Assembly: GCA_000237975.1 (NCBI GenBank)
Contig: CP003179.1
Coordinates: forward strand, 1,054,001 to 1,118,000
DNA length: 64,000 nucleotides
Origin: Sulfobacillus acidophilus DSM 10332
Lineage (GTDB): Bacteria > Bacillota > Sulfobacillia > Sulfobacillales > Sulfobacillaceae
Direction: 5' to 3'
The notes under the pieces were generated by a model. The model saw only the letters and a program-made list of their open reading frames with translations. It searched no databases and was not told where the DNA came from. Numbering within the stretch: position 1 is the stretch's first letter; every line of letters starts with the position of its first letter. Positions 1 to 64,000 of this stretch are shown here, one piece after another. The position numbers were made by a program, and so were the translations under genes.

Positions 1-1
1 A

Positions 2-568
2 ATTGCCGACATCGGCGCTCACGCCGGACATCTGGCCATGGCCCTGGCCCGACAGGGGCATGAGGTGTATGCGACCGAAGTAACGCCCCGTGGGTACCAA
101 GTGCTGGCCGGGTCGGTTGCGGGTACCGGCGTGGTGCCTTGTTTAGGGGATGGACTGGATGCCTTAAACCAAGCGCCGGTTGACGGAATCGTCATCGCCG
201 GCATGGGTTACGGCACGATTCTTCACATTTTAGACTATGCGCCTTTGCCGTATCGCCCGTTGCCCTATATCGTCCAACCGATGCAAGGGGCATTGAGACT
301 GCGACAGGCGCTTCAAGCCCGTGGGTTCGGCTGGCGTCGGGCCAATGTGGTGGAAGATCGCCACCGTTACTACCCTCTTTGGGAAATTGTCCGAGGTCAA
401 GGCCATATGTGGGAAGGTGAGATACCGGAAGAGTTGGCCGTGTCACCCCTTTATCCGGCCTATTTACGCCAGGAGTTGGCCCGGATTCCCGACGTGCCGG
501 CTTTACCCGCCTCACAACGAAACCTCCGACAACAATTATGGGAGGCGATTTCACGCTATGACGGCTGA
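2..568 (+). CDS. trmK: tRNA (adenine(22)-N1)-methyltransferase TrmK, 5'-truncated
   Basis: SAM-dependent methylation of A22 in the D-arm of tRNA. The reading frame is open from base 2, so the start lies left of the window; 188 residues remain. The first visible residues IADIGAHAGHLA are the glycine-rich SAM-binding loop of the TrmK (COG2384) family, and GIVIAGMGYGTILHIL matches the family's post-strand-4 motif. The C-terminus is complete. The stop overlaps the start of the Nif3-like gene, and trmK followed by a Nif3-like gene is the usual Firmicutes order. Only the first few dozen residues should be missing. Confidence 0.9.
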   Translation: MADIGAHAGHLAMALARQGHEVYATEVTPRGYQVLAGSVAGTGVVPCLGDGLDALNQAPVDGIVIAGMGYGTILHILDYAPLPYRPLPYIVQPMQGALRLRQALQARGFGWRRANVVEDRHRYYPLWEIVRGQGHMWEGEIPEELAVSPLYPAYLRQELARIPDVPALPASQRNLRQQLWEAISRYDG

Positions 569-1331
569 AGAGTTGCAAGATTGGCTGGGTCCCGACCTGG
601 AGGGTCTAGGGGACGCCGTGGAGCTTGGCTCTCTTCGGTTGACGGTATTTTCCGAGGGGCCGGATACGGTGGCCGTTTGGCCGGATCAGGGGACACTCGG
701 ACTGGGCCGGTTTGGGCGGCTTCGGGCGCTCCAACGTCTTTTCTTGGGAAGCCCGTTACCGGTCCGCTATGCGATTACTCCCTATGTGAAATTGGTGACC
801 TATGTGCCCGAGGGACATCAGGACCGGGTGCGAGACCACGTGACCGCCGCGGGCGCCGGACACATTGGCGACTATTCGGATTGTACCTACATGACTAGCG
901 GTGAGGGAACGTTTCGTCCAGGCGACCACACTCGGCCTTTTATCGGACAAAAAGGTCAATTAGAACGCGTCCGGGAATGGCGGCTTGAAACCATTGTTCC
1001 CCGTTGGCGGCTCGATTATGTGTTAAATGCGTTACTTTCGGTTCATCCGTATGAAGAAGTGGCGTATGATGTGATTCCCTTAGCCAATGCGTTGCGCTTG
1101 CCTTACGGCTATCAAAAGGATGATACCTGGATCGTTCCTGAAATGGTGGCCGATGTGGTAGTATGGGCGGTACGTGCCCGACCGCGGCAAATTCGCGTCG
1201 AAAAAATTTCTTGGGTTCAACGAAAAAAGTTATATGCGGCGGGCATACGAGTCGTGATTGAAGAACCCGGGGCCATATTATGGCCGGGTGTCGAAAAACT
1301 TTGGCATGAAAAGAGGCCGCCTTGGGCATGA
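558..1331 (+). CDS. Reduced Nif3/YqfO-like protein
   Basis: The family partner of TrmK (Nif3, GTP cyclohydrolase I type 2-like), here only 257 residues against about 370. The ATG at 558 lies inside the end of trmK, implying coupled translation; a longer open frame upstream only shadows trmK. Residues about 75-175 match the PII-like insert domain of YqfO: PYVKLVTYVPEGH, then GAGHIGDYSDCTY, GEGTFRPG and HPYEEVAYDV. The flanking halves that normally carry the dinuclear metal site are shortened and their His/Asp/Glu signatures are not seen. The protein may therefore keep only the insert-domain function. Its stop overlaps the rnhA start (ATGA). Confidence 0.75.
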   Translation: MTAEELQDWLGPDLEGLGDAVELGSLRLTVFSEGPDTVAVWPDQGTLGLGRFGRLRALQRLFLGSPLPVRYAITPYVKLVTYVPEGHQDRVRDHVTAAGAGHIGDYSDCTYMTSGEGTFRPGDHTRPFIGQKGQLERVREWRLETIVPRWRLDYVLNALLSVHPYEEVAYDVIPLANALRLPYGYQKDDTWIVPEMVADVVVWAVRARPRQIRVEKISWVQRKKLYAAGIRVVIEEPGAILWPGVEKLWHEKRPPWA

Positions 1332-1783
1332 CGTATCATGTATATACGGACGGAGCCTGTCGCAATAACCAGGCGCCCGGCGGACAACCGGGCGGGTGGG
1401 CCTGCGTTTTTGTTGATGGACCGGAATATTCCGGGTTTGATCCCCGGACCACCAATAATCGCATGGAACTGACGGCCGTTATCGAGGCGCTCAAACATAC
1501 CGAAAAAGGTGCCGAGGTGGTCGTGCACAGCGATTCGGCATATGTGATTAACGCGTTTTTGCAAAATTGGTTTCAAGGCTGGGAGCGTCGGGGCTGGAAA
1601 AATGCCAAGGGTGATCCGGTCGAAAATCAAGATTTATGGAAAACGCTCCGGCAATTGGTTGAGGAGCGCCGGGTGACATGGATTAAAGTCAAGGGCCATG
1701 CCGGCGATCGTTTTAATGAACGGGCGGATCAACTGGCGGTAGAGGCCATTCGGCAAGGATTAGGCGGGAAAGATACCCATTGA
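1328..1783 (+). CDS. rnhA: Ribonuclease HI
   Basis: Cleaves the RNA strand of RNA-DNA hybrids. The 151-residue length is typical of type 1 RNase H. The acidic catalytic set is visible: Asp in YTDGACRNN near the N-terminus, Glu in RMELTAVIEAL, Asp in VHSDSAYV, and the C-terminal Asp in NERADQLA, with the conserved His in KVKGHAGD. The ATG at 1328 overlaps the upstream TGA; an in-frame TTG two codons earlier is possible but has no better ribosome site. It ends the trmK / Nif3-like / rnhA cluster. Confidence 0.93.
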   Translation: MTYHVYTDGACRNNQAPGGQPGGWACVFVDGPEYSGFDPRTTNNRMELTAVIEALKHTEKGAEVVVHSDSAYVINAFLQNWFQGWERRGWKNAKGDPVENQDLWKTLRQLVEERRVTWIKVKGHAGDRFNERADQLAVEAIRQGLGGKDTH

Positions 1784-1807
1784 CCGTGGATTATTCCGTG
1801 TTATAAT
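1780..1807 (+). promoter_or_regulatory. Promoter of RNase P RNA
   Basis: TTGACC at 1780-1785 and TATAAT at 1802-1807 are separated by 16 bp and lie just upstream of the RNase P RNA 5' end. The -35 element overlaps the rnhA stop region. Confidence 0.75.
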
Positions 1808-1813
1808 GAGCGT

Positions 1814-2172
1814 CTGGGATCGAGTGAGCACGACGATCGCGGGCAACAGTCCGAAAGGCGTTGTCTGAGGAAAGTCCGAGCTGCATAGAGCAGGGTGCTG
1901 GATAACGTCCAGTGGGGGCGACCCTAAGGAAAGTGCCACAGAAAACAAACCGCCTCGCTGAGCGAGGTAAGGATGAAACGGTGCGGTAAGAGCGCACCAG
2001 AGGTCAGGTGACTGGCCTGCTTGGTAAACCCCACCCGCAGCAAGACCGAATAGGGGAAGGATGAGGTTGCTCGCTGACTTCCCGGGTAGGTCGCTTGAGG
2101 TGTCAGGTAACTGGCATCCTAGATAAATGATCGTCCTCGACAGAACTCGGCTTATGGCTGACTCGATCTTGA
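1814..2172 (+). ncRNA. rnpB: RNase P RNA (type A)
   Basis: Catalytic RNA that removes tRNA 5' leaders. The diagnostic conserved blocks are present: GAGGAAAGTCCGAGC near the 5' end, the ACAGAA core and the 3' block ACAGAACTCGGCTTA. The outer helix P1 pairs GATCGAGT (1818-1825) with ACTCGATC (2161-2168). Length about 355 nt fits type A. A strong promoter precedes it and an intrinsic terminator follows. Confidence 0.95.
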
Positions 2173-2181
2173 GGGGACGCT

Positions 2182-2214
2182 GGCTTCTGTAAAAAGACAG
2201 AAGCCGGCTTTTTG
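2182..2214 (+). terminator. Intrinsic terminator after rnpB
   Basis: GGCTTCTGT and ACAGAAGCC form a 9-bp stem with a short A-rich loop, followed by GGC and a T-run. Confidence 0.85.
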
Positions 2215-2329
2215 ATTGATGGGTCACGGGGATTCTCGGGGCAACCAGGATCACGGGACCGATCGGGTATCATGAAAAGACTGATTTGCTAGACGACAAT
2301 CCTTTTCACTCATTTTAAGGAGCGCAGTG

Positions 2330-3199
2330 ATGAATTTATCCGCCACACTGGATGATCTCTACCAGCGCCATTTAACCTCGACGACACGTGCCCAATGGGA
2401 CTATCATGATCTATTGCCTTGGGAACGGGGACGAAATTTTCAGACGGAAGCCTGGGCTTTAGGTCAAGGAAGTTTGACTCCGGCGCTGACGATAGCGGTG
2501 GAAACCGCTCTTTTAACGGAAATTAACCTTCCTTGGTTCACGGCCGGCCTCAAAGAAATGTTTGCCTCCGGGCCCCTGGCGTTAAAGGCCTTTATTAAAA
2601 CATGGACGGCGGAAGAAGATCAGCATTCGCGGATTCTGGATGTGTACCTGTCCTTGAGCCGTAATGGCGATCCCGTGCGGCGAGCCCAATTGCGTAAGCA
2701 CGTGTTAACCGAAGGCTATGAAATTGAAGGACAAAGCGGATTTGCGGTCATGGTCTATACGACGCTGCAAGAATTGGCCACCCGAGTTTTCTACCAAAAT
2801 TTAGCGAACGCCGTGAATGACTTGGATCGAGCGCTCTCTCGTATTCTCCGCGCGATGGCTAAAGATGAAACCTTACACTTTGCTTTTTACCGCGATGCGG
2901 TGAAAGCCTATTTGGATGATGATCCGGGTCGGCTGGAGACCGTGTGTGAAATCATTCCGCGGTTTCGGATGCCGGGGGCGACGATGCCCGATTTTGCCGC
3001 TCGGATGCGCCTTATCGCCGAAAATGGCGGTTATGGAGCCGAAGAATATTTGACGGAGGTTTTGGATCCGCTGTTACGGGCTTGGGATGTCTGGGACCGG
3101 GACGTCCCCGCCCGGGTTGGGGATTCCCGACGCGCACTGGAAATCTATCGCACCCGCCTTGACCGAATCGTTAGACGGCGTCAGGGAAAAGAAGCGTAG
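2330..3199 (+). CDS. Acyl-ACP desaturase family diiron protein
   Basis: A soluble ferritin-like diiron desaturase that would introduce a double bond into an acyl chain carried on ACP. Two carboxylate/His motifs typical of the family are visible: EEDQH near residue 102 and KDETLHF near residue 185, with further helix glutamates in YEIEGQ and LQELATRVFYQ. The 289-residue length is slightly short of plant stearoyl-ACP desaturases and close to actinobacterial relatives. AAGGAG at 2317-2322 is spaced 7 nt from the ATG at 2330, which is preferred over the GTG at 2327. It is a single-gene unit. Substrate and bond position cannot be told from sequence. Confidence 0.82.
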   Translation: MNLSATLDDLYQRHLTSTTRAQWDYHDLLPWERGRNFQTEAWALGQGSLTPALTIAVETALLTEINLPWFTAGLKEMFASGPLALKAFIKTWTAEEDQHSRILDVYLSLSRNGDPVRRAQLRKHVLTEGYEIEGQSGFAVMVYTTLQELATRVFYQNLANAVNDLDRALSRILRAMAKDETLHFAFYRDAVKAYLDDDPGRLETVCEIIPRFRMPGATMPDFAARMRLIAENGGYGAEEYLTEVLDPLLRAWDVWDRDVPARVGDSRRALEIYRTRLDRIVRRRQGKEA

Positions 3200-3243
3200 A
3201 AATTAGAAAGGATTTGAAATCTCTACTCGGGCACGTTCTCTGG

Positions 3244-4488
3244 CTACATGTCATCCAAAAGAAGACGGATGAAGTCTCGTCCCGTGTTGATAATGGTGCC
3301 CGCCTCCACGGTCCTGAGATGGGCATTGGCCAACGTTTCCAGCTCAAGCCGGGAACACTGGGCCATGGGCATATCCGGTCCACCGCCACGCAATAGTTGT
3401 GAGTATTGCGTGGATACGGTCAATAACGTCGCCATATAATTCTGCAGGTCGGCCCTTTCTGGTGGATCATCGTGGGCGAAGGCGTCGGCTAACCGTTGCT
3501 TAATGGTGGCCAGATCGGACTTACGTCGGCGGTAAAAATATCGGGGAGACGACAGGAGGGGATGGTCGCTGTGTAAGAGGGTGGGATCGGCAAAGGCGTT
3601 TATGAGATCCTGCTCCAACGACTCCCACCAGGTGATTTGCCGGGCAACGAGATCACGCCGACCGCCGGGAAAGACAGGCATCGTTCCCTCAATCCATTCA
3701 AATAACGGCAGTTCCATGACGAGAGACAGGCAGGAAGCATCGACATAATCGAAACTGGCGCCGCCGTTGTCATAATCGACGGGCGAGTCTTGTTGATCAA
3801 GACGACGGAGATGATCAATTTCCAAGTGCGCGTACGGAAGTCCGAAAACTCCTTCGGCCAAAGTTTCCACGTAGGGTATCGGGCAATTTCTTAGGGGGTT
3901 TAGGCCGTGCGTATGGAACACTTCACGAATTTTTGAAGCCAGCCGAGCACCGTGGGGAGACACCAATGCATACGCCCCTGGGAACACGCCGTTATGTAAC
4001 GATACCAACAACTCCGGACGCGCCAGGTCAATTAATCGCCGCACGGCCTCGGTTTCGGGCAACGGGTGATCGAAACGAATGTCTTGGTAATGCAACGGAA
4101 AGGTCCATTCGACTTGTTGCGAGGGAGCCGGGCGATACCAATGGTCAATCATTCGTTCGATAGAAATCGTATGAGACCACCAGGATTGATTGATCCGGGC
4201 GCCATCAACATCCCAGACCGGCACCAGATACCAATCGGCCTGGTTTTTGGGTGACTGCCGAATGGCGGCCTCTTGAACGATGGCTTCCATAATGAGTTCC
4301 CCAAGAGGTTCGTTTGGATGAGGAAAACCCAGAAATACCGCCTGACGGGGCATGTGAGCCATTTTAAGTCCCTCGATGATCTGTCCGGTTCGGGAGGTCC
4401 CCAGAAGGAGCACATCCGCCTCAATTCCTAAATCTCGGATGAGGTCGTGGAGGCGTGTAATAAAATCGTCTATCGCGAGAAGCTTCAA
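3244..4488 (-). CDS. M14-family zinc carboxypeptidase-like protein
   Basis: Probable metallocarboxypeptidase or amidohydrolase of the M14 fold. The zinc-ligand motif HPNEPLGE (HxxE) is near residue 60, the distal His appears in LVSLHNG near residue 170, and a candidate catalytic Glu lies in the SLVMELPLFEW region. No signal peptide is seen, so it is probably cytoplasmic. Start choice: the GTG at 4500 sits directly on GGAGG, whereas the TTG at 4488 lies about 7 nt after an extended GGAGGTGA site, so I prefer the TTG (414 residues). A small membrane-protein ORF lies 56 bp upstream on the same strand. Substrate unknown. Confidence 0.72.
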   Translation of the reverse strand: MKLLAIDDFITRLHDLIRDLGIEADVLLLGTSRTGQIIEGLKMAHMPRQAVFLGFPHPNEPLGELIMEAIVQEAAIRQSPKNQADWYLVPVWDVDGARINQSWWSHTISIERMIDHWYRPAPSQQVEWTFPLHYQDIRFDHPLPETEAVRRLIDLARPELLVSLHNGVFPGAYALVSPHGARLASKIREVFHTHGLNPLRNCPIPYVETLAEGVFGLPYAHLEIDHLRRLDQQDSPVDYDNGGASFDYVDASCLSLVMELPLFEWIEGTMPVFPGGRRDLVARQITWWESLEQDLINAFADPTLLHSDHPLLSSPRYFYRRRKSDLATIKQRLADAFAHDDPPERADLQNYMATLLTVSTQYSQLLRGGGPDMPMAQCSRLELETLANAHLRTVEAGTIINTGRDFIRLLLDDM

Positions 4489-4556
4489 CGAAGATCTCAC
4501 CTCCAGGAATTGTCGGCAGGCTACCTGTCTTTGGACTCGCCAAAGGCATGATTAGG

Positions 4557-4784
4557 CTACGATTTATTCAGGAGAAAGCGCAGGGCGAAGGCGGCAAAAA
4601 TGAGCACGATACCGATATTAGCCATTAACCGTTCCCAGGTATGGTGCCTAAAGAGAACAGGACGTCGACCCCGATGATCGAGATAACCAACAAGGAAACG
4701 TAGAGTCCGATCGAGAAATTCTTCGACACGACGCCCACCTTTTCCTGATTCCGGCATCACCCGCATTATAACCCGAAAAGGCAC
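4557..4784 (-). CDS. Small putative membrane protein
   Basis: Not recognised. Up to 75 residues, basic in the first two thirds and ending in one hydrophobic helix (MANIGIVLIFAAFALRFLL). Several starts are possible (GTG 4784, ATG 4766, ATG 4757) and none has a convincing ribosome site. It lies between the M14-like peptidase and a divergent MerR regulator and could be the first gene of the peptidase transcript. Support is only the open frame and the membrane helix. Confidence 0.35.
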   Translation of the reverse strand: MPFRVIMRVMPESGKGGRRVEEFLDRTLRFLVGYLDHRGRRPVLFRHHTWERLMANIGIVLIFAAFALRFLLNKS

Positions 4785-4859
4785 GACAATGTGGCAGACG
4801 AGGCAATGGCGATCGATTTAACCCGTCCATCAATGAACAAACCTGTGACCGCAATAATA

Positions 4860-4891
4860 CCGTTTACGTAAACGGAAATATACTGTATATT
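4860..4891 (+). promoter_or_regulatory. Promoter with palindromic operator for merR-acd operon
   Basis: TTTACG (4863-4868) and TATATT (4886-4891) are separated by 17 bp. The -35 box is embedded in a perfect 16-bp palindrome, CCGTTTACGTAAACGG (4860-4875). A palindrome at the promoter of a gene encoding a MerR protein is the expected autoregulatory operator. The core resembles the TTTACGTAAA-type sites described for LiuR-like MerR regulators (recalled similarity, not computed). Confidence 0.7.
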
Positions 4892-4917
4892 CAAAGTACA
4901 ATGGGGGGTGAGGGGCG

Positions 4918-5334
4918 ATGAAAGCGGTCAATGCCCGTCGGCGTTCCAAACGGTATACCATCAACGAGTTAAGCGAGATCTTTGACGTGACACCAAGAAC
5001 CCTCCGTCATTACGAAGACTTGGGGCTTTTGGCTCCCGAACGCCGGGGCAATCAACGATTATATCGTGAACGTGACCGGGTCCGTGTGCAATTGATTCTG
5101 CGTGGCCGCCGTTTAGGTTTTGGATTAAAGGAAATTCAGGAGATGTTGGATCTCTACGATGCCGATCCCACCGAAATCACCCAGCTGCAGGACGTCATCA
5201 AGCGCGGGGATGCGAAACTTGCGGCAATTCAAGCCCAAATGGAGGAACTGGCCACTATCCGAGCCGAGCTTTTGGAGCTCCGGGCCAAAATGCAACAGCG
5301 TTTAGACGATATATTGCAACGGAAGGACGATTAG
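4918..5334 (+). CDS. MerR-family transcriptional regulator (LiuR-like)
   Basis: The N-terminal winged helix-turn-helix is clear (YTINELSEIFDVTPRTLRHYEDLGLL, with the second-helix signature RRGNQRLYRERDRVRVQLILRGRRLGF). It is followed by a long coiled-coil dimerisation helix through residue 138. The absence of C-terminal cysteines argues against metal sensing. The LILRGRRLGFGLKEIQEMLDLYD segment resembles regulators of branched-chain amino acid and acyl-CoA catabolism (LiuR group). That fits the acyl-CoA dehydrogenase that starts 2 nt after its stop. The perfect palindrome over the promoter is the likely binding site; the effector is probably an acyl-CoA (inference). Confidence 0.85.
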   Translation: MKAVNARRRSKRYTINELSEIFDVTPRTLRHYEDLGLLAPERRGNQRLYRERDRVRVQLILRGRRLGFGLKEIQEMLDLYDADPTEITQLQDVIKRGDAKLAAIQAQMEELATIRAELLELRAKMQQRLDDILQRKDD

Positions 5335-5336
5335 CG

Positions 5337-6947
5337 GTGGACCATATTTCTTATGCGTACGGCACGAATCATTTTGATCAAGACCAAGAACTAAAAGCGG
5401 TATTACGCCATTTTTGGGCGGACCATAATGTCCATTGGTCGACGCTTTCCCAATTCGGCCAATGGGCAGGCCAAGAGATTTACGAGGCGGTATACCATAT
5501 TGATCATGAGGCGCCTCCCGTCCTGATTGCACATGACCTGGATGGTCAACGCATTGACCGGGTGCGATTGAGCCCGGCGGAAAAACGGATTCTGACGGAA
5601 ACGGCCTGGATTATGGCCTCTCCGTATCAGGGTCAGGGATGGCCTTACCATTATGCTTTACTCTACCTTGTCGGGGATCCGGGAATCGGGTGCATTTTGA
5701 CGATTACCGGCCAAACGGTCTATGCGCTTAATAAATACGCCCAAGGGATCCCAGACCAGGCGCGAATTCAATCGGACCTGTTGTCCGGGAAGGCTTGGGG
5801 GGCGACTTGGATGACCGAGTCGCAAGGCGGAAGTGATCTGGGAGCCAACCAGACGGTTGCCGAACCTCGGGGAGACGTGTGGCTTTTGACCGGCGACAAA
5901 TATTTTGCCAGTGGGGCCGGATTAAACGATTATGCCATTACCACTGCCCGCCCGCAAGGCTTCCCGGCCGGTCCGAAAGGATTGGCCCTCTTTTTATTGC
6001 CGCGCCTTAACCCGAAAGGGACGTTAAATTATCATGTCAGACGCCTCAAAGATAAAAGTGCGACGCGCGCGGTACCTTCCGGGGAAGTCGAGCTGAACGG
6101 CAGCGAGGCTTATCTTATCGGGAATGCCGCCGAAGGAATTTATTACACCTTGGAAAATCTGACGGTATCACGACTGGCCAACGCGGTGGCGGCCATGGCC
6201 ACGGGGAAAAAAGCGCACCTCGAGGTGTTGGGACGGGTGGCCCGGCGAACGAGCTTCGGTCGCTTATTGCGCGACCATCCGCTGATTCGTCGCGACCTAA
6301 CCGACTTGGCGGTGCGATCGGCCGCCGGGCTCGCCTTAACGTTTTATGGGATCGAAAAATTCGATGCCTCTTGGCGGGATCGACCGCCGTATACGGACCG
6401 GTATCATCTCACCCGATTCATCACGCATTTGGCCAAAAATCGGACGGCGGACCATGCGGCGGCGATGACTCAGATGGGCATGGAACTTTTTGGGGGACTG
6501 GGGTTTTTAGAAGAATATGCCGTGGCCCGTTGGCATCGAGAAGCCCTGATTACCCCGATTTGGGAAGGCCCCAGTAACATTCAAGCGTTGGACTTTTTGG
6601 AGACGATCCAACGGCACAAGGTGCAGGACTCCTTTTTGGATGACTTGGGAACGCGCTTAGAACGGGCGGGGACGTCGGTCGCCACACAGGCGATGGCCGT
6701 GTTAGAAGAGCGGCTTAGTCGGCTGGCGTCGCTGAACGGACGGGAAGCCCAGTGGTATGCCAAAGATGGCCTGACCGTGATCGCCGATGCCGCTCAAGTC
6801 GCCCTATTGTATAGCATGGCGCAAGACCAAGGGGAGCGCTATGCCAAATTAGCGGAACTTTATGCCGCCCGTTTTTTGGATCATCAGGAATATCCGGCGT
6901 GGGTTGACACCGATCAGGACGTTTGGGGGGGAGAACGTCATGCGTAA
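5337..6947 (+). CDS. Acyl-CoA dehydrogenase, AidB-like
   Basis: Flavoprotein that would oxidise an acyl-CoA at the alpha-beta position. At 536 residues it is longer than standard acyl-CoA dehydrogenases and matches the AidB-like group. Family landmarks are GATWMTESQGGSDLGANQT (FAD/substrate loop), LTGDKYFASGA, the helical RTSFGRLLRDHPLIRRDL segment, and the C-terminal GGLGFLEEYAVARWHREALITPIWEGPSNIQ split across two motifs. The GTG start at 5337 lies 2 nt after the merR stop. It overlaps the remnant of an acyl-CoA ligase, so the operon once encoded activation plus oxidation of an acid. A DNA-alkylation role cannot be excluded, but the context favours catabolism. Confidence 0.85.
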   Translation: MDHISYAYGTNHFDQDQELKAVLRHFWADHNVHWSTLSQFGQWAGQEIYEAVYHIDHEAPPVLIAHDLDGQRIDRVRLSPAEKRILTETAWIMASPYQGQGWPYHYALLYLVGDPGIGCILTITGQTVYALNKYAQGIPDQARIQSDLLSGKAWGATWMTESQGGSDLGANQTVAEPRGDVWLLTGDKYFASGAGLNDYAITTARPQGFPAGPKGLALFLLPRLNPKGTLNYHVRRLKDKSATRAVPSGEVELNGSEAYLIGNAAEGIYYTLENLTVSRLANAVAAMATGKKAHLEVLGRVARRTSFGRLLRDHPLIRRDLTDLAVRSAAGLALTFYGIEKFDASWRDRPPYTDRYHLTRFITHLAKNRTADHAAAMTQMGMELFGGLGFLEEYAVARWHREALITPIWEGPSNIQALDFLETIQRHKVQDSFLDDLGTRLERAGTSVATQAMAVLEERLSRLASLNGREAQWYAKDGLTVIADAAQVALLYSMAQDQGERYAKLAELYAARFLDHQEYPAWVDTDQDVWGGERHA

Positions 6948-7093
6948 GGGCATCATTCCGGAGGTCTTAGCCGATGCGGCTTATCAACATGGATCAGTCC
7001 CGGTGGTCAGTGGGAGCCAAATCTTGACCTAGCCCCAGATTTATCGAGACCATGCCGATGACCAGTGCCGGAAAAATTAATAAAGTGCTGTGA
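6940..7093 (+). pseudogene. Internally deleted AMP-dependent acyl-CoA ligase
   Basis: An ATG at 6940 overlaps the dehydrogenase stop and opens a 30-codon frame reading like the N-terminus of an acyl-CoA/AMP ligase (VLADAAYQHG ... SGSQILT, where the family has LTYRxL), ended by TAG at 7030-7032. Immediately after, in the next frame, bases 7040-7093 encode FIETMPMTSAGKINKVL and a stop. This is the universal ligase C-terminus (PxTxxGKIxK with the catalytic Lys). The roughly 450 residues between are gone. The gene is therefore a head-plus-tail remnant created by one large deletion. Confidence 0.8.
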
Positions 7094-7172
7094 CGAAAAT
7101 TAGCGACGTTCGAATTCCGGAAGGGATGGCGAGGGAGGATGTTGCCCCCTCTCTCGCCTAGAGTCTTTCGCA

Positions 7173-7514
7173 TTAAAACGTCAGCACCGTATAACCTTCT
7201 TGAATGCGTTGTGCCACTTCCACCCCGCCACGCACGATGTTCGCTTCAAACATTTGATCCCGCTTGAGTCCCAAGTTTTCTAGGGACATTTCACATACGG
7301 CTAAGGTGATGCCCGCTTCTTTCATTTGCTCCAACATTTGGCCAAATTGCGGCGAGTTCTTCTGGTTTGACCGAAAGACCTCAACGCCGGGTCCCAATGC
7401 TAAAAATTCCACGGGTTGCCCGCTGGTTTTGCGGATCATTAAAGTCATTTGCATAATCGCGTTCGCACGCACAAATGCTTCCTTCCCAGTCGTTAAGACC
7501 ACTAAGATGCTCAT
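7173..7514 (-). CDS. DsrE/DsrF-like family protein
   Basis: Small 113-residue alpha/beta protein of the DsrE-like fold. The N-terminus SILVVLTTGKEAF followed by a long helix and the EVFRSNQK ... LAVCEMSLENLGL ... IVRGGVEVAQRIQEGYTVLTF pattern matches this family. The single Cys in AVCEMSL sits at the position used for persulfide chemistry in some members. Sulfur transfer would suit a sulfur-oxidising acidophile (inference). GAGGAGG precedes the ATG. It is a lone gene facing away from the dehydrogenase operon. Confidence 0.75.
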   Translation of the reverse strand: MSILVVLTTGKEAFVRANAIMQMTLMIRKTSGQPVEFLALGPGVEVFRSNQKNSPQFGQMLEQMKEAGITLAVCEMSLENLGLKRDQMFEANIVRGGVEVAQRIQEGYTVLTF

Positions 7515-8063
7515 TGTGGGGCCCTCCTCTATTTTGCTTGAGCTTGCTTTTCTGTGCGTAAAGGTTATGCTATCCCCCGGTTAAAATCAAATAGGCAGGG
7601 AGGGGACGGAGATTCGTTGTTATGATGACCTACCCGCAATTCTTTAATGTTGTTAACTCGGCGGCCAAAAGCTGCCGCCTCACAGCATCCGTAGAAGGGC
7701 GCGGCTATTGCCTCTTCCGAGTGGTCAAGCAGGGCCGTCCGAAAGTCCTGGCCAGTCTCTAGAAAAATTCGGAGTCGCACGAAAGCCGGGTCGCGACGGC
7801 TCGTGCACCTTCATTGAGCACGATACTGCGCCAGCCAAATAAGTCGAACAAAGGACGCCTAAAGGGCTGCATCATGCTCCGGTCAAATGGTCGTGTTTTG
7901 GATACCGTCCCGAAGCGAGTGTGTGATGACCGGCATTCGTGAGACGGGGTACCGGGCAACGCAAGGAGTCCCCAGACCGGCCCGGGGGATGTTAGCCTGA
8001 GGACCTTTTAATTGCCTTTGGTCGGACTTGACGATAAATGGAGAGCCCGAGATATCGTGCGGG
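7515..8063. other. 550-bp interval with no confident gene
   Basis: No recognisable gene or RNA. The best small open frame is 7622-7762 on the + strand (46 codons, MMTYPQFFNVVNSAAKSCRL...), with only a distant ribosome site (GGGAGG, over 12 nt upstream) and no family match that I can see. Overlapping open frames on the minus strand (7759-7959, 7883-8287) lack ribosome sites. The interval may hold decayed sequence. Confidence 0.4.
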
Positions 8064-8095
8064 CAAAAGCCCCAACGGCTTGACGCCATTGGGGC
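8064..8095 (-). terminator. Intrinsic terminator after murI
   Basis: On the minus strand GCCCCAA (8095-8089) pairs with TTGGGGC (8075-8069), followed by TTTT (8068-8065). It begins 2 nt after the murI stop. Confidence 0.8.
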
Positions 8096-8096
8096 A

Positions 8097-8921
8097 TTAC
8101 CGGCTGGGATGTCGAAGCCGCCATTCCTCCTGATCCCATTGGAGGGTATGGACAGATAACGGGAGTTCCGGAACCAATAACTGGGCGATATCTTGAAACT
8201 GTCGAGGGTTGCCGGTAGTAAACGCGGTGACGTGTCCCGAACCGTCCCGTCGAAGGTCCGGGACATGTTGCGGCAGCTGTTCGGCAACTTCCATACCGGG
8301 ATCGATGATAACGGCGCGGTCGCCCACGACTTCCCGAAAAACCTGTTCCATGTGCGGGAAGTGGGTACAGCCTAAAATCACGGTATCCACTCCGGTGGCC
8401 AGAACGGGCTCGACACACTCGGCAACCCGAAACCGGACATCTTCCCCGTCGACTTGGCCGTTTTCCGCCATTTCCACCAAAACCGGGCAGGGGCGGGACA
8501 CGACGTGGGCATCCGGTTTGATGCCGAGAATCAGATGGGGATACAGCCCGGAACGATAGGTGCCTTCCGTGGACAATACGCCGATGCGGGATTGCGCACT
8601 GTCTTGCAGGGCACGCTGGCAGGCCGGTTCGACCACCCCGATGACCGGCACCGGTGATCGTCGCCGAGCCTCATCTAACGCAGCCGCGGTGGCGGTATTG
8701 CAGGCAATGACGATCGCCCGAGCGTCTTCTGCCAAAAAAAAGTCCAAAAAGGCCAAGAACCATGTCCGCACCGTATTGAGCGGCTTCGGCCCATAGGGAA
8801 AATGCAAGGAATCCGCGGCATACAGAAAATGTTCTCCGGGATATTGACGCCATAGATGGCGAAGAACGGTGAGCCCTCCTTCTCCCGAATCAAAGAGGGC
8901 GATGGGGCCCCTATGCTGCAA
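8097..8921 (-). CDS. murI: Glutamate racemase
   Basis: Makes D-glutamate for peptidoglycan. At 274 residues it is family length. Both catalytic cysteines are in conserved motifs: ACNTATAAAL (near residue 75) and GCTHFP (near residue 186). The substrate loop ALFDSGEGGLTVL has Glu where most members have Val, and the PYGPK motif is intact. The start is a TTG at 8921 preceded by GAGGTGG with 6-nt spacing. It lies 38 bp downstream of dapL on the same strand; the pair would supply D-Glu and meso-DAP precursors for the same stem peptide. Confidence 0.93.
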   Translation of the reverse strand: MQHRGPIALFDSGEGGLTVLRHLWRQYPGEHFLYAADSLHFPYGPKPLNTVRTWFLAFLDFFLAEDARAIVIACNTATAAALDEARRRSPVPVIGVVEPACQRALQDSAQSRIGVLSTEGTYRSGLYPHLILGIKPDAHVVSRPCPVLVEMAENGQVDGEDVRFRVAECVEPVLATGVDTVILGCTHFPHMEQVFREVVGDRAVIIDPGMEVAEQLPQHVPDLRRDGSGHVTAFTTGNPRQFQDIAQLLVPELPLSVHTLQWDQEEWRLRHPSR

Positions 8922-8959
8922 TTGTTACCACCTCGGCGTCGCCATAATGATTGAATGGG

Positions 8960-10141
8960 TTAGGATCGGGTCGGAATCCGGCTCATGGCACTCTTCATTC
9001 GGGTCATGGCCGTGGCGATCAAATCGGTGTCACAGGTCAAGGAAATCCGTAGCCACCCTTCGCCATATTGACCGTACGAGGCGCCTGGCGCGACGACCAC
9101 GTTCGCTTCTTGGACAAAGAACTGGCTGGCTTGACTTGAGGTCATGCCGGCCGGGGTGGGAAACCAGAAATAAAATGTCGCCAAGGGTTTCGGAATACCG
9201 AGTCCCATTTCGTTGAGCGCGGTCCACACCATATCTCGTCGGTGTTGATAGAGAGCAAGTTGGCGTGTGAAAAACGGGGTGGGATCGTGCGTCAGCGCTT
9301 CAATGGCGGCGTCTTGGACCGCAGTGAACACACCGGAATCCAGATTGCTTTTCATCGTGCCGAGCGCTTGGATTGCAAGGCGGTTACCCACAGCGGCCGC
9401 AATCCGCCAGCCGGTCATGTTAAACGGCTTCGACAAGGAATAAAACTCAATCGCGATGTCTTTGGCGCCCGGAATTTCCAACACGCTAGGTGCGCGATAG
9501 CCGTCAAACCCGAGATCGGCGTAGGCTAAATCACTGGCGAGTAAAATATCGTAACGGCGACAAAAGTCGACCAATTCTTGGTAGAATTCACGGGGGGCAA
9601 TCGCGCCGGTGGGATTGTTCGGGTAATTGACCCAGAAAATTTTCGCCCGTCGGGCGATATCTTCAGGAATTTGGCTGAGGTCGGGCAAAAACTGGTTTTC
9701 CGCCTTGAGTGGCGCCCAGTAAATCTCCGCGCCCGCCAAAAGAGTTTGTGAAGCATAGACGGGATAACTGGGGTCGGGGACAATGACGACATCACCGGGG
9801 CCTGCCATCGCCCAAATTAAGTGGGCGATCCCTTCTTTTGAGCCAATTAATCCGACGACTTCGTCGACCGGATCCAACGAGACCCCAAAGCGGGACTGAT
9901 ACCAGTCGGCGACCGCCTGTCGAAACGGTAAAGACCCTAGATAGTTCGGGTAGCGATGATTGGTCGGATTGTCGACCGCTCGCTTCAAGGCCTCAATGAT
10001 ATAATCCGGGGTCGGTTGATCGGGATCGCCGATTCCCAGATTGATCACATCGTGTCCGGCGGCCCGTTGCCGTTCGATCAGCCGATCCAATTCGAGGAAA
10101 AGGTACGGTGGAAGCTTTTCCATCCGTTGTGCCATTTTCAT
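8960..10141 (-). CDS. dapL: LL-diaminopimelate aminotransferase
   Basis: PLP-dependent class I aminotransferase of 393 residues, most like DapL, which converts tetrahydrodipicolinate directly to LL-diaminopimelate. Landmarks are VINLGIGDPDQPTP, the VNYPNNPTGA motif, DLAYADLGFDG, the PLP-lysine motif YSLSKPFNMTGWR and the C-terminal arginine in GWLRISLT. AAGGAG precedes the ATG by 8 nt. Co-transcription with murI supports a cell-wall/lysine role. A broad-specificity alanine- or aspartate-type aminotransferase of the same fold is the alternative. Confidence 0.8.
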   Translation of the reverse strand: MKMAQRMEKLPPYLFLELDRLIERQRAAGHDVINLGIGDPDQPTPDYIIEALKRAVDNPTNHRYPNYLGSLPFRQAVADWYQSRFGVSLDPVDEVVGLIGSKEGIAHLIWAMAGPGDVVIVPDPSYPVYASQTLLAGAEIYWAPLKAENQFLPDLSQIPEDIARRAKIFWVNYPNNPTGAIAPREFYQELVDFCRRYDILLASDLAYADLGFDGYRAPSVLEIPGAKDIAIEFYSLSKPFNMTGWRIAAAVGNRLAIQALGTMKSNLDSGVFTAVQDAAIEALTHDPTPFFTRQLALYQHRRDMVWTALNEMGLGIPKPLATFYFWFPTPAGMTSSQASQFFVQEANVVVAPGASYGQYGEGWLRISLTCDTDLIATAMTRMKSAMSRIPTRS

Positions 10142-10294
10142 GGGTTATACTCCTTATGTGTGAATTTCGTGACGATGAATATAAAAAGACGCCCCCACGC
10201 ACGGACGGCTTGGCGTGTGGTACTATTTTACGGGATTTTTCGGGCAATGGGGATGCTCGATCAAAAAGTTAACAGACCGAGCGGTCTTACCCCA

Positions 10295-10627
10295 TCAAGG
10301 CGCCGAGTGGGTTGGAACCAACATCCAGCGGTTCGCCCATTGATGCAAAGCATCCATGACCGGGGCCAAATCACGGCCTTTGGCGGTCAAGGAATATTCC
10401 ACGCGGACTGGCGTATCGGGATAGACATGACGTTCGACAATGCCGGCCGCTTCCAATTCTTTCAGACGCTCTGCCAACATCCGGTCACTCAGTTGGGGAA
10501 TCGCCTGCGAGATCTCCGAAAACCGCAAGGGCCGTTTTAATAACACTTCGACGATAAGTCCTGTCCAACGTTTACCGATTAAACCCACTGCGGCTTCGAA
10601 GCGGGGACAAAGATCGATGTCGCTCAT
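10295..10627 (-). CDS. HxlR-family transcriptional regulator
   Basis: A 110-residue winged-helix regulator. The HxlR signature is present: CPRFEAAVGLIGKRWTGLIV, RFSEISQAIPQLSDRMLAERLKELEAAGIVERH and VRVEYSLTAKGRDLAPVM. The N-terminal Cys is at the redox/aldehyde-sensing position seen in several members. It is divergent from the WrbA-like flavoprotein and shares a 190-bp intergenic region with a 21-bp dyad over the promoter, so it probably controls that gene. Confidence 0.88.
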   Translation of the reverse strand: MSDIDLCPRFEAAVGLIGKRWTGLIVEVLLKRPLRFSEISQAIPQLSDRMLAERLKELEAAGIVERHVYPDTPVRVEYSLTAKGRDLAPVMDALHQWANRWMLVPTHSAP

Positions 10628-10676
10628 GGGCTACCCTCCCTTCGCCATGACGTAGATATATTATACCGCCTTCCTC

Positions 10677-10715
10677 TTGACAAATAAACGGATATCACTT
10701 ATATACGATAAGTGA
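10677..10715 (+). promoter_or_regulatory. Promoter and dyad operator between hxlR-like gene and wrbA
   Basis: TTGACA (10677-10682), 17 bp, TATATA (10700-10705) reads toward wrbA. A dyad of TCACTTAT (10695-10702) and ATAAGTGA (10708-10715), separated by 5 bp, covers the -10 box. This placement implies repression by steric block, probably by the divergent HxlR protein. Confidence 0.65.
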
Positions 10716-10819
10716 GCAACTAACATATGTAAAGAAAACCCTCGTATAGAGAAACCGAAACGGCACATGCTCTAGGGGAACTCGGGAATGAGATGCGAGG
10801 CGATGAGGAGGAGAGCGTC

Positions 10820-11422
10820 ATGGCGGACGTCAAGGTTGCGGTGATTTACTATAGCGCCACCGGTGGGAACTATCAATTGGCCCGAGCGGCCGAAGAGGCA
10901 TGCCGGGAGCAAGGGGTTGAAGTCCGCTTGCGTCGGGTGAAAGAGTTAGCTCCACCGGAAGCCATACAAGCCAACCCGGCGTGGCAGGCCCATCATACGG
11001 CGACCCAAGACATTCCGGAAGCGACGCTGGACGATTTGGAGTGGGCGAATGCCTATATTTTCAGCGTGCCCACGCGTTTTGGTAACATGGCCGCCCAAAT
11101 GAAGCAGTTTTTGGATACGGCGGGGCCGCTTTGGGCTCAAGGCAAACTCGCCCATAAACCGGTGACGGTGATGAGTTCGGCGTCGAATCCCCATGGCGGA
11201 CAAGAGGCGACGATCCTGTCCTTTTACACCACGATGGCCCATTGGGGCTGTATTCTGGTGCCTCCGGGATATACCGATCCGGTCGTGTTTCAAGCGGGCG
11301 GCAATCCCTATGGGACGTCGGTGACACTGGGGCAAGACGGCCAAGTATCCCCGGAAGCGTTGCAAGCGGCGAAACATCAAGCGTCTCGCTTAGTCGAGGT
11401 GGCCCGGAAGTTATGGGCCTGA
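10820..11422 (+). CDS. wrbA: WrbA-type NAD(P)H:quinone oxidoreductase
   Basis: Flavodoxin-fold FMN protein that reduces quinones by two electrons. The FMN phosphate loop YYSATGGNYQLA lies at the N-terminus, the second FMN loop is SVPTRFGNMAAQMKQFLD, and the third is SSASNPHGGQEATILSFY; all match WrbA. The 200-residue length is typical. GAGGAGG at 10805-10812 points to the ATG at 10820, not the in-frame ATG at 10793. It is monocistronic, bounded by an HxlR-linked promoter and an intrinsic terminator, and is likely induced by quinone or electrophile stress. Confidence 0.88.
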   Translation: MADVKVAVIYYSATGGNYQLARAAEEACREQGVEVRLRRVKELAPPEAIQANPAWQAHHTATQDIPEATLDDLEWANAYIFSVPTRFGNMAAQMKQFLDTAGPLWAQGKLAHKPVTVMSSASNPHGGQEATILSFYTTMAHWGCILVPPGYTDPVVFQAGGNPYGTSVTLGQDGQVSPEALQAAKHQASRLVEVARKLWA

Positions 11423-11437
11423 AACCCCTCAAAGGAA

Positions 11438-11473
11438 AAAACCCTCGTGGGAACGTGCTCACGAGGGTTTTTT
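11438..11473. terminator. Bidirectional terminator between wrbA and Cys-rich ORF
   Basis: AAAACCCTCGTG (11438-11449) pairs with CACGAGGGTTTT (11460-11471), followed by further T. The A-run on the left supplies a T-run for the opposite strand, so it can serve both convergent genes. Confidence 0.88.
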
Positions 11474-11478
11474 GCCGT

Positions 11479-11637
11479 TTAAAAGAAGTCCGGCAACCAC
11501 CAGCGCAAATGGCAAATGCAGTCGGCTTCGCAACGGCCACAGGCTGAACAGCTATGTTCCTCGCAGAGTGGTCCCTGACAATCGCAACACGTATTGACGG
11601 CCGGACTGCCGCACGCGCAGATGTTCGATTCGCTCAC
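11479..11637 (-). CDS. 52-residue Cys-rich mini-protein (B-box-like zinc motif)
   Basis: A GTG at 11637 preceded by AGGGAGG opens a 52-codon frame with 11 cysteines (residues 7, 9, 17, 18, 20, 25, 30, 33, 36, 40, 42) and His at 28 and 43. The pattern CACGSPAVNTCCDCQGPLCE followed by EH and CxxC resembles the C..C / C..C / C..H spacing of a B-box-type zinc knuckle. A hydrophobic tail WWLPDFF follows. It ends beside the bidirectional terminator shared with wrbA. The ribosome site, the terminator and the dense Cys/His pattern make it credible despite its size. Function unknown; zinc binding is inferred. Confidence 0.65.
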   Translation of the reverse strand: MSESNICACGSPAVNTCCDCQGPLCEEHSCSACGRCEADCICHLRWWLPDFF

Positions 11638-11698
11638 GCCAAGCCCTCCCTTTTTGGACTTGCCTTAGCATGGCGACTTGGCTGGCGAAATATACCGG

Positions 11699-12667
11699 TT
11701 ATGGATCCGCGCGGTAAAGTCGGGGCACCCAGTGGGGATCCATATTGCCCCCGCTGACGATTAAGGCCGTGTGGCGATTTTGGAGGATGGCGGGTGCACT
11801 TAACGCATAAGCCAGGGTGACCACCCCCGACGGCTCCGCGACCATTTTCATCCGGGTCCATAAAAACCAAAACGCGTCCCGAATTTGGTCCTCGGTCACG
11901 GTTACCAAGTGGTCCACCAACGCCTCAATCACCGGATAGGTCAGTTCGCCGAGAGCTAACGAGATGAGGCCGTCGGCTAGACTCTGGGTATGGGGGAGCA
12001 CCAGTCGCCGTCCGGCTTGGCGGGAGAGATAGGCTTTCGCCGCTCCGGCCGGCTCGACGCCGATGACGGTGATGTTCGGCCGCAAGCTTTTGACGGCACT
12101 GGCAATACCGGAAATCAGCCCACCTCCGCCAATGGGGACGACAATGACCTCCACCTCCGGCCATTGATCCAAAATCTCAAGTCCAATCGTACCTTGGCCG
12201 GCCATGACGGACCGATCGTCATAGGGCGGGATATAGGTATAGTCACGCTCTTGAGCAATCGCACGGGCCCGCTGAAGCCGCTCCTCACTAAAAGGCCCGA
12301 CGGATTCCAACCGGGCCCCAAAGACTTCGGCGGCCGCTCGTTTGGCCGGGGGCGCCGTCGAGGGCACAACGACCACGGCCGGCAAACCGAAAGCGCGCGC
12401 CGCCCAGGCTACGGCTTGGCCATGATTACCGGAAGACGCGGTGACCACGCCGGATGCGCCGGCCTCGTGAGCGATCGCCACCCGATTATAGGCGCCCCGC
12501 ACTTTAAACGATCCCGTCCGTTGCAAACTTTCCATTTTCAACCGGACCGTGCCGCCCACCACCCCGTCGAGAGATTGACTGGTGATGAGCGGGGTCCGGT
12601 GGATGACCGGTTGAATGCGGGATTGGGCTTGATAAATGTCATCGAGGGTGGGACCTGGGCGTGTCAT
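11699..12667 (-). CDS. ilvA: Threonine/serine dehydratase-like PLP enzyme
   Basis: Fold-type II PLP enzyme of 322 residues without a C-terminal ACT regulatory domain, like catabolic threonine dehydratase or serine racemase. The PLP-lysine motif is LQRTGSFKVRGAYN, the substrate loop is ASSGNHGQAVAWAA, and the phosphate-binding loop is IGGGGLISG. Threonine would be converted to 2-oxobutanoate. The ATG at 12667 overlaps the upstream stop (ATGA), so it is translationally coupled to a 142-residue unknown. The lack of an ACT domain suggests no isoleucine feedback; the symbol is by family only. Confidence 0.78.
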   Translation of the reverse strand: MTRPGPTLDDIYQAQSRIQPVIHRTPLITSQSLDGVVGGTVRLKMESLQRTGSFKVRGAYNRVAIAHEAGASGVVTASSGNHGQAVAWAARAFGLPAVVVVPSTAPPAKRAAAEVFGARLESVGPFSEERLQRARAIAQERDYTYIPPYDDRSVMAGQGTIGLEILDQWPEVEVIVVPIGGGGLISGIASAVKSLRPNITVIGVEPAGAAKAYLSRQAGRRLVLPHTQSLADGLISLALGELTYPVIEALVDHLVTVTEDQIRDAFWFLWTRMKMVAEPSGVVTLAYALSAPAILQNRHTALIVSGGNMDPHWVPRLYRADP

Positions 12668-13092
12668 ACCGTTAAGGTCCACCAGACAGGATGGTCGTGG
12701 GCCGGCGGGGCCTCGACCAAGTCTTCGACCCGATGCCGTTGCCGCGGGACTTTTTTGGTCAGGCCTACGGCAAAAGCCCGGGTATCATATTCGACTTTGG
12801 AGCATTGATAGTGGGTAGCGGTTTTTTTAATGAAGGCGATTAAATCTTGGCTTGCTTGTTGCCACTCCTCGGCGGTGAGAAAATACCAGTATTTCCCTTT
12901 CCACATGGCCAGCCTGACCGTAAACTTATCCAACCATTCCACGGTTTGAGATCGCTCCCCGAGGCCATATTCTTCGAGGTAACGGGTGAGTTGGCGGGCA
13001 TCTTTTTGATTCGGGTGCCAAAACACGAGGTCAACCCACAGACTTGAACTGCCGAGTGACAACGGCGGCTTATTATCGTGAATGTGTTGCAT
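12664..13092 (-). CDS. Conserved-looking protein of unknown function
   Basis: Not recognised. 142 residues, rich in Trp and charged residues (WVDLVFWHPNQKDARQL, MWKGKYWYFLTAEEWQQ), with no signal peptide or membrane helix. It is probably a small soluble alpha/beta protein. An ATG at 13092 starts it and its stop overlaps the threonine dehydratase start, so the two are made together. cysE lies just upstream on the same strand, after a 32-bp gap, so the order cysE / unknown / dehydratase suggests a serine-threonine related transcript. Confidence 0.6.
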   Translation of the reverse strand: MQHIHDNKPPLSLGSSSLWVDLVFWHPNQKDARQLTRYLEEYGLGERSQTVEWLDKFTVRLAMWKGKYWYFLTAEEWQQASQDLIAFIKKTATHYQCSKVEYDTRAFAVGLTKKVPRQRHRVEDLVEAPPAHDHPVWWTLTV

Positions 13093-13124
13093 GGCTTGTC
13101 CCTCACTTTACCGAAATTAGTGGA

Positions 13125-14000
13125 CTACGACTCTTCGCGGGTTCTTAGGGAAATCGTCGCATTGGCGGTGACCTTGGAAAAGGGGGGTACCGAGCGGGTT
13201 AACCAGACGTTTCCGCCGATGACGCTTTGACGCCCGATTACGGTCGACCCGCCTAAAATCGTGGCGCCGGAGTAAATCACGACATCGTCTTCAATGGTGG
13301 GATGTCGTTTGGTTCCGCGAATAATTTGACCGTTTTGATCATGGGGGAAATTTAACGCGCCTAGGGTTACCCCTTGATAGAGGGTGACCCGGTCGCCGAT
13401 TTGGGTGGTTTCCCCGATGACCACACCCGTTCCGTGGTCAATAAAAAAATATTCACCGATTTTGGCGCCGGGATGAATATCGATCCCGGTTTCGCTGTGG
13501 GCCACCTCCGTCATGATGCGGGGCAACAGCGGCACGCCCTGGAGGTGCAAAATATGCGCTAATCGGTAGACCAGTATGGCGTGGAACCCAGGATAGGTGG
13601 TGATAATCTCCATCAGTCCACGCGCCGCCGGATCGCCTTCATAGGCAGCTTGGGCATCGGTCAAAGCGACTCGTTGAATATCGGGCAAACTTCGCATAAA
13701 GAGGTCCGCCGTCTTGGAAGCGCTGTCCAGTTGGGGGCAAGGCTCAGGTTCCGGGCAGTCATGCGGGGTAACCCGGTGAATCAAACTGGTCAGGCGCCAT
13801 AGTAGCTGACCTAGTCCCTCGACGGGCGAGGTTTTGGTGGTTTGGCTAAAGCAGCGGGGAAACAATAGCGATTCGGCCTCCCGAATAAATCGCCGTACTG
13901 CGTCCCGGGTAATGGGGTACTGCCCGAGATCACTGACCGCCGTTTCGGCTTGCGCCAGCTGATGGACAATATGCTGCAATTGATCACTGGTATTCATCAT
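13125..14000 (-). CDS. cysE: Serine O-acetyltransferase
   Basis: Acetylates serine to O-acetylserine, the carbon skeleton for cysteine. It is 291 residues: an N-terminal helical domain, then a left-handed beta-helix of hexapeptide repeats ([40 protein letters not shown]). The catalytic His and Asp are in the family motif [13 protein letters not shown], and the C-terminal repeats run to [11 protein letters not shown]. The start overlaps the stop of a 39-codon ORF (ATGATG). The partner enzyme CysK is encoded far away at 48.2 kb. Confidence 0.92.
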
Positions 14001-14116
14001 TGAGTGACGGCTGAGGAGCGCCGCTTCCCCCTTTCTGTGCGACGGAGACCACCTATATCCCGCTCGAGAAAAAGCCGTGCGCGCTTTTTGGAGCGGCTGA
14101 GCACAAAAACTGCCAT
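13997..14116 (-). CDS. 39-residue ORF coupled to cysE, possible leader peptide
   Basis: AAAGGAGG followed by 6 nt and ATG at 14116 is one of the best ribosome sites in the region. It opens a 39-codon, very basic frame ([20 protein letters not shown]...) whose TGA overlaps the cysE ATG. No family is recognised. Either a small basic protein or a leader whose translation sets cysE expression; it has no run of Cys or Ser codons to suggest simple attenuation. A GC-rich hairpin (CCGGCCT/AGGCCGG, about 14142-14159) lies just upstream. Confidence 0.5.
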
Positions 14117-14178
14117 CGTATTCCTCCTTTGCCCTTCAGAGTCCGGCCTCTTCAGGCCGGGGGAGTTGACGCCGACCG

Positions 14179-15558
14179 TCACTTTTCGGAGGCGAAGCGC
14201 CAGAAATGGGCAATAGTTTTTGCCCCCGCCCGGAAGTTTCGGAGATGAAAATGCTCATTCGGGGCGTGAAAATTTTCATCCGGTAAGGCAAAGCCCAAGA
14301 GGACGGTGGGCATCTGTAACACGTCTTGGAAGTCCACCACCACCGGGATCGATCCGCCCATCCGAATATAGGCGGGATCTTGTTGGAATACCGCCTGGAT
14401 CGCTTGTTCGGCGGCTTTGACGGCCGGATGATCTAAGGGCGTAAGGCTCCCGGGTGCACTGTCCCCACGGGTCACGGTGAGCCGTACGCCGGGCGGGAGG
14501 TGTCGGTGAAGATGGGCGATTACCTGATCCAACACTTTGTCCGGGTCTTGGTAAGGGACCAGTCGGCAGGTGAGTTTGGCAAAGGCGCTCGAGGGAATGA
14601 TGGTTTTACGGCCTTCCCCCAAAAACCCCGACCACATCCCGTTGACTTCGATGGTCGGCCGCGCCCAGGTGCGTTCCAACGGGGTATACCCCGCTTCGCC
14701 AAAGAGCTGGGGCACCCCTAAAGCCTCCCGATAAGCCTCCTCGTCAAACGGCAAACGGGCAAACGCGTCCCGTTCGGTTGCGGTTAACGGTGCGACATCG
14801 TCATAAAAACCCTCGACGGCAACCCGACCGTCGGGGGTATGCAACGATTGGATAAGTCCGGCTAAGGCATGGGCAGGATTCATGACCGCTCCACCGTACA
14901 CCCCGGAATGCAAATCTTGAAAGGGACCGTCTATCCGGACGTCTAACGCGGCGAGGCCCCGAAGACCATAGCAAATGGCGGGAATATTGCCCTGGTACAT
15001 GGGGGTATCCGAAATGACGGCAAAGTTCGCTTGGAGCTCGGCTTGATGGGATTCGATGACGGCCCGCAAATGGGGACTGCCGATTTCTTCTTCTCCTTCT
15101 ACGAAAAACACCAGATTGACCGGGAGGTCTCCGGTGGCCCGTATCCAGGCTTCGGCGGCAATCAGCTGCATATAGACTTGCCCTTTGTCGTCGCTGGCAC
15201 CGCGGGCATAAATGATATCGTTTTCAATCGTCGGTTCAAACGGGGGATGACGCCACAGCGCTTCGGGGTCGACCGGCTGGACGTCATAATGCCCGTAGAC
15301 GACAACTGTCGGCTTGCGCGGATCGTGACCATAGTGCGCCAACACGACCGGATGGCCGGGTGTTTCCACCAAGCGGGCATCGTCCAATCCGGCTCGCTTC
15401 AGACGTTCTTGCAACCATTCGGCCGCTTGCCGCACATCCCCTTGATGGGGGCTGAGGGCGGAAATCGACGGGATCTTAAGAAAATCGATTAGTTCCTCCA
15501 GGTATTGCGCATCGTGGGATTCCAGGTAGGATACCACCGATGCGATTGAATCGGACAT
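14179..15558 (-). CDS. M20-family dipeptidase
   Basis: Zinc-dependent exopeptidase of the M20 family (CNDP/DapE-like dipeptidase), 459 residues. The metal and catalytic motifs are visible: GHYDVQP near residue 85, GASDDKGQ near residue 119, the catalytic pair in VEGEEEIGS, and the C-terminal metal His in NEHFHLRNF. AGGAGG with 6-nt spacing fixes the ATG at 15558; longer upstream starts lack one. Likely cytoplasmic peptide recycling. It lies upstream of the cysE group on the same strand and may be co-transcribed with it. Confidence 0.88.
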   Translation of the reverse strand: MSDSIASVVSYLESHDAQYLEELIDFLKIPSISALSPHQGDVRQAAEWLQERLKRAGLDDARLVETPGHPVVLAHYGHDPRKPTVVVYGHYDVQPVDPEALWRHPPFEPTIENDIIYARGASDDKGQVYMQLIAAEAWIRATGDLPVNLVFFVEGEEEIGSPHLRAVIESHQAELQANFAVISDTPMYQGNIPAICYGLRGLAALDVRIDGPFQDLHSGVYGGAVMNPAHALAGLIQSLHTPDGRVAVEGFYDDVAPLTATERDAFARLPFDEEAYREALGVPQLFGEAGYTPLERTWARPTIEVNGMWSGFLGEGRKTIIPSSAFAKLTCRLVPYQDPDKVLDQVIAHLHRHLPPGVRLTVTRGDSAPGSLTPLDHPAVKAAEQAIQAVFQQDPAYIRMGGSIPVVVDFQDVLQMPTVLLGFALPDENFHAPNEHFHLRNFRAGAKTIAHFWRFASEK

Positions 15559-15768
15559 AATGGGCCTCCTTTTGGGCTCCTTGGATGCCTCCGGGGAAGC
15601 GAAGTTTTCCTTTTCTATCATATCCCAAATTGTCCGGGCGGGAATCATCCCCATGGAGGATTCGTGCCCAACACCCGTCATCGTGTCCCGGAATATTTTG
15701 TCTTATAATAACGGTGGCTTCTTAAAGAGAAGAGAAACAGAAAATCCTACAGGACAGGACGGAAATGC

Positions 15769-16224
15769 ATGAATGACCCCTCACAATCGCTGATGGACGT
15801 CTTAGGTATGCAGTTTCGGCATTTGACCGCCGATGAAGTGGTGGTCACGATGCCGATTACGTCTCGGACCCATCAACCCTATGGCATGCTTCATGGGGGG
15901 GCGTCGGTGGCTTTGGCGGAGACGGCAGCCAGTATCGGCACCGCGGCTCAGCTGGATTTAACCCGCGAAATGGCGGTCGGACTGGAAATTAACGCCAATC
16001 ATGTCAAAGCCAAGCGTGACGGAGAAGTGACGGCACGAGCGGTTCCGGTGCACCGGGGGCGCCGGACGTGGGTTTGGGACGTGCGGATTACGGACGAACA
16101 GCAGCAACTGATTTGTATTGCCCGGTGTACCGTCGCCATTGTTCCCAAACCGCCCGGGGTGACGATCGAATGGCCCGGGTGGAGTGACCTCAAAGCCGGT
16201 CCGGATTCGGCGGGCCATCAATAG
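15769..16224 (+). CDS. PaaI/MenI-type hotdog thioesterase
   Basis: Hotdog-fold acyl-CoA thioesterase of 151 residues. The motif HQPYGMLHGGASVALAETAAS is the PaaI/DHNA-CoA thioesterase active-site helix with the catalytic Glu/Asp position. GLEINANHVKAKRDGEV is the central strand. The acyl group cannot be assigned. It begins a + strand run with a small membrane protein and an HD hydrolase. Confidence 0.85.
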   Translation: MNDPSQSLMDVLGMQFRHLTADEVVVTMPITSRTHQPYGMLHGGASVALAETAASIGTAAQLDLTREMAVGLEINANHVKAKRDGEVTARAVPVHRGRRTWVWDVRITDEQQQLICIARCTVAIVPKPPGVTIEWPGWSDLKAGPDSAGHQ

Positions 16225-16235
16225 GAGGCAGCGTC

Positions 16236-16469
16236 ATGTGGATGGGATGGGCGGAAATTGTCTTGGGTGTGCTCGGCTTAATCGCGGCGGCGACCGGGCG
16301 CTCTCATCGCAGTACGGGCGTTATCGCGTTAGGGCTAGGTCTTATGGGGGTGAGCCGACTGTTGCCTTCCGGACGCTGGCACGGGAGCTTATTAGATCTC
16401 GGTGGCGTGTTAATCTTGTTTGGATTGGGGATGATGCTCTCCGTTTGGCGCCGGCAACGGCGGCAGTAA
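16236..16469 (+). CDS. Small membrane protein
   Basis: 77 residues with two or three hydrophobic helices (EIVLGVLGLIAAATG, TGVIALGLGLMGVSRL, LLDLGGVLILFGLGMMLSVW) and a basic tail WRRQRRQ. AGGAGG precedes the ATG. No family recognised. It lies 11 bp after the thioesterase stop and 24 bp before the HD-domain gene, so it is probably part of the same transcript. Confidence 0.65.
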   Translation: MWMGWAEIVLGVLGLIAAATGRSHRSTGVIALGLGLMGVSRLLPSGRWHGSLLDLGGVLILFGLGMMLSVWRRQRRQ

Positions 16470-16493
16470 GACGGGAAGGGTGGGGGTGCGGCC

Positions 16494-17795
16494 ATGGCGA
16501 TGACGGAAGAAGAAAAAGTTTTTAAGGATCCGGTTCATGGATACATTTATGTGCATCATCCGGTGATCTGGGATCTCATTAACACGCGGGAGATGCAGCG
16601 GTTACGTCGCATTCGCCAATTAGGCACTACCTACCTGGCCTATCCCGGGGGTGATCATAGTCGGTTTTCGCACTCGCTGGGAGTTTACGAAGTGGTCCGG
16701 CAAATCATTTCGGCCTTTGACCGAAACGGATATGAATGGCCCCATGCTTTTGATGTGTTGGCCATGGTGTCCGGGTTGCTGCACGACGTGGGCCACGCGC
16801 CCTTTTCCCATGCCCTCGAGACATTTTTGGGCACCCGGCATGAACGCTGGACGGTGCGGATTATTGAGGATCCGGCGACCGAGGTTCACCAGGTGTTGGA
16901 ACGGGTGCGTCCGGGGTTTTCGCGCGAGGTATCCGCGGTACTGCGAAAGGATCATCCCGAAAAATTGGTCGTCTCCTTGGTGTCCAGCCAATTGGACGCC
17001 GATCGGCTAGATTATTTGATGCGCGATTCGATTGCGACGGGCGTCGATTACGGCAAATTTGATTTGGCCCGCATCATTCGCATCATGCGGCCCTACCGGG
17101 GACGGATTGTCGTGCGCCGTAGCGGGATTCATACGGTCGAGGCGTATTTGCTGGCCCGCTATTTCATGTACTGGCAAGTCTATTTTCACCCCGTCAGTCG
17201 GGCCGGCGAGGTGCTGTTACGGGCGATATTGGAGCGAGCGGAGGCCGTATTGGGGCAGAATCCCGACCCCTACGTACCGCATCCCGCCCTTGCGCAATTT
17301 TTTCGGCGCGCAATGGACGTGCGGAATTTTTTGGCGTTGGACGACAGTGTTCTTTTAACGGCATTTAACCTTTGGCGGGATCATGCGGATCCCATATTAA
17401 AGGACTTGACACGGCGCTTCCTGGACCGTGACCTCTTTCAGGATTTACCGCTCACGACCCGGGATCCCGAGACGTTGGCCGCGATTCGGGAGGTGGTGGC
17501 CGAGGCGGGCTATGATCCGGCTTTTTATTGCCTCATCGACGAGACGGCAACAGTCTATTATGATTACTACTTAGGAAATCAAAGCACTCCCAAAGAAGAC
17601 GACCAAGCGGTCTGGCTTTATGATCGCGATGAGGATCGGCTGATTGAGATGTCGAGCGTCTCCCGGCCGATTCAGGCCATTGCCGAAGAATCCCGGGGGG
17701 TTCGGCGCCTTTACGTGCCGAAAGAGATCTGGCGGGATCCGCCGTTAAGGGCGCGTATTCGAGCCTTAAGTCAATGGGAAGAAGGAGGGGCGTAA
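16494..17795 (+). CDS. HD-domain phosphohydrolase (dGTPase/SAMHD1-like)
   Basis: 433-residue HD-superfamily hydrolase resembling YwfO and deoxynucleotide triphosphohydrolases. FKDPVHGYIYVHHPV starts the domain; the HD metal ligands are in SRFSHSLGV (His), GLLHDVGHAPFSHALE (His-Asp) and SQLDADRLDYLMRDS (Asp). It has the long C-terminal region of the family. Likely substrate is dNTP or another nucleotide. The stop overlaps the csaA start (TAATG). Confidence 0.85.
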   Translation: MAMTEEEKVFKDPVHGYIYVHHPVIWDLINTREMQRLRRIRQLGTTYLAYPGGDHSRFSHSLGVYEVVRQIISAFDRNGYEWPHAFDVLAMVSGLLHDVGHAPFSHALETFLGTRHERWTVRIIEDPATEVHQVLERVRPGFSREVSAVLRKDHPEKLVVSLVSSQLDADRLDYLMRDSIATGVDYGKFDLARIIRIMRPYRGRIVVRRSGIHTVEAYLLARYFMYWQVYFHPVSRAGEVLLRAILERAEAVLGQNPDPYVPHPALAQFFRRAMDVRNFLALDDSVLLTAFNLWRDHADPILKDLTRRFLDRDLFQDLPLTTRDPETLAAIREVVAEAGYDPAFYCLIDETATVYYDYYLGNQSTPKEDDQAVWLYDRDEDRLIEMSSVSRPIQAIAEESRGVRRLYVPKEIWRDPPLRARIRALSQWEEGGA

Positions 17796-18133
17796 TGCCG
17801 TTCGAACCTGTAGACGGATTTTTTCGGTATCAATTGGCCGTGGGAACGGTCTTGACAGCCGAGGTCAATGCGAAAGCGAAAAAACCCGCCTACCATCTCG
17901 TCATTGATTTTGGACCATGGGGGACGAAACACACGTCGGCGCAATTGACTCGCCACTATGTGCCGGAAGACTTGGTCGGGACGCAAGTCGTGGCCGTCTT
18001 GAACTTTCCGCCACGGCGCATTGCGGATGTGACGTCGGAGGTCCTGGTATTGGGTGCGGTGCAAGACGAAGGACGGGACGTGATCTTGTTGCGCCCCGAC
18101 CACCCGGTGCCCAATGGCACCCTAATTTCGTAG
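17795..18133 (+). CDS. csaA: CsaA-like tRNA-binding/chaperone domain protein
   Basis: 112 residues forming one OB-fold of the tRNA-binding (EMAP/Trbp111) type. The order VGTVLTAEVNAKAKKPAYHLVIDFG and GTKHTSAQLTRHY and LVGTQVVAVLNFPPRRIA matches CsaA, a dimeric chaperone linked to secretion in Bacillus. AGGAGGGG precedes the ATG at 17795, which overlaps the HD-gene stop. A role in protein export is family knowledge, not shown here. Confidence 0.85.
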   Translation: MPFEPVDGFFRYQLAVGTVLTAEVNAKAKKPAYHLVIDFGPWGTKHTSAQLTRHYVPEDLVGTQVVAVLNFPPRRIADVTSEVLVLGAVQDEGRDVILLRPDHPVPNGTLIS

Positions 18134-18157
18134 GGTAACCGAGAGAGGATGATGGCA

Positions 18158-19153
18158 ATGCGAGTGGGGTTAATTATTCCGGAGGACACGCCGCCGACCG
18201 GGGGTAATGCAGTCTCCGCCCACCGGGTTGAGCAGGGGTTGCGAGCGGTGGGCGTGGACGCGGAAGTGGTCTTATATAGTCCCCGGCTACCCGCCTATGA
18301 CGTCTATCACGCGTGGAATGCGGTGCGGGTGGGAGCCCGCTTATTGGAAGACGGGGTGCATCCGGACCAAATTGTGGCGACTTGGACGGGAACCGATTTA
18401 TGGCAAGATTGGGTGACCCGCGCGACGGCGTTAAAACCGGTGTTAGACCCTATCCGCTATCAGGTGGTTTTTACCGAAGATGCGCGGAATCGGCTATTAG
18501 CCGACGCTCCGGACTGGGCGGACCATGTCATCGTGATTTCGCCGTCGGTGGATATCCATCGGTTTATTCCGGAGGGACGTGTCGCCGCGTGCCACCATCC
18601 GTTGGCGGTGCTGGCAGGGGGCGTGCGACCGGTCAAGCGATCGGCTTGGGGTGTCTTATTGATGGAACAGCTGCGCGAAGAAACCGGGCAAGATTGGCGA
18701 TTAGCGATTTTGGGGCCGGTTCGGGAAACGGGAGAATGGCATCGGGTTACCGAACTCGCGAAGACCCGTCCCTGGGTTCGGTTGTTGGGTGAAGTGAGCC
18801 AAATGGAGATGCCGGAATGGTATCGGGCCGCGGATATCTTTTTAAACACCTCGTCGGTTGAAGGGGTGTCGAATGCCTTAATGGAGGCGATGGCCACCGG
18901 AAGTTTGGCGGTGGTGAGCGACATTCAAGGTAACCGGGCATTGGTGGAACATCAGAAAACCGGCCTTTTATTCTCGGATGCCGCCGGTTTTGTGGATGCG
19001 GTCCGCTGGGCCGACGCGCATCCTCACGAGGTTCAGCGCATTCGTCACGAGGCGCGGAAATTTATTGTCGGTCGACATTCCTTGAGCCATGAAGTCGCGC
19101 GCTATATGCACCTTTACCAAGATTGTTTGGCGGTCAGGAGGTGTCGCTGCTGA
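18158..19153 (+). CDS. GT4-family glycosyltransferase
   Basis: A retaining glycosyltransferase of the GT-B fold, 331 residues. The C-terminal GT4 signature is visible: a VLAGGVRPVKR strand, RLLGEVSQMEMPEWYRAADIFLNTSSVEGVSNALMEAMATG split by the usual E-x7-E pair, then SDIQGNRALVEHQKTGLLF. Three ATGs are in frame (18149, 18152, 18158); the last has the best distance from GAGAGG. It overlaps a deacetylase-like gene, suggesting coupled modification of a cell-surface glycan. Donor and acceptor are unknown. Confidence 0.82.
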   Translation: MRVGLIIPEDTPPTGGNAVSAHRVEQGLRAVGVDAEVVLYSPRLPAYDVYHAWNAVRVGARLLEDGVHPDQIVATWTGTDLWQDWVTRATALKPVLDPIRYQVVFTEDARNRLLADAPDWADHVIVISPSVDIHRFIPEGRVAACHHPLAVLAGGVRPVKRSAWGVLLMEQLREETGQDWRLAILGPVRETGEWHRVTELAKTRPWVRLLGEVSQMEMPEWYRAADIFLNTSSVEGVSNALMEAMATGSLAVVSDIQGNRALVEHQKTGLLFSDAAGFVDAVRWADAHPHEVQRIRHEARKFIVGRHSLSHEVARYMHLYQDCLAVRRCRC

Positions 19154-20481
19154 GCGTTTACGGATTCATTCGTTTTGATGTCGAGGATTTCCTGACGCCC
19201 GAATCGGATGAGGCCTTGGTCTCGATGATGACATCCATGCGTCGGTATGATCTTCCGGGATGGTATGGGTTAGTCGGGAAAAAAGTGGAGGCTTTAGCGG
19301 CCCGGGAACGCCGGCAGGCCTTGGCCTGGCTTAAAGAGGAACCGAATCTGGGGTTTCATTCGACCAGTCATAGCGAACATCCGACCATTGCCGAAGAGTT
19401 AGCCCCGTTGGAATATGGGACGGCACTGAAGGCCTTCATGGCACGTGAAGAAATCGGCGTGACAGTTCTCGAGCGCCATATCCGGGCACCGGAATATTTT
19501 ACCCAACCGGGAGCCAATTGGGTTCCCGAGGCTTTAGAAGCTTTGCCGCGGTTGGGTATGGACGTGTTTTTTTCCGACGGTTGGAATAGCTATCTGAAAG
19601 AATTGGACCAGCCGTATTGGTATGGCGACGTGCTGCATCTTTCGTTTCCGGTGGAAAATCCTCGCCCGTTTGGATTAGCCTTGCCCGATGCCGGGGAAGA
19701 AGCGGTCGCGATGATTGAAGCGGCGGCCGGGAGACCCGACGGCAGCTGCTTTATGGTGATGTTACATCCCACGGAACTGGCTACCACGGTTTTTTGGGAT
19801 GCGGTGAATTTTTCTCACGGTACCACGCGCCAGCCGTTGGTGCCGGCGCCATTGCGCGAACCGGAAAATCGGGACGCCGCCTTGAAAGCTTTTGACGTCT
19901 ATTTGTCTCGCATTGCCCGGATCCCCGGCATCACATGGATGTCCTTGGCGGACGTGCGTCATCGGGTGGCCACGGCGCATGGGGGGACCTTGGTCCTCCG
20001 CCGGGAGTTATTAGGAGAATTGGCGCGACGGGGATTGGGGCCGCTCAGATTGTCCACCGGTACCGTGTCGGCGGCGGAAGCCCTCTATGCGTTGGCGTAT
20101 TTTACGGTATCGCCGGAGTTGTCGGTGAGAGTCCCACGGGTTCGGGCGCCCGAGAGCTGGCACCTGACCGAGAGTTGGTCCGGACAGCTTTCCTCCACCC
20201 ATATCCGTTCTCTTGCGACGAAGATTGTCGAGACCGGCAATCGGGCAACCCGCTTGCCGAGCAGCGACGATCTGGACGTTCCCTTGGAATGGGTGGCGCA
20301 CCAGCTGTATCAGCATTTGCGGTCGAGCCGGGAGACGTTACCGTTAACCTTTTTGTCCTATCTGAAACCGGTTACGGAACTTCACTGGGACTGGCCGATT
20401 TTCCCGCAGGATTTTCAACCGATGCGGCTTTGGCATGATGCGCGCCGGCATTTATGGTCATTGAAGCCGGCCCGATGGTAG
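19150..20481 (+). CDS. Polysaccharide deacetylase-like protein, possible CTG start
   Basis: About 443 residues. The N-terminal half carries NodB-type carbohydrate esterase 4 signs: FIRFDVEDFL (metal Asp pair), GFHSTSHSEHP (His-x3-His-like) and RAPEYF. The C-terminal half is unrecognised. The start is unusual: AGGAGGTG (19136-19143) points 6 nt downstream to CTG at 19150, which overlaps the upstream TGA. The GTG at 19141 lies on the ribosome site and the TTG at 19123 has none. Coupled to the glycosyltransferase, it may trim or deacetylate the same glycan. Activity is inferred. Confidence 0.65.
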   Translation: MSVYGFIRFDVEDFLTPESDEALVSMMTSMRRYDLPGWYGLVGKKVEALAARERRQALAWLKEEPNLGFHSTSHSEHPTIAEELAPLEYGTALKAFMAREEIGVTVLERHIRAPEYFTQPGANWVPEALEALPRLGMDVFFSDGWNSYLKELDQPYWYGDVLHLSFPVENPRPFGLALPDAGEEAVAMIEAAAGRPDGSCFMVMLHPTELATTVFWDAVNFSHGTTRQPLVPAPLREPENRDAALKAFDVYLSRIARIPGITWMSLADVRHRVATAHGGTLVLRRELLGELARRGLGPLRLSTGTVSAAEALYALAYFTVSPELSVRVPRVRAPESWHLTESWSGQLSSTHIRSLATKIVETGNRATRLPSSDDLDVPLEWVAHQLYQHLRSSRETLPLTFLSYLKPVTELHWDWPIFPQDFQPMRLWHDARRHLWSLKPARW

Positions 20482-20497
20482 ACGAGGAGGATGGGGT

Positions 20498-21511
20498 ATG
20501 AAGGCAATTCAGATGCACCAGCCTGGTGGTATTGAGGTATTACGGTATGAAGACGCGGAGATGCCGCAACCGGGGGTCGGCGAAGTCCGGATTCGGATTC
20601 GGGCGGCGGGGGTCAATCACCGCGATATTTGGTTTCGGCAAGGACTCTTCGGCGGATGGACCCGGCCGATGATTCCCGGCAGCGACGGGGCGGGGGAAAT
20701 TGACGCGATTGGACCTGGGGTAACCCGTTGGTCGGTCGGCCAAAAGGTTGTGATCAATCCCGGATTAAGTTGCGGCCACTGCATTGCCTGCTTATCCGGC
20801 AACCAGCCGGCTTGTCCCGACTTTCGGATTTTTGACGGGACCTATGCCGAATATGCCGTCGTACCGTCCGAAAATGTGGTGGCGATGCCGAGCGGTATTA
20901 CGTATGCGGAGGCGGCCAGCATCGGGGTCCCGTACGTGACCGCCGAGGATTTTTTGGAACGGGCGCAGGCCCGGCCTGGCCAGTCCCTCTTGCTTTGGGG
21001 CGCCACCGGAGGCCTCGGATTGGCAACTTTGCAGTTGGCCAAGCTTCGGGGACTACGGGTACTGGCGGTCACGCGCAGTCCGGCTCGGGCCGAGAAATTG
21101 CGTCAATATCACGCCGACGACGTGATTGTGACCACGGGGGCGGACGATATTACGGATCAGGTATTGGGGTTGACCAACGGGCGCGGTGTCGATCTGGTGG
21201 TGGACTCTCTCGGGCAACTGACCTTTTTACAATCGTTAGCAGCGGTGGCTCGCGGAGGCGTGGTGGTCACGGTGGGCAGCACCACCGGCGGCCGGGTGAA
21301 CTTTGAATTGGGACAGCTCTTTCGCCGCCGTTTGACGGTGTTGGGCGCGTATTTGGGCGGTTCCGACGTACTCCCCCGCTTATTGCCATTATTTGCCCGC
21401 GGGGTCTTAATCCCGGTTATTGATAGTAGCTATCCGTTGGAGCAAGCCGATCAAGCGCATGACCAGATGGAGCATCATGGCGTGTTTGGTAAAATTATTT
21501 TGACGCCATAA
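20498..21511 (+). CDS. Zinc-type alcohol dehydrogenase / quinone oxidoreductase
   Basis: Medium-chain dehydrogenase/reductase of 337 residues. GroES-like domain: MIPGSDGAGEIDAIGPGV. A structural-zinc-like cluster is in SCGHCIACLSGNQPACPDF. The Rossmann loop is WGATGGLGLATLQLA. The catalytic-zinc Cys at the usual N-terminal position is replaced (NHRDIWFRQG), so it is nearer quinone oxidoreductases or crotonyl-CoA-type reductases than to classical alcohol dehydrogenases. A GAGGAGG ribosome site precedes the ATG. Followed closely by a CopZ-like gene. Confidence 0.8.
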   Translation: MKAIQMHQPGGIEVLRYEDAEMPQPGVGEVRIRIRAAGVNHRDIWFRQGLFGGWTRPMIPGSDGAGEIDAIGPGVTRWSVGQKVVINPGLSCGHCIACLSGNQPACPDFRIFDGTYAEYAVVPSENVVAMPSGITYAEAASIGVPYVTAEDFLERAQARPGQSLLLWGATGGLGLATLQLAKLRGLRVLAVTRSPARAEKLRQYHADDVIVTTGADDITDQVLGLTNGRGVDLVVDSLGQLTFLQSLAAVARGGVVVTVGSTTGGRVNFELGQLFRRRLTVLGAYLGGSDVLPRLLPLFARGVLIPVIDSSYPLEQADQAHDQMEHHGVFGKIILTP

Positions 21512-21531
21512 ACGGAAAAGGGGGATCTATC

Positions 21532-21738
21532 ATGGAACGGGCCGAATTTGGGGTCAAGGGCATGACGTGTGATCATTGTGTGATGACGGTGACCAAAGCC
21601 CTGAAAGGGGTCGAAGGGGTCAAATTGGCGGAAGTGAGTTTGGCCGAAGAGCGCGCGAAAGTCACCTTTGACCCGACTAAAGCTTCACTGGAGCAATTAA
21701 AAGAAGCCGTCAATCAGGCCGGCTATCAGGCGCTATAG
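21532..21738 (+). CDS. copZ: Heavy-metal-associated (CopZ-like) chaperone
   Basis: 68-residue HMA domain with the metal-binding loop GMTCDHCVMTV and the ferredoxin-like beta-alpha-beta pattern ending AVNQAGYQAL. Likely a cytoplasmic copper(I) chaperone; mercury or zinc variants are possible. AAGGGGG precedes the ATG. No copper ATPase is adjacent. The last 29 bp overlap the 3' end of the convergent sensor kinase gene. Confidence 0.85.
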   Translation: MERAEFGVKGMTCDHCVMTVTKALKGVEGVKLAEVSLAEERAKVTFDPTKASLEQLKEAVNQAGYQAL

Positions 21739-23137
21739 TTTCCGGCCGAGGAGCCTCCCGGAGACGGATGTGAAAACGGGTGCCGGTGTGAGGGGGCGGC
21801 AGGGTTTCGACCGCAATGTGCCCATCTTGGGCCTCGACCAGCGCTTTGACAATGGAAAGGCCGAGACCGCTGCCGCCTGAGCTGGACGAGCGGGCGCGGT
21901 CGCCTCGGTAAAATCGGTCAAATATGTGCGGTAGGTCCTCGGGAGCGATTCCGGGGCCGCTATCTTCGATGATGACCAGTCCCCAGGGCGATTCGTGGCG
22001 TGTCACGATCGACACGGTGGTGTCGGACGGCGTATAACGGGCAATGTTATCCAATAGATTAAAGAACACTTCGGTCATGCGATCCGGGTCGGCCAATACG
22101 CTGACCGACGCCATTTCCAAAGTGAGCGGACGCGGGGCGACCAGGGCGCGCCAGGTGGCTTCCAGTTCCGCCAACCACCGATCCAACGCTAACGGGACGG
22201 GATGAACCAAGGCGTCGGGAGCGGTGTCGGCCCGGGACAAGGTCAACAATTGACTGACCAACCGCGCCATGCGCTGGGATTGGGCCCGGATGGCGGCTAA
22301 CGCCTTTTGTTGTTCATCGGGAGTCAACTCGCTTTTATACATCAAATCCAAAAATCCGTTAATGGCCGTCAGCGGTGTTCGTAACTCGTGCGACGCATCG
22401 GCTACGAATTGCCGCATCCGTTCGGACAGGGCTTTTTCTTGTTCGAAGAGATCGCGAATCGCCAAAGACATGACGTTGATGGCCTGGGTCAATTCCTGGA
22501 TCTCCTGGGGCGCATCATGAAATTCCGTCACGTGACCGAATTCCCCAGCCGCGATTTTTCGAGTGCTGTCGCGGATTTTTTCTAAGGGTCCCATGACGTG
22601 CCGAACGGAAAACGACCCTAACCAGCCGGCCAGAATCAGGGAGATGGAGGCTAAAAACACGTAGAGTTCGGCATCCCGGCGTAATATGCCATGAATAGGC
22701 GCCACTGAAGTCATCAGCCAGACATAGCCGCTCGGGTAATAGGGATTGCCGAGTACGGCATCGACGACCACCCGACCGTTCCAGATAAAATAGGGGGTGG
22801 CGTATAGGGGCGGCACCATGGCGTGCAGGGTCGACGAGGAGGCCATGACATGGCCTAGTGCGTTGGTGATCACCACCTCCACGCCGGGACCGCGTAGGCG
22901 GTTTACCAAAATGTTGGCGATGTGGGAAAATCCTAGTAAACCGCGGGAGCTAATGGTGTGGTGGATGAGGGGGGCCAAGACCGAAATTTCGTCGTGCAGC
23001 GAGCGGGCGGTCGACTGAAAGAGGACTGTTCGCAAAATGAGATATTGGGCGACGCCGACGACAAACAAAAGGGCAGCCAGTAAAATGACCTGGCGTCCGA
23101 TCAGCTGGTCGGTCAGGGTCGAACGTCGAGCCGCCAT
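21710..23137 (-). CDS. Membrane sensor histidine kinase
   Basis: 475 residues. Two transmembrane helices (about 16-38 and 160-182) flank an extracytoplasmic sensor of about 120 residues. Then come HAMP (RHVMGPLEKIRDSTRKIAAG), HisKA with the phosphoacceptor His in FVADASHELRTPLTAI, and HATPase_c motifs N (FFNLLDNIARYT), G1 (IEDSGPGIA), F (IFDRFYRGD) and G2 (GSGLGLSIV). It starts immediately after the response regulator stop (TAA then ATG). Ligand unknown. It overlaps copZ in the opposite orientation. Confidence 0.92.
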   Translation of the reverse strand: MAARRSTLTDQLIGRQVILLAALLFVVGVAQYLILRTVLFQSTARSLHDEISVLAPLIHHTISSRGLLGFSHIANILVNRLRGPGVEVVITNALGHVMASSSTLHAMVPPLYATPYFIWNGRVVVDAVLGNPYYPSGYVWLMTSVAPIHGILRRDAELYVFLASISLILAGWLGSFSVRHVMGPLEKIRDSTRKIAAGEFGHVTEFHDAPQEIQELTQAINVMSLAIRDLFEQEKALSERMRQFVADASHELRTPLTAINGFLDLMYKSELTPDEQQKALAAIRAQSQRMARLVSQLLTLSRADTAPDALVHPVPLALDRWLAELEATWRALVAPRPLTLEMASVSVLADPDRMTEVFFNLLDNIARYTPSDTTVSIVTRHESPWGLVIIEDSGPGIAPEDLPHIFDRFYRGDRARSSSSGGSGLGLSIVKALVEAQDGHIAVETLPPPHTGTRFHIRLREAPRPETIAPDSRPD

Positions 23138-23812
23138 TTAATCTCCCAATCGGTAGCCAAAGCCCCGCACCGTTTGTATCAAGGCTTTTTGTTTATCGTT
23201 GAGCTTGTCCCGCAAGCTCGAAATGTGTACTTCCACCAAGTTGTCGTCACCTAGGTAGTCATAACCCCAGACATGTTGCAAAATCTGCGTCTTGGACAAG
23301 ACGTGACCGGGATTGAGCATTAGGTACCGTAATAACTCATATTCTTTGGCGGTCAAATTGACCGGGTTCCCCTCTACCGACACACGATGGCTGGCATCAT
23401 CCATCGTAACCGGCCCAAATTGCCAGGTCGTCGATTCGTGTTTGCGAATACGTCGGAGACCGGCATGGATACGTGCCACCAACTCATCAAAATCAAACGG
23501 TTTGATCAGATAATCGTCGGCTCCGCCTTCGAGGCCGTGCACTCGGTCGGATACGGCGTCGCGTGCCGTCAACATGATGATATAAAGGTCGGGATTTTGC
23601 CGTAGACGGCGACTCAGTTGGAAGCCGTCCTCGCCCGGCATCATGACGTCGATGATGGCGGCATGCGGATCAAAAGATCCCACCTGAGCTAATGCGGTCT
23701 CGGCGTCGGGGCAGGTCAATACCTCAAAGCCCCGGTGCCGAAGCCCCATATCTAACAGGTCTCGGATACTTTCTTCGTCGTCGACGACCAGGATCCGTGC
23801 CTTGGCGTTCAT
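23138..23812 (-). CDS. OmpR/PhoB-family response regulator
   Basis: 224 residues. Receiver domain with acidic pocket (VVDDEES), phosphoacceptor Asp in AIIDVMMPG, Thr in MLTARD and Lys in LIKPFDF. C-terminal winged-helix DNA-binding domain (LTAKEYELLRYLMLNPGHVLS, VEVHISSLRDKL, VRGFGYRL). It is coupled to the kinase downstream and directly abuts an unknown 130-residue gene upstream, forming a three-gene unit. Confidence 0.93.
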   Translation of the reverse strand: MNAKARILVVDDEESIRDLLDMGLRHRGFEVLTCPDAETALAQVGSFDPHAAIIDVMMPGEDGFQLSRRLRQNPDLYIIMLTARDAVSDRVHGLEGGADDYLIKPFDFDELVARIHAGLRRIRKHESTTWQFGPVTMDDASHRVSVEGNPVNLTAKEYELLRYLMLNPGHVLSKTQILQHVWGYDYLGDDNLVEVHISSLRDKLNDKQKALIQTVRGFGYRLGD

Positions 23813-24205
23813 TTAACGGCGTGTCTCCACCGGATGGGGGGACAGAAAATATTCGGCGGTATCCCAACCCGCACGGGCAATCACACGATTGAGCAGTTCC
23901 CGGTCGCGATAGAGAAAATCCAGTTCATGGGCAAAATCCGGCGCGGGGTTGGGTAGGTGGTCGCGAAAGTGCGTGTGTAACGAAATGCGCACGTTCAAAT
24001 GCGCGGCCACCCGGTTGGCTTCGTCCACGGTAAGTTCGCTAAATGGGCGGGCTTGGCCTAAAATGGCTTCCGTCACATTGAGTTCGTCGACGAAGTTTTG
24101 GGTTTGCACCGCATGATAGCGGTCGACCAGTTCATTCAGGCGCTGCTCTTGGTTAGGGGTAATCGGACGGTTGGGCGCATAACCCCAAGAACGGAGAAAC
24201 GGCAT
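23813..24205 (-). CDS. Unknown protein preceding a two-component system
   Basis: Not recognised. 130 residues, soluble and helical in appearance, with several His (LHTHFRDHL, SPHPVETRR). GAGGAGG with 7-nt spacing precedes the ATG at 24205, and its stop abuts the response-regulator ATG, so it is a real member of the operon. It may modulate the signalling pair, but nothing in its sequence shows how. Confidence 0.6.
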   Translation of the reverse strand: MPFLRSWGYAPNRPITPNQEQRLNELVDRYHAVQTQNFVDELNVTEAILGQARPFSELTVDEANRVAAHLNVRISLHTHFRDHLPNPAPDFAHELDFLYRDRELLNRVIARAGWDTAEYFLSPHPVETRR

Positions 24206-24236
24206 GGGCTAGCCTCCTCATTAACGTTTCGGCTGC

Positions 24237-24261
24237 CGACACCCGCACAGGCCGGGTGTCG
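24237..24261. repeat. Inverted repeat upstream of the two-component operon
   Basis: CGACACCCG (24237-24245) and CGGGTGTCG (24253-24261) form a perfect 9-bp dyad with a 7-bp spacer, about 30 bp upstream of the first gene of the operon. There is no T-run, so an operator is more likely than a terminator. Confidence 0.5.
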
Positions 24262-24454
24262 TGATCTGTCTCTATTGTGCAATTTTAGGCCGTGAGTGTC
24301 TAGGGCACGTTGCGATCACCGCTTGTGAAGGCCTCTAGTAATTTCTAAAATACCTGTAATCCCTAGGGGGAGCTTGGCTTTCACCACAGGAGGGTTTTCG
24401 TTATACTTAGGCGGGGAGATTCCCGAAAATTCCAGTGAGGGAGGGCGTATATTC

Positions 24455-25054
24455 GTGGCGGAGACACGTGCCTATCGAGACCTGAAAGAATCTTGCTTAA
24501 GCATGAACGGCATTAGCAAAGAGGAAATCGATCAGCATTATGGCATTTTGTACAAAGGCTATGTCAACAAGCTTAACGAGATCCGGCAAAAAATGGAGAC
24601 GGTGGACTATGCCGCAGCCAACCAGTCGTATAGCGACTTGCGGGCTTTAAAGACGGAAGAGGTATTTTGCCTCAACGGGTCCAAGCTCCATGAATGGTAT
24701 TTTGACAACCTGGGGGGCAAGGGTGGCGAAGCCCACGGGCGCATTCGGGAACTCATTGAGCGCGATTTCGGGTCCTACGAGAAATTTGTTACCGAATTCA
24801 AAGCGACGGGTCTCGCGGTGCGGGGCTGGGTTGTGCTGGCCTATGACTTGGATGACGAGAAACTTCACATTTATGGCCAAGACGCCCACAACGTCGGAGT
24901 GCCTTGGGGGGCCTATCCGCTTTTAATTTTGGATGTCTATGAGCATGCCTATGGCATTGACTATGGCGTCAAACGGGCTCCCTATATCGAGGCCTTCATG
25001 AACAACCTTGACTGGGACGAAGTCAACCAACGGTTAGCGAAATACCACATCTAA
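24455..25054 (+). CDS. Fe/Mn superoxide dismutase-like protein
   Basis: 199 residues of the Fe/Mn superoxide dismutase fold. The four metal ligands can be placed: His in DQHYGILYKGYV, His in SKLHEWYFDNLGG, and Asp and His in LDVYEHAYGIDYG. GWVVLAYDLDDEKLHIYGQDAHN is the central sheet. Differences from canonical enzymes are the KxHEW segment in place of the GGHxNH helix and the less conserved first helix. GTG at 24455 is preferred because GAGGGAGGG lies about 9 nt upstream. It is monocistronic with an intrinsic terminator. Probable cytoplasmic superoxide removal. Confidence 0.8.
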   Translation: MAETRAYRDLKESCLSMNGISKEEIDQHYGILYKGYVNKLNEIRQKMETVDYAAANQSYSDLRALKTEEVFCLNGSKLHEWYFDNLGGKGGEAHGRIRELIERDFGSYEKFVTEFKATGLAVRGWVVLAYDLDDEKLHIYGQDAHNVGVPWGAYPLLILDVYEHAYGIDYGVKRAPYIEAFMNNLDWDEVNQRLAKYHI

Positions 25055-25083
25055 GCCGGACGGGGCTAACATATGGGTCGGTG

Positions 25084-25114
25084 AAAACCTCGGGGAACTT
25101 TCCTCGAGGTTTTT
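25084..25114 (+). terminator. Intrinsic terminator after superoxide dismutase gene
   Basis: AAAACCTCG (25084-25092) pairs with CGAGGTTTT (25105-25113), ending in a T-run. It also lies at the 3' end of the convergent cupin regulator. Confidence 0.85.
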
Positions 25115-25116
25115 CG

Positions 25117-25689
25117 TCATGTGGATGCGGGATACGATTCAACCACGATATACGTTACCGGCTCGCTGGACGGGTTTTGATAGTTGTGGGGACGATCGGC
25201 TAAAAACACGAGCGAATGGTTCGTGTCCAGCTGATAAGATTGATCGCCCACTTCGACCGTCAATCGCCCCGTCATCACCCAAATCGCTTCCGTGACGCCA
25301 GGTCCGTGCGCCACCGCGGGTTGCCGGGTGCTTCCGGCCAGGACGCATCGATAGAGTTCGACCGGGGTGGGATGATCGAGACGCGCCACTCGGGTGACAT
25401 GGTATCGGCCGTGTTGGTCCGACAGCGTAGGGTGCTCGGTTTCCCATCGAACGTCCGTCCGAGATTCCAAGGATTCCAACAGTTGAGCAAAAGGGACGCC
25501 TAAGCCTTGGGCAATTTTCCAGAGCGTGATGACCGTGGGATTGGTTTCCCCTCGCTCCAGCTGACTTAACAACGGTTTACTGACTCCGGTCAGGCGGGCG
25601 ACCTGGTCTAAGGTTAATCCGCGAGCGAGGCGGATTGCCTTAAGCGTGTGGCCGACGGCCTGTGTAATAGACGCGGGTGACGAGTCCAC
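25117..25689 (-). CDS. XRE-cupin transcriptional regulator
   Basis: 190 residues. N-terminal lambda-type helix-turn-helix (LTLDQVARLTGVSKPLLSQLERGETNPT) and C-terminal cupin barrel (AHGPGVTEAIWVMTGRLTVEVGD, FLADRPHNYQNPS). This arrangement is typical of small-molecule-sensing repressors of amino acid export or polyamine genes. It is divergent from azlDC with about 70 bp between, so it probably controls that exporter. The start is GTG at 25689. Confidence 0.88.
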   Translation of the reverse strand: MDSSPASITQAVGHTLKAIRLARGLTLDQVARLTGVSKPLLSQLERGETNPTVITLWKIAQGLGVPFAQLLESLESRTDVRWETEHPTLSDQHGRYHVTRVARLDHPTPVELYRCVLAGSTRQPAVAHGPGVTEAIWVMTGRLTVEVGDQSYQLDTNHSLVFLADRPHNYQNPSSEPVTYIVVESYPAST

Positions 25690-25758
25690 GGTTGATCACT
25701 CCTTCCGGTTGTGTTTATTATATCAGAAATAATTCGCGATAACATACGAGGTGATGGT

Positions 25759-26067
25759 ATGCAGGCGTTATGGTGGGAAATGGGCGGGGTCGCAATCGGG
25801 ACGTATCTTTTCCGATGGTTGCCGCTGGGCCAACCTCCCCAATTTCTGACGTCGGGGTTTCAAGAGTGGTTGTCGTTTATCACGCCCGCCGTCTTAGGGG
25901 CCCTAATCGTAACGGAGAGTATGGGAACGAGCGATGTTGGCTGGACCAATCCTGCACTGTGGGCGTTACTGCCGGCCGGAGCGGTGGCCTGGTATACCCG
26001 CCGGTTATGGGGGACGTTAGCGGCGGGATTGGCGGCCTATTTGGGTTTGCGGGCGTTAGGCCTATGA
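25759..26067 (+). CDS. azlD: Branched-chain amino acid exporter small subunit AzlD
   Basis: 102 residues with three to four hydrophobic helices, matching AzlD (YLFRWLPLG ... FITPAVLGALIVTE). With AzlC it exports branched-chain amino acids. The ATG at 25759 follows ACGAGGTGAT; upstream in-frame codons lack a ribosome site. azlD precedes azlC here, the reverse of the common azlC-azlD order. Its stop overlaps the azlC ATG. Confidence 0.82.
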   Translation: MQALWWEMGGVAIGTYLFRWLPLGQPPQFLTSGFQEWLSFITPAVLGALIVTESMGTSDVGWTNPALWALLPAGAVAWYTRRLWGTLAAGLAAYLGLRALGL

Positions 26068-26762
26068 AGAGCCTAATGGCCGGGATGCGAGCGGTTTGGC
26101 CGATTGTGCTGGCCTATGCGCCGGTTTCGGCGGTGTTTGGCGCCCTCGCCGTGCATATGCATGAACCCTTGCTGATCGCCGTGCTGATTTCGGCGTTGGT
26201 CTATGCCGGCAGTGCCCAGTTTATTTTGTTGTCGATGGCTTTGGCCCACAATCCGATATGGGCGACCATCGGGACGGTCCTTTTGGTCAACATGCGTCAT
26301 CTCTTTTACGGCATGACGCTGAAAGACCGTCTTACGCGATGGACGCCGGGAGAAAAGGCTCTCTTTGCCTTTGGTCTTACGGACGAGGTCTATTTATGGG
26401 GAATGGTCAGTGCCCGAACGACGACTTTTTCTTACTGGCTCGGGGCATCGTGGGCCTGCTATCTGGGCTGGGTGGGCGCAACGGTGGCAGGAGCTTGGGA
26501 AGGAAAAGGGCTTCCCCCGAGCTGGACCGGGCCCTTGCAATTTACCTTGCCGCTCTTATTTCTCGGATTGCTCTTTGCCACCGAGCGAAGCCGTGCTCAA
26601 CTGTGGGCGGCTTTCGGGGGAGGCGCGATGGCGGCCTTGGCCTCCCTAAGCCATGCGGCCCCGCTCGCCATTTTCGTCGGGGCGATTGGCGGGGCCACCC
26701 TCGGATGGGGGACGGACAGGCTAGCGGTGCGGAAGGAACGGCCAGAGCAAGGACACGTTTGA
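26064..26762 (+). CDS. azlC: Branched-chain amino acid exporter large subunit AzlC
   Basis: 232 residues with about six to eight transmembrane helices. The AzlC signature is clear: YAPVSAVFGALAV, SALVYAGSAQFILLSMAL and LLVNMRHLFYGMTL, then LTDEVYLW. The start overlaps azlD (ATGA). The last 42 bp overlap the 3' end of the convergent phosphoesterase gene. Confidence 0.9.
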   Translation: MKSLMAGMRAVWPIVLAYAPVSAVFGALAVHMHEPLLIAVLISALVYAGSAQFILLSMALAHNPIWATIGTVLLVNMRHLFYGMTLKDRLTRWTPGEKALFAFGLTDEVYLWGMVSARTTTFSYWLGASWACYLGWVGATVAGAWEGKGLPPSWTGPLQFTLPLLFLGLLFATERSRAQLWAAFGGGAMAALASLSHAAPLAIFVGAIGGATLGWGTDRLAVRKERPEQGHV

Positions 26763-27788
26763 AGAGGCGGCGTGGCCCAAATAGGGGAGGTGAAATCCTG
26801 CTTCAATCGTCTTTAACAGGTTATAGTGATCGGCCCATAACGAATAGATCACCGGATGAGGCATTTCTCGAGCAACAACCAAGAGGGGGACGGAACCGCC
26901 GCCCACCGGGATGCCCAAGATCGAGGGAGCGTCGGGTCCCGGCGTCAGCCAGGTTTTGAGGGCAACCGGATTCCAATACGACGACGGGCCGTCCATTTCG
27001 TCCCAGACGATAAAAATCGCCGAATTGCCGCGCCAAGCGGACGAATGGGTGATGGTCCCCACCCAGTGTTGGAGGAATTGGTCCCCCAGGCGGACCAACC
27101 GGGCCGACTGATTGGCCGGACATGCCGCTCCGGGCAGATTGGGTTGGCCATGCATGTCGTGGCAGAGATTGGGCGTGATCCAAACAAAAGCCGGGACGTG
27201 CCCGGTTTTGAGCTCGGCGGCTAACGTTTGCAACGGCACCACATGGTTCTTGTCGCGTTTCATTAAAGCCGGGAACAAGGCAAACGGGTTATGTTTTTTG
27301 GCATACAGGGCATGGACCGGCGGCAATACCGGATTGCTCCCGGGGGGCTCGGGATACCAATTGCCGTTATATCCCGGGTACGGTAGGCTTTCCATCGCCG
27401 CTTGCCAATCAATGTGGCGGGCATCCATTTGGGATGCCAGGGTGGGTCCATAAAATGTTTGGTCAGGGTTATCGCTATGGGTGCCGAATGTCCGTCCGGA
27501 AATGGCCGCGACATAATTAGGCAGGCTGACATGCGTGACGCCGTGATAGGCCGGATCATAGCCGGCGGAAGCCATTAAGTGATGAATGAACGGGGCCTCG
27601 GATGCCGGCAAGGCCCCGGCCGAATGATTTTCCATCATGATCACGAAGACATGGGTAAAAGGTTGAATCGGCGGACCCGCCGGTGTTGTGGGGGGCGCGG
27701 GATTTTGGGCCAGATAAATGCCCGTACCGACGATATAGGCCGCTATTAATGCACCGAAGAGGGTCCACCAGCGAAACCGTCGCACCAT
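26721..27788 (-). CDS. Exported phosphoesterase family protein
   Basis: 355 residues. It begins with a basic start and one hydrophobic helix (RRFRWWTLFGALIAAYIVGTGIYL), a signal anchor or uncleaved signal. The phospholipase C/acid phosphatase (phosphoesterase) family signature follows: THVFVIMMENHSAG near residue 45, HVSLPNYVAAISG, LCHDMHGQP and FIVWDEMDG. It would hydrolyse phosphoesters outside the membrane. The ATG at 27788 overlaps the methyltransferase stop (TAATG). Confidence 0.83.
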   Translation of the reverse strand: MVRRFRWWTLFGALIAAYIVGTGIYLAQNPAPPTTPAGPPIQPFTHVFVIMMENHSAGALPASEAPFIHHLMASAGYDPAYHGVTHVSLPNYVAAISGRTFGTHSDNPDQTFYGPTLASQMDARHIDWQAAMESLPYPGYNGNWYPEPPGSNPVLPPVHALYAKKHNPFALFPALMKRDKNHVVPLQTLAAELKTGHVPAFVWITPNLCHDMHGQPNLPGAACPANQSARLVRLGDQFLQHWVGTITHSSAWRGNSAIFIVWDEMDGPSSYWNPVALKTWLTPGPDAPSILGIPVGGGSVPLLVVAREMPHPVIYSLWADHYNLLKTIEAGFHLPYLGHAASSNVSLLWPFLPHR

Positions 27789-28387
27789 TAGGCTTCCTCG
27801 CTCTGCGGTTTTTCGAAGAGCAAGCCCCACGTGACAGGACCGGGGTTGACGTGCCGGACGAGGCGAAAACCGACCGCGAGCGCGCGGGGCAAAACGGCTT
27901 CGGGTGGCTGACGCCGGGCGAGGGGCGGTCCCATCGGCGTATCAATCGACTTCCAATCGACAATGAGCCAGCGGCCGCCCGGTTTTAAGACGCGATACGT
28001 TTCCGTCATAGCAGTCGGCACGTCTTGGATGGCCAAATAGACCGTATGCCAAAGGACGCCGTCAAGGGACGCGTCAGGGAGGGTAAGCGACTCCGCGACC
28101 GTCGTCAACACCTGAATTTGCGGGAGGGATCGGGCCTCCGCGCGCAATGCGTCGGTGGCATCCGGACTGGGCTCGATGGCCCATACGCGACCTTCGGTAC
28201 CGACACGTTGAGCCAGCGGGAACGTAAGCCATCCGAGCCCGGCTCCGATATCGGCCAGCTGTTCTCCCGGTTCCGGGTGAAGCGCGGTCAGGACGGGTTC
28301 TCGGGGCATCCATTTTTCCCGGTCAACGGTGGTTAAGCGTTGTAGCTGCTCTTTAGACCAAAAGCCGGATGATCCTCCATGTAACAT
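27788..28387 (-). CDS. Class I SAM-dependent methyltransferase
   Basis: 199 residues of the UbiE/MenG-like Rossmann type: motif I LADIGAGLGWLTFPLA, acidic end of strand 2 (WAIEPSP), motif II DASLDGVLWHTVYL and motif III RVLKPGGRWLIVDWK. Substrate unknown. It is coupled to the phosphoesterase downstream. Confidence 0.85.
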   Translation of the reverse strand: MLHGGSSGFWSKEQLQRLTTVDREKWMPREPVLTALHPEPGEQLADIGAGLGWLTFPLAQRVGTEGRVWAIEPSPDATDALRAEARSLPQIQVLTTVAESLTLPDASLDGVLWHTVYLAIQDVPTAMTETYRVLKPGGRWLIVDWKSIDTPMGPPLARRQPPEAVLPRALAVGFRLVRHVNPGPVTWGLLFEKPQSEEA

Positions 28388-28594
28388 GACGAGACCTCCG
28401 AACTGAAATATTTACCAGATTAACGGATAACGGGTAGCCAATGCAACGGAGGAACCTGGCCTTCGGGGACATCCGTTCCGATTGGTGTCCGGTTCTCAAC
28501 GGGCGGAGCCGCATTCTATCGGTGCCGGCGCGGCTCTCTAATCGTACGAGACGTCAAGTGGCACAGATTTTCCATCCGGATGGCAGTCAGTGAG

Positions 28595-28623
28595 TTTACA
28601 GTGGATCAGGGGTAGCCTATAAT
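28595..28623 (+). promoter_or_regulatory. Promoter of the glycine-cleavage operon
   Basis: TTTACA (28595-28600) and TATAAT (28618-28623) with a 17-bp spacer, ending about 45 bp before the glycine riboswitch. Start of transcription near 28630. Confidence 0.8.
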
Positions 28624-28666
28624 GGTCCCTGTATGGGATTCCAATCGCATATGGCGGCGGATGAAC

Positions 28667-28860
28667 AAAACCGGAGAGATGCTGGGTCTTCTCAGGGTCG
28701 CCGAAGGAGCAACTGCCCGGCTGCTGACGGTCGGGAGGAATCTCTCAGGCAGGAAAGGACGGTTTTCGGACGCCACTCTGGAGATCACCGAGACAATCGG
28801 GGAGCCGATGGGGCGCGATACGAGGACGTATCCAAACTCTCAGGCCACAAGACAGAGATG
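28667..28860 (+). promoter_or_regulatory. Tandem glycine riboswitch
   Basis: Two glycine aptamers upstream of gcvT. Aptamer 1 (28667-28766) closes with AAAACCG/CGGTTTT and has the hallmarks GGAGAGA, CGCCGAAGGAGCAA and AATCTCTCAGGCA. Aptamer 2 (about 28768-28860) has ACTCTGGAGA, a divergent core, ACTCTCAGGC and closes with CTCTG/CAGAG. An intrinsic terminator follows directly, so glycine binding should favour read-through into the catabolic operon, as known for this class. Confidence 0.93.
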
Positions 28861-28889
28861 CACTATGTCAGGCGGGCATAGTGTTTTTT
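28861..28889 (+). terminator. Riboswitch-controlled terminator
   Basis: CACTATG (28861-28867) pairs with CATAGTG (28877-28883) followed by six T. It is the expression platform of the glycine riboswitch. Confidence 0.88.
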
Positions 28890-28969
28890 GTTTTGCGCCG
28901 CCACGAACGTGACATCCTGAGTTTAGACAATCGACGGGTCAACCATAGCTTAGGGAAAGGTGGTCCCTT

Positions 28970-30055
28970 ATGCATACCACGCCGTTAACCGATTGGCATC
29001 GCGCCCACGGAGCCAAGATGGCGGAATTTGGCGGATTTTTGATGCCGATGGAATATCAGGGCATTATTGCGGAACACCAGGCGGTCCGGACCAAAGCCGG
29101 GATTTTTGATGTCAGTCATATGGGTGAGTTTGATGTCAAAGGACCGGATGCGGCTGCGTTCTTGGATTATCTGGTAACCCATCGTCCATCGGGTTTGGCT
29201 CTGGGGCAAGCCTTATATTCCCCGATGTGCTACGAAACCGGGGGGACGGTGGACGATGTGCTGGTCTACCGTAAAGATCGGGACCATTTCATGATGGTGG
29301 TCAATGCCGCAAATTGGGAAAATGATTGGCAATGGGTGAACCAAAAAGCTGAGGGCTTCAACGTCCAATTAGCCGACCAGTCGGAGTCGACCGCCCTCCT
29401 CGCCGTTCAAGGGCCCGAAGCCGTTGATAAGCTTCAAGAGTTAACGCCCGCCGACCTAGGCGCCATTCGATTTTATCACGCCGTGTCGGGGACCGTGATG
29501 GGTTTTCCGGCCTGGATATCGCGGACCGGATATACCGGGGAGGACGGATTTGAGCTGTATATCGCGCCCGAGGCGGCGTTACCCATCTGGGAAGAGCTGG
29601 TCAACCAAAAAGGGATCACCCCGGCGGGACTAGGGGCACGAGATACTTTGCGATTAGAGGCCGGTTTGCCATTGTATGGTCACGAATTATCGCGCACAAT
29701 ATCTCCGGTAGAGGCTGGATTGGAACGATTTATCAAATGGGATAAGCCGTTCGTCGGCCGAGAGGCGTTAATTGACATGAAAGACCGTGGCCTAACTCGC
29801 CAATTGGTGGGGTTGACGGTAACCGGCGGTATTGCTCGGGCAGGATATCCGGTGTATGCCGACGAGGCGGATTGGATGGGCCAGATCACATCAGGCAGCT
29901 ATGCGCCGACGTTAAAGCAGGCCATAGCAATGGCGTTGGTGCCGCCTGCCTGGACTACTCCCGGAACATCGCTCAAAGTGGGGATTCGGGATCGAAAAGC
30001 CGATGCCACCGTGGTGCCTTTGCCGTTCTACCGGAGGCCGCGTAAAAAGTCGTAA
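28970..30055 (+). CDS. gcvT: Glycine cleavage system T protein (aminomethyltransferase)
   Basis: 361 residues. Transfers the aminomethyl carbon from lipoyl-GcvH to tetrahydrofolate, releasing ammonia. Family motifs: [43 protein letters not shown] (folate-site Asp and neighbours) and [32 protein letters not shown] precedes the ATG. It is the first gene of the riboswitch-controlled gcvT-H-PA-PB operon. Confidence 0.96.
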
Positions 30056-30083
30056 TACGGTATCAGTGAAGGAGGAACTTCAG

Positions 30084-30449
30084 ATGGAATTTCCCGAATC
30101 CTTAAAGTACACCCGTGAACATGAGTGGATTGCGCCCGACGGTCGAGTCGGGATTACCGCGTATGCGCAGGATGCGCTCGGTGACGTGGTGTTTGTCGAG
30201 CTGCCGCAAGTTGGGCAAGACGTCACCGCCGGTGGAGCCGTCGGCACCATCGAGTCGGTCAAGTCCGTTTCGGAAATTTATAGTCCGGCCAGCGGTCGGG
30301 TGGTGGCCGTCAATCCTGATTTGGCGGATCATCCGGAGTGGGTTAACCAGGATCCCTACGGCAACGGATGGCTATTTCAACTGGAAGCCTCCGATTTGGG
30401 AGAGCTATTGACCGCCGAGGCATATCGTCAACTGGTGGAAGGGGCATAA
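30084..30449 (+). CDS. gcvH: Glycine cleavage system H protein
   Basis: 121-residue lipoyl carrier. The lipoylated Lys is in [21 protein letters not shown] starts the domain and GNGWLFQLE ends it. AAGGAGGA sits 7 nt before the ATG. Shuttles the aminomethyl group between GcvP and GcvT. Confidence 0.96.
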
Positions 30450-30452
30450 GGC

Positions 30453-31775
30453 ATGGCATATATTCCCGATACGCCCGAGGATCGCGCCCATATGTTGGCG
30501 GCTTTGGGCATTGACGCGGTCGATGCGTTGTTTGAAGATCTTCCACCGTCGGTGCGTCTTAATCGGCTGTTGGACGTGCCGCCCGCGTTATCGGAAAGTG
30601 AATTGTCTCGCCATCTCAGGCAATTGGCTGCGCAAAATCGAGATCTCGGCCAGCTGACCAGCTTTCTGGGCGGGGGATTTTACGATCGGTATGTTCCGGC
30701 GGCGGTGGGGGCGTTGGCTCAGCGGGGCGAATTTTTAACCGCCTATACGCCCTACCAACCGGAAGTGTCCCAGGGAACCCTGGCGGCCATTTTCGAATTT
30801 CAAAGCATGATTCAGACGTTGACGGGGACCGATGCGTCTCAAGCCTCGTTATATGACGGGGCTTCGGCGGTGGGAGAAGCCTGTTTGATGGCCCTGGCCA
30901 ATGCGCCAAAACGGCATCGGTTATTGTTCGGACGAACGGTTTTGTCCCAGTCTCGGCAGGTGGCGGAAACCTACAGCCGTGCCCGGGGAGCGGAAATCAC
31001 CGTCATCGACGGGGTCGACGAGATCATGGGAGACGACGTCGCGGCCGTCATCTGGCAATATCCCGACTTGTTGGGCCAAATCACGGCGCTCCCCGCCATT
31101 ATTGAAAAAACCCATGCGATTGGGGCGGTGGCCATCGTGGTCGCTGACCCGGTCGCGTTGGCGCTGTTGACGCCGCCGGGCGAATTTGGGGCCGATATCG
31201 TGGTCGGCGAAGGGCAGCCGTTGGGGAATCGCTTGCAATTAGGCGGGCCGACGTTTGGCTTTATGGGAGTCAAATCGCCATGGATCCGCAAAATGCCGGG
31301 TCGGATTGTCGGAGCGACGGTGGATCATGCGGGCCGACGCGGATTTGTCCTGACCCTACAGGCTCGGGAACAGCATATCCGCCGGGAAAAAGCGACCTCC
31401 AACATTTGTTCCAACCATTCCCTGAATGCCTTAATGGCGACGATTTACCTCTCCCTCTTGGGGCCGGAAGGCTTGAAGGCGGTAGCTACGGTGTCCGCCG
31501 AATTAGCCCACTATCTTGCCGATCGGCTGGCATCGGCGGGGTTGGTCCGGGTTCCCCGGCAGGAGCCGTTTCTCTATGAATTTACCGTGCGGGTGCCGGG
31601 CTCGGTGGCCGATTTAAACCGGCATCTTTTGGACCGAGGCATTTTGGGCGGTCGGGACCTGGGCCAGGAGGACCCGGCTTGGCAAGGGCTTTGGCAGCTG
31701 GCGGTAACCGAACAGCGCACCAAAGATGATTGCGATCGGCTAGTGGAGGAGGTCTTGGCATGGCAGTCCCGTTAA
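30453..31775 (+). CDS. gcvPA: Glycine dehydrogenase (decarboxylating) subunit 1
   Basis: 440 residues; the N-terminal half of the split P-protein. MAYIPDTPEDRAHML, the YDRYVPAAVGALAQRGEFLTAYTPYQPE block and EQHIRREKATSNICSNHSL are diagnostic, each recognisable although the middle is more variable. It pairs with GcvPB as an alpha2beta2 PLP enzyme. The gene starts 3 nt after gcvH and overlaps gcvPB by 16 bp. Confidence 0.95.
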   Translation: MAYIPDTPEDRAHMLAALGIDAVDALFEDLPPSVRLNRLLDVPPALSESELSRHLRQLAAQNRDLGQLTSFLGGGFYDRYVPAAVGALAQRGEFLTAYTPYQPEVSQGTLAAIFEFQSMIQTLTGTDASQASLYDGASAVGEACLMALANAPKRHRLLFGRTVLSQSRQVAETYSRARGAEITVIDGVDEIMGDDVAAVIWQYPDLLGQITALPAIIEKTHAIGAVAIVVADPVALALLTPPGEFGADIVVGEGQPLGNRLQLGGPTFGFMGVKSPWIRKMPGRIVGATVDHAGRRGFVLTLQAREQHIRREKATSNICSNHSLNALMATIYLSLLGPEGLKAVATVSAELAHYLADRLASAGLVRVPRQEPFLYEFTVRVPGSVADLNRHLLDRGILGGRDLGQEDPAWQGLWQLAVTEQRTKDDCDRLVEEVLAWQSR

Positions 31776-33235
31776 TTTTTGAACGATCCCACCCGGGGCG
31801 CCGAGGGGTGGCTGTTCCGACTCCCACGGGAATCGCCGGGCAATTGGCCGACTGGGTGCCGGCGGAATTTCGCCGGCAAAGCGATCTGGGCTTGCCCGAA
31901 GTGACAGAAGAAGACGTCGTCCGGCATTATACGTATTTGTCGCATTTGAATTACGGGGTGGATACCGGCTTTTACCCCTTGGGATCTTGTACGATGAAGT
32001 ACAATCCCAAGGTCAACGACTGGGCCGCGGGCTTGCCGGGATTTGCCGACGTCCATCCTGATCAGCCGCCCTCCACCATCCCCGGGCTCCTCTTTCTCTT
32101 GGCGGAATTAGAGCGGGCATTGGCGGAAGTCACGGGTATGGATGCGGTCTCGTTGCAACCGGCGGCGGGTGCCCATGGCGAACTGACCGGGATTCTCATG
32201 ATTCGCGCCTATCTCGCTGCCCAAGGCGATCAAAGGACCACGGTGCTGGTACCGGATTCCGCCCACGGTACGAATCCGGCGACTGCCGCCATGGCGGGCT
32301 ATCAAGTGCGGGAAATTCCCAGCAACCGCCGCGGGCGGGTGGATTTGGCGGCTCTCCGGCAACATATGGACGGCTCGGTGGCCGCCTTGATGCTGACCAA
32401 TCCGAATACGCTCGGGTTATTTGAAGATGAGGTGCTGGAGATTGCCGAGACCGTGCATCGGGCGGGCGGCCTTTTGTATTACGATGGAGCCAATGCAAAC
32501 GCCATTCTTGGGCGGGTGCGCCCGGGCGATATGGGGTTCGATGTGGTGCATTTGAATTTGCATAAAACCTTCGCCACGCCCCACGGGGGCGGGGGCCCAG
32601 GTGCCGGCCCGGTGGCTGTCAAAAAGGCCTTAGAGCCGTTCTTACCGTTGCCCCGATTGGTCGGGAACGCCGAAACCGGGTGGCAATGGGACTATGATCG
32701 GCCGCAGTCGATTGGTCGGGTCCGGTCGTATTACGGTAACATCGGTGTCCTGGTGCGGGCCTATGCCTATTTACGCAGCCAAGGCGCCGAAGGACTGAAA
32801 CAGGTGGCGGAGACGGCGGTGCTGCATGCCAATTATCTCCTGTCGCAAGTCGGGCAGGATTACCACAGTCCGTTCCCGGGGCCGGTTAAACATGAATTTG
32901 TGCTGTCCCTGACCGAACAAAAGCGGCGTGGCGCACGGGCGTTGGATGTGGCCAAGAGGTTAATTGATTTTGGCATGTATCCGCCTACCGTGTATTTTCC
33001 GTTGGTGGTGGAAGAAGCGTTGATGGTGGAGCCGACGGAAACCGAGAGCCGAGAAATGATTGATCGGTTTGCCGACGCACTCAAGCAAATTAACCGAGAA
33101 ATCGACGAGAATCCCGCGTTATTACACGAGGCACCCCATGACACGATTGTGAGCCGGCTGGACGAAGCCCGGGCGGCTCGGCATCCCCTTTTAGGCTGGC
33201 CCCAGCTTAAGGCGGAAGAGGAATCCCGTTCTTAA
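31760..33235 (+). CDS. gcvPB: Glycine dehydrogenase (decarboxylating) subunit 2
   Basis: 491 residues; the catalytic half of the split P-protein. The PLP lysine is in HLNLHKTFATPHGGGGPG. Other landmarks are FYPLGSCTMKYNPK, SAHGTNPATAAMAGY and YYDGANANAILG. GGAGGAGG lies about 10 nt before the ATG at 31760, inside the end of gcvPA. Last gene of the operon, with a terminator 5 bp after the stop. Confidence 0.96.
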   Translation: MAVPLIFERSHPGRRGVAVPTPTGIAGQLADWVPAEFRRQSDLGLPEVTEEDVVRHYTYLSHLNYGVDTGFYPLGSCTMKYNPKVNDWAAGLPGFADVHPDQPPSTIPGLLFLLAELERALAEVTGMDAVSLQPAAGAHGELTGILMIRAYLAAQGDQRTTVLVPDSAHGTNPATAAMAGYQVREIPSNRRGRVDLAALRQHMDGSVAALMLTNPNTLGLFEDEVLEIAETVHRAGGLLYYDGANANAILGRVRPGDMGFDVVHLNLHKTFATPHGGGGPGAGPVAVKKALEPFLPLPRLVGNAETGWQWDYDRPQSIGRVRSYYGNIGVLVRAYAYLRSQGAEGLKQVAETAVLHANYLLSQVGQDYHSPFPGPVKHEFVLSLTEQKRRGARALDVAKRLIDFGMYPPTVYFPLVVEEALMVEPTETESREMIDRFADALKQINREIDENPALLHEAPHDTIVSRLDEARAARHPLLGWPQLKAEEESRS

Positions 33236-33240
33236 TCCGA

Positions 33241-33266
33241 GCCGGGCGGACAACCGCCCGGCTTTT
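33241..33266. terminator. Terminator shared by gcvPB and proC
   Basis: GCCGGGCGG and CCGCCCGGC form a 9-bp stem with an ACAA loop, followed by TTTT on the + strand. It lies between two convergent genes and overlaps the proC stop by 2 bp. Confidence 0.82.
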
Positions 33267-34074
33267 ACGCACTGTATTGGCCTAATTCGATGGCGCGTTC
33301 GCCGGCTTCAAGCAGTGCCCCGGTTAAGGTATTGCCCCACTCGGCTTTTTTTAGCACGTTTAACATCGCTTCCGTCGTCCCGCCGGGGGATACCACTTGT
33401 CGAATGAGCTGGGACAGTGGCGTGGCCCCTTCGTGTTCGGCCAAGCGAGCGGATCCCTCGATCATCCGGCCGACCAACAGGCGGGTCAACTCCCGGTCAA
33501 CGCCCAGTTGTTCCCCGGCTTGAATGACCGCTTCCATAAAAAGATAGACATAGGCCGGTCCGCTGCCTAAAAGGGCGGTCATCGGATTAATGAGGGATTC
33601 TTCAACTTCTAACATCGGACCCAGCTCGGCAATCAACGATTCCACCATCGTTTTTTGGGCGGCGGTTAATCCGTCGGGAGTAAATAAGGTGACCGAGGCC
33701 CCGATCGCCGAGCAGATATTGGGCATGAAGCGTACCAATCCTTGATGGGGCAAGCGACGGCGAATCTGCTCCAACGAGTAACCGGCTACCGGGGAGAGCA
33801 CCAATGCCTGCCGATTGAGATACGGGCTCATCGCACTCAAGGCATCCGACATGTCTTTCGGTTTGACCGTAAAGACCACGATGTCGGCCGTCTGGAGTAT
33901 GTCCGGATCGAACGTAATATGCGTCTGTTCTTCAGGGGTCCAGAGTTCGGCAAACAATCGGGTGGAACGGGCCAGCACGTGAATCGTGCGGTGAACGGCC
34001 CCATCCCGTTGCCATCCCAGAAACAGAGCGTGGGCTAAATGTCCGGAACCAACCAGTACGATGCGTGTTTGCAT
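33265..34074 (-). CDS. proC: Pyrroline-5-carboxylate reductase
   Basis: Last step of proline synthesis. 269 residues: Rossmann loop IVLVGSGHLAHALF, NADP region, and the C-terminal signature LLGSGPAYVYLFMEA and VVSPGGTTEAML. AAAGGAGA with 4-nt spacing fixes the ATG at 34074; the open frame upstream is the T-box leader read as protein. Expression should rise when tRNA-Pro is uncharged. Confidence 0.94.
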   Translation of the reverse strand: MQTRIVLVGSGHLAHALFLGWQRDGAVHRTIHVLARSTRLFAELWTPEEQTHITFDPDILQTADIVVFTVKPKDMSDALSAMSPYLNRQALVLSPVAGYSLEQIRRRLPHQGLVRFMPNICSAIGASVTLFTPDGLTAAQKTMVESLIAELGPMLEVEESLINPMTALLGSGPAYVYLFMEAVIQAGEQLGVDRELTRLLVGRMIEGSARLAEHEGATPLSQLIRQVVSPGGTTEAMLNVLKKAEWGNTLTGALLEAGERAIELGQYSA

Positions 34075-34092
34075 GATGTCTCCTTTCAGCCA

Positions 34093-34325
34093 AACAACAA
34101 ACGTCCCGCCGCCTCTAAGGGCGAGCGGGACGTGTCGCGGTACCACCTTAGTTGAAAGGAAGATTCCTTTCATCTCGTTTCCCGGATATCGGCGGGAGAC
34201 CGCCCCGTTATCGGGGTGCTCAGGAGTTGGGAACGAAAACATTTGGGTGGCCTTGCACCAAACGCCACTCGCTAAACCAAAGCGGTTTTCGATAGGCTCC
34301 GTCATAGCCCGGATCATTGAATTAT
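34093..34325 (-). promoter_or_regulatory. T-box leader of proC (proline specifier)
   Basis: The T-box sequence AAGGTGGTACCGCG lies at 34149-34136 on the minus strand, followed by a terminator whose stem ACGTCCCGC/GCGGGACGT (34132-34101) ends in a T-rich tail. Stem I can be drawn with CGAAAAC/GTTTTCG above and GGAG/CTCC below a loop reading TTCCCAA. The triplet is CCC or CCA, both proline, followed by A as in known specifier loops. The apical part has the usual AGCGAG and GGTG elements. Uncharged tRNA-Pro would stabilise the antiterminator and switch proC on. Confidence 0.9.
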
Positions 34326-34330
34326 CCTGC

Positions 34331-34359
34331 ATTATACGCTTTTTTCGAATCCGGTGCAA
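34331..34359 (-). promoter_or_regulatory. Promoter of the T-box/proC transcript
   Basis: On the minus strand TTGCAC (34359-34354), 17 bp, TATAAT (34336-34331). Confidence 0.82.
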
Positions 34360-34443
34360 GGACGTGGAACGGGTCAAGGGTTTTTCCTTCGCCGGGGAAA
34401 GTTGTTATAATCCAAGACGATAGTGCCTCAAGGGGGAACGTGC

Positions 34444-35553
34444 GTGAAAGACCTGACCGCAAAGCGGCGCCATATTTGGCCGTGGCAAAAAAATCAAGAA
34501 TTTCCCTGGCCGTCCATTGAGTGGTTTCGGTCTGAAGACCCCTTGATGCTGGATTCCCAATCGTGGCTACCGTCGTATGAAATTGCTTATGAAACCTGGG
34601 GCGAGCCGAGCGGGCAACCCGTGGTGGTCTTTCACGCCTTGACCGGTGATAGCCATGTGGCTCCCCACGACGGGGAAGATCGACCGGGCTGGTGGGATGG
34701 TGTGCTCGGATCCGGTCGCGCGCTTGACCCGGATACCCATTATATACTATGCCATAATGTGCTGGGCGGAGCGATGGGGAGCACGGGTCCGTCGTCGTGG
34801 GATCCCGAGGGACGCCCTTGGGGTAGCCGATTTCCTCAATTAAGCCTCTTCGACATGGTGCGAGCCGCCGATCGTTGGATCCAAAGCTTGGTGGGCTTGC
34901 GGCCGGTGATTTTAGTCGGCGGATCCATGGGCGGCATGTTAGCCTATGCCTATGGGGCACTCTATCCGGAGCGCGTCAAGGGCATTTTGGCGATTGGGGC
35001 ACCCATTCGCCATGAGCCATGGGCGATATCCTACCATACCGTCGGTCGGACGGCGATTTGGTCCGACCCGGCCTTTCGGGGGGGCGACTATTATGACGGC
35101 CCGTTCCCGGACCAAGGCTTGGCGCTGGCGCGCATGGCCGACATGATTTCCTACCAGCATCCGGCCTCGATGGATCAAAAATTTTCCCGTAATCGGCAGA
35201 CGGCCGACGGCATGGAATTTCAAATCGAATCCTATCTCCGCTATCAAGGTCAAAAACTGGTCCGGCGATTTGATGCCAATACCTATATCACCTTGACGCA
35301 AGCCATGGATCAGTTCGAGCTGTCGTCCCAGGCGATTCGCCGACTGGCGGCCATTCCGGTATGGGTGGCCGGCATTACCAGCGACATGCTCTACCCGCCG
35401 GCCGAAATCGAGCGGCATGTCGCCCTTTTAAGGGATCAGCAGGTCTCGGTGACGCTTGAATGGTTGGACGGCCCCTGGGGCCATGACACGTTTTTGGTCG
35501 ATCAAAATCAAACCAACGGACTCGTTCAACGCTTTTTGGCCGCCGTGGAATAA
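34444..35553 (+). CDS. metX: Homoserine O-acyltransferase
   Basis: Alpha/beta hydrolase of 369 residues that acylates homoserine for methionine synthesis. The nucleophile elbow GGSMGGM is present, with ALTGDSHVA, NVLGGAMGSTGPSS, the catalytic Asp near GITSDMLYP and the His in WLDGPWGHDTFLV. AGGGGG at 34431-34436 selects the GTG at 34444. A TATAAT at 34406-34411 marks a divergent promoter with a weak -35. Acetyl versus succinyl donor cannot be settled by eye. Confidence 0.88.
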   Translation: MKDLTAKRRHIWPWQKNQEFPWPSIEWFRSEDPLMLDSQSWLPSYEIAYETWGEPSGQPVVVFHALTGDSHVAPHDGEDRPGWWDGVLGSGRALDPDTHYILCHNVLGGAMGSTGPSSWDPEGRPWGSRFPQLSLFDMVRAADRWIQSLVGLRPVILVGGSMGGMLAYAYGALYPERVKGILAIGAPIRHEPWAISYHTVGRTAIWSDPAFRGGDYYDGPFPDQGLALARMADMISYQHPASMDQKFSRNRQTADGMEFQIESYLRYQGQKLVRRFDANTYITLTQAMDQFELSSQAIRRLAAIPVWVAGITSDMLYPPAEIERHVALLRDQQVSVTLEWLDGPWGHDTFLVDQNQTNGLVQRFLAAVE

Positions 35554-35605
35554 CGATTGCAGGGGGCGCCCTCGGGATACACTATGCCCCGAAGGGGGGA
35601 TCACG

Positions 35606-37285
35606 ATGGCTAAAACCGTAGCGGACGTGCTGTTGGACGTTTTGGTGGAGCATGGGGTGGAATATATCTTTGGGATTCCCGGGGATTCCATTGACCCCTT
35701 ATTGGAGCCTTTGCGGCGGGATCGCCGCATTCGGTTTGTTCAGGTTCGCCATGAAGAAACCGGAGCCTTTATGGCATCAGCTTATGCCAAAAAAACCGGG
35801 CGTTTGGGCGTCTGTCTGGGAACCGCCGGGCCCGGCGCCATTCATCTTTTAAACGGCCTCTATGACGCCAAGCTGGATCATGCCCCGGTGCTCGCACTGA
35901 CCGGGCAGGTCAACCTCGCGCATTTGGGCACAGACTACTTTCAAGAAGTCGATTTGCTGCAGTTATTCGCCAATGTCAGCGTCTATAATCATCAGGTCAC
36001 GCATCCGGCCCAAATTAGCGTCATGGCGGATCAGGCGTGTCGGACGGCACTGGCTAAACGGGGGGTAAGCCATTTAAGCTTTCCTTATGAAGTGCCGCTC
36101 TTTAAGGCTGAAGGCCCGGGCCAGCGCTATACGGTCATCAACCGGGCATTGGACACGGTTCCGGTGGCCGAGCTATTGGAACACGCCGCTCAACGGATCG
36201 ATCGGGCTGAAAGGCCGGTCATTTTAGCGGGCAAAGGCGCCCGCGGAAGCCGACAAGCCCTGTTGCGACTTGCCGAACGGGCCCAGATTCCGATTGTCAA
36301 CACGTTGCCGGGTAAAGGGGTGGTCCCCGACACGCATCCGTTGGCCCTGGGCGGTTTGGGGCTTTTAGGGGCTAAACCGGCGCATACGGCGATGGAAGAA
36401 TGTGACCTGTGTCTTTTGGTGGGGACCTCCTATCCCTATTTAGAATTTCTCCCCAAACATGCCCAAATCATTCAGCTTGATTGGGAAGCGTCTCAAATCG
36501 GGAAACGGCACCAAGTGGATTTGGGTTTAGTCGGCGCTGCCGAACCGACGCTGACCGAATTGGCCTTGCGCGTGTCCGAAAGGCCACCCTCCGCCTGGGT
36601 GCGGGGACTCCAGCACCAACGGCGTCATTGGATTGACCGAATCCAGGCCGAAGCCCGCCGGCAAAATCGGCCGGATCGGCCGATTCATCCCCAGTGGGTA
36701 GCCGACCGGCTCTCTCGCCTGGTGGATGCCAACGCGAATCTCGCGATCGACGTGGGCAATAGTTTAGTCTGGATGGCCCGAAACTTCGTTATCCAGGATC
36801 ACGGTTGGCTGGTGTCAGCCTGGCTTGGCTCCATGGGATTTGGATTACCGGCGGCGATGGCTGCCAAAATCGCTCAGCCGGAGCGGCAAAGCGTAGCGGC
36901 GGTGGGGGATGGGGGATTTACCATGTTAATGGGCGACTTTGTCACAGCCGTCAAATATCATTGGCCAATTACGGTTGTGGTGTTTAGTAATCAGCGACTC
37001 GGCATGATTAAATTTGAGCAGGAAGTCCATGGCATGCCCGAATTTGGGACCGAGCTGGTTAATCCCGATTTTGCCCAATATGCCGAAGCCGCCGGGGGTC
37101 AGGGATTTCGGGTCACTCGGCAAGAGGAGGTGGAAGAGGCCATTTGGCAGGCGTTGCACGCGGACGTCCCGACGATTGTGGATATCCGGACCGACCCGAA
37201 CGAAAAGCCCTTGCCCCCGCGGATAACGTGGCAACAAGCGCGTGGCTATGCTGAAGCCTGGTTTAAAGAAACCTTGGGCACCTAA
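35606..37285 (+). CDS. TPP-dependent pyruvate oxidase-like enzyme
   Basis: 559 residues of the acetolactate synthase/pyruvate oxidase family. Pyrimidine domain with the catalytic Glu in VRHEETGAFMA, FAD/linker domain, and the TPP domain with the motif GDGGFTMLMGDFVTAVKYHWPI. QRLGMIKFEQEV is in the usual place. It most resembles pyruvate oxidase/quinone-dependent pyruvate dehydrogenase (PoxB/YdaP) that makes acetate. Acetolactate synthase is less likely because there is no regulatory-subunit gene. GAAGGGGGGA precedes the ATG. Confidence 0.82.
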   Translation: MAKTVADVLLDVLVEHGVEYIFGIPGDSIDPLLEPLRRDRRIRFVQVRHEETGAFMASAYAKKTGRLGVCLGTAGPGAIHLLNGLYDAKLDHAPVLALTGQVNLAHLGTDYFQEVDLLQLFANVSVYNHQVTHPAQISVMADQACRTALAKRGVSHLSFPYEVPLFKAEGPGQRYTVINRALDTVPVAELLEHAAQRIDRAERPVILAGKGARGSRQALLRLAERAQIPIVNTLPGKGVVPDTHPLALGGLGLLGAKPAHTAMEECDLCLLVGTSYPYLEFLPKHAQIIQLDWEASQIGKRHQVDLGLVGAAEPTLTELALRVSERPPSAWVRGLQHQRRHWIDRIQAEARRQNRPDRPIHPQWVADRLSRLVDANANLAIDVGNSLVWMARNFVIQDHGWLVSAWLGSMGFGLPAAMAAKIAQPERQSVAAVGDGGFTMLMGDFVTAVKYHWPITVVVFSNQRLGMIKFEQEVHGMPEFGTELVNPDFAQYAEAAGGQGFRVTRQEEVEEAIWQALHADVPTIVDIRTDPNEKPLPPRITWQQARGYAEAWFKETLGT

Positions 37286-37545
37286 AAGGAATGGTGCCCC
37301 CTGAGTGTGGAACCCCCTCAGCAAAAGCGGGAACTCGAATTGTTTTTTGGAATATAGAACACTGCGTATTCTACGTATTCGAGGGATAAGGCGCGGAACT
37401 AGATGAATATTGGAGTAGTACGTTGTAGGCAAATGGATCGCATGACAACTGCTTAGAATATCTCGTTCTAGCTTTACGTCTCTTCGTCACAACGACGTTA
37501 ATATAAGTAATATAAGGGGGTTCACAGATTGAACTGGAAAACTAA
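37286..37545. other. AT-rich interval with no gene
   Basis: No gene seen. Composition turns more AT-rich here than in the flanking operons, and the interval introduces the decayed genes that follow. It may be the left edge of a small acquired patch. Confidence 0.4.
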
Positions 37546-37852
37546 CATGACGATCGCAGGGAGTATGGTGACAAAACGGTGTACTTTCTTGAAAATGTGA
37601 CCACGGGAGCGTATCAAACGATAGACAATGCAACTTGGCCCTACTTATCCAGAATACTCCCAATCAAACTTTTCTTATTGCATGGACGAGTGGAACAACC
37701 AAACCAACTCTCAGTATTTGTATGCTGAAAATTACCGCCAGGATATTTTAATCAACGACATTACCGGAGATATTTTGGCGCAACCCACGACCAATACGGT
37801 AAGTTCATCAAACGGCGGATCATTTACTCTTAAATGGGTGAGCAGTTATTAA
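37546..37852 (+). pseudogene. Frameshifted remnant of a secreted beta-protein, eqolisin-like
   Basis: Bases 37546-37640 in one frame encode REYGDKTVYFLENVTTGAYQ and following residues, then the sense continues in the next frame (about 37640-37852) as PEYSQSNFSYCMDEWNNQTN ... GGSFTLKWVSSY. Neither part has its own start with a ribosome site. The beta-rich, Asn/Thr-rich text with an ENVTTG strand and a DEW segment recalls the C-terminus of G1 (eqolisin) peptidases, secreted acid proteases found in acidophiles. This is a weak visual match. The signal peptide and most of the protein are missing. Confidence 0.4.
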
Positions 37853-38280
37853 TGGATCACATCATAATCAATGGGCAAGAATGGTTTTCTCATCCCGAGC
37901 AAAGTTTCAAAATTCGCACCGCGTTTATTTGCTCGAGACCTTTGACCATTAATTCCGTCGGTAACTGGTCGCCCTATCGCCAAGTTACGTTGTATTTCGC
38001 ATATGCGCCAAATGGTCTAAATGGTCACGCGTGGTGGACAATCGATGTCGATGTCAAACAGTACACTAATTTTGGCGCCGTTCTGCTCGGAGTCGCAGAA
38101 ATTCAAGACGGACGCTTTTCCTGGTCTGGAACTTATCCTGCGTTTGTGCGATCGAAACGACTCTATGTCGTTCTTGCTATAACCGGCGAAGGGCAGTATG
38201 GGGTGTTGGGCGAACCCTTTGGATGGTGGATGGGACCTTTAAGAGGAATTCCCGAAAGTCCTGACAAGGCTCCGCGGTAG
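37852..38280 (+). CDS. Unknown protein in low-GC patch
   Basis: Not recognised. 142 residues, rich in aromatic residues and beta-strand-like (VTLYFAYAPNGLNGHAWWTI, RLYVVLAITGEGQYG), with no signal peptide. The ATG overlaps the stop of the upstream remnant (TAATG). It may be the tail of the same decayed locus, and codon use differs from its neighbours. It could be non-functional. Confidence 0.4.
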   Translation: MDHIIINGQEWFSHPEQSFKIRTAFICSRPLTINSVGNWSPYRQVTLYFAYAPNGLNGHAWWTIDVDVKQYTNFGAVLLGVAEIQDGRFSWSGTYPAFVRSKRLYVVLAITGEGQYGVLGEPFGWWMGPLRGIPESPDKAPR

Positions 38281-38541
38281 TGATAATGTTTGGCATTCCT
38301 CGACGAGTTGAAACCGGGTGCTCTGGTAACACAGAGTTAACGTCTTTCTGGTATCCTAAAGGCCAAGCGGATCAATGGATAGTCAGCCCCAGACGGTCAT
38401 TCCATCCGGTCTCAAAGTAGGCATTGGACGTTGTGGGATCGGAGGCCGGTGGTCTGCCCTACCCATCGTCGGCAGGTTCAGGCCGGTGCCCCCCGTGGGC
38501 AAGGCTGGCGATTTTCGTGAGTGGTCAGGGGAGGGAATGGC

Positions 38542-39087
38542 GTGATACCCACCAACCGATGGTTTTTGGCCCGTAACGGTCAGCCGTATCATGTGCGCGA
38601 TGCCGAACCGGCTGATGCGGAATTTTTTATCGACCTCATCAATCAGGTCGGCGCGGAAGAGCAATATATCGCCGATGAACGGGCGACGCTCACCGTGGCT
38701 CAACAAGCCCAATTGATTCAAGCACGGCATCCGGCCTATCAATGTCTCTTGGTCGCGGAGATGGGGGGGCGACTGGCGGGATCGCTGGAGATGGTGCGCG
38801 GCACGCTGAAGAAAAACCAACATACGGCATTTTTCGGCATGGCGCTATTGCCCGAGTTTCGCCATCTCAGCATAGGCCGGGGGCTTTTGTTGGCGGCGGA
38901 AGCCTGGGCGCAAGCGGTTGGGGTGGAAAAAATCGGTCTGACGGTTTTTGAATCCAATCTCGCGGCCCGGCGGCTATATGAATCGCTCGGGTATGTCGAG
39001 GAGGCCCGTCGGCGAGAGCAATTTCGGATCGGCGGCCAGCCCGTCGACGAAATTTGGATGGCGCGCTGGTTAGTCCAAGTCCACTAA
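38542..39087 (+). CDS. GNAT-family N-acetyltransferase
   Basis: 181 residues with the GNAT acetyl-CoA loop (ALLPEFRHLSIGRGLLLAAEAWA) and the C-terminal FESNLAARRLYESLGYVEEAR motif, as in RimI- or SpeG-like enzymes. GTG at 38542 follows GGGGAGGGA. Substrate unknown. It overlaps the convergent unknown gene by 18 bp. Confidence 0.83.
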   Translation: MIPTNRWFLARNGQPYHVRDAEPADAEFFIDLINQVGAEEQYIADERATLTVAQQAQLIQARHPAYQCLLVAEMGGRLAGSLEMVRGTLKKNQHTAFFGMALLPEFRHLSIGRGLLLAAEAWAQAVGVEKIGLTVFESNLAARRLYESLGYVEEARRREQFRIGGQPVDEIWMARWLVQVH

Positions 39088-39636
39088 GGCGTTGACCAAC
39101 GTCCAAAATTCATCGTGGGCTTCCGGGGCTTCGGTCGCCACTGTGAGGGCCTCCTCCGCGGAATCTTTCATGCGGCGGGTGTAAAAGAAAAAGGTTTCTT
39201 GTGACTCCAAAGCGGAGGGGGCATGCTCGCCTTCCGCATCCCACATCGAGGCATAAGCCCAGGCGTGTAAGATAGTTCGCAACTCGTCTTCCCGGGTTTC
39301 CCATAAGGAGGCTAACAGCTCTTCCAAAATCGCTTGGCGGGTTCCCGCCCAGGGAGTTCCCGCGGGCAGGCGATGGCTGACCGCATGTAATGTGTGGTCA
39401 CGGTGCTGTTGGCGTAGTCGGTCCCAATTAATCGTGATTTGAGGGGCGATCATCACCGGTTCGTCTTGATATGGACGCTCGAGCCAACCGGATTGGATCA
39501 ATTGTCGAATCTCTCCCGGTTCCAATTCATTTTGGGACAACGCGCCAAACAGCCGGCCGCTTCGGACATGCCGGGTACGGATGCGCTCTTGGAGTTCCGG
39601 GCTTAGTCCAATCACCAGGGATTGTTCGTCCATCAT
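39070..39636 (-). CDS. Unknown acidic protein
   Basis: Not recognised. 188 residues, acidic and helical, with Trp-rich segments (LLASLWETREDELRTILHAW, AYASMWDAEGEH). No signal peptide or membrane helix. ATG at 39636 or 39633. It is a lone gene between a convergent GNAT gene and a divergent cytochrome gene. Confidence 0.55.
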   Translation of the reverse strand: MMDEQSLVIGLSPELQERIRTRHVRSGRLFGALSQNELEPGEIRQLIQSGWLERPYQDEPVMIAPQITINWDRLRQQHRDHTLHAVSHRLPAGTPWAGTRQAILEELLASLWETREDELRTILHAWAYASMWDAEGEHAPSALESQETFFFYTRRMKDSAEEALTVATEAPEAHDEFWTLVNALVDLD

Positions 39637-39832
39637 CGATCGTGCGGCGGGCTCTCCAACCGTTTAGGGAGGACGCCGCCCCCTCCTTTCAAAATTCCCT
39701 CTGTAGGGTCGGGTTTCGGTCACCGTTCGGCCTGAAGGACCCAACCGGTTCATCCCGCATGTTATCACATTTATCGCATAGAGGCGAACCGGCGGGATAT
39801 CCTAACCTTATGCGATGGGAGGATGGCATGAT

Positions 39833-40342
39833 ATGATATTCACTCAAAAAGCAAAAACGCGAGTTTTTCTCATCGGGACCGCATTATGGCTGGGAATGGC
39901 CGGGATTACGGGATGTGGCCATTCAGCCCCACCCTCTTCTCATTCGAAACATCCCCCCGCCCGAAAAACTTCGGTCGCCAAACCCCAAAGTCGGCGATCC
40001 GGGGCACCGACCTCTCCGGCTCCCCGGACGGCCGCTCCCGCCGTGCCGGTGGGGAATGTTAAAGCCGGCGCCGCCTTGTTTCAAAAAAGTTGTCAATCGT
40101 GTCATGGGCCTCAGGGCTCCGGCAGCCACTCCGGGCCGGCATTGAAAGCGTCGGCGCTGGTTATCTCCCGCTTTGGAACCCAATCGGCTCTTGAGGGATT
40201 TATTGCCCACAACATGCCGGCCTCCAATCCCGGCTCGTTGTCCCCGCAACAAGCGGCCGACGCGGCAGCCTATGTGTGGCATCTGGCGAAAGAGCCGCCG
40301 CCACCCAAGAAGCCCTTGGGGAAAGCCGGGCATCATCATTAA
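39833..40342 (+). CDS. Lipoprotein-anchored c-type cytochrome
   Basis: 169 residues. A lipoprotein signal (hydrophobic helix ending GMAGITGC) is followed by a Ser/Pro/Lys-rich linker of about 45 residues and one cytochrome c domain with the haem site CQSCH. The axial Met is likely in HNMPASNPG, and the domain is followed by a His-rich tail (KAGHHH). It would carry electrons at the outer face of the membrane. GGGAGGA precedes the ATG at 39833. It is convergent with the MFS exporter, overlapping by 4 bp. Confidence 0.85.
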   Translation: MIFTQKAKTRVFLIGTALWLGMAGITGCGHSAPPSSHSKHPPARKTSVAKPQSRRSGAPTSPAPRTAAPAVPVGNVKAGAALFQKSCQSCHGPQGSGSHSGPALKASALVISRFGTQSALEGFIAHNMPASNPGSLSPQQAADAAAYVWHLAKEPPPPKKPLGKAGHHH

Positions 40343-41742
40343 GATGCCTGGCTTTTGATCGTCATCGTATTCAAGGCGTCGTGATCGTGAATCCATAGTG
40401 CGCTCAGGCTGCCTAAGAGAGCAAGCGCGGCGCCGAGTTCAAAGGCCAGATGATAGGGGTTGACCTGATGAATCGATCCGTTGCCGAAACTCGTCATCAT
40501 GGTGGTCAATAGCGCGACCCCCATCGCGCCCGATACTTGTAATTGGGCATTGTATAAAGCGGCCGCACGTCCCATCAGCTCATGAGAAATTTGGGCAAAG
40601 GCGGCGGTTTGTAACGGCATAATCATGTATGCCATGCCTACCCCTAACAAAAACATCAGCGACCGAATTTCCCACAAAGAGGAACGGAGGTTCAACGAAG
40701 TCATGGCGGCGATAACTAACGCCACCCCGAATAGCCCGGCCGTCATGAGACGGCGCGGCCCAATCCGGGGATAGAGGCGTCCTACCACCTGGGTCGATAA
40801 AATGACGCCGAGAGCTTCCGGAAACGTGGTTAGCCCGGACTGTAACGGAGATAGCAAGCGCGCTTCTTGTAAAAACTGCGGCATCACATAGAGAATGCCT
40901 AAAAAGGCGGCTCGGCCAAAGAATCCGATGGCCAGCGAAGTCCGAAACAAGTGATTGTCCAAGGCGGCGACGGCCACCAGGGGGTGTGCCCGTTGGCGTT
41001 CGATGCGAAGAAGAGCGATTAAGAGGACAACCCCTAAAAGGCCACTCAGCCAAATTTGGGGATGGGCCCAACCGACCAAGGGCCCTTCGCTGAGCGAATA
41101 GACGAATAGCAGCAGTCCGAGCGCAGACAACAAAAATCCCGATCCGTCAAACCGGGTTTGAGTGAAAGTGCGATATTCCGGCAACCATCGAAAGCTAAAG
41201 ATCCAGGTGATGAGACCGATAGGGAGATTAATATAAAACACCCAATGCCACGACCAATGATCCACCAAAAATCCTCCAATGACGGGTCCGGTTGCGGGCG
41301 CCATGACCATGGGAATGGTTAAAATCATCGATGCGCGGGCTCGTTCTGCCGGGGGGAAAGCTCGGTATAACATGGCTTGTCCGACGGGGGCCATAATCCC
41401 GCCGCCGATTCCTTGAATGAGCCGTGACAAGACGAGTTGGCCGAGTGTTTGTGAGAGGCCGGCCAGCCAGGAGGCGCCGGTGAAAATCGCCAAGGCGGCC
41501 AAAAATACGCGTTTGGTACCCCAGTGGTCCCCCAGCCAACCAGAGGCCAAAATCCATACCGCCAAACTTAGCAAATAGCCGATGACAACCCAGTCCGCGC
41601 CCGCCGGCGTTGTGTGAAACTGACGGGCGATAGCCGGCAACGCGGTGTTTACCACCGTAGTATCCATAATATTCATAAACATAGCGGCAACAAACGCCAA
41701 AGCCACCACCCATTTGCGGTCCATACGATGTTCTCCTGTCAT
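40339..41742 (-). CDS. MFS exporter of the DHA2 (EmrB/QacA) type
   Basis: 467 residues with about 14 transmembrane helices. Motifs are MDTTVVNTALPAIARQF near the start, GWLGDHWGTKRVF (motif A) and RLIQGIGGGIMAPVGQAM (motif B), then PATGPVIGGFLVDHWSWHWVFYINLP (motif C region, in two parts). Proton-driven export of drugs or metabolites. GAGGAGG with 8-nt spacing favours ATG 41742; a second ATG at 41724 has its own AGGAGA. The perfect palindrome GGGGATATCCCC (41831-41842) lies in the upstream region shared with cobU. Confidence 0.88.
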   Translation of the reverse strand: MTGEHRMDRKWVVALAFVAAMFMNIMDTTVVNTALPAIARQFHTTPAGADWVVIGYLLSLAVWILASGWLGDHWGTKRVFLAALAIFTGASWLAGLSQTLGQLVLSRLIQGIGGGIMAPVGQAMLYRAFPPAERARASMILTIPMVMAPATGPVIGGFLVDHWSWHWVFYINLPIGLITWIFSFRWLPEYRTFTQTRFDGSGFLLSALGLLLFVYSLSEGPLVGWAHPQIWLSGLLGVVLLIALLRIERQRAHPLVAVAALDNHLFRTSLAIGFFGRAAFLGILYVMPQFLQEARLLSPLQSGLTTFPEALGVILSTQVVGRLYPRIGPRRLMTAGLFGVALVIAAMTSLNLRSSLWEIRSLMFLLGVGMAYMIMPLQTAAFAQISHELMGRAAALYNAQLQVSGAMGVALLTTMMTSFGNGSIHQVNPYHLAFELGAALALLGSLSALWIHDHDALNTMTIKSQAS

Positions 41743-41897
41743 GAGCGGGGCCTCCTCGATTCCGGGCTGTAGTTTGACAACCTTTAGCATACATCCAATG
41801 GTATCGGGGAGAAAAGTCTCGGTGATTTCCGGGGATATCCCCACAACCGATTTGCGATATGATGCATAATGAAAAGACTGTCAAAAGGGGGTCGACC

Positions 41898-42449
41898 GTG
41901 AATACCCATGAGACAGAGACTGGCCTCTGGCTCTTTTTGGGAGGCATGGCCTCCGGTAAAAGCCAAGTCGCCGAACGCTGGATTAGCACGGTGACCTCGC
42001 ATCGCCCGATTACCTATATCGCCACGTTAGACGACTCGGGTAGCCACGATCAGGAATTGGCCGAGAAAATTTCGCGTCACCGGCAGCGGCGGCCGCCTGA
42101 GGTGTGGCACACCGTGGCCGTGACAGGTGTTCAAGCCTTAGAAGAGGCTCTGATACGGGCGGAAGACGGGCCGGTGTTGTTGGACGGGTTAGGGGCGGCC
42201 TTTTCCCGACATCCCTTGGCGGTCGATTGGCAACCCGTCCTCGAACGCATCGCGCGCACCGCGATATCGGGTCCGTTAGCGGTGGTGTCGGATGAAGTGG
42301 GATGGGCATTGGTTCCGGCGGATCCGTCGCTTCGGGCCTATGTCAATCAGCTGGGGCAGATTCATCAACAATTAGCGAGTTTGGCCGCCGGGGTGGTCCT
42401 GGTGGTGGCCGGGCAATCCCTTTGGATTAAGGGGCAACCTGATGCATAA
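41898..42449 (+). CDS. cobU: Adenosylcobinamide kinase / guanylyltransferase
   Basis: 183 residues. P-loop FLGGMASGKSQVAERW and the RRPPEVWHTV segment (guanylate-acceptor region; the usual catalytic HR pair is in SRHRQRRP) match CobU/CobP. Phosphorylates adenosylcobinamide and then transfers GMP. AAGGGGG with 6-nt spacing selects the GTG at 41898. First gene of a five-gene cobalamin operon with overlaps throughout. Confidence 0.85.
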   Translation: MNTHETETGLWLFLGGMASGKSQVAERWISTVTSHRPITYIATLDDSGSHDQELAEKISRHRQRRPPEVWHTVAVTGVQALEEALIRAEDGPVLLDGLGAAFSRHPLAVDWQPVLERIARTAISGPLAVVSDEVGWALVPADPSLRAYVNQLGQIHQQLASLAAGVVLVVAGQSLWIKGQPDA

Positions 42450-43896
42450 CCTGGCGATTTTAGGGACGAGCTCTCATGTGGGAAAAAGTGTGATTACCGC
42501 CGGCATATGCCGCGTGTTGGCCCGCCGCGGAATTCGGGTAGCTCCCTTTAAGGCCCAAAACATGGCCTTAAATGCGTATGTGACCGCGTCCGGAGGGGAG
42601 ATCGGGTACGCTCAGGCCTTACAGGCTTGGGCCTCTGGAATCGAGCCGAGCGTGGACATGAATCCCGTTTTGATTAAGCCGGAACCCGGGCATCGGGCGC
42701 AATTAATCGTCCAGGGCACGGTGGCCGGGCACCTGAAAGCCGAGGATTACCGGGGTTCGCGAGACAGGCTGTTCGATGTCGTTAAAGCTTCCTATGAACG
42801 GTTGGCGGCGCAATATGACATGATTGTGATTGAAGGGGCCGGCAGCCCGGTCGAGTTGAATTTGATGGAGGGGGACTTGGCCAATTTGCGGATGGCGCGG
42901 TTGGCCGATGCCCGTATTGTGTTGGTCGGGGACATTGACCGCGGAGGAATTTTTGCCCAGCTCTATGGCACCTTGAAGCTGTTACCGGAGGCCGATCAGG
43001 CCCGGGTGGGCGGAGTGCTGGTCAATAAGTTCCGCGGGCAGCGGGCCCTCTTTGATGCTGGGGTGCATCAATTGGAGGCGTTATTGGACCGTCCGGTATT
43101 AGGGGTGATTCCTTGGACCGACTTTCGCTTGCCGGAAGAAGATAGTGTCGGGTTGGCGGACATGGCGGAGCCGACCCGAAGCCCGCGACAGATTCGTTGG
43201 ACCGTGGTGCGGTTGCCGCATATCAGCAATTTTACCGATTTTGTACCCCTTGCGCACGAACCTGCGGTTTCGCTCCACATGGTCGACCGACCGCCCGATA
43301 CCATGCCGGACGTGGTGGTCTTGCCAGGCAGTAAAGCCACCTTGGCCGATCTTCGCTGGCTGTGGGAAACCGGCTGGGTTCGCACCATTCAAACCTGGGC
43401 GGCCGCCGGGGTTACCGTGCTCGGGATTTGCGGCGGGTATCAGATGTTAGGGGAAAGCGTTTCCGACCCGACCGGAATGGAAGGACGTGCCGGTTCTCAG
43501 CCCGGATTGGGACTGATTCCGGCCCGGACCCGGCTGTTTCCGCCCAAAATCACCCGGCAAGTTACGGGGACGGTTCGGGCGCCGGGGTGGCTTCCCACTC
43601 CGGTCACCGGTTATGAAATTCATAATGGCCGGACCGAAGTGACGCCGGGGTGGGAACGTCCCTGGTTGCAGCTGGCCGGGGAACCGGACGGGTGGTGTGC
43701 GCCCAATGGCCGGATACTGGGGACATACCTCCACGGGCTGTTTGACCACGTATCCTTTCGGCAAGCGTTTTTGGCCCGGTTAGGGATCAACCGGTTTGGT
43801 CCGGCAGATCCCTTGGAATCGGCACTGACCCATTTAGAAGAGGTGATCCGGGAGTATGTTGATTGGCCCACTCTGGACCGTTTGGTCGGGCTATGA
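42442..43896 (+). CDS. cobQ: Cobyric acid synthase
   Basis: 484 residues. ATP-dependent amidation of adenosylcobyrinate a,c-diamide at four carboxylates. The N-terminal dethiobiotin-synthetase-like domain has GTSSHVGKSVITAGICR and IVIEGAGSPVELNL. The C-terminal glutaminase domain has the Cys nucleophile in LGICGGYQMLG and the His in GTYLHGLFDH. It overlaps cobU by 8 bp and cbiB by 41 bp. Confidence 0.95.
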   Translation: MHNLAILGTSSHVGKSVITAGICRVLARRGIRVAPFKAQNMALNAYVTASGGEIGYAQALQAWASGIEPSVDMNPVLIKPEPGHRAQLIVQGTVAGHLKAEDYRGSRDRLFDVVKASYERLAAQYDMIVIEGAGSPVELNLMEGDLANLRMARLADARIVLVGDIDRGGIFAQLYGTLKLLPEADQARVGGVLVNKFRGQRALFDAGVHQLEALLDRPVLGVIPWTDFRLPEEDSVGLADMAEPTRSPRQIRWTVVRLPHISNFTDFVPLAHEPAVSLHMVDRPPDTMPDVVVLPGSKATLADLRWLWETGWVRTIQTWAAAGVTVLGICGGYQMLGESVSDPTGMEGRAGSQPGLGLIPARTRLFPPKITRQVTGTVRAPGWLPTPVTGYEIHNGRTEVTPGWERPWLQLAGEPDGWCAPNGRILGTYLHGLFDHVSFRQAFLARLGINRFGPADPLESALTHLEEVIREYVDWPTLDRLVGL

Positions 43897-44854
43897 TCTA
43901 GCGGCATGGATTTTGCTAGGAGCGGTGGTGGATTTACTGTTAGGGGATCCGACCTGGCGCTTTCATCCCGTCCGGTTAATCGGTCGGATGATACATGATT
44001 TGGAAAGACTGATTCGTAAAATTCCCTTGAATCGGATTGGCTTGCGGATTGCCGGAACCCTTTTGACGCTACTGGTGGTGACGGTGGTATTGGCGGTGAT
44101 TTCCGGGATGCTTTGGGAAGCCCTCAAAATTTCCGTTTGGCTTTTCCGGGCGTTGGTGGTCGGTTGGACCTATCTCGGACTGGCCATTCGGGGATTGACG
44201 GATGCGGCCTTGGTCGTTTATCGGCCGTTGGTCACGAAACAATGGGATACGGCTCGGCAATGGCTTTCGTATATCGTGGGGCGCGACACCGACCGGCTCA
44301 ACGAGCAGGAAATGGTGCGGGCAACGGTAGAGACCGTGGCGGAAAATACCTGTGACGCTATTATAGCTCCGTTATTTTATGCTTTTTTGGGCGGCCCGGC
44401 CTGGCTTTGGGCATATAAGGCCATAAATACGTTGGACTCCATGATTGGATACAGGAATGCCCGCTATGAAGATTTCGGGTGGTTTGCCGCCCGGTTGGAC
44501 GATTGGGCCAACTGGATCCCCGCCCGCATTTCCGGTCTCGCGATCGCCGTTGCCGCCTCTCTTGACGGGCGCTTTCATCAAGCCTATCACATGATGCGAA
44601 GGGACGGTCGGCGTCATCCGAGTCCCAATAGCGGCCTTTCCGAGGCCGCCATGGCGGGGGCGTTAGGGGTGGCGTTAGGGGGGCCGAATACCTATGGGGG
44701 AGTCGTCTCTCTCCGACCCAAAATTGGGGAGGAAGAACGGCCGCTTCATCCGGTGGCGATTTTGCAGGCGATTTCCGTCAGTTGGCGGGCGACTTTGGTC
44801 ACGGCGCTGATTTTCGGATTTTTGGCAGTGATGGTGTCCGGGCAATGGCTTTAA
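43856..44854 (+). CDS. cbiB: Adenosylcobinamide-phosphate synthase
   Basis: 332-residue membrane protein. LLLGDPTWRFHPVRLIGRMI, RATVETVAENTCDAIIAPLF and INTLDSMIGYRNARYEDFGW are hallmark motifs of CbiB/CobD. It joins aminopropanol phosphate to cobyric acid. The ATG at 43856 lies inside the end of cobQ. Confidence 0.93.
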   Translation: MLIGPLWTVWSGYDLAAWILLGAVVDLLLGDPTWRFHPVRLIGRMIHDLERLIRKIPLNRIGLRIAGTLLTLLVVTVVLAVISGMLWEALKISVWLFRALVVGWTYLGLAIRGLTDAALVVYRPLVTKQWDTARQWLSYIVGRDTDRLNEQEMVRATVETVAENTCDAIIAPLFYAFLGGPAWLWAYKAINTLDSMIGYRNARYEDFGWFAARLDDWANWIPARISGLAIAVAASLDGRFHQAYHMMRRDGRRHPSPNSGLSEAAMAGALGVALGGPNTYGGVVSLRPKIGEEERPLHPVAILQAISVSWRATLVTALIFGFLAVMVSGQWL

Positions 44855-45564
44855 ACGGGGCCAAAAGTGCACTCGGCTTTCTGACGCGGCTGCCGGTATC
44901 GGTGCCAAACCCGGCCGGTGACCTGGTGGCCTGGTTCTGGCTCCCCGGCGTCTTGGCGGGAGCCTTGTGGGGGCTGGCTGCGGCCTGGAGCGGAGCGGCT
45001 CATAAAGGGCTCTGGCTCGCGCTGACGGCAGAAATCCTTTTAACCGGCGGACTCCATTGGGACGGGTGGGCCGATACGTTTGACGGGTGGATGGCCTCAC
45101 CCGGTTCGCGTGCGGCGGCGCGCCAAGATTCCCGCATCGGGACCGGTGGCGTCTTGGCCATTGGTTTGGCGTTGGGAGTGTTTTGGATGGTGTGGCCGAT
45201 GGCGGGAAGCCTCTCTCCCCTTTGGGTCGGGCTTCCCGCGCTCTGGGCTCGGGCGGCGATTGCCTGGGGATTACAGTGGAAACCGGTGGATGCTTCCAGT
45301 CGGTTACTTCGGTGGTTTCAGGAGGAACACCGAGAGCGGTTTGGTTGGATTACGCTGGTGATTACAACCGGGATCACGGTGACCGTCATGGGGTGGGCGG
45401 GCCTCATCGGGTTTGGCGTGGTGTTAATCGTGGTCGCACTCTTTTTAGCCGGCATGCGGCGGATTTATCACGGCATGCACGGAGATATGCTGGGAGCAAC
45501 GGTGGTGCTGACCGAGTTGGCCGGATTGGCGGTAATCGGTCTATTGGGACGGGGCTTGACATGA
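44845..45564 (+). CDS. cobS: Cobalamin synthase
   Basis: 239-residue membrane enzyme that joins alpha-ribazole to adenosyl-GDP-cobinamide. ALGFLTRLPVSVP at the N-terminus, GGLHWDGWADTFDGW and DSRIGTGGVLAIGLAL are diagnostic; acidic residues in the DGWADTFDG loop bind the metal. The start at 44845 overlaps cbiB. Confidence 0.92.
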   Translation: MALNGAKSALGFLTRLPVSVPNPAGDLVAWFWLPGVLAGALWGLAAAWSGAAHKGLWLALTAEILLTGGLHWDGWADTFDGWMASPGSRAAARQDSRIGTGGVLAIGLALGVFWMVWPMAGSLSPLWVGLPALWARAAIAWGLQWKPVDASSRLLRWFQEEHRERFGWITLVITTGITVTVMGWAGLIGFGVVLIVVALFLAGMRRIYHGMHGDMLGATVVLTELAGLAVIGLLGRGLT

Positions 45565-46595
45565 GTCACGGCGGGCAGTGGCGGCAAGCCCAAGACGACT
45601 ATGGCGTGTTTTCGCGCGGCCTGGTCGACTTGTCGGCCAGCATTTCGCCTTATGGCCCGGGCCCCAAAGCGCGGGCAGAATGGCCGTTTTTGGTTAACCG
45701 GTTGGATCGTTATCCCGACCCCGATTATCGGGAGCTTTATGAGGCGGTGGCCGTCCATTACCGTATTCAAGCCGCATCCGTCGTCTTAACGGCAGGGGCG
45801 ACGGCCGCCATCGACCTGGTGCTCCAAGTCATCAATCCACGGGTCGTCTACGTGGTGGAACCGGCATTTAGTGAATATCGCTTGCGGGCGACCCTTTGGA
45901 ACATACCCGTTCGGCGCATTACCGAAACGACCGGGATGACCGACCCGGGGCTTCTCTTTTTGGCCAATCCCGTAAATCCGACGGGCACTCTATGGCATCC
46001 GTCCGATCTTCAGCAATGGATTACCGAGGCTCTTCGGCATGACGTCGTTCCGGTTATTGATGAAGCCTTTTTGGAATTTGTGCCTGATTGGCGCCAACGG
46101 ACCTTAATGCAACCCGATATGCACGAGGTCCCGTACCTGATTCTCGGCTCGGTAACGAAATTCTATGGTTTGGCCGGTCTTCGGGTCGGGTTTTTGGTGG
46201 CGGATCCCCGACGGGCAAAAGCTTTCAAGAATCGGCTGGAACCCTGGTCGATTGCTTGGCCGTCCGCCCGAGTGGCTGCGTTGGCGTTACAAGATCAAAC
46301 GTATTTCGACGCCGCCCGAGATTGGATTATCGCCGAAAGAACCTGGCTTTTGGGGCAACTGGCCCGGCGGGCCGACATTGTCGGCCGTCCGGCGGCGAAC
46401 TTTATTTTGGTCAATCCCTCGGTGGACGATTTTGACGCATGGCTTCGAAGGTTGGCCGAATCCGGGGTTCTTGTGCGGGATGCGCGGGACTTTCAAGCAA
46501 TCCGGCAACCCGCGGCTCGTATTGCCGTCAAAACCCGGCGGGATTCTCAGCGTCTTTTGGCGGTATGGCCGGTCCCGCCCACCAATTGGAGATAG
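45561..46595 (+). CDS. cobD: Threonine-phosphate decarboxylase-like aminotransferase
   Basis: 344 residues of fold-type I PLP enzymes, closest to CobD/CobC. This makes aminopropanol phosphate, the arm attached by CbiB. LSASISPYGPGPKA, NPVNPTGTLW, VIDEAFLEF, the PLP-lysine region GSVTKFYGLAGLRVGF and RIAVKTRRDSQRLL are visible. Histidinol-phosphate aminotransferase is the close alternative, but the operon decides. ATGA overlap with cobS; 3' overlap of 49 bp with the convergent ybaK-like gene. Confidence 0.88.
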   Translation: MSHGGQWRQAQDDYGVFSRGLVDLSASISPYGPGPKARAEWPFLVNRLDRYPDPDYRELYEAVAVHYRIQAASVVLTAGATAAIDLVLQVINPRVVYVVEPAFSEYRLRATLWNIPVRRITETTGMTDPGLLFLANPVNPTGTLWHPSDLQQWITEALRHDVVPVIDEAFLEFVPDWRQRTLMQPDMHEVPYLILGSVTKFYGLAGLRVGFLVADPRRAKAFKNRLEPWSIAWPSARVAALALQDQTYFDAARDWIIAERTWLLGQLARRADIVGRPAANFILVNPSVDDFDAWLRRLAESGVLVRDARDFQAIRQPAARIAVKTRRDSQRLLAVWPVPPTNWR

Positions 46596-47089
46596 TTGGG
46601 CCGCTTCAGATGAGCGACGTATCCACCGGTGACGCGCACCAGATTACGGGGGGTCAAGGCGACCCAAAATGCCGGATCCCCGCCCGATACCCAGACGTGA
46701 TGCTCTTGCATCAAGTCGTCGTCAATCAAAATGGGCATCTGGTATGCTTGCCCCGCAGGCGGGGCACCATGAATATGAGTGCCGGCCAATATGGAGACTT
46801 CGACGGAATTGGCCGGGCGGACGTTTAACCCGAACCAGGTTTTCAGCCGTTCGAGATCAATTTGATTCATGGCCGAATGGAGAACCACGAACGGTCGGAT
46901 GCCGCTCCAATAAATTGAAACTTGCACCATTTGCTGCAGTTGCGCGCCGAGCCGTTGGGCGGCTTGGTGAACCCCTCGGGTCAGGTAGTGCAGTTGGCGT
47001 TGGGCGACGATGGGAATGTTCATGTCGCAAATCATGTCCCAAAAGGGAAATTCCATTTCGATCGGCATCAGGTTCACCCCGTGTGGCAT
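46547..47089 (-). CDS. YbaK/EbsC-type aminoacyl-tRNA deacylase
   Basis: 180 residues. The C-terminal 150 match the YbaK/prolyl-tRNA editing domain: VEVSILAGTHIHGAPP, QMPILIDDDLMQEHHVWVSG and VALTPRNLVRVTGGYVA. It hydrolyses mischarged tRNA (Cys-tRNA-Pro or similar). The usual catalytic Lys near the N-terminus is not evident, so activity is unproven. The ATG at 47068, preceded by GGGGTGA, is a credible alternative start. Confidence 0.7.
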   Translation of the reverse strand: MPHGVNLMPIEMEFPFWDMICDMNIPIVAQRQLHYLTRGVHQAAQRLGAQLQQMVQVSIYWSGIRPFVVLHSAMNQIDLERLKTWFGLNVRPANSVEVSILAGTHIHGAPPAGQAYQMPILIDDDLMQEHHVWVSGGDPAFWVALTPRNLVRVTGGYVAHLKRPNYLQLVGGTGHTAKRR

Positions 47090-47154
47090 GCTATAGTTTA
47101 TCCTAGAGGCTTCAACAGGCCGGCGTCAAACATTTATCCGCGAAAGGGGTCCAT

Positions 47155-47877
47155 ATGGCCGGGCCGTTAACGATTTTGCATCTATATCCTGAACAAATGA
47201 ATTTGTACGGCGATCGCGGGAATGTCCTGGCCCTGGTTCAGCGGGCGCGCTGGCGGGGGATGACGGCCGAGGTGATTTCGGCCGGGGTCGGGGATGACAT
47301 CCCCTGGGATCGGGTTAACCTTATTTTTATGGGCGGCGGCGAGGATACCCATCAAGCGCAAATTGCCGACGATTTTTTGCGTTTGGCGGATCCGCTGATC
47401 GATCGGCTGAATCATGGGGTGCCGATGTTGGCCATTTGCGGGGCTTATCAATTAATGGGCAAGCGTTATGTGACGGCGGACGGTCGCCAATTGCCGGGAA
47501 TCGGCTATTTTGACGTATGGACCGAACCGGGTACAACGCGAGCGATTGGGGACGTTGTCGTCGAGACGGAACTTCCGATCGTTCCCGTCACATTGGTCGG
47601 GTTTGAAAATCATGGTGGTCGCACCCATTTGGGGCCCTCGGCCCAACCGTTGGCGCGGGTGAAATTAGGGCAGGGCAATAACGGTCAGGACGGAACCGAA
47701 GGGACGATTCGAGGACACGCCATAGGCACTTATCTTCACGGCTCGCTTTTACCCAAAAACCCGCATCTTACGGACCTTCTGCTCAGCTGGGCACTTAACA
47801 CCGACTTATCGCCATTAGATTCCGAAACCGAGTGGGAGGCACACCGGATGATTGTGGCAAGAGCTCAGAATCATTAG
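47155..47877 (+). CDS. gatD: Lipid II isoglutaminyl synthase glutaminase subunit GatD
   Basis: 240-residue class I-like glutaminase of the CobB/CobQ type. Catalytic Cys in MLAICGAYQLMG and His in GTYLHGSLLPKNP; LYPEQMNLYGDRGN is diagnostic of GatD. With MurT it amidates D-iGlu of lipid II. Here murT is not adjacent, which is unusual, and the ligase must be elsewhere. GAAAGGGG precedes the ATG. Confidence 0.88.
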   Translation: MAGPLTILHLYPEQMNLYGDRGNVLALVQRARWRGMTAEVISAGVGDDIPWDRVNLIFMGGGEDTHQAQIADDFLRLADPLIDRLNHGVPMLAICGAYQLMGKRYVTADGRQLPGIGYFDVWTEPGTTRAIGDVVVETELPIVPVTLVGFENHGGRTHLGPSAQPLARVKLGQGNNGQDGTEGTIRGHAIGTYLHGSLLPKNPHLTDLLLSWALNTDLSPLDSETEWEAHRMIVARAQNH

Positions 47878-47930
47878 TCGTGTTATAATATGGACAACGA
47901 GGCGGTAGGTGGTCACGAAAGGAGACGTCC

Positions 47931-48155
47931 ATGGACATTTTCTCCCCGGTACACATTATTATTTTATTGATTATCGCGTTACTGGTGTTTGGACCTAAGC
48001 GCTTGCCGGAAATCGGGTCAGGCTTAGGGAAAAGCATCCGTGAGTTTAAGCAGTCGATGAACGGTATGGCGCAAGAGCCGCCGAAGCCGACGCAAACCGT
48101 CGTCCAGGAATATCCTGCGCAAGTGGTGACCCCAGAAGACCCGGAATCGAAATAA
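47931..48155 (+). CDS. tatA: Twin-arginine translocase subunit TatA
   Basis: 74 residues: one N-terminal helix (IIILLIIALLVFGPKRLPEIG with the FGPxxLPE hinge), an amphipathic helix (GLGKSIREFKQSMNG) and an acidic tail. AAAGGAGA precedes the ATG. TatA forms the translocation pore for folded proteins; no tatC is adjacent. A terminator follows. Confidence 0.93.
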   Translation: MDIFSPVHIIILLIIALLVFGPKRLPEIGSGLGKSIREFKQSMNGMAQEPPKPTQTVVQEYPAQVVTPEDPESK

Positions 48156-48174
48156 TCCCGTTCGAGGGATTCGA

Positions 48175-48199
48175 AGGGACCCGCAAGGGTTCCTTTTTT
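48175..48199 (+). terminator. Intrinsic terminator after tatA
   Basis: AGGGACCC, loop GCAA, GGGTTCCT with one G-T pair, then TTTTT. It lies just before the cysK ribosome site. Confidence 0.78.
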
Positions 48200-48216
48200 G
48201 CGCAGAAGGGAGCAAC

Positions 48217-49173
48217 ATGGCAGATATCGGGCGCTTTATCGGACAAACGCCGTTAATTCGGTTAGACCATCTCTCGACAACCTATCATGCCGAGGTGTGG
48301 GCGAAGTTGGAATCGCGCAATCCGGGCGGCTCTATCAAAGATCGTACGGCTTGGGCGTTATTAAAAGACGCGGAGGCTCGTGGACTCATTCGGCCTGGTA
48401 CCGTCGTGATCGAAGCGACATCCGGCAATACCGGAGTGGCGTTAGCCATGGCGTGCGCGGCAGCCGGCATCAAATTGGTTCTCTTTATGCCGGAAGGCCA
48501 AAGTTTGGAACGAAAACAGCTATTTTGGGCTTACGGAGCGGCGGTCATCGAAACGCCACGGGAAGAACGGACTCTGGGAGCGGTCAAACGCGCGAAAGCG
48601 TTAGCGGAACGGCTGCCTCACGCGGTGATGCTAAGACAGCACGAAAATCCGGCTAATCCCGCGATTCATGAAACTACCACCGGTCCGGAGATTTGGGAAC
48701 AAACGCATCATCGGGTAGACGTGTTTGTGACGGGTGTCGGGACAGGTGGCACGATTACCGGTGTCGGTCGTTATTTAAAAAGGCAAAATCCGCAAGTGGA
48801 AGTGGTTGCGGTCGAGCCCGCGGCGTCGGCCGTGTTGTCCGGCGGGGAACCGGGAGTGCATAAAATTCAAGGGATTGGTGCCGGATTTGTTCCGGCTGTA
48901 TTGGATATGGGCGTGATTGATCAGGTCATCACGGTGCCGGACGAGGCAGCTTGGGAGGCTACCCGGCTTCTGCCCCGACTGGAAGGCCTCTTGGTGGGAA
49001 TTTCTTCCGGTGCGAATTATTGGGCCGTGGAGCAGTTTCTGATGACCGGCATGTACCGTCAAAAAACGGTGGTGACCCTATTTCCCGATTCCGGTGAGCG
49101 CTATTTGTCCACCGGACTCTATGAACCCCCATCGGTCGACTGGTTACGGGATCAAGCACCCGATCTGTTTTGA
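48217..49173 (+). CDS. cysK: Cysteine synthase
   Basis: 318 residues. O-acetylserine plus sulfide to cysteine. PLP lysine in NPGGSIKDRTAW, substrate loop EATSGNTGVALAMA, phosphate loop GVGTGGTITGVGRYL and the C-terminal GISSGANYWA. GAAGGGAG precedes the ATG. It works with CysE of the 13-kb region. The stop overlaps the promoter of tRNA-Sec. Confidence 0.93.
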   Translation: MADIGRFIGQTPLIRLDHLSTTYHAEVWAKLESRNPGGSIKDRTAWALLKDAEARGLIRPGTVVIEATSGNTGVALAMACAAAGIKLVLFMPEGQSLERKQLFWAYGAAVIETPREERTLGAVKRAKALAERLPHAVMLRQHENPANPAIHETTTGPEIWEQTHHRVDVFVTGVGTGGTITGVGRYLKRQNPQVEVVAVEPAASAVLSGGEPGVHKIQGIGAGFVPAVLDMGVIDQVITVPDEAAWEATRLLPRLEGLLVGISSGANYWAVEQFLMTGMYRQKTVVTLFPDSGERYLSTGLYEPPSVDWLRDQAPDLF

Positions 49174-49198
49174 CAACCTCACGACTTCTGGTTATGAT
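49170..49198 (+). promoter_or_regulatory. Promoter of tRNA-Sec
   Basis: TTGACA (49170-49175), 17 bp, TATGAT (49193-49198), about 18 bp before the tRNA 5' end. Confidence 0.78.
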
Positions 49199-49215
49199 AC
49201 CGAAGGAATTTCTAT

Positions 49216-49311
49216 GGGGGTAGGTGGAGGCTTGGTGCCTTCCCCGGACTTCAAATCCGGTGGCTGGCCTTAGAGGTCAGCGGTGGGTTCGATTCCCACA
49301 TACTCCCGCCA
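49216..49311 (+). tRNA. selC: tRNA-Sec (TCA anticodon)
   Basis: 96 nt including an encoded CCA. The anticodon arm is CCGGA-CTTCAAA-TCCGG with TCA at 49251-49253. A long extra arm (GGCTGGCCTTAGAGGTCAGC region), the T-arm GGTGGGTTCGATTCCCAC and a long acceptor stem (GGGGGTA with TACTCCC, one G-T pair) are the features of bacterial tRNA-Sec. The organism therefore probably decodes UGA as selenocysteine, although no selenoprotein is seen here. The accessory element begins just downstream. Confidence 0.93.
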
Positions 49312-49519
49312 TGCTAGATTTCATGCGGGTTTTGACGATCTATTGCGCAATCAGTTATGTCCATTTTGAGGGCCAATAAGGCGGACGATCCACACGTCGA
49401 TCCACACGAGAATCTGGTCAGGTTAATAGTAGTGCATTGTTCAGGGGTTCATTCTGTTTGATGATTGACGATCCATTAATCTCCGAGTCACAATGATGCA
49501 GAGGAGGTGATGCGACTCC

Positions 49520-49720
49520 ATGAATACCCTACCGTCCCATGTCGAGGTCCTCACCGTGCCCGAAGCGGCCCGCATTCTTCGGGTGAGTCGGTTCAAAATG
49601 TATGACCTCGTAAAGAAAAATGCTATTCCCGCTATCCGATTAGGGGAAGGTACCATTCGGATTCCCAAAGCGGCCATTGACGCCCTTATTCACGGAGGCT
49701 CAACACTCTCTGAACCCTAA
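49520..49720 (+). CDS. Excisionase-like helix-turn-helix protein
   Basis: 66 residues of the MerR-like excisionase (helix_turn_helix_17) type: LTVPEAARILRVSRFKMYDLVKKNAIPAIRLGEGTIRIPKAAIDALI, cited in part, is the classic recognition domain. GAGGAGGTGA lies upstream. Position about 200 bp after tRNA-Sec, at the edge of the element, fits a recombination directionality factor, but no integrase lies beside it in the window. Confidence 0.78.
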   Translation: MNTLPSHVEVLTVPEAARILRVSRFKMYDLVKKNAIPAIRLGEGTIRIPKAAIDALIHGGSTLSEP

Positions 49721-49769
49721 CGTCGGATTCCTTCAATCGGTCAATACCCCGGTTGAAGGCCACCCTCGT

Positions 49770-49790
49770 AAAACCTCATATGGGGTTTTT
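49770..49790 (+). terminator. Possible terminator after excisionase-like gene
   Basis: AAAACC and GGTTTT can pair around a short loop, followed by TT. The stem is weak. Confidence 0.45.
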
Positions 49791-49820
49791 CGCACGCCGA
49801 CCCCATCGACCCCGCATCCG

Positions 49821-50663
49821 TTAACGCATCATCGTGTCTGCCCCGCCGTCGGAGAGAGCCTGACCGTCGTCCCACGATTGGCGCCCCAAAACCTGCGGCA
49901 ACCGGGCCGTCCATTGGTCTAGAAATCGGGCCCAAATCGGATCGTCCTGCGCCTCCAGCCAGGCGACCACCGATTGCTCAAACGTCGTCACCTGATCCGC
50001 CGAACACCAGCCCCGATGTTCGGCATAGCGGCTATAAATGAGCGCCGTCGTCAACACGTCGGTCATGCAGTACCGGCGAATGGTGGCGAGATCCCCGGAT
50101 TGATAGAGATCCCAGACCTGCCCGCCATCCACGCCGAGCTTGCCGGGAATGCCTAACACCTGCGCCATTTCATCCAATTTGAGGCGCGGACTGGCCCCGT
50201 AAAAACTCAACACGTCCATCAGGTCAATGTGACTCTCTTCATCAAACCGCTTGCGATAACTATGATAGGGTTCGCCAATCTGATAAAAGGCGGGAGCCGG
50301 AATGCGATGCACCATCGCCCGATACACTAACACCGGCAAATCGAAGCCACCGCTGTTCCATCCCACGAGGCGCGGGCGATGCCGGGCAACTACCTGGAAA
50401 AAGATCCGTACTAAGGCGGCTTCGGAGTCATTTTCAGAGCCTAACGCCCCGAGATACCGCAAGGCCCCGTTCGGCTCGATCCACGCTCCGGCAATTGCCA
50501 CGATTTGTTGCCATGCGGGTTTTATGGGGCGTTCTTCGCTGGCCCATTGATCGCGAAGACTATTGTCCAATACGGTTGCATCAACATTCCATGCCCGACG
50601 CACGGTTTCGAGATCGGGAATCGTTTCAATATCAAACACGAAAATGCCTGATAATTGATTCAC
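49821..50663 (-). CDS. PolB-like 3'-5' exonuclease
   Basis: 280-residue DEDDy-type exonuclease. ExoI FVFDIETIPD, ExoII VGWNSGGFDLPVL and the C-terminal YCMTDVLTTALIYSRY (Tyr-x3-Asp) give the DEDDy set. This is the phage/plasmid family of predicted PolB-like exonucleases. AGAGGA with 6-nt spacing selects the GTG at 50663 over the upstream ATG. Orientation is opposite to the replication genes. Likely proofreading or end-processing for the element. Confidence 0.83.
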   Translation of the reverse strand: MNQLSGIFVFDIETIPDLETVRRAWNVDATVLDNSLRDQWASEERPIKPAWQQIVAIAGAWIEPNGALRYLGALGSENDSEAALVRIFFQVVARHRPRLVGWNSGGFDLPVLVYRAMVHRIPAPAFYQIGEPYHSYRKRFDEESHIDLMDVLSFYGASPRLKLDEMAQVLGIPGKLGVDGGQVWDLYQSGDLATIRRYCMTDVLTTALIYSRYAEHRGWCSADQVTTFEQSVVAWLEAQDDPIWARFLDQWTARLPQVLGRQSWDDGQALSDGGADTMMR

Positions 50664-50773
50664 GCTTAATCCTCTTTTCAATTGTGGCAAACAACAAAAT
50701 TAGGTTATACGGCGACAACGAGGAACAAGGGTAGGCTCATAACCGAGGGGATTTAAATGGTTACGGATAAAAT

Positions 50774-51067
50774 TCATAATGAATTCATCACCGACATATT
50801 GCGCAAAAGTTCCTTTAATGCTTTGCGCCGGTCTTCAATGGCTTCCCAATGAATGAGATCTTCCCAACCAGGATGTTCAGGAACTATTCGCGATTGCATA
50901 GCTTGCTCCAAGTCTACAGCAGATAGCATATGATATTTTTGAATTAACTCGATTTCTTCATGATCCAAACGCGCCAATTCTGTTTCAATCAATATCCGTA
51001 TCGCCTGCTCTTGCAAAGTGCTAACATTCACGGCTAACACCTGACTCAAGGCATCCCAATCAACCAT
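50774..51067 (-). CDS. Unknown small helical protein, antitoxin-like
   Basis: 97 residues, acidic and helical throughout (LQEQAIRILIETELARLDHEEIELIQKYHM cited in part). The VPEHPGWEDLIHWEAIEDRRKAL tail resembles small proteins often found beside toxin genes, but no toxin partner is visible on either side. It may be an orphan antitoxin or a structural accessory; family not recognised with confidence. Confidence 0.5.
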   Translation of the reverse strand: MVDWDALSQVLAVNVSTLQEQAIRILIETELARLDHEEIELIQKYHMLSAVDLEQAMQSRIVPEHPGWEDLIHWEAIEDRRKALKELLRNMSVMNSL

Positions 51068-51132
51068 TCTTCACACCCCCATACGTCGGATCATTTTTCA
51101 CTATATCATGACCGTTGCCGGTCTTTGCCGCT

Positions 51133-51150
51133 AAAACCCCATCCGGGGTT
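51133..51150 (-). terminator. Possible terminator after the repressor gene
   Basis: On the minus strand AACCCC (51150-51145), loop GGAT, GGGGTT (51140-51135), then TT. It is 8 bp past the repressor stop. Confidence 0.5.
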
Positions 51151-51157
51151 CTTGCGC

Positions 51158-52342
51158 CTAAAACGGCAAATCATCCGGCAAGGTCTCATCGGCCTCAGAC
51201 GAATCGTCGGAGGACCGAGCCGCCTGTTGATTCATTTTCCGAAACCGGGCAATCATGGCCTGCTGTTGCCGGATTTGTTGCTGGATCAACCGTTGTTGTT
51301 CCTGAATCAGCCGTTGTTGTTCCTCAATCAAGGCCCGTTGCTCGGGGGCTAAATCGGCCAACGGATCGCCCGGTGGGGTCGGGGATTCGTCGGCGGGGGC
51401 CAACGGCGGTCGCCGTTGAATGCTCCGCACAATCCCCAAAATGCGATCTTGCCGGGGATCTAAGTGCCGGTCAGGATACCGAGGGTTCGCGGCCCGCAAA
51501 ATCCACTGGTCTTCCTCCCAGCCCGGCTCTCGCATCAGCCACTTCAAGGTTTGTTCGCCGTCCACGAGGGCCACGACCAGCGTCTTGGGCGGTACATCCC
51601 GCCACGCAGGAACTTGTTCCACGACGACGACATCCCCCTCATGAATCCCGGCCCCGATCATACTATCCCCATGCACTTCCACGGCGTAATCGCCCGGCTC
51701 CCCTTGGGGAATCCAAATCTCGCCGCGCCGATCTTCCTGCGCCTCGACGGGAATGCCTGCGACCACGCGGCCCAACAACGGAATCGGGCGCACGGGTAAA
51801 AATTCGCGCAATGGCTTGTCCAACGGATCACGAGATCGAGACGGGGCAGGGGAGGGGCGAAGACCGTTCAGTAAGGCCGTCAACGGCAGGCCAAAGGCTT
51901 TCGCGGCGCGGCTCAAGGCGTCTAAGGGAATGGGATCGCGGCCGGATTCCCACGCAGCCCATGTTTCCGGGACGACTCCCACCTTCTGGGCCACATCGTC
52001 CAACGACCAATGCCGCGTTTCGCGGGCATGACGAAGTTTGGTAGCAATAGAAGACCAATTTAGGTTTTGACGATTATTGAGTGCTGAACCAGGTAATGTC
52101 AAAGTAGAATTTTCATTTAAACCTTCTTCCTCTAGGTCAATTCGTCCTAACAAAAAATCTACTGAAACACTTAAAGCCTCAGCTAATCGTGTCAATGCAT
52201 CTGAAGTCGGTTGTCGTGTGTTTTGTTCATACCGACTTATGGTGTTCTGCGTAGTACCAACTAACCTTGCTAATTCTGCCTGAGTTAAACCAAGTTTTTT
52301 ACGAATCAGTTGTAGTCTTTCACCAAAAGAACCGGAGTCCAC
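51158..52342 (-). CDS. CI/LexA-like repressor with two HTH domains and S24 peptidase
   Basis: 394 residues from the GTG at 52342, which is 8 nt from AGGAGG; the GTG at 52351 overlaps that site. Domain order: XRE helix-turn-helix (about 5-65, LTQAELARLVGTTQNTISRYE), linker, second XRE domain (about 97-158, WSLDDVAQKVGVVPETWAAWE), then an S24 peptidase. The peptidase has a candidate Ala-Gly cleavage site at 195-196 (RVVAGIPV), Ser227 in GDSM and Lys267 in TLKW. A C-terminal Gln-rich coiled coil with heptads LIxEQQR follows. RecA-stimulated self-cleavage would induce the element. Divergent from a Cro-like gene. Confidence 0.87.
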   Translation of the reverse strand: MDSGSFGERLQLIRKKLGLTQAELARLVGTTQNTISRYEQNTRQPTSDALTRLAEALSVSVDFLLGRIDLEEEGLNENSTLTLPGSALNNRQNLNWSSIATKLRHARETRHWSLDDVAQKVGVVPETWAAWESGRDPIPLDALSRAAKAFGLPLTALLNGLRPSPAPSRSRDPLDKPLREFLPVRPIPLLGRVVAGIPVEAQEDRRGEIWIPQGEPGDYAVEVHGDSMIGAGIHEGDVVVVEQVPAWRDVPPKTLVVALVDGEQTLKWLMREPGWEEDQWILRAANPRYPDRHLDPRQDRILGIVRSIQRRPPLAPADESPTPPGDPLADLAPEQRALIEEQQRLIQEQQRLIQQQIRQQQAMIARFRKMNQQAARSSDDSSEADETLPDDLPF

Positions 52343-52378
52343 TCGAACCACCTCCTAACCAGCTACCCCCAAAATATA

Positions 52379-52411
52379 CCATTTTGGCATAAAAATAAAG
52401 AGCCAAAATGG
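52379..52411. promoter_or_regulatory. Operator-like inverted repeat in the repressor/Cro control region
   Basis: CCATTTTGGC (52379-52388) and GCCAAAATGG (52402-52411) are perfect 10-bp inverted repeats, 36 bp from the repressor start. A related half-site ACCAAAACG lies at about 52469-52477. This fits binding by the repressor, the Cro-like protein or both. Confidence 0.6.
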
Positions 52412-52433
52412 GATGAAATATATCGTATCGGTA

Positions 52434-52462
52434 TTGACTTATATTCCATACAGGGATATATT
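52434..52462 (+). promoter_or_regulatory. Early promoter reading into the Cro-like gene
   Basis: TTGACT (52434-52439), 17 bp, TATATT (52457-52462). It points rightward into cro-like, nuclease and replication genes and lies between the operator-like repeats. Confidence 0.72.
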
Positions 52463-52498
52463 TTTAATACCAAAACGATATACCGGTGGCGATAAACA

Positions 52499-52729
52499 GT
52501 GAATTCCAAATTGAAAACGACCAGAAAACGCATTGGAATATCCCAAATGGATTTATCTCACAAAACCGGAATTTCTCAGGGATATTTAGCAAGACTCGAA
52601 CGCGGCACCCGCCGGGGCAGTATCGCCGTCTACGCCCGACTAGCCCATGCGCTGGGCGTGCCGATCCAAGAGATTTTGCCCCTTGATGACGCGCTGGAAC
52701 AGGAGGCCCACGATGTCTACGAATCCTAA
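52499..52729 (+). CDS. Cro-like XRE regulator
   Basis: 76 residues consisting of one helix-turn-helix domain (RKRIGISQMDLSHKTGISQGYLARLERGTRRGS cited in part) plus a short acidic tail. The GTG at 52499 lies about 10 nt after GGTGG. It is divergent from the two-domain repressor and first in the rightward operon, the position of Cro in lambdoid switches. Confidence 0.78.
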   Translation: MNSKLKTTRKRIGISQMDLSHKTGISQGYLARLERGTRRGSIAVYARLAHALGVPIQEILPLDDALEQEAHDVYES

Positions 52730-53564
52730 CGCAATGACATTTGGCAAAAAACCCCAGGGCGGGTTCCGGGAACCCATGCCCTTGACCGATCTCCTCGAAC
52801 CCGCCGTGGCCGAAGGACCCTTGCCGGTAGGGAACTGGAGTCCCAGCCGTCTCTTAGACTGGCTCCTCTGCCCGGCACGGGGGGCTTGGAGTTGCGGCGT
52901 GTGGGAATTGCCTGCCGAATTTGAATGGCCCGCGAACCCGGATGCACAGGTCGGCGTAGCAACGCATCGCTATGCCGAAGCTCGCCTCAACGGAGCATCC
53001 GTGGACGAGGCCCGCATCGCCGGCGCCGATGCCGCCTTGGACACCGATCCGGAAGAATGGCTGCCCTTGACCGACCTGTGGGAAACGGCCATTCGCCCTG
53101 CTATCGGCACCCCCCAGGCGACCGAACAACGCTTGGTGCTGACGCTTGACGGCCTGCCAGTGACCTGCGTCTTAGACGTGATCGATGAAGTCGGAACCAT
53201 CCGCGATCTTAAAACCACCAAACGCAAGCCGAATCCCATCGACATCGCCCGCAAATCGTTGCAGGCTCCGCTCTATGTAGCAGCGTGGCGGCAAGAAACC
53301 GGAGAGGCCGCGCCCTTTGTACTCGATTACCTCATTCGCAACAAGACACCCCAAGCATTGACGCTACCCGTTCCGGTAACCGAGGCCAGCATCGACCGCG
53401 CGCGGCGGCAACTGTCGTGGGCGCAAGAGCAAGCCGACAACCCCGATAGTATTGTGCCCAATCCCTATACCGCCTATGGCTGCACAGGTTGCCCATTTGT
53501 CCGGGTGTGTGCCGACCAATGGGGCTTTCCGCATCCCGAGACGGTCACGGCTGAGGCCCCCTGA
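52713..53564 (+). CDS. PD-(D/E)XK nuclease, Cas4/RecB-like, with predicted Fe-S cluster
   Basis: 283 residues. The nuclease core is VTCVLDVIDEVGTIRDLKTTKR (Asp ... Asp-x-Lys). One Cys lies N-terminal (LDWLLCPARGAW near residue 50) and three C-terminal (GCTGCPFVRVC near 265), the spacing of the 4Fe-4S clasp of Cas4/AddB-type nucleases. AGGAGG with 6-nt spacing sets the ATG at 52713, overlapping cro. No cas1, cas2 or CRISPR repeats are near, so the likely role is phage-type recombination or end resection. Confidence 0.8.
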   Translation: MSTNPNAMTFGKKPQGGFREPMPLTDLLEPAVAEGPLPVGNWSPSRLLDWLLCPARGAWSCGVWELPAEFEWPANPDAQVGVATHRYAEARLNGASVDEARIAGADAALDTDPEEWLPLTDLWETAIRPAIGTPQATEQRLVLTLDGLPVTCVLDVIDEVGTIRDLKTTKRKPNPIDIARKSLQAPLYVAAWRQETGEAAPFVLDYLIRNKTPQALTLPVPVTEASIDRARRQLSWAQEQADNPDSIVPNPYTAYGCTGCPFVRVCADQWGFPHPETVTAEAP

Positions 53565-53659
53565 GCCGTGGCCGCCCCCGGATGGGGGCCGGGGGGATTC
53601 CCCGGACATGGTGCAACGCACACACGACCCTATAACAACACGAGAGGAGCATGAATCCT

Positions 53660-54358
53660 ATGGCAACAGTACCAGAAACGACTCGTACCATTACCAACGT
53701 TCCTGCTTTACCCGACATCCAAGATTTTCCGGAAGCGGATTTGCGTCCAGAAGTCTACCGGATTAAGGCCAAGGCATTTGAAGGCGAGACCGAAACCATC
53801 CAAGCCATGAGCGGCGTCATTCTCGCCATTCGTCCCTCGCGGTGGTACGCCATCGACAACGACGCGAATCCCGACGAACGCCTCACCGTGTGTGAGTTAG
53901 CCGACCCCGCGCATGGCCTGTGGCGGCTGGACCCCGCCCTCCGCGAGGATAGCCCCACGGAACTGCGGGATTGCGCGACCTGCCCGATGAACCGGTATCG
54001 GACGGCCTCCAACGGACGAGGCAAGGCGTGCCGTGAAAAGCGCCTCCTGCTGTTTCTTCGCGACGGCGAATACCTGCCCATCGTCGTCGCGGCCCCGCCA
54101 ACCAGTTTACGGTCGGTCGCCCGATTCACCACTCGCGCAGCGGCTCGCCGCCTGCGCCTCGGGCAACTCCACGTCCGCCTCGCGATTGACACCCAAAAGC
54201 GAGGCCAAGAAGAGTGGGGCGTCTTGCGGATCGAGGAACTGGGCCTATTGGATGAGGCCGCCCAAGTCGACCTGGCCCAACGTCTCCAAGACGGACCGTT
54301 GGCGGACATGTACCGGGCATGGACGGCGATCTTGGCGCACACTGACCGGACCCTATAG
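53660..54358 (+). CDS. Phage-type protein with CxxC...GKACR motif
   Basis: 232 residues. A central motif DCATCPMNRYRTASNGRGKACREKRLLLFL (cited in part) followed by PIVVAAPPTSLRSVARF is shared by a family of phage early proteins usually encoded beside RecB-like nucleases. A role in single-strand DNA binding or recombination is inferred from that context only. The cysteines may bind zinc. Start 53660 is better spaced from AGGAG than the ATG at 53651. Confidence 0.6.
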   Translation: MATVPETTRTITNVPALPDIQDFPEADLRPEVYRIKAKAFEGETETIQAMSGVILAIRPSRWYAIDNDANPDERLTVCELADPAHGLWRLDPALREDSPTELRDCATCPMNRYRTASNGRGKACREKRLLLFLRDGEYLPIVVAAPPTSLRSVARFTTRAAARRLRLGQLHVRLAIDTQKRGQEEWGVLRIEELGLLDEAAQVDLAQRLQDGPLADMYRAWTAILAHTDRTL

Positions 54359-54402
54359 ATTGACGATCATTGACTTTTAATGCAGAAAGGAGTTGGGGCA
54401 TC

Positions 54403-55155
54403 ATGGCGACCCCCGTCGAATATTTATCCACAACATTATCCACAATGTCCTCCGAGCCATTGACCAAACGGCGGGGGCGTCCGCCCCTGCCCCCGGACGT
54501 GCGGGCCGCCCGCGCCGAGGCCCGGAAACGAGATGCCATCCGCCGGACTGCCCATCGCCGAAGCCGGGAAAGTTTGTTCCGTCGCGAAGTGCGCAAAATT
54601 TTGCGAGAGTATGCCGATCTGGTGACCGAATCCCGTCAGACGGCTCGCGAGGAACTCACCCGTCTACGCAGTGAACTGGCCCCGGATGACCCCAACCGGC
54701 AGGCCATCATCAGTGCCAACCTCGTCCTCTGGGGTAAGGCCGAGTACGACTTGGCCCAAGAAACCCGCGACGCCCTGACACGGATATGGCAAGCGTCGCG
54801 AGCCGATGCAACCCCCGCCAGCCAAGCCGTGATCGATGACATATATCAAACCGCCCTCAAACGCCTCAAACCGCTCACGCCGCTCCCTGAGCACTTTGTG
54901 CTGGGGTACATCCTGTGCGGAACGGAGGCGGGGTTCCAAGACCGACTGGCCGTGGCCCGCGCCCAACGGCAAGCCCCGGAATGGCGGTCTCCTCTCACGC
55001 CGATCATCGATGATCCCGCCGTGGCCCATTTATTGGCAGAAGACGCCCACCAACCTCGGGCCGTGAAGAGCCACGGCGTCTATCGCCAAACCGATGCCAC
55101 GACGTTGGCGGGCCGGAATGTGATCTACGAGCAACAGCGGGCAGAAAGGATGTGA
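54403..55155 (+). CDS. Unknown protein with AT-hook-like N-terminus
   Basis: 250 residues, very basic in the first 70 (KRRGRPPLPPDV is AT-hook-like), then helical. No family recognised. AGGAG lies 10 nt before the ATG. Because it is inside the replication operon and has a probable minor-groove DNA-binding motif, a DNA-associated role is plausible but unproven. Confidence 0.55.
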   Translation: MATPVEYLSTTLSTMSSEPLTKRRGRPPLPPDVRAARAEARKRDAIRRTAHRRSRESLFRREVRKILREYADLVTESRQTAREELTRLRSELAPDDPNRQAIISANLVLWGKAEYDLAQETRDALTRIWQASRADATPASQAVIDDIYQTALKRLKPLTPLPEHFVLGYILCGTEAGFQDRLAVARAQRQAPEWRSPLTPIIDDPAVAHLLAEDAHQPRAVKSHGVYRQTDATTLAGRNVIYEQQRAERM

Positions 55156-55161
55156 TCGGAC

Positions 55162-55557
55162 ATGGCAAAACGCCGAGATTATGTGATTTGGATGTCACCC
55201 TACTTACGAGAAGTCATCAATCAAGCGGCACAAGCCGCCGGGACGACCGCGCATTTGTGGGCCACGGATGCTTTGCGTCGTGTGTTGTGGATCGCGGTGC
55301 GCCCCAGTTCTGCCGCGCTCGCCCGCGCCGCCGAGAGCTTCGAGGCCGACGCCAAAATTGCCGTTATCAGTCCGAACTTGACCCGAGCGGAATGGGATCG
55401 CCACGCAAGCTGGGCGCGACAGCGAGGCATTCCCGTAGCCTGGCACTTGCGCCAGGTCTTGGCCTGGGCGGCCCGGCACCCCGATGCCATCCCGCGTCCG
55501 GATACGCAGATCTTTGTGCCGCTCCAAGTAGCTCGACATGGGGGGCAGTCGTCATGA
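55162..55557 (+). CDS. Unknown protein preceding helicase
   Basis: 131 residues, helical (YLREVINQAAQAAGTTAHLW ...). Not recognised. It starts 6 nt after the AT-hook-like gene and ends overlapping the helicase start (ATGA), so it is an integral part of the operon. Confidence 0.55.
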   Translation: MAKRRDYVIWMSPYLREVINQAAQAAGTTAHLWATDALRRVLWIAVRPSSAALARAAESFEADAKIAVISPNLTRAEWDRHASWARQRGIPVAWHLRQVLAWAARHPDAIPRPDTQIFVPLQVARHGGQSS

Positions 55558-57629
55558 GTTCGATACCCCTGCGTCCTTATCAACTTGCGGCGCTTGAAGC
55601 CGTCGAAACGGCCTACCGTCAAGAAATCAAACGGCCAGTCGTATCAATGCCAACCGGAACCGGGAAAACTATTGTGCTAGCAGAATTGTTACGCCGACGA
55701 AAACAGACCGCGCTTGTTTTAGCCCACCGCGACGAACTCGTGCGGCAAGCCGCCGAGAAAATCCACCAGGTCTGGCCGGAGGCCCACGTCGGCATCGTCA
55801 AAGGCGCCGAGGATGAGTGGCAGGCCCCGGTAGTCGTTGCCAGTGTCCAATCGCTCCACTCCAAGCGACTCCATCGCTGGGCGCAGAACCAATTTCAGAC
55901 CATTATCATCGACGAATGTTTTCCGGCGGGAACCCTCGTGGAGGGGCGTCCTATCGAAACTTGGCGGCCCGGCGACATCATACGGGCTTACGATCCCGAA
56001 ACGAACCGGTGGGCATCGGTTTTAGTGACCGGGACACATCGCCGCTCAACCCGCGAGTTAATGGAAATTACGTTAGAATCCGAAGTTCTCCGGTGCACTC
56101 TCAATCACCCATTTTATACTCGCGAAGGATGGATCGAAGCCGAATTTTTGCAAGCCGGGGATTGGGTCTTAGGCGAATCGGGGTGGATCGCGGTTCAAAA
56201 CGCGACCCCGCTGAGCCTGAGTACCCCGGTGGATGTGTTCAACTTAGATGTAGATACCCCGCATACGTACTTGGTCGGACAGGCCGGGCTTGTTGTCCAC
56301 AATTGCCATCACGCCCCCGCTCCTAGCTATCGTAAAATTCTGGAATATTTATCGCCTGATCTCTTACTCGGGGTGTCGGCCACCCCGTTTCGGAAAGATT
56401 TGACATCGCTGACCACGGTATTTGACCAAATTGTCTATAGCTATGGCATTCGCGAGGCGATCCAGGATGGATGGCTCGTCGATATCCGGGCCGTCCGCGT
56501 CGAAGGCCAGGCCGACTTGGACGACGTGGCGACCCGAGGCGGGGATTTTGTCGAAGGCCAATTGCAAACGGCCTTGAATTCCCCCGCTCGGAACGCCCTC
56601 ATCGTCGAGGCGTACCAAACCCATGCGCCCGGTACCAAGGCGATTGTGTTTACCGCCGGAGTGCAACATGCCCATGATCTTGCCCGCGCCTTTCAAGACC
56701 ACGGTATTGTAGCAACAGCAGTCGATGGGGGGATGTCGTTAGACGAACGGCGTGCGCGATTTCGAGCTTTTCATGAAGGGCATTTTCGCATACTTGTCAA
56801 TGCTCAGTTGGCAACCGAGGGCTATGATGAACCCACCATCGAAACCGTGATTTTGGCTCGCCCGACCAAATCCTTGGCCCTTTTCACCCAAATGGTCGGG
56901 CGCGGAACCCGCCCCTCGCCCGGCAAAACGGCGATGACGCTCATCGATGTGGCCGATAATACCCGGCGGCACAAACTGATTACGTTGGCCGATCTCATTG
57001 GCTTGCGACGCCCGCTCAAAGCCGGGGAAACCGTGGCCCAACGCATCGCCCGCGAAACCCAGATCCCCGCGAACGCGGAACACTGGCTCGAACAGTGGAG
57101 TCCGCTCACCATCATGTCCGAAGAGGTTCCATCCCTTTACCTTGATCTGGTCGATAGCGCGGCCCCGGCCCTCGATTGGCGGGATATTCGGGCCGAACTC
57201 GACGATATCATGGCCGATGCGGACGACCTCCGAGGAGCGATTCGCCGAGCGGCCCGCCTGATGCAAAATCCCATCGGATCCAGCACCGACGCCCAACGCC
57301 ATCGATTACAGGAATTTGGCTGGCCGGACGCGGAAACGGCTCGCTTACCGAAATGGGCCGCATCGTATGCCTTGGACCGCCATCGCACCGTGCTGGCGGA
57401 GTGGGCCGCGGGCCGGGTTCGCCAATGGGCCAAGCTCGTGGGGGCGGATCACGATCAACTGAGCCAAATGATGACCCAAGAATTGTGGCATTACACGCCC
57501 GCCACCGCCAAGCAACAACACCTCTTGCGTCGATTAGGCACACCCGCCGATATCGTCATCACGCTTACGAAGGGGGAAGCCGCATGGCTCATCGATCAGA
57601 TGCTAGCAAAAAAGGCGCAAACCGTCTGA
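55554..57629 (+). CDS. SF2 DEAH-type helicase interrupted by a mini-intein
   Basis: 691 codons; 562 residues after splicing. Motifs: Q-like RPYQLAALEAV, Walker A PTGTGKT (33-39), Ia LAHRDEL, Walker B IIIDE|CHH split by the intein, III GVSATPFRKD, and VI QMVGRGTRPSPGK. It belongs to the UvrB/RecG-like SF2 helicases common in phages. The intein sits between Glu121 and Cys251. A 250-residue C-terminal extension after motif VI is unrecognised. Together with the primase and DUF927-like protein it forms the replication module. A longer open frame upstream has no ribosome site. Confidence 0.88.
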   Translation: MSSIPLRPYQLAALEAVETAYRQEIKRPVVSMPTGTGKTIVLAELLRRRKQTALVLAHRDELVRQAAEKIHQVWPEAHVGIVKGAEDEWQAPVVVASVQSLHSKRLHRWAQNQFQTIIIDECFPAGTLVEGRPIETWRPGDIIRAYDPETNRWASVLVTGTHRRSTRELMEITLESEVLRCTLNHPFYTREGWIEAEFLQAGDWVLGESGWIAVQNATPLSLSTPVDVFNLDVDTPHTYLVGQAGLVVHNCHHAPAPSYRKILEYLSPDLLLGVSATPFRKDLTSLTTVFDQIVYSYGIREAIQDGWLVDIRAVRVEGQADLDDVATRGGDFVEGQLQTALNSPARNALIVEAYQTHAPGTKAIVFTAGVQHAHDLARAFQDHGIVATAVDGGMSLDERRARFRAFHEGHFRILVNAQLATEGYDEPTIETVILARPTKSLALFTQMVGRGTRPSPGKTAMTLIDVADNTRRHKLITLADLIGLRRPLKAGETVAQRIARETQIPANAEHWLEQWSPLTIMSEEVPSLYLDLVDSAAPALDWRDIRAELDDIMADADDLRGAIRRAARLMQNPIGSSTDAQRHRLQEFGWPDAETARLPKWAASYALDRHRTVLAEWAAGRVRQWAKLVGADHDQLSQMMTQELWHYTPATAKQQHLLRRLGTPADIVITLTKGEAAWLIDQMLAKKAQTV
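55917..56303 (+). other. Mini-intein (129 residues) in the helicase Walker B box
   Basis: Begins with Cys (CFPAGTLVEGRPI, block A), has block B TLNHPFYT with the Thr-x2-His catalytic pair, block F VDVFNLDVDTPHTYLV and block G GLVVHN, followed by Cys+1 of the extein. No homing-endonuclease domain (no LAGLIDADG or HNH motif) lies between blocks B and F. The host site IIIDE/CHH is rejoined exactly as a DECH box. All splicing residues are intact, so it is probably active. Confidence 0.9.
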
Positions 57630-57748
57630 CACCCCGCCGACGATCCCGTTGGGCCTGGATCGGAGATATTGTGGTCACGCTTTTCATTCTGGCAGGGATG
57701 GCGGCATGGCTGTTGTTGGCCGTGCTGTTTCACGGACCCACCCCCTAA
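57584..57748 (+). CDS. 54-residue single-pass membrane protein
   Basis: Basic N-terminus (RSDASKKGANRLTPRRRSR) and one strong hydrophobic helix (IGDIVVTLFILAGMAAWLLL). The ATG at 57584 lies inside the end of the helicase gene, with AAGGGGGAA 7 nt upstream. No family recognised. It could anchor the replication complex or act in immunity; nothing distinguishes these. Confidence 0.55.
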   Translation: MAHRSDASKKGANRLTPRRRSRWAWIGDIVVTLFILAGMAAWLLLAVLFHGPTP

Positions 57749-57763
57749 ACCGGAGGCAATCGC

Positions 57764-58909
57764 ATGACAACAAGACCTCGAATGCCTTCATCTAATCATG
57801 TTTCGGGCCTCTCGACCCCGGATGTGCGCACAACCTGGGCGTGGCTGTTTGACGGTCATCACGCCGTCGAAATGCGGGTTCTGACGGCCCACGGGCCGCG
57901 CATTGGTCGGTTTACCCGCGAGGATGCCTTTGTCCGCGCTGTGCGGCAAGCGCAGGCTAACCCCACCGCCACGGGCATTTATGCGACGCTGAATCCGATT
58001 GTGACCGATGCCGTCTGGACGGCTCCGTGGAACGTGCTAACGCGCAGCCCCCGAGCCGCCGCCGACCGGGATATCGTGGCGCGGCGATGGCTGTTAATCG
58101 ACATCGATCCCATCCGTCCGCCGCACACGAATGCGACGACTTTGGAACGCCATGCCGCGGCCCGTGTCGGGCAACGCCTTGTCGAAGGCTTGCGCGCATT
58201 AGGCTGGCCGGACCCCGGCGTCGCCACATCGGGCAATGGCATTCACCTGCTCTATCGCATCGATTGGCCGAATACTGTTGCAACCACAACCCAGGTTCGG
58301 CGGATTCTGAGCCTTTTAGCTCAACGGTTCAACACGCCCGACGCCGCCGTGGACGAAAGCGTATACAACGCGGCCCGCATCACCAAAGTGTATGGCACCA
58401 CACCCCGCAAAGGCCCGGCCACGCCCGACCGTCCGTGGTGGTCGGCCCGGATTCTCCGGATTCCGCGTCACTGGATGACCGTGACTGCCGATCACGTGAC
58501 CGCCTTGGATCTCTGGGCTACCCCGTCCCTGAATGCCCTGCCATCCCGAAACGGGAGCGTCTCGCGCCCCCGGCTCTTTGCCACTTCGGACGGCCTCGAC
58601 CGGTTGATCCACTGGTTATCCCAACGCGGTCTGACGCTCGCAGGCGATCCTCGACCGTTGACGGGTGATGAGGGATGGTTGATTCCCCTCGTCTGTCCGT
58701 GGGAGGCCGAGCATACGACACCATCAACGCCGACGGCCACCGCCGTCTTGTGGTTTCCCGATGGGCGCATCGGCTTTCGATGCTTTCACGCGCATTGTAC
58801 GCATCGCACGATCCGCGACATCTGGCGAGTGACCGGTACGCCTTATCCGTCATTCTCAACGAAAGGAGGGCCATCGCATGATGCCCCAGGATCATCCCAC
58901 GTTAAATGA
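57764..58909 (+). CDS. Archaeo-eukaryotic-type primase with zinc motif
   Basis: 381 residues. The AEP core is visible: RRWLLIDIDPIRP (catalytic Asp pair, 113-115), SGNGIHLLYRID (156-167) and DESVYNAARITKVYGTTPRKG (about 197-217, with basic triphosphate-binding residues; cited in two parts). The C-terminus has a probable zinc site: CPWEAEH ... CFHAHCTH. It would synthesise primers for the element's replication, working with the DUF927-like ATPase encoded directly downstream with a 32-bp overlap. Confidence 0.78.
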   Translation: MTTRPRMPSSNHVSGLSTPDVRTTWAWLFDGHHAVEMRVLTAHGPRIGRFTREDAFVRAVRQAQANPTATGIYATLNPIVTDAVWTAPWNVLTRSPRAAADRDIVARRWLLIDIDPIRPPHTNATTLERHAAARVGQRLVEGLRALGWPDPGVATSGNGIHLLYRIDWPNTVATTTQVRRILSLLAQRFNTPDAAVDESVYNAARITKVYGTTPRKGPATPDRPWWSARILRIPRHWMTVTADHVTALDLWATPSLNALPSRNGSVSRPRLFATSDGLDRLIHWLSQRGLTLAGDPRPLTGDEGWLIPLVCPWEAEHTTPSTPTATAVLWFPDGRIGFRCFHAHCTHRTIRDIWRVTGTPYPSFSTKGGPSHDAPGSSHVK

Positions 58910-61316
58910 TCTGGAGACCCAAGTCGCGCAATGGTTGATTAACCGGGATCAATTCGAGGCGTGGCTCCGAGACATCGAAACCCGATTGCAACGGGACCTG
59001 AGTGATTTTGTCCAAGACAAGACGATCCCGACCGTGATCGCAGTCTTAGCCTTGGACGCGCCGGGCCTTTTCGCCCTGTGGGATCAAGCGATGCAACGGT
59101 GGAAAAAGGCCATGCAATGGCCCTCAGAATCGTGGCGACGATGGCACCAGGGGATTCGCCAACGCATTCACGCTTTGGAAGCCGACCGTGCGGCGGCCCA
59201 ACGCCACCAACAAGCGGAGGCCGAACGCCAAGCCCAGGACACGGCGTTGCAACAGTTTTGGGAAAACGGGCCATTGATTATCAAACAACAAGGTCTCGAT
59301 CAGTACATGCAACAAGTCTGCGATTTGGTGACTCGGTGGGGGCGAGCCATCTGGGATCATGACCGCATGCGCGGAGCCTTGATTGTGGCCCGCGCCCAAT
59401 GGCCCGACCACCCGGGGTGGTCAGCCGTTGATCGCGCCTTCAAGCGACACAAAAATTGGACCGAAACGGATCAGCGGACCTGGCTCGACGCGGCCAAACG
59501 CTATCGGGCGGAACGCGACAAATCCTCCGGCGATGTCATTCCGATCCGCCCCGGTGTCGTGCCGACATCGCCCCCGTCATTGACCGTGGGGCAAGTCTGG
59601 CCGACCGCGCCCGATCCGGACTTATTGTTGCCAGATAAATATCTGTACGCCCCGGATGGCGTTCATGTCGGCCACGAGGATGACGATCCCGAATTTATCC
59701 TCGGCCCGGCTTATGTGTGGATGTGGTACGAAGATGTGGTGACGCATGATCACTGGATTCGGATTCGGTACTGGACTAACGGGCGATGGGCCGACCTCCT
59801 GACCAGCCCGTCCCAATTGCTCGATCCGCAAACGGTCGCGACCTTTGCGGATAAAGGGCTGTTTATTCGGAATCCGAAAAAGGCCGGTTCATATCTCAAC
59901 GATACGTTTAATGCGCTCAAAACCCAAATGGGTCACGCCGCACATAGCCTGAGCACGATGGGATTTACCACGTTGCCCGATGGCCGGACGATCTTGGTCT
60001 TGCCGAACACCCCGGCCCGTGGAGGCGATCCGCAAGATCCCCCAATCACCACGCTGGTCGATCCGAGTGTGCGGTTTGTGCATGCGGTGCGCCCTGATTT
60101 TTCGGCAAGCGATGCCGGGGCGACTGTGGCGCGGACTGTCTTTCATCACCTCTGGGCTCTCGCGCCGGCCTCCGTCCTTATTCCCGTCTTGGGCTGGTTT
60201 TGGGCGAGCCTCTGGGCCGACCGCATTCGAGACACGACAGGAACCCGTCAATTTCCCATATTGTCCGTGTTCGCGGCCCGAGGCACCGGAAAAACCACGT
60301 TGCTCACGATGATCTACCGAGCCTTGTGGGGGGATGGGGAAGTCCATAGTGCCAGCATGACGCCTTTTGCGTTAATCAAAAATCTCGCCGCCACGTATAC
60401 CATGCCATTGTTCTTGGATGAGTTTCGCCCCGGCGAAATGGCCGAAGGACAGGAGCGAAAGTTTTATCAACTGCTCCGGCAAAACTTTAACGGCCAATCC
60501 GAACAACGCGGAACCGCGAGCCAAAAAATCCAAACCTATCCGTTGATTGCCCCCGTCATTTTAGCGGGGGAAAGCCGCCCCACGGATAGCGCCGTCTTGG
60601 ATCGATCCGTGCTCGTGACCTTAACCCACGACATGACGCATCGCCCCGAGGCTCGCCCCGCTTTACAATACCTGCACACGCACGCCGACCAGATGCGGCA
60701 AGCGGCAGGCTGGATTTTAGATCAACGGCTGACGCAATCCTCGGCCTATGATGCCGAGACCTTGCGGGCGGAATTTGAGGCGTATGAAAAATATTTATGG
60801 GAACTCGTGCATGCCCACCAATTCCTCTTGCCCGACCGGGCGGTCTGGAGCCTCGCGGTCGCATTGTGGGGGTTCGTCTGGGGGAAAGCGTTGGGGTTGG
60901 TTCCCGAGGACATTGTTCTCGACGAAGCCATCGCCCTGGATCTGCTGCGTCAGGCTGAATTGCAACGCCGGGCCGAAGAGCCGGTCGATCATTTTGTCCG
61001 GTTCGTCGAAGAATTGTGGGGCCTGCAAGGACGCAGCCCCGCCGGCGACATCCCGCTGGGCGTTAAACCGGGCGCCGAAATTCGGTTGCCCCGAACCCTA
61101 ATGGAATCTGCGTGGGATTTGTGGTGTCGCGACCACAAGCTCCCTCGATTGGGCCGGGACAACTTACTCCAAGAATTGCGCAAGATTCCGGGGTTGCTGA
61201 TCGCGGATAATCAAGTAGTTTGGATTCAAGACAAAACTTATCGATGTTATGTTCTCTCCATTCCTGTTTTACACAATCGTTATGGATTACCCCCAGAAGT
61301 TTGGGGACTCGATTAA
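58878..61316 (+). CDS. DUF927-like primase-helicase ATPase
   Basis: 812 residues. The N-terminal 230 are helical and unassigned. Residues about 236-345 form a DUF927-type N-domain (LTVGQVWPTAP ... FADKGLFIRNPKKAGSYLND). The ATPase follows: Walker A ARGTGKTT (Gly469, Lys472), Walker B MPLFLDEFRPGEM, and a sensor region VILAGESRPTDSAVLDRSV. AAAGGAGGG precedes the ATG. Probably the replicative hexameric helicase of the element. It is the last gene of the early operon, ended by an unusual triple-repeat terminator. The N-domain recurs in the Bro-N protein downstream. Confidence 0.78.
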   Translation: MMPQDHPTLNDLETQVAQWLINRDQFEAWLRDIETRLQRDLSDFVQDKTIPTVIAVLALDAPGLFALWDQAMQRWKKAMQWPSESWRRWHQGIRQRIHALEADRAAAQRHQQAEAERQAQDTALQQFWENGPLIIKQQGLDQYMQQVCDLVTRWGRAIWDHDRMRGALIVARAQWPDHPGWSAVDRAFKRHKNWTETDQRTWLDAAKRYRAERDKSSGDVIPIRPGVVPTSPPSLTVGQVWPTAPDPDLLLPDKYLYAPDGVHVGHEDDDPEFILGPAYVWMWYEDVVTHDHWIRIRYWTNGRWADLLTSPSQLLDPQTVATFADKGLFIRNPKKAGSYLNDTFNALKTQMGHAAHSLSTMGFTTLPDGRTILVLPNTPARGGDPQDPPITTLVDPSVRFVHAVRPDFSASDAGATVARTVFHHLWALAPASVLIPVLGWFWASLWADRIRDTTGTRQFPILSVFAARGTGKTTLLTMIYRALWGDGEVHSASMTPFALIKNLAATYTMPLFLDEFRPGEMAEGQERKFYQLLRQNFNGQSEQRGTASQKIQTYPLIAPVILAGESRPTDSAVLDRSVLVTLTHDMTHRPEARPALQYLHTHADQMRQAAGWILDQRLTQSSAYDAETLRAEFEAYEKYLWELVHAHQFLLPDRAVWSLAVALWGFVWGKALGLVPEDIVLDEAIALDLLRQAELQRRAEEPVDHFVRFVEELWGLQGRSPAGDIPLGVKPGAEIRLPRTLMESAWDLWCRDHKLPRLGRDNLLQELRKIPGLLIADNQVVWIQDKTYRCYVLSIPVLHNRYGLPPEVWGLD

Positions 61317-61364
61317 AGCGCCCCGTAAGCGCCCCGTAAGCGCCCCGTTTTGGGGCGCTTTTTT
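61316..61364 (+). terminator. Terminator built from three 11-bp repeats
   Basis: AAGCGCCCCGT is repeated three times without gap (61316-61348). The last copy pairs through GCGCCCC (61340-61346) with GGGGCGC (61352-61358), followed by six T. Any of the three copies could pair with the single right arm, giving alternative hairpins. Confidence 0.85.
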
Positions 61365-61860
61365 CCTGACAAATCCTTACGGGCTTTGTAAGGTTTTGGA
61401 GTGCCAAAATCCCTTGATTTTTGCGCTTTTGGCTTTTTACCCTTACAAAACCTTACAAGTTTTGTAAGGTCTTGAAAGCCTTGATACGTCTAGCTTTGAG
61501 GGCATTTTTTTATCCGTTTTTGGTCGGATCGGAAAGATACCCTATATATTTTTCTGGCGACCTTTGATCGCGATCAGAGAAAAAAATTTTTGATCGCGAT
61601 CAGAGAGTAGGGAAAAAAATATTTATTGTCTCTCCCCAAACGCAAAAAAATCGATCAAAAAATGCCCTCAAACCCTTGTGGCGCAAGGCTTTCACGGCCT
61701 TACAATTTTGTAATGTGTTATAAGGTGGTAAAAAAGTAACAAAATGACAGCCCGGAAACTCAATCGTAGCAAGGGTTTCGTGGATGGAAATAAATGCCAT
61801 GCCAAAAGCAGCCTTACAGGGGGCTATATAGTCCTGTAAGGATTTGGGTAGCGGAAAACC
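61365..61860. repeat. Candidate replication origin with CCTTAC repeats and twin palindromes
   Basis: No gene is supported here. CCTTAC occurs at 61375, 61441, 61451, 61698 and 61812 and its complement GTAAGG at 61388, 61464 and 61836; several pair as perfect dyads (CCTTACAAAAC/GTTTTGTAAGG, 61441-61469; CCTTACAGG/CCTGTAAGG, 61812-61841). An 18-bp direct repeat containing the palindrome TGATCGCGATCA occurs at 61563-61580 and 61589-61606, with A/T tracts around it. Such iteron-plus-AT-rich structure next to primase and helicase genes is typical of an origin. Confidence 0.6.
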
Positions 61861-61872
61861 AACCCCAGAATC

Positions 61873-61900
61873 TTGCTTTTCCCCTGCCGTCCCCTATAAT
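61873..61900 (+). promoter_or_regulatory. Promoter for a short RNA or leader
   Basis: TTGCTT (61873-61878), 16 bp, TATAAT (61895-61900). Confidence 0.65.
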
Positions 61901-61906
61901 GGAATT

Positions 61907-62006
61907 CGAGGGCGTTGCCCCCACAGCTTTGCTATTGCCTGCCCCCTGTTCCGGGCCTTAAAACCTGCATCGCAAAAAATCCGTCTCCCGCGAGGGAGCT
62001 TTTTTT
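61907..62006 (+). ncRNA. Candidate small RNA of about 100 nt
   Basis: A good promoter (TATAAT at 61895) and an intrinsic terminator (CTCCC-GCGA-GGGAG then seven T, 61985-62006) bracket about 100 nt without an open frame. The RNA can form an inner GGGC/GCCC hairpin. It could be a plasmid-type antisense or regulatory RNA, or a terminated leader of the Bro-N gene that starts 92 nt later. Not assignable to a known family. Confidence 0.5.
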
Positions 62007-62097
62007 ATGCCATTTCAACCGATTAGGCCCCATGAATCCGGTTTAGGACGGATAAGGGGCGAAAAACACGCTTTATCACGTTGGGAGGCGCAAAATC

Positions 62098-63207
62098 ATG
62101 GCAAATCAAGCATCACCCCCGAACCCCATCAAAGTGTTGTCGGCGCAATTTGAGGCTCAGAACGTGGATTTTTATGAGATCGATGGCGACATTTGGCTTA
62201 CGCGGGACCAAATTGGGCGGGCATTGGGTTATACTGACCCCCGAAATGCCATTTTTAAAATTCATCAACGTCATTCTGAGCGTCTGGATAAGTTTTCAGG
62301 GGTGGTCAATTTGTCCACCCCTGGTGGACCACAATCCACGGTCATTTATTCCATGCGTGGCGTTTATGAAATTTGTCGCTACAGTGAACAACCCCAAGCC
62401 CACGCCTTTTTTGATTGGGTATGGGATGTGCTCGAGACATTGCGCCTCAAAGGATATTATGCCCTCTCGAATCATGTCGCAACTGTTTCTTCGATATCGT
62501 CTCAAGATATCCACCAGCTTCAGCGCCTCATTGCCGAATTGCGAACAGCCATCGCGCAATCACCCATGCTCACGGAAACGCCCCTGCGTTTAACCGTCCA
62601 AGAGGTCTGGCCGGATGCCCCGAATGTAGTGCATGATTGGGTTTTGCCTACTGAACGATGGATTATTCGGGAAGACGGGATCTATGGGCGCAAACGCCCG
62701 TATGAAACGGTTTGGGGTCATCCCATTTTGATTACGGGAATGCGTCCGGGCCAGGTAGAGCTAACATTTCGCGACCTCCATCGGTCTTGGGAATCGCGCT
62801 GGGTTCGTCAAACCCAAGCACTCACGCCGCATGGCGTGATCGGGCTGACGAATGTCGGACTGCTGGTCGGCAATCCATCGCCGGCAGCTCGGTGGTTGGA
62901 ACGCCAAATGGTGATGAACTTGTCTCGGTTGACTGCTCAGGGCTTATCTGGACCCGAAGATAATTCGCCTCTCGACACCATTCTGCCTCGTTCGGCCAAT
63001 GAATGGAACGAAATGTATTGGGCCTGGCGCTGGATTTTGCGCCATCCGCAAACGCATGAACGCCTTAAACGGTTATTAGATGCTTGGCCGACAGATTTTG
63101 GAGATTTTCGGAGCGCATTAGATGATCTTGAAGTCCGTCCGCGGGCTGACCGGGTAAATCCGGAAGTGTTTCACAAGATTCAACAACAATTTCAGAGGAA
63201 GGAATGA
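62098..63207 (+). CDS. Bro-N domain antirepressor-like protein
   Basis: 369 residues. N-terminal Bro-N domain (about 20-115: YEIDGDIWLTRDQIGRALGYTDPRNAI cited in part, then STVIYSMRGVYEICRYSEQPQAHAFFDWVWDVL). Residues about 163-280 resemble the DUF927-like N-domain of the primase-helicase (LTVQEVWPDAP ... NVGLLVGNPSPAARWL). Bro-N proteins are phage and virus DNA-binding or antirepressor proteins. TTGGGAGG precedes the ATG. The tail is helical. Confidence 0.8.
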   Translation: MANQASPPNPIKVLSAQFEAQNVDFYEIDGDIWLTRDQIGRALGYTDPRNAIFKIHQRHSERLDKFSGVVNLSTPGGPQSTVIYSMRGVYEICRYSEQPQAHAFFDWVWDVLETLRLKGYYALSNHVATVSSISSQDIHQLQRLIAELRTAIAQSPMLTETPLRLTVQEVWPDAPNVVHDWVLPTERWIIREDGIYGRKRPYETVWGHPILITGMRPGQVELTFRDLHRSWESRWVRQTQALTPHGVIGLTNVGLLVGNPSPAARWLERQMVMNLSRLTAQGLSGPEDNSPLDTILPRSANEWNEMYWAWRWILRHPQTHERLKRLLDAWPTDFGDFRSALDDLEVRPRADRVNPEVFHKIQQQFQRKE

Positions 63208-63213
63208 CGACTG

Positions 63214-63414
63214 ATGAGCCAATCCATTATGCCCTGCCCAGTGTGCGACGCATCATCCCCATCTTTTGTGGCCGAGGTTCGTCCCGGCGACATTCCGTTG
63301 CTTGCCCGTGCGACGCATGCAGGCTGGTAGTGTCAACGGTGTGGAACGGTCTACGAGCCAACGGAGGATAACAAGATCCGCATTATTGGAGAATATTGGC
63401 GCATTAACTATTAG
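63214..63414 (+). pseudogene. Zinc-ribbon protein with in-frame amber codon
   Basis: An ATG at 63214 opens a frame encoding MPCPVCDASS ... THAGW, then TAG at 63328-63330, then CQRCGTVYEPTEDNK ... WRINY and a second TAG at 63412. The two CxxC knuckles of one zinc ribbon lie on either side of the first TAG, so the intact product would be 66 residues. GAGGAAGGAA precedes the start. Either a nonsense mutation or rare suppression; I read it as a pseudogene. Confidence 0.6.
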
Positions 63415-63433
63415 CATCCTGTCGTGATCCTTC

Positions 63434-63457
63434 GCCTCCTGTGCGGAGGCTTTTTTT
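63434..63457 (+). terminator. Intrinsic terminator
   Basis: GCCTCC (63434-63439), loop TGTGC, GGAGGC (63445-63450), then seven T. Confidence 0.85.
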
Positions 63458-63627
63458 GCCCCCCACGTATGATGGGGGTGCGGGCGTGCAAGGTAGCGAC
63501 GGCATCATGCCGATAAAAAATAATCGCGATAATTTTGTGATCGGTCATTCGGTATTAGGCATTCGAGGAGGCGGCAACAACGGCATATGCAAGCTGTGAT
63601 TCCTGAGAAAGCAAGGAGGTGATGGCG

Positions 63628-63831
63628 TTGCATTATCGGTGTGCATTGTGCGGTCACGTGATACGTGAAGATGAACAAGTTTACGCGATTGTCGTCTCGC
63701 ACAACAAAACCTTTCCGCACGCATCCGGTCAAGGGGAGACGATCCATGCCTGGGATGGCGTGTGCGGGGATTGCATCGATTCGCTGATGGACGAGTGGGT
63801 GAGTCGCCGGCGCAGTCTCCGAGCCGAATAA
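63628..63831 (+). CDS. Small zinc-ribbon protein
   Basis: 67 residues with CALCGHVI near the N-terminus and CGDCIDSL in the middle, two CxxC knuckles of a zinc ribbon; a basic tail SRRRSLRAE follows. The complete AAGGAGGTGAT site lies 8 nt before TTG at 63628, but only 2 nt before ATG at 63622, so the TTG start is preferred. Function unknown. Confidence 0.62.
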   Translation: MHYRCALCGHVIREDEQVYAIVVSHNKTFPHASGQGETIHAWDGVCGDCIDSLMDEWVSRRRSLRAE

Positions 63832-63930
63832 TGAATAGGCTGAATACGAGACGTGGGGGTATCGATCTCTCGGAGCGAAAAGACTCTGGCCGTAAATTAA
63901 TCACTCTACGTATTAGGGGATCGTGAGGTT

Positions 63931-64000
63931 ATGAATCGCGCAGAAAAGGAAAGCGTCTCTTTGCCTACAAGCTCAAAATCCCGGCCACAAGGCCGGGATT
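63931..64000 (+). CDS. Possible start of a gene cut by the right edge
   Basis: ATG at 63931 after GTGAGG opens a frame to the window end (MNRAEKESVSLPTSSKSRPQ...). It runs into a perfect hairpin, so it may be spurious or very short. Confidence 0.25.
   Translation, partial: MNRAEKESVSLPTSSKSRPQGRD
63975..64000 (+). terminator. Hairpin at the window edge, probable terminator
   Basis: AATCCCGGCC and GGCCGGGATT form a perfect 10-bp stem with an ACAA loop ending exactly at the window edge, so any T-run is out of view. Confidence 0.5.

Follow-up and report, generated by a model that had tools for sequence, protein, structure and literature searches.

A putative 129-residue mini-intein in the Walker B motif of a Sulfobacillus acidophilus helicase, and candidate overlapping-frame endonucleases in its full-size relatives

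The helicase gene and its host element

The window, i.e., the whole stretch of 64,000 nucleotides of Sulfobacillus acidophilus DSM 10332 that was analyzed (contig CP003179.1, positions 1,054,001 to 1,118,000), carries on its plus strand the gene of an SF2 (RadD/ResIII-like) helicase precursor of 691 aa (55554..57629), with a predicted spliced product of 562 aa. Its ATG at 55554 overlaps the stop of the preceding ORF (55162-55557). The helicase was assigned to the DNA helicase family phrog_16 (PHROGs, E 4e-86), and its exteins, which flank an insert, match the Pfam families ResIII (E 6e-30) and Helicase_C (E 5e-16). Alignment with empty-site helicases delimits an N-extein (55554..55916, plus strand), in which the Walker A motif PTGTGKT is read at 55650..55670 and whose last residues are ...IIIDE; the D-E of Walker B (motif II), at 55911..55916, abut the insert. 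On the other side, sequence and empty-site relatives delimit a C-extein (56304..57629, plus strand) of which the first residue is the Cys+1 of CHHAPAPSYRKIL. With flanks that read ...TIIIDE / CHHAPAPSYRKIL, motif II is thus divided between D-E and C-H-H, in line with an earlier note that had placed the insertion inside DE/CH of Walker B in a phage-type helicase.

The surroundings are those of a mobile element. Upstream lie a CI/LexA-type repressor with HTH and S24 peptidase domains (51158..52351, minus strand), a Cro-like HTH regulator (52499..52729), a PD-(D/E)XK exonuclease (52647..53564) and a conserved protein of unknown function (53651..54358); downstream lie a primase-polymerase-like protein (57764..58909; weak LigD_Prim-Pol match) and a large P-loop replication protein (58878..61316; weak DNA primase/helicase match), all on the plus strand except the repressor. 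The exonuclease, the conserved protein and the primase-polymerase-like protein are syntenic in relatives. ParA, two T2SSE-type ATPases, a TraG P-loop protein and an FtsK-like protein are encoded 40-80 kb downstream of the helicase (G000:C1:1157001-1197000, loci L306 and L307), and this gene content suggests an element of integrative conjugative or plasmid-like type whose replication and repressor module is phage-like. A simple prophage was also considered and is probably not the right description, given the conjugation-type genes downstream of the helicase module. A tRNA-Sec gene (49216-49311) lies just upstream of the element and is a possible integration site; the stretch searched revealed no exact copy of 18 or more bases of its 3' end, and the element ends were not found.

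A 129-residue Hint domain in motif II

The insert (55917..56303, plus strand) comprises exactly 129 codons, starts with CFPAGT and ends with VVHN followed by Cys. Block A is C1-F-P-A-G-T6 (55917..55934), invariant in all 11 mini-inteins of the same-site alignment (A3); block B is T61-L-N-H64 (56097..56108), with T61 and H64 invariant; block F, recognized by sequence comparison, is V107-F-N-L-D-V...H116-T-Y118 (56235..56270), and block G is V127-H128-N129 (56295..56303), also invariant. The class 1 splicing set is therefore complete (C1, T61xxH64, H116, H128-N129 and Cys+1), and these residues are invariant or nearly so across the 11 same-site minis. The coordinates, the length and the intactness of the four blocks, as given in the earlier note, all proved exact on re-reading.

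Regarding family membership, the domain matched Pfam PT-HINT PF07591 (E 4e-19, 69.6 bits, cut-off 27.7) and the NCBIfam model of the intein C-terminal splicing region (22.2 bits, cut-off 15.6), whereas the NCBIfam N-terminal intein model stayed below its cut-off (17.2 vs 24.5). The AlphaFold2 model is a Hint fold (mean pLDDT 97.7), with 2LWY as top PDB match (TM 0.93), next Tetrahymena BIL2, and then the Mtu RecA, DnaB and gp41-1 inteins. The Hint fold spans the whole 129 aa and no endonuclease family was matched in Pfam, in agreement with the claim that the intein has no endonuclease domain. A chance origin of the match is excluded by the family E-values together with same-site homologues at ~40-70% identity.

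Occupancy of the site in related helicases

Relatives lacking the insert, with which a comparison had been suggested, do exist: an uninterrupted DE(A/C)HH stands at the insertion point in ~25 related helicases, several of them with a native Cys at +1. They include orthologues in the same gene order. Indeed, the order repressor, Cro-like regulator, exonuclease, orf235, helicase and primase-like gene is common, in whole or in part, to three genomes with an interrupted helicase (G016, G029 and G026, the latter being Sulfobacillus benefaciens AMDSBA1) and to three with an empty site (G021, G017 and G035), hence the helicases are orthologous. This intein thus sits exactly in frame within a conserved motif and has homologues free of it. 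The G016 and G026 inteins are themselves minis, of 130 aa (71-72% identity to the window intein) and 129 aa (52% identity), respectively. Pairwise Nei-Gojobori estimates between the window and G016 gave dN 0.20 and dS 1.23 for the intein (ratio ~0.16) and dN 0.37 and dS 1.44 for the C-extein, values that are approximate given the nearly saturated synonymous sites and the simple method. They indicate that selection keeps both the intein sequence and the C-extein; judged from such codon comparisons, the Sulfobacillaceae mini-inteins are under purifying selection.

Extein and intein trees were in conflict. In the extein tree, G026 (mini) was paired with G021 (empty) at 100%, and G016 (mini) was grouped with G029, which has a full-size intein, at 94%, this group adjoining the window helicase at 99%. 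In the intein tree (FastTree), by contrast, the three Sulfobacillaceae minis formed one clade in 58/60 bootstraps while the G029 intein fell among phage inteins. Occupancy of one orthologous site has therefore switched between none, a mini and a full-size intein unrelated to the minis. The possibility that the window mini is a G029-like full-size intein minus its endonuclease was considered and is not supported by this topology. The sister group of the mini clade varied among bootstraps, being PT-HINT/BIL in 37/60 and helicase inteins only in 22/60. The orthologous helicases thus provide a natural series (an empty site, at least two mini-inteins, and a full-size intein whose overlapping endonuclease ORF is intact, see below), which makes the homing cycle of invasion, endonuclease loss and intein loss testable in a small bacterial group. 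A second intein, of 394 aa, was noted at motif V (NAAVL/C...GN/SEGFDEP) of the minus-strand helicase ORF of G016 (L032), with LAGLIDADG-like stretches seen by eye.

The site is also occupied far beyond this family: in Vibrio, Pseudomonas and Corynebacterium phages and in many IMG/VR contigs. A pattern scan of IMG/VR for DE/CFPAGT gave at least 120 stretches, most of them DE/C...HN/CH in helicase-like proteins; among the matches listed, 100 distinct inteins comprised 12 of <220 aa and 88 of 265-399 aa. Minis of 129-153 aa occur at DE/CHH in MAGs of other phyla too, so the size of the window intein is not exceptional. The earlier note had held it to be near the lower size limit known: small it is, being among the smallest at DE/CHH, but it has equals there. 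Outside the close pair with G016, these are found in S. benefaciens (129 aa), a Synergistales MAG (129 aa) and an IMG/VR contig (130 aa), which rules out a record, and solved splicing-domain chains of gp41-1 and MchDnaB-1 measure 127-130 residues. Two other interrupted helicases were observed: one in an IMG/VR contig (3300020233_000057, L014:2936-7447) apparently contains three inteins, at Walker A, Walker B (DE/CHH) and motif VI, and a related one on plasmid p1 of Alicyclobacillus sp. TC (L013), annotated as two genes, has a TnpB-family gene between its halves.

Splicing and its alternatives

Taken together, the sequence and the model make it very probable that the insert is an active class 1 mini-intein, which excises itself and so reconstitutes Walker B of the helicase. 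The helicase would be made as a 691-aa precursor with a split Walker B; Cys1 would attack the preceding peptide bond (N-S shift), the N-extein would pass to Cys+1, Asn129 would cyclize with the aid of His128, and the exteins would be joined as IIIDE-CHHAPAP to give the active 562-aa helicase. Purifying selection on the Sulfobacillaceae minis argues for this reading of the window insert. Likewise, the conserved C-extein suggests that both helicase halves are needed joined, and conservation of the intein together with the C-extein is consistent with splicing and with a joined product that is functional. We infer splicing, efficient splicing and the absence of a regulatory role for this intein. 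Since it has no homing endonuclease, it would persist by vertical inheritance, recombination and difficult loss from an essential motif, in which only a precise deletion of the insert would be tolerated.

It is unlikely, yet conceivable, that splicing is conditional and that the mini-intein acts as a redox, heat, acid or metal switch holding the helicase off until conditions suit replication, as the earlier note had proposed. The Walker B position implies that the precursor should have no ATPase activity, and a potential partner for Cys1 or Cys+1 is Cys60, which lies beside block B and does not vary among the three Sulfobacillaceae minis; other helicase inteins, e.g., mycobacterial DnaB, have moreover been published as splicing conditionally (PMC6195587, PMC7360933). 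However, the close orthologues hold at DE/CHH nothing (G021, G017 and G035 of the syntenic module), a mini, or an unrelated, endonuclease-bearing intein (G029), so that regulation by the window intein is not conserved, and inteins in NTPase motifs are generally common (PMC5050341), which persistence accounts for equally well. This pattern of occupancy among close orthologues speaks against a replication switch and is consistent with a selfish element at a site from which it is hard to lose.

Cleavage deserves attention because the domain scores as PT-HINT rather than as a standard intein, with a C-terminal third that resembles PT-HINT/BIL, and this counts against splicing as far as profiles go, as does the sub-threshold score of the N-terminal intein model. 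In some BIL domains, cleavage is the main activity. A PT-HINT/BIL-type domain captured recently might cut the helicase in two with no ligation, a reading that we consider quite improbable, even though PT-HINT is its best profile and a bacterial intein-like domain its best structure. When the domain was scored in parts, the last 34 residues were closer to PT-HINT (~32 bits vs 23 for helicase inteins) and the N-terminal 75 residues to helicase inteins (76 vs 56 bits), the latter being evidence against a captured cleaving domain. The same split appeared in 3/3 Sulfobacillaceae minis and in 0/6 of the other same-site inteins tested, the C part being short (34 residues) and the PT-HINT set limited to seven sequences; it hints that the mini clade may be a mosaic splicing domain, with a helicase-intein N part and a PT-HINT-like C part. 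Cleavage is further opposed by the exact insertion between conserved residues, the Cys+1, the full catalytic set, the C-extein conserved under purifying selection and the true inteins at the same site in phages. Finally, a dead or ordinary domain, i.e., a non-splicing insertion tolerated by the helicase, is highly improbable, given that the insert breaks the catalytic DE-CH motif, is absent from orthologues and has preserved every splicing residue at dS >1. An active mini-intein remains the preferred reading, and such a very compact splicing domain is a candidate protein-ligation tool, possibly from an acidophilic, thermotolerant host, as judged from Sulfobacillus relatives.

Candidate overlapping-frame endonucleases in full-size relatives

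In the centre of full-size DE/CHH inteins, no recognized domain was found in the host frame. The +1 frame, however, is open across this centre over ~190-330 codons in 82 of the 88 full-size inteins among the matches listed (L010:2766-3374, L015:4602-5249, L009:2766-3512 and 79 other full-size DE/C inteins), and its ORFs conserve a zinc finger, NPM/RGGNG motifs and a DG.SH nuclease core. Two of them matched DUF559 (E 3e-13 and 4e-12), and a profile of 30 ORFs matched the Vsr-like protein 3HRL (E 3e-10). The model of the L015 ORF (pLDDT 90) had as best fold matches 3HRL (probability 1.00) and the catalytic domain of I-Bth0305I (PDB 3R3P; probability 0.99), with Foldseek E-values of only 0.02-0.04. 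Within the same overlap DNA, 26 columns reached a conservation of 90% or more in the +1 frame vs 3 in the intein frame, and the third position of the +1 frame was the most variable (0.49 vs 0.63 and 0.67); hence the overlap appears dual-coding, with selection mainly on the endonuclease. The +1 frame is thus a candidate for encoding a conserved Vsr/EDxHD-type homing endonuclease, and this layout a candidate general intein architecture, on the evidence of alignments and models. It would explain the absence of a recognized host-frame domain in these centres; the in-frame centre, considered as a new domain, was rejected as a shadow of the +1-frame ORF. The window intein has no such ORF. In G029 (L033, G029:C1:549000-562000), the +1 endonuclease ORF is intact and the intein frame contains a single in-frame TAG (locus positions 6905-6907), in the dual-coding region, which could mean that the helicase is broken, that a split intein is emerging or that the sequence is in error. 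The "fractured genes," in which split inteins flank a Vsr-like endonuclease, represent a related layout.

The broader reading toward which we lean is that DE/CHH inteins would form a widespread phage family with a dual-coding centre, in which the intein frame is merely open and the +1 frame encodes a Vsr/EDxHD endonuclease, while the window clade would be endonuclease-free and mosaic, competing with the homing lineage for the same site in one set of orthologous mobile elements.

Comparison with known systems

Neither mini-inteins as such nor inteins in ATPase motifs are new, the latter being known, e.g., from Walker B of phage terminases (PMC5050341). In the literature library searched, no paper dealt with the DE/CHH site of this helicase or described an intein overlapped by an EDxHD endonuclease in another frame; the overlapping-frame endonuclease is the more novel part, its priority being subject to a 2025 preprint on non-canonical actinobacteriophage inteins, cited in PMC11855218, which may describe such an architecture (10.1101/2025.01.02.630785). 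The nearest parallel to the overlap is ShiLan, where an HNH nuclease is hidden in an insertion of a phage methylase (PMC11855218): there, as in the full-size inteins, an out-of-frame nuclease lies in an insert that is open in the host frame. By contrast, the ShiLan insert has no splicing domain and its nuclease is HNH, whereas full-size DE/CHH inteins are true inteins with a Vsr/EDxHD-like nuclease, and the window mini-intein carries no hidden nuclease. For I-Bth0305I, the EDxHD homing endonuclease whose fold matches the L015 ORF, the PDB annotation is mobile intron protein, while the L015 ORF overlaps an intein.

The phage DE/CHH inteins (Vibrio CP-T1, 1.194.O and K389, Pseudomonas MR14, Corynebacterium phi673 and IMG/VR contigs) share with the window intein the insertion point, the CFPAGT start, the HN/CHH end and the helicase family, but they are mostly of 265-400 aa with a +1-frame endonuclease ORF, neither of which applies to the 129-aa window intein, and the window clade is not confidently nested among them. 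Mtu RecA delta-I, Ssp DnaB mini, Spl DnaX and gp41-1 likewise have a contiguous Hint domain of similar size and fold, in other host genes and at only ~18-24% identity. The closest sequence is that of the Clostridium thermocellum bacterial intein-like domain 2LWY, together with PF07591 (phmmer E 9e-20, ~39% identity), and the structural likeness extends to the same hairpin ahead of the C-terminal HN. PT-HINT domains, however, typically belong to secreted or polymorphic-toxin-type proteins, with varied residues after them, whereas the window domain interrupts an enzyme core within helicase motif II, is followed by Cys+1 and has an N-terminal part that matches helicase inteins.
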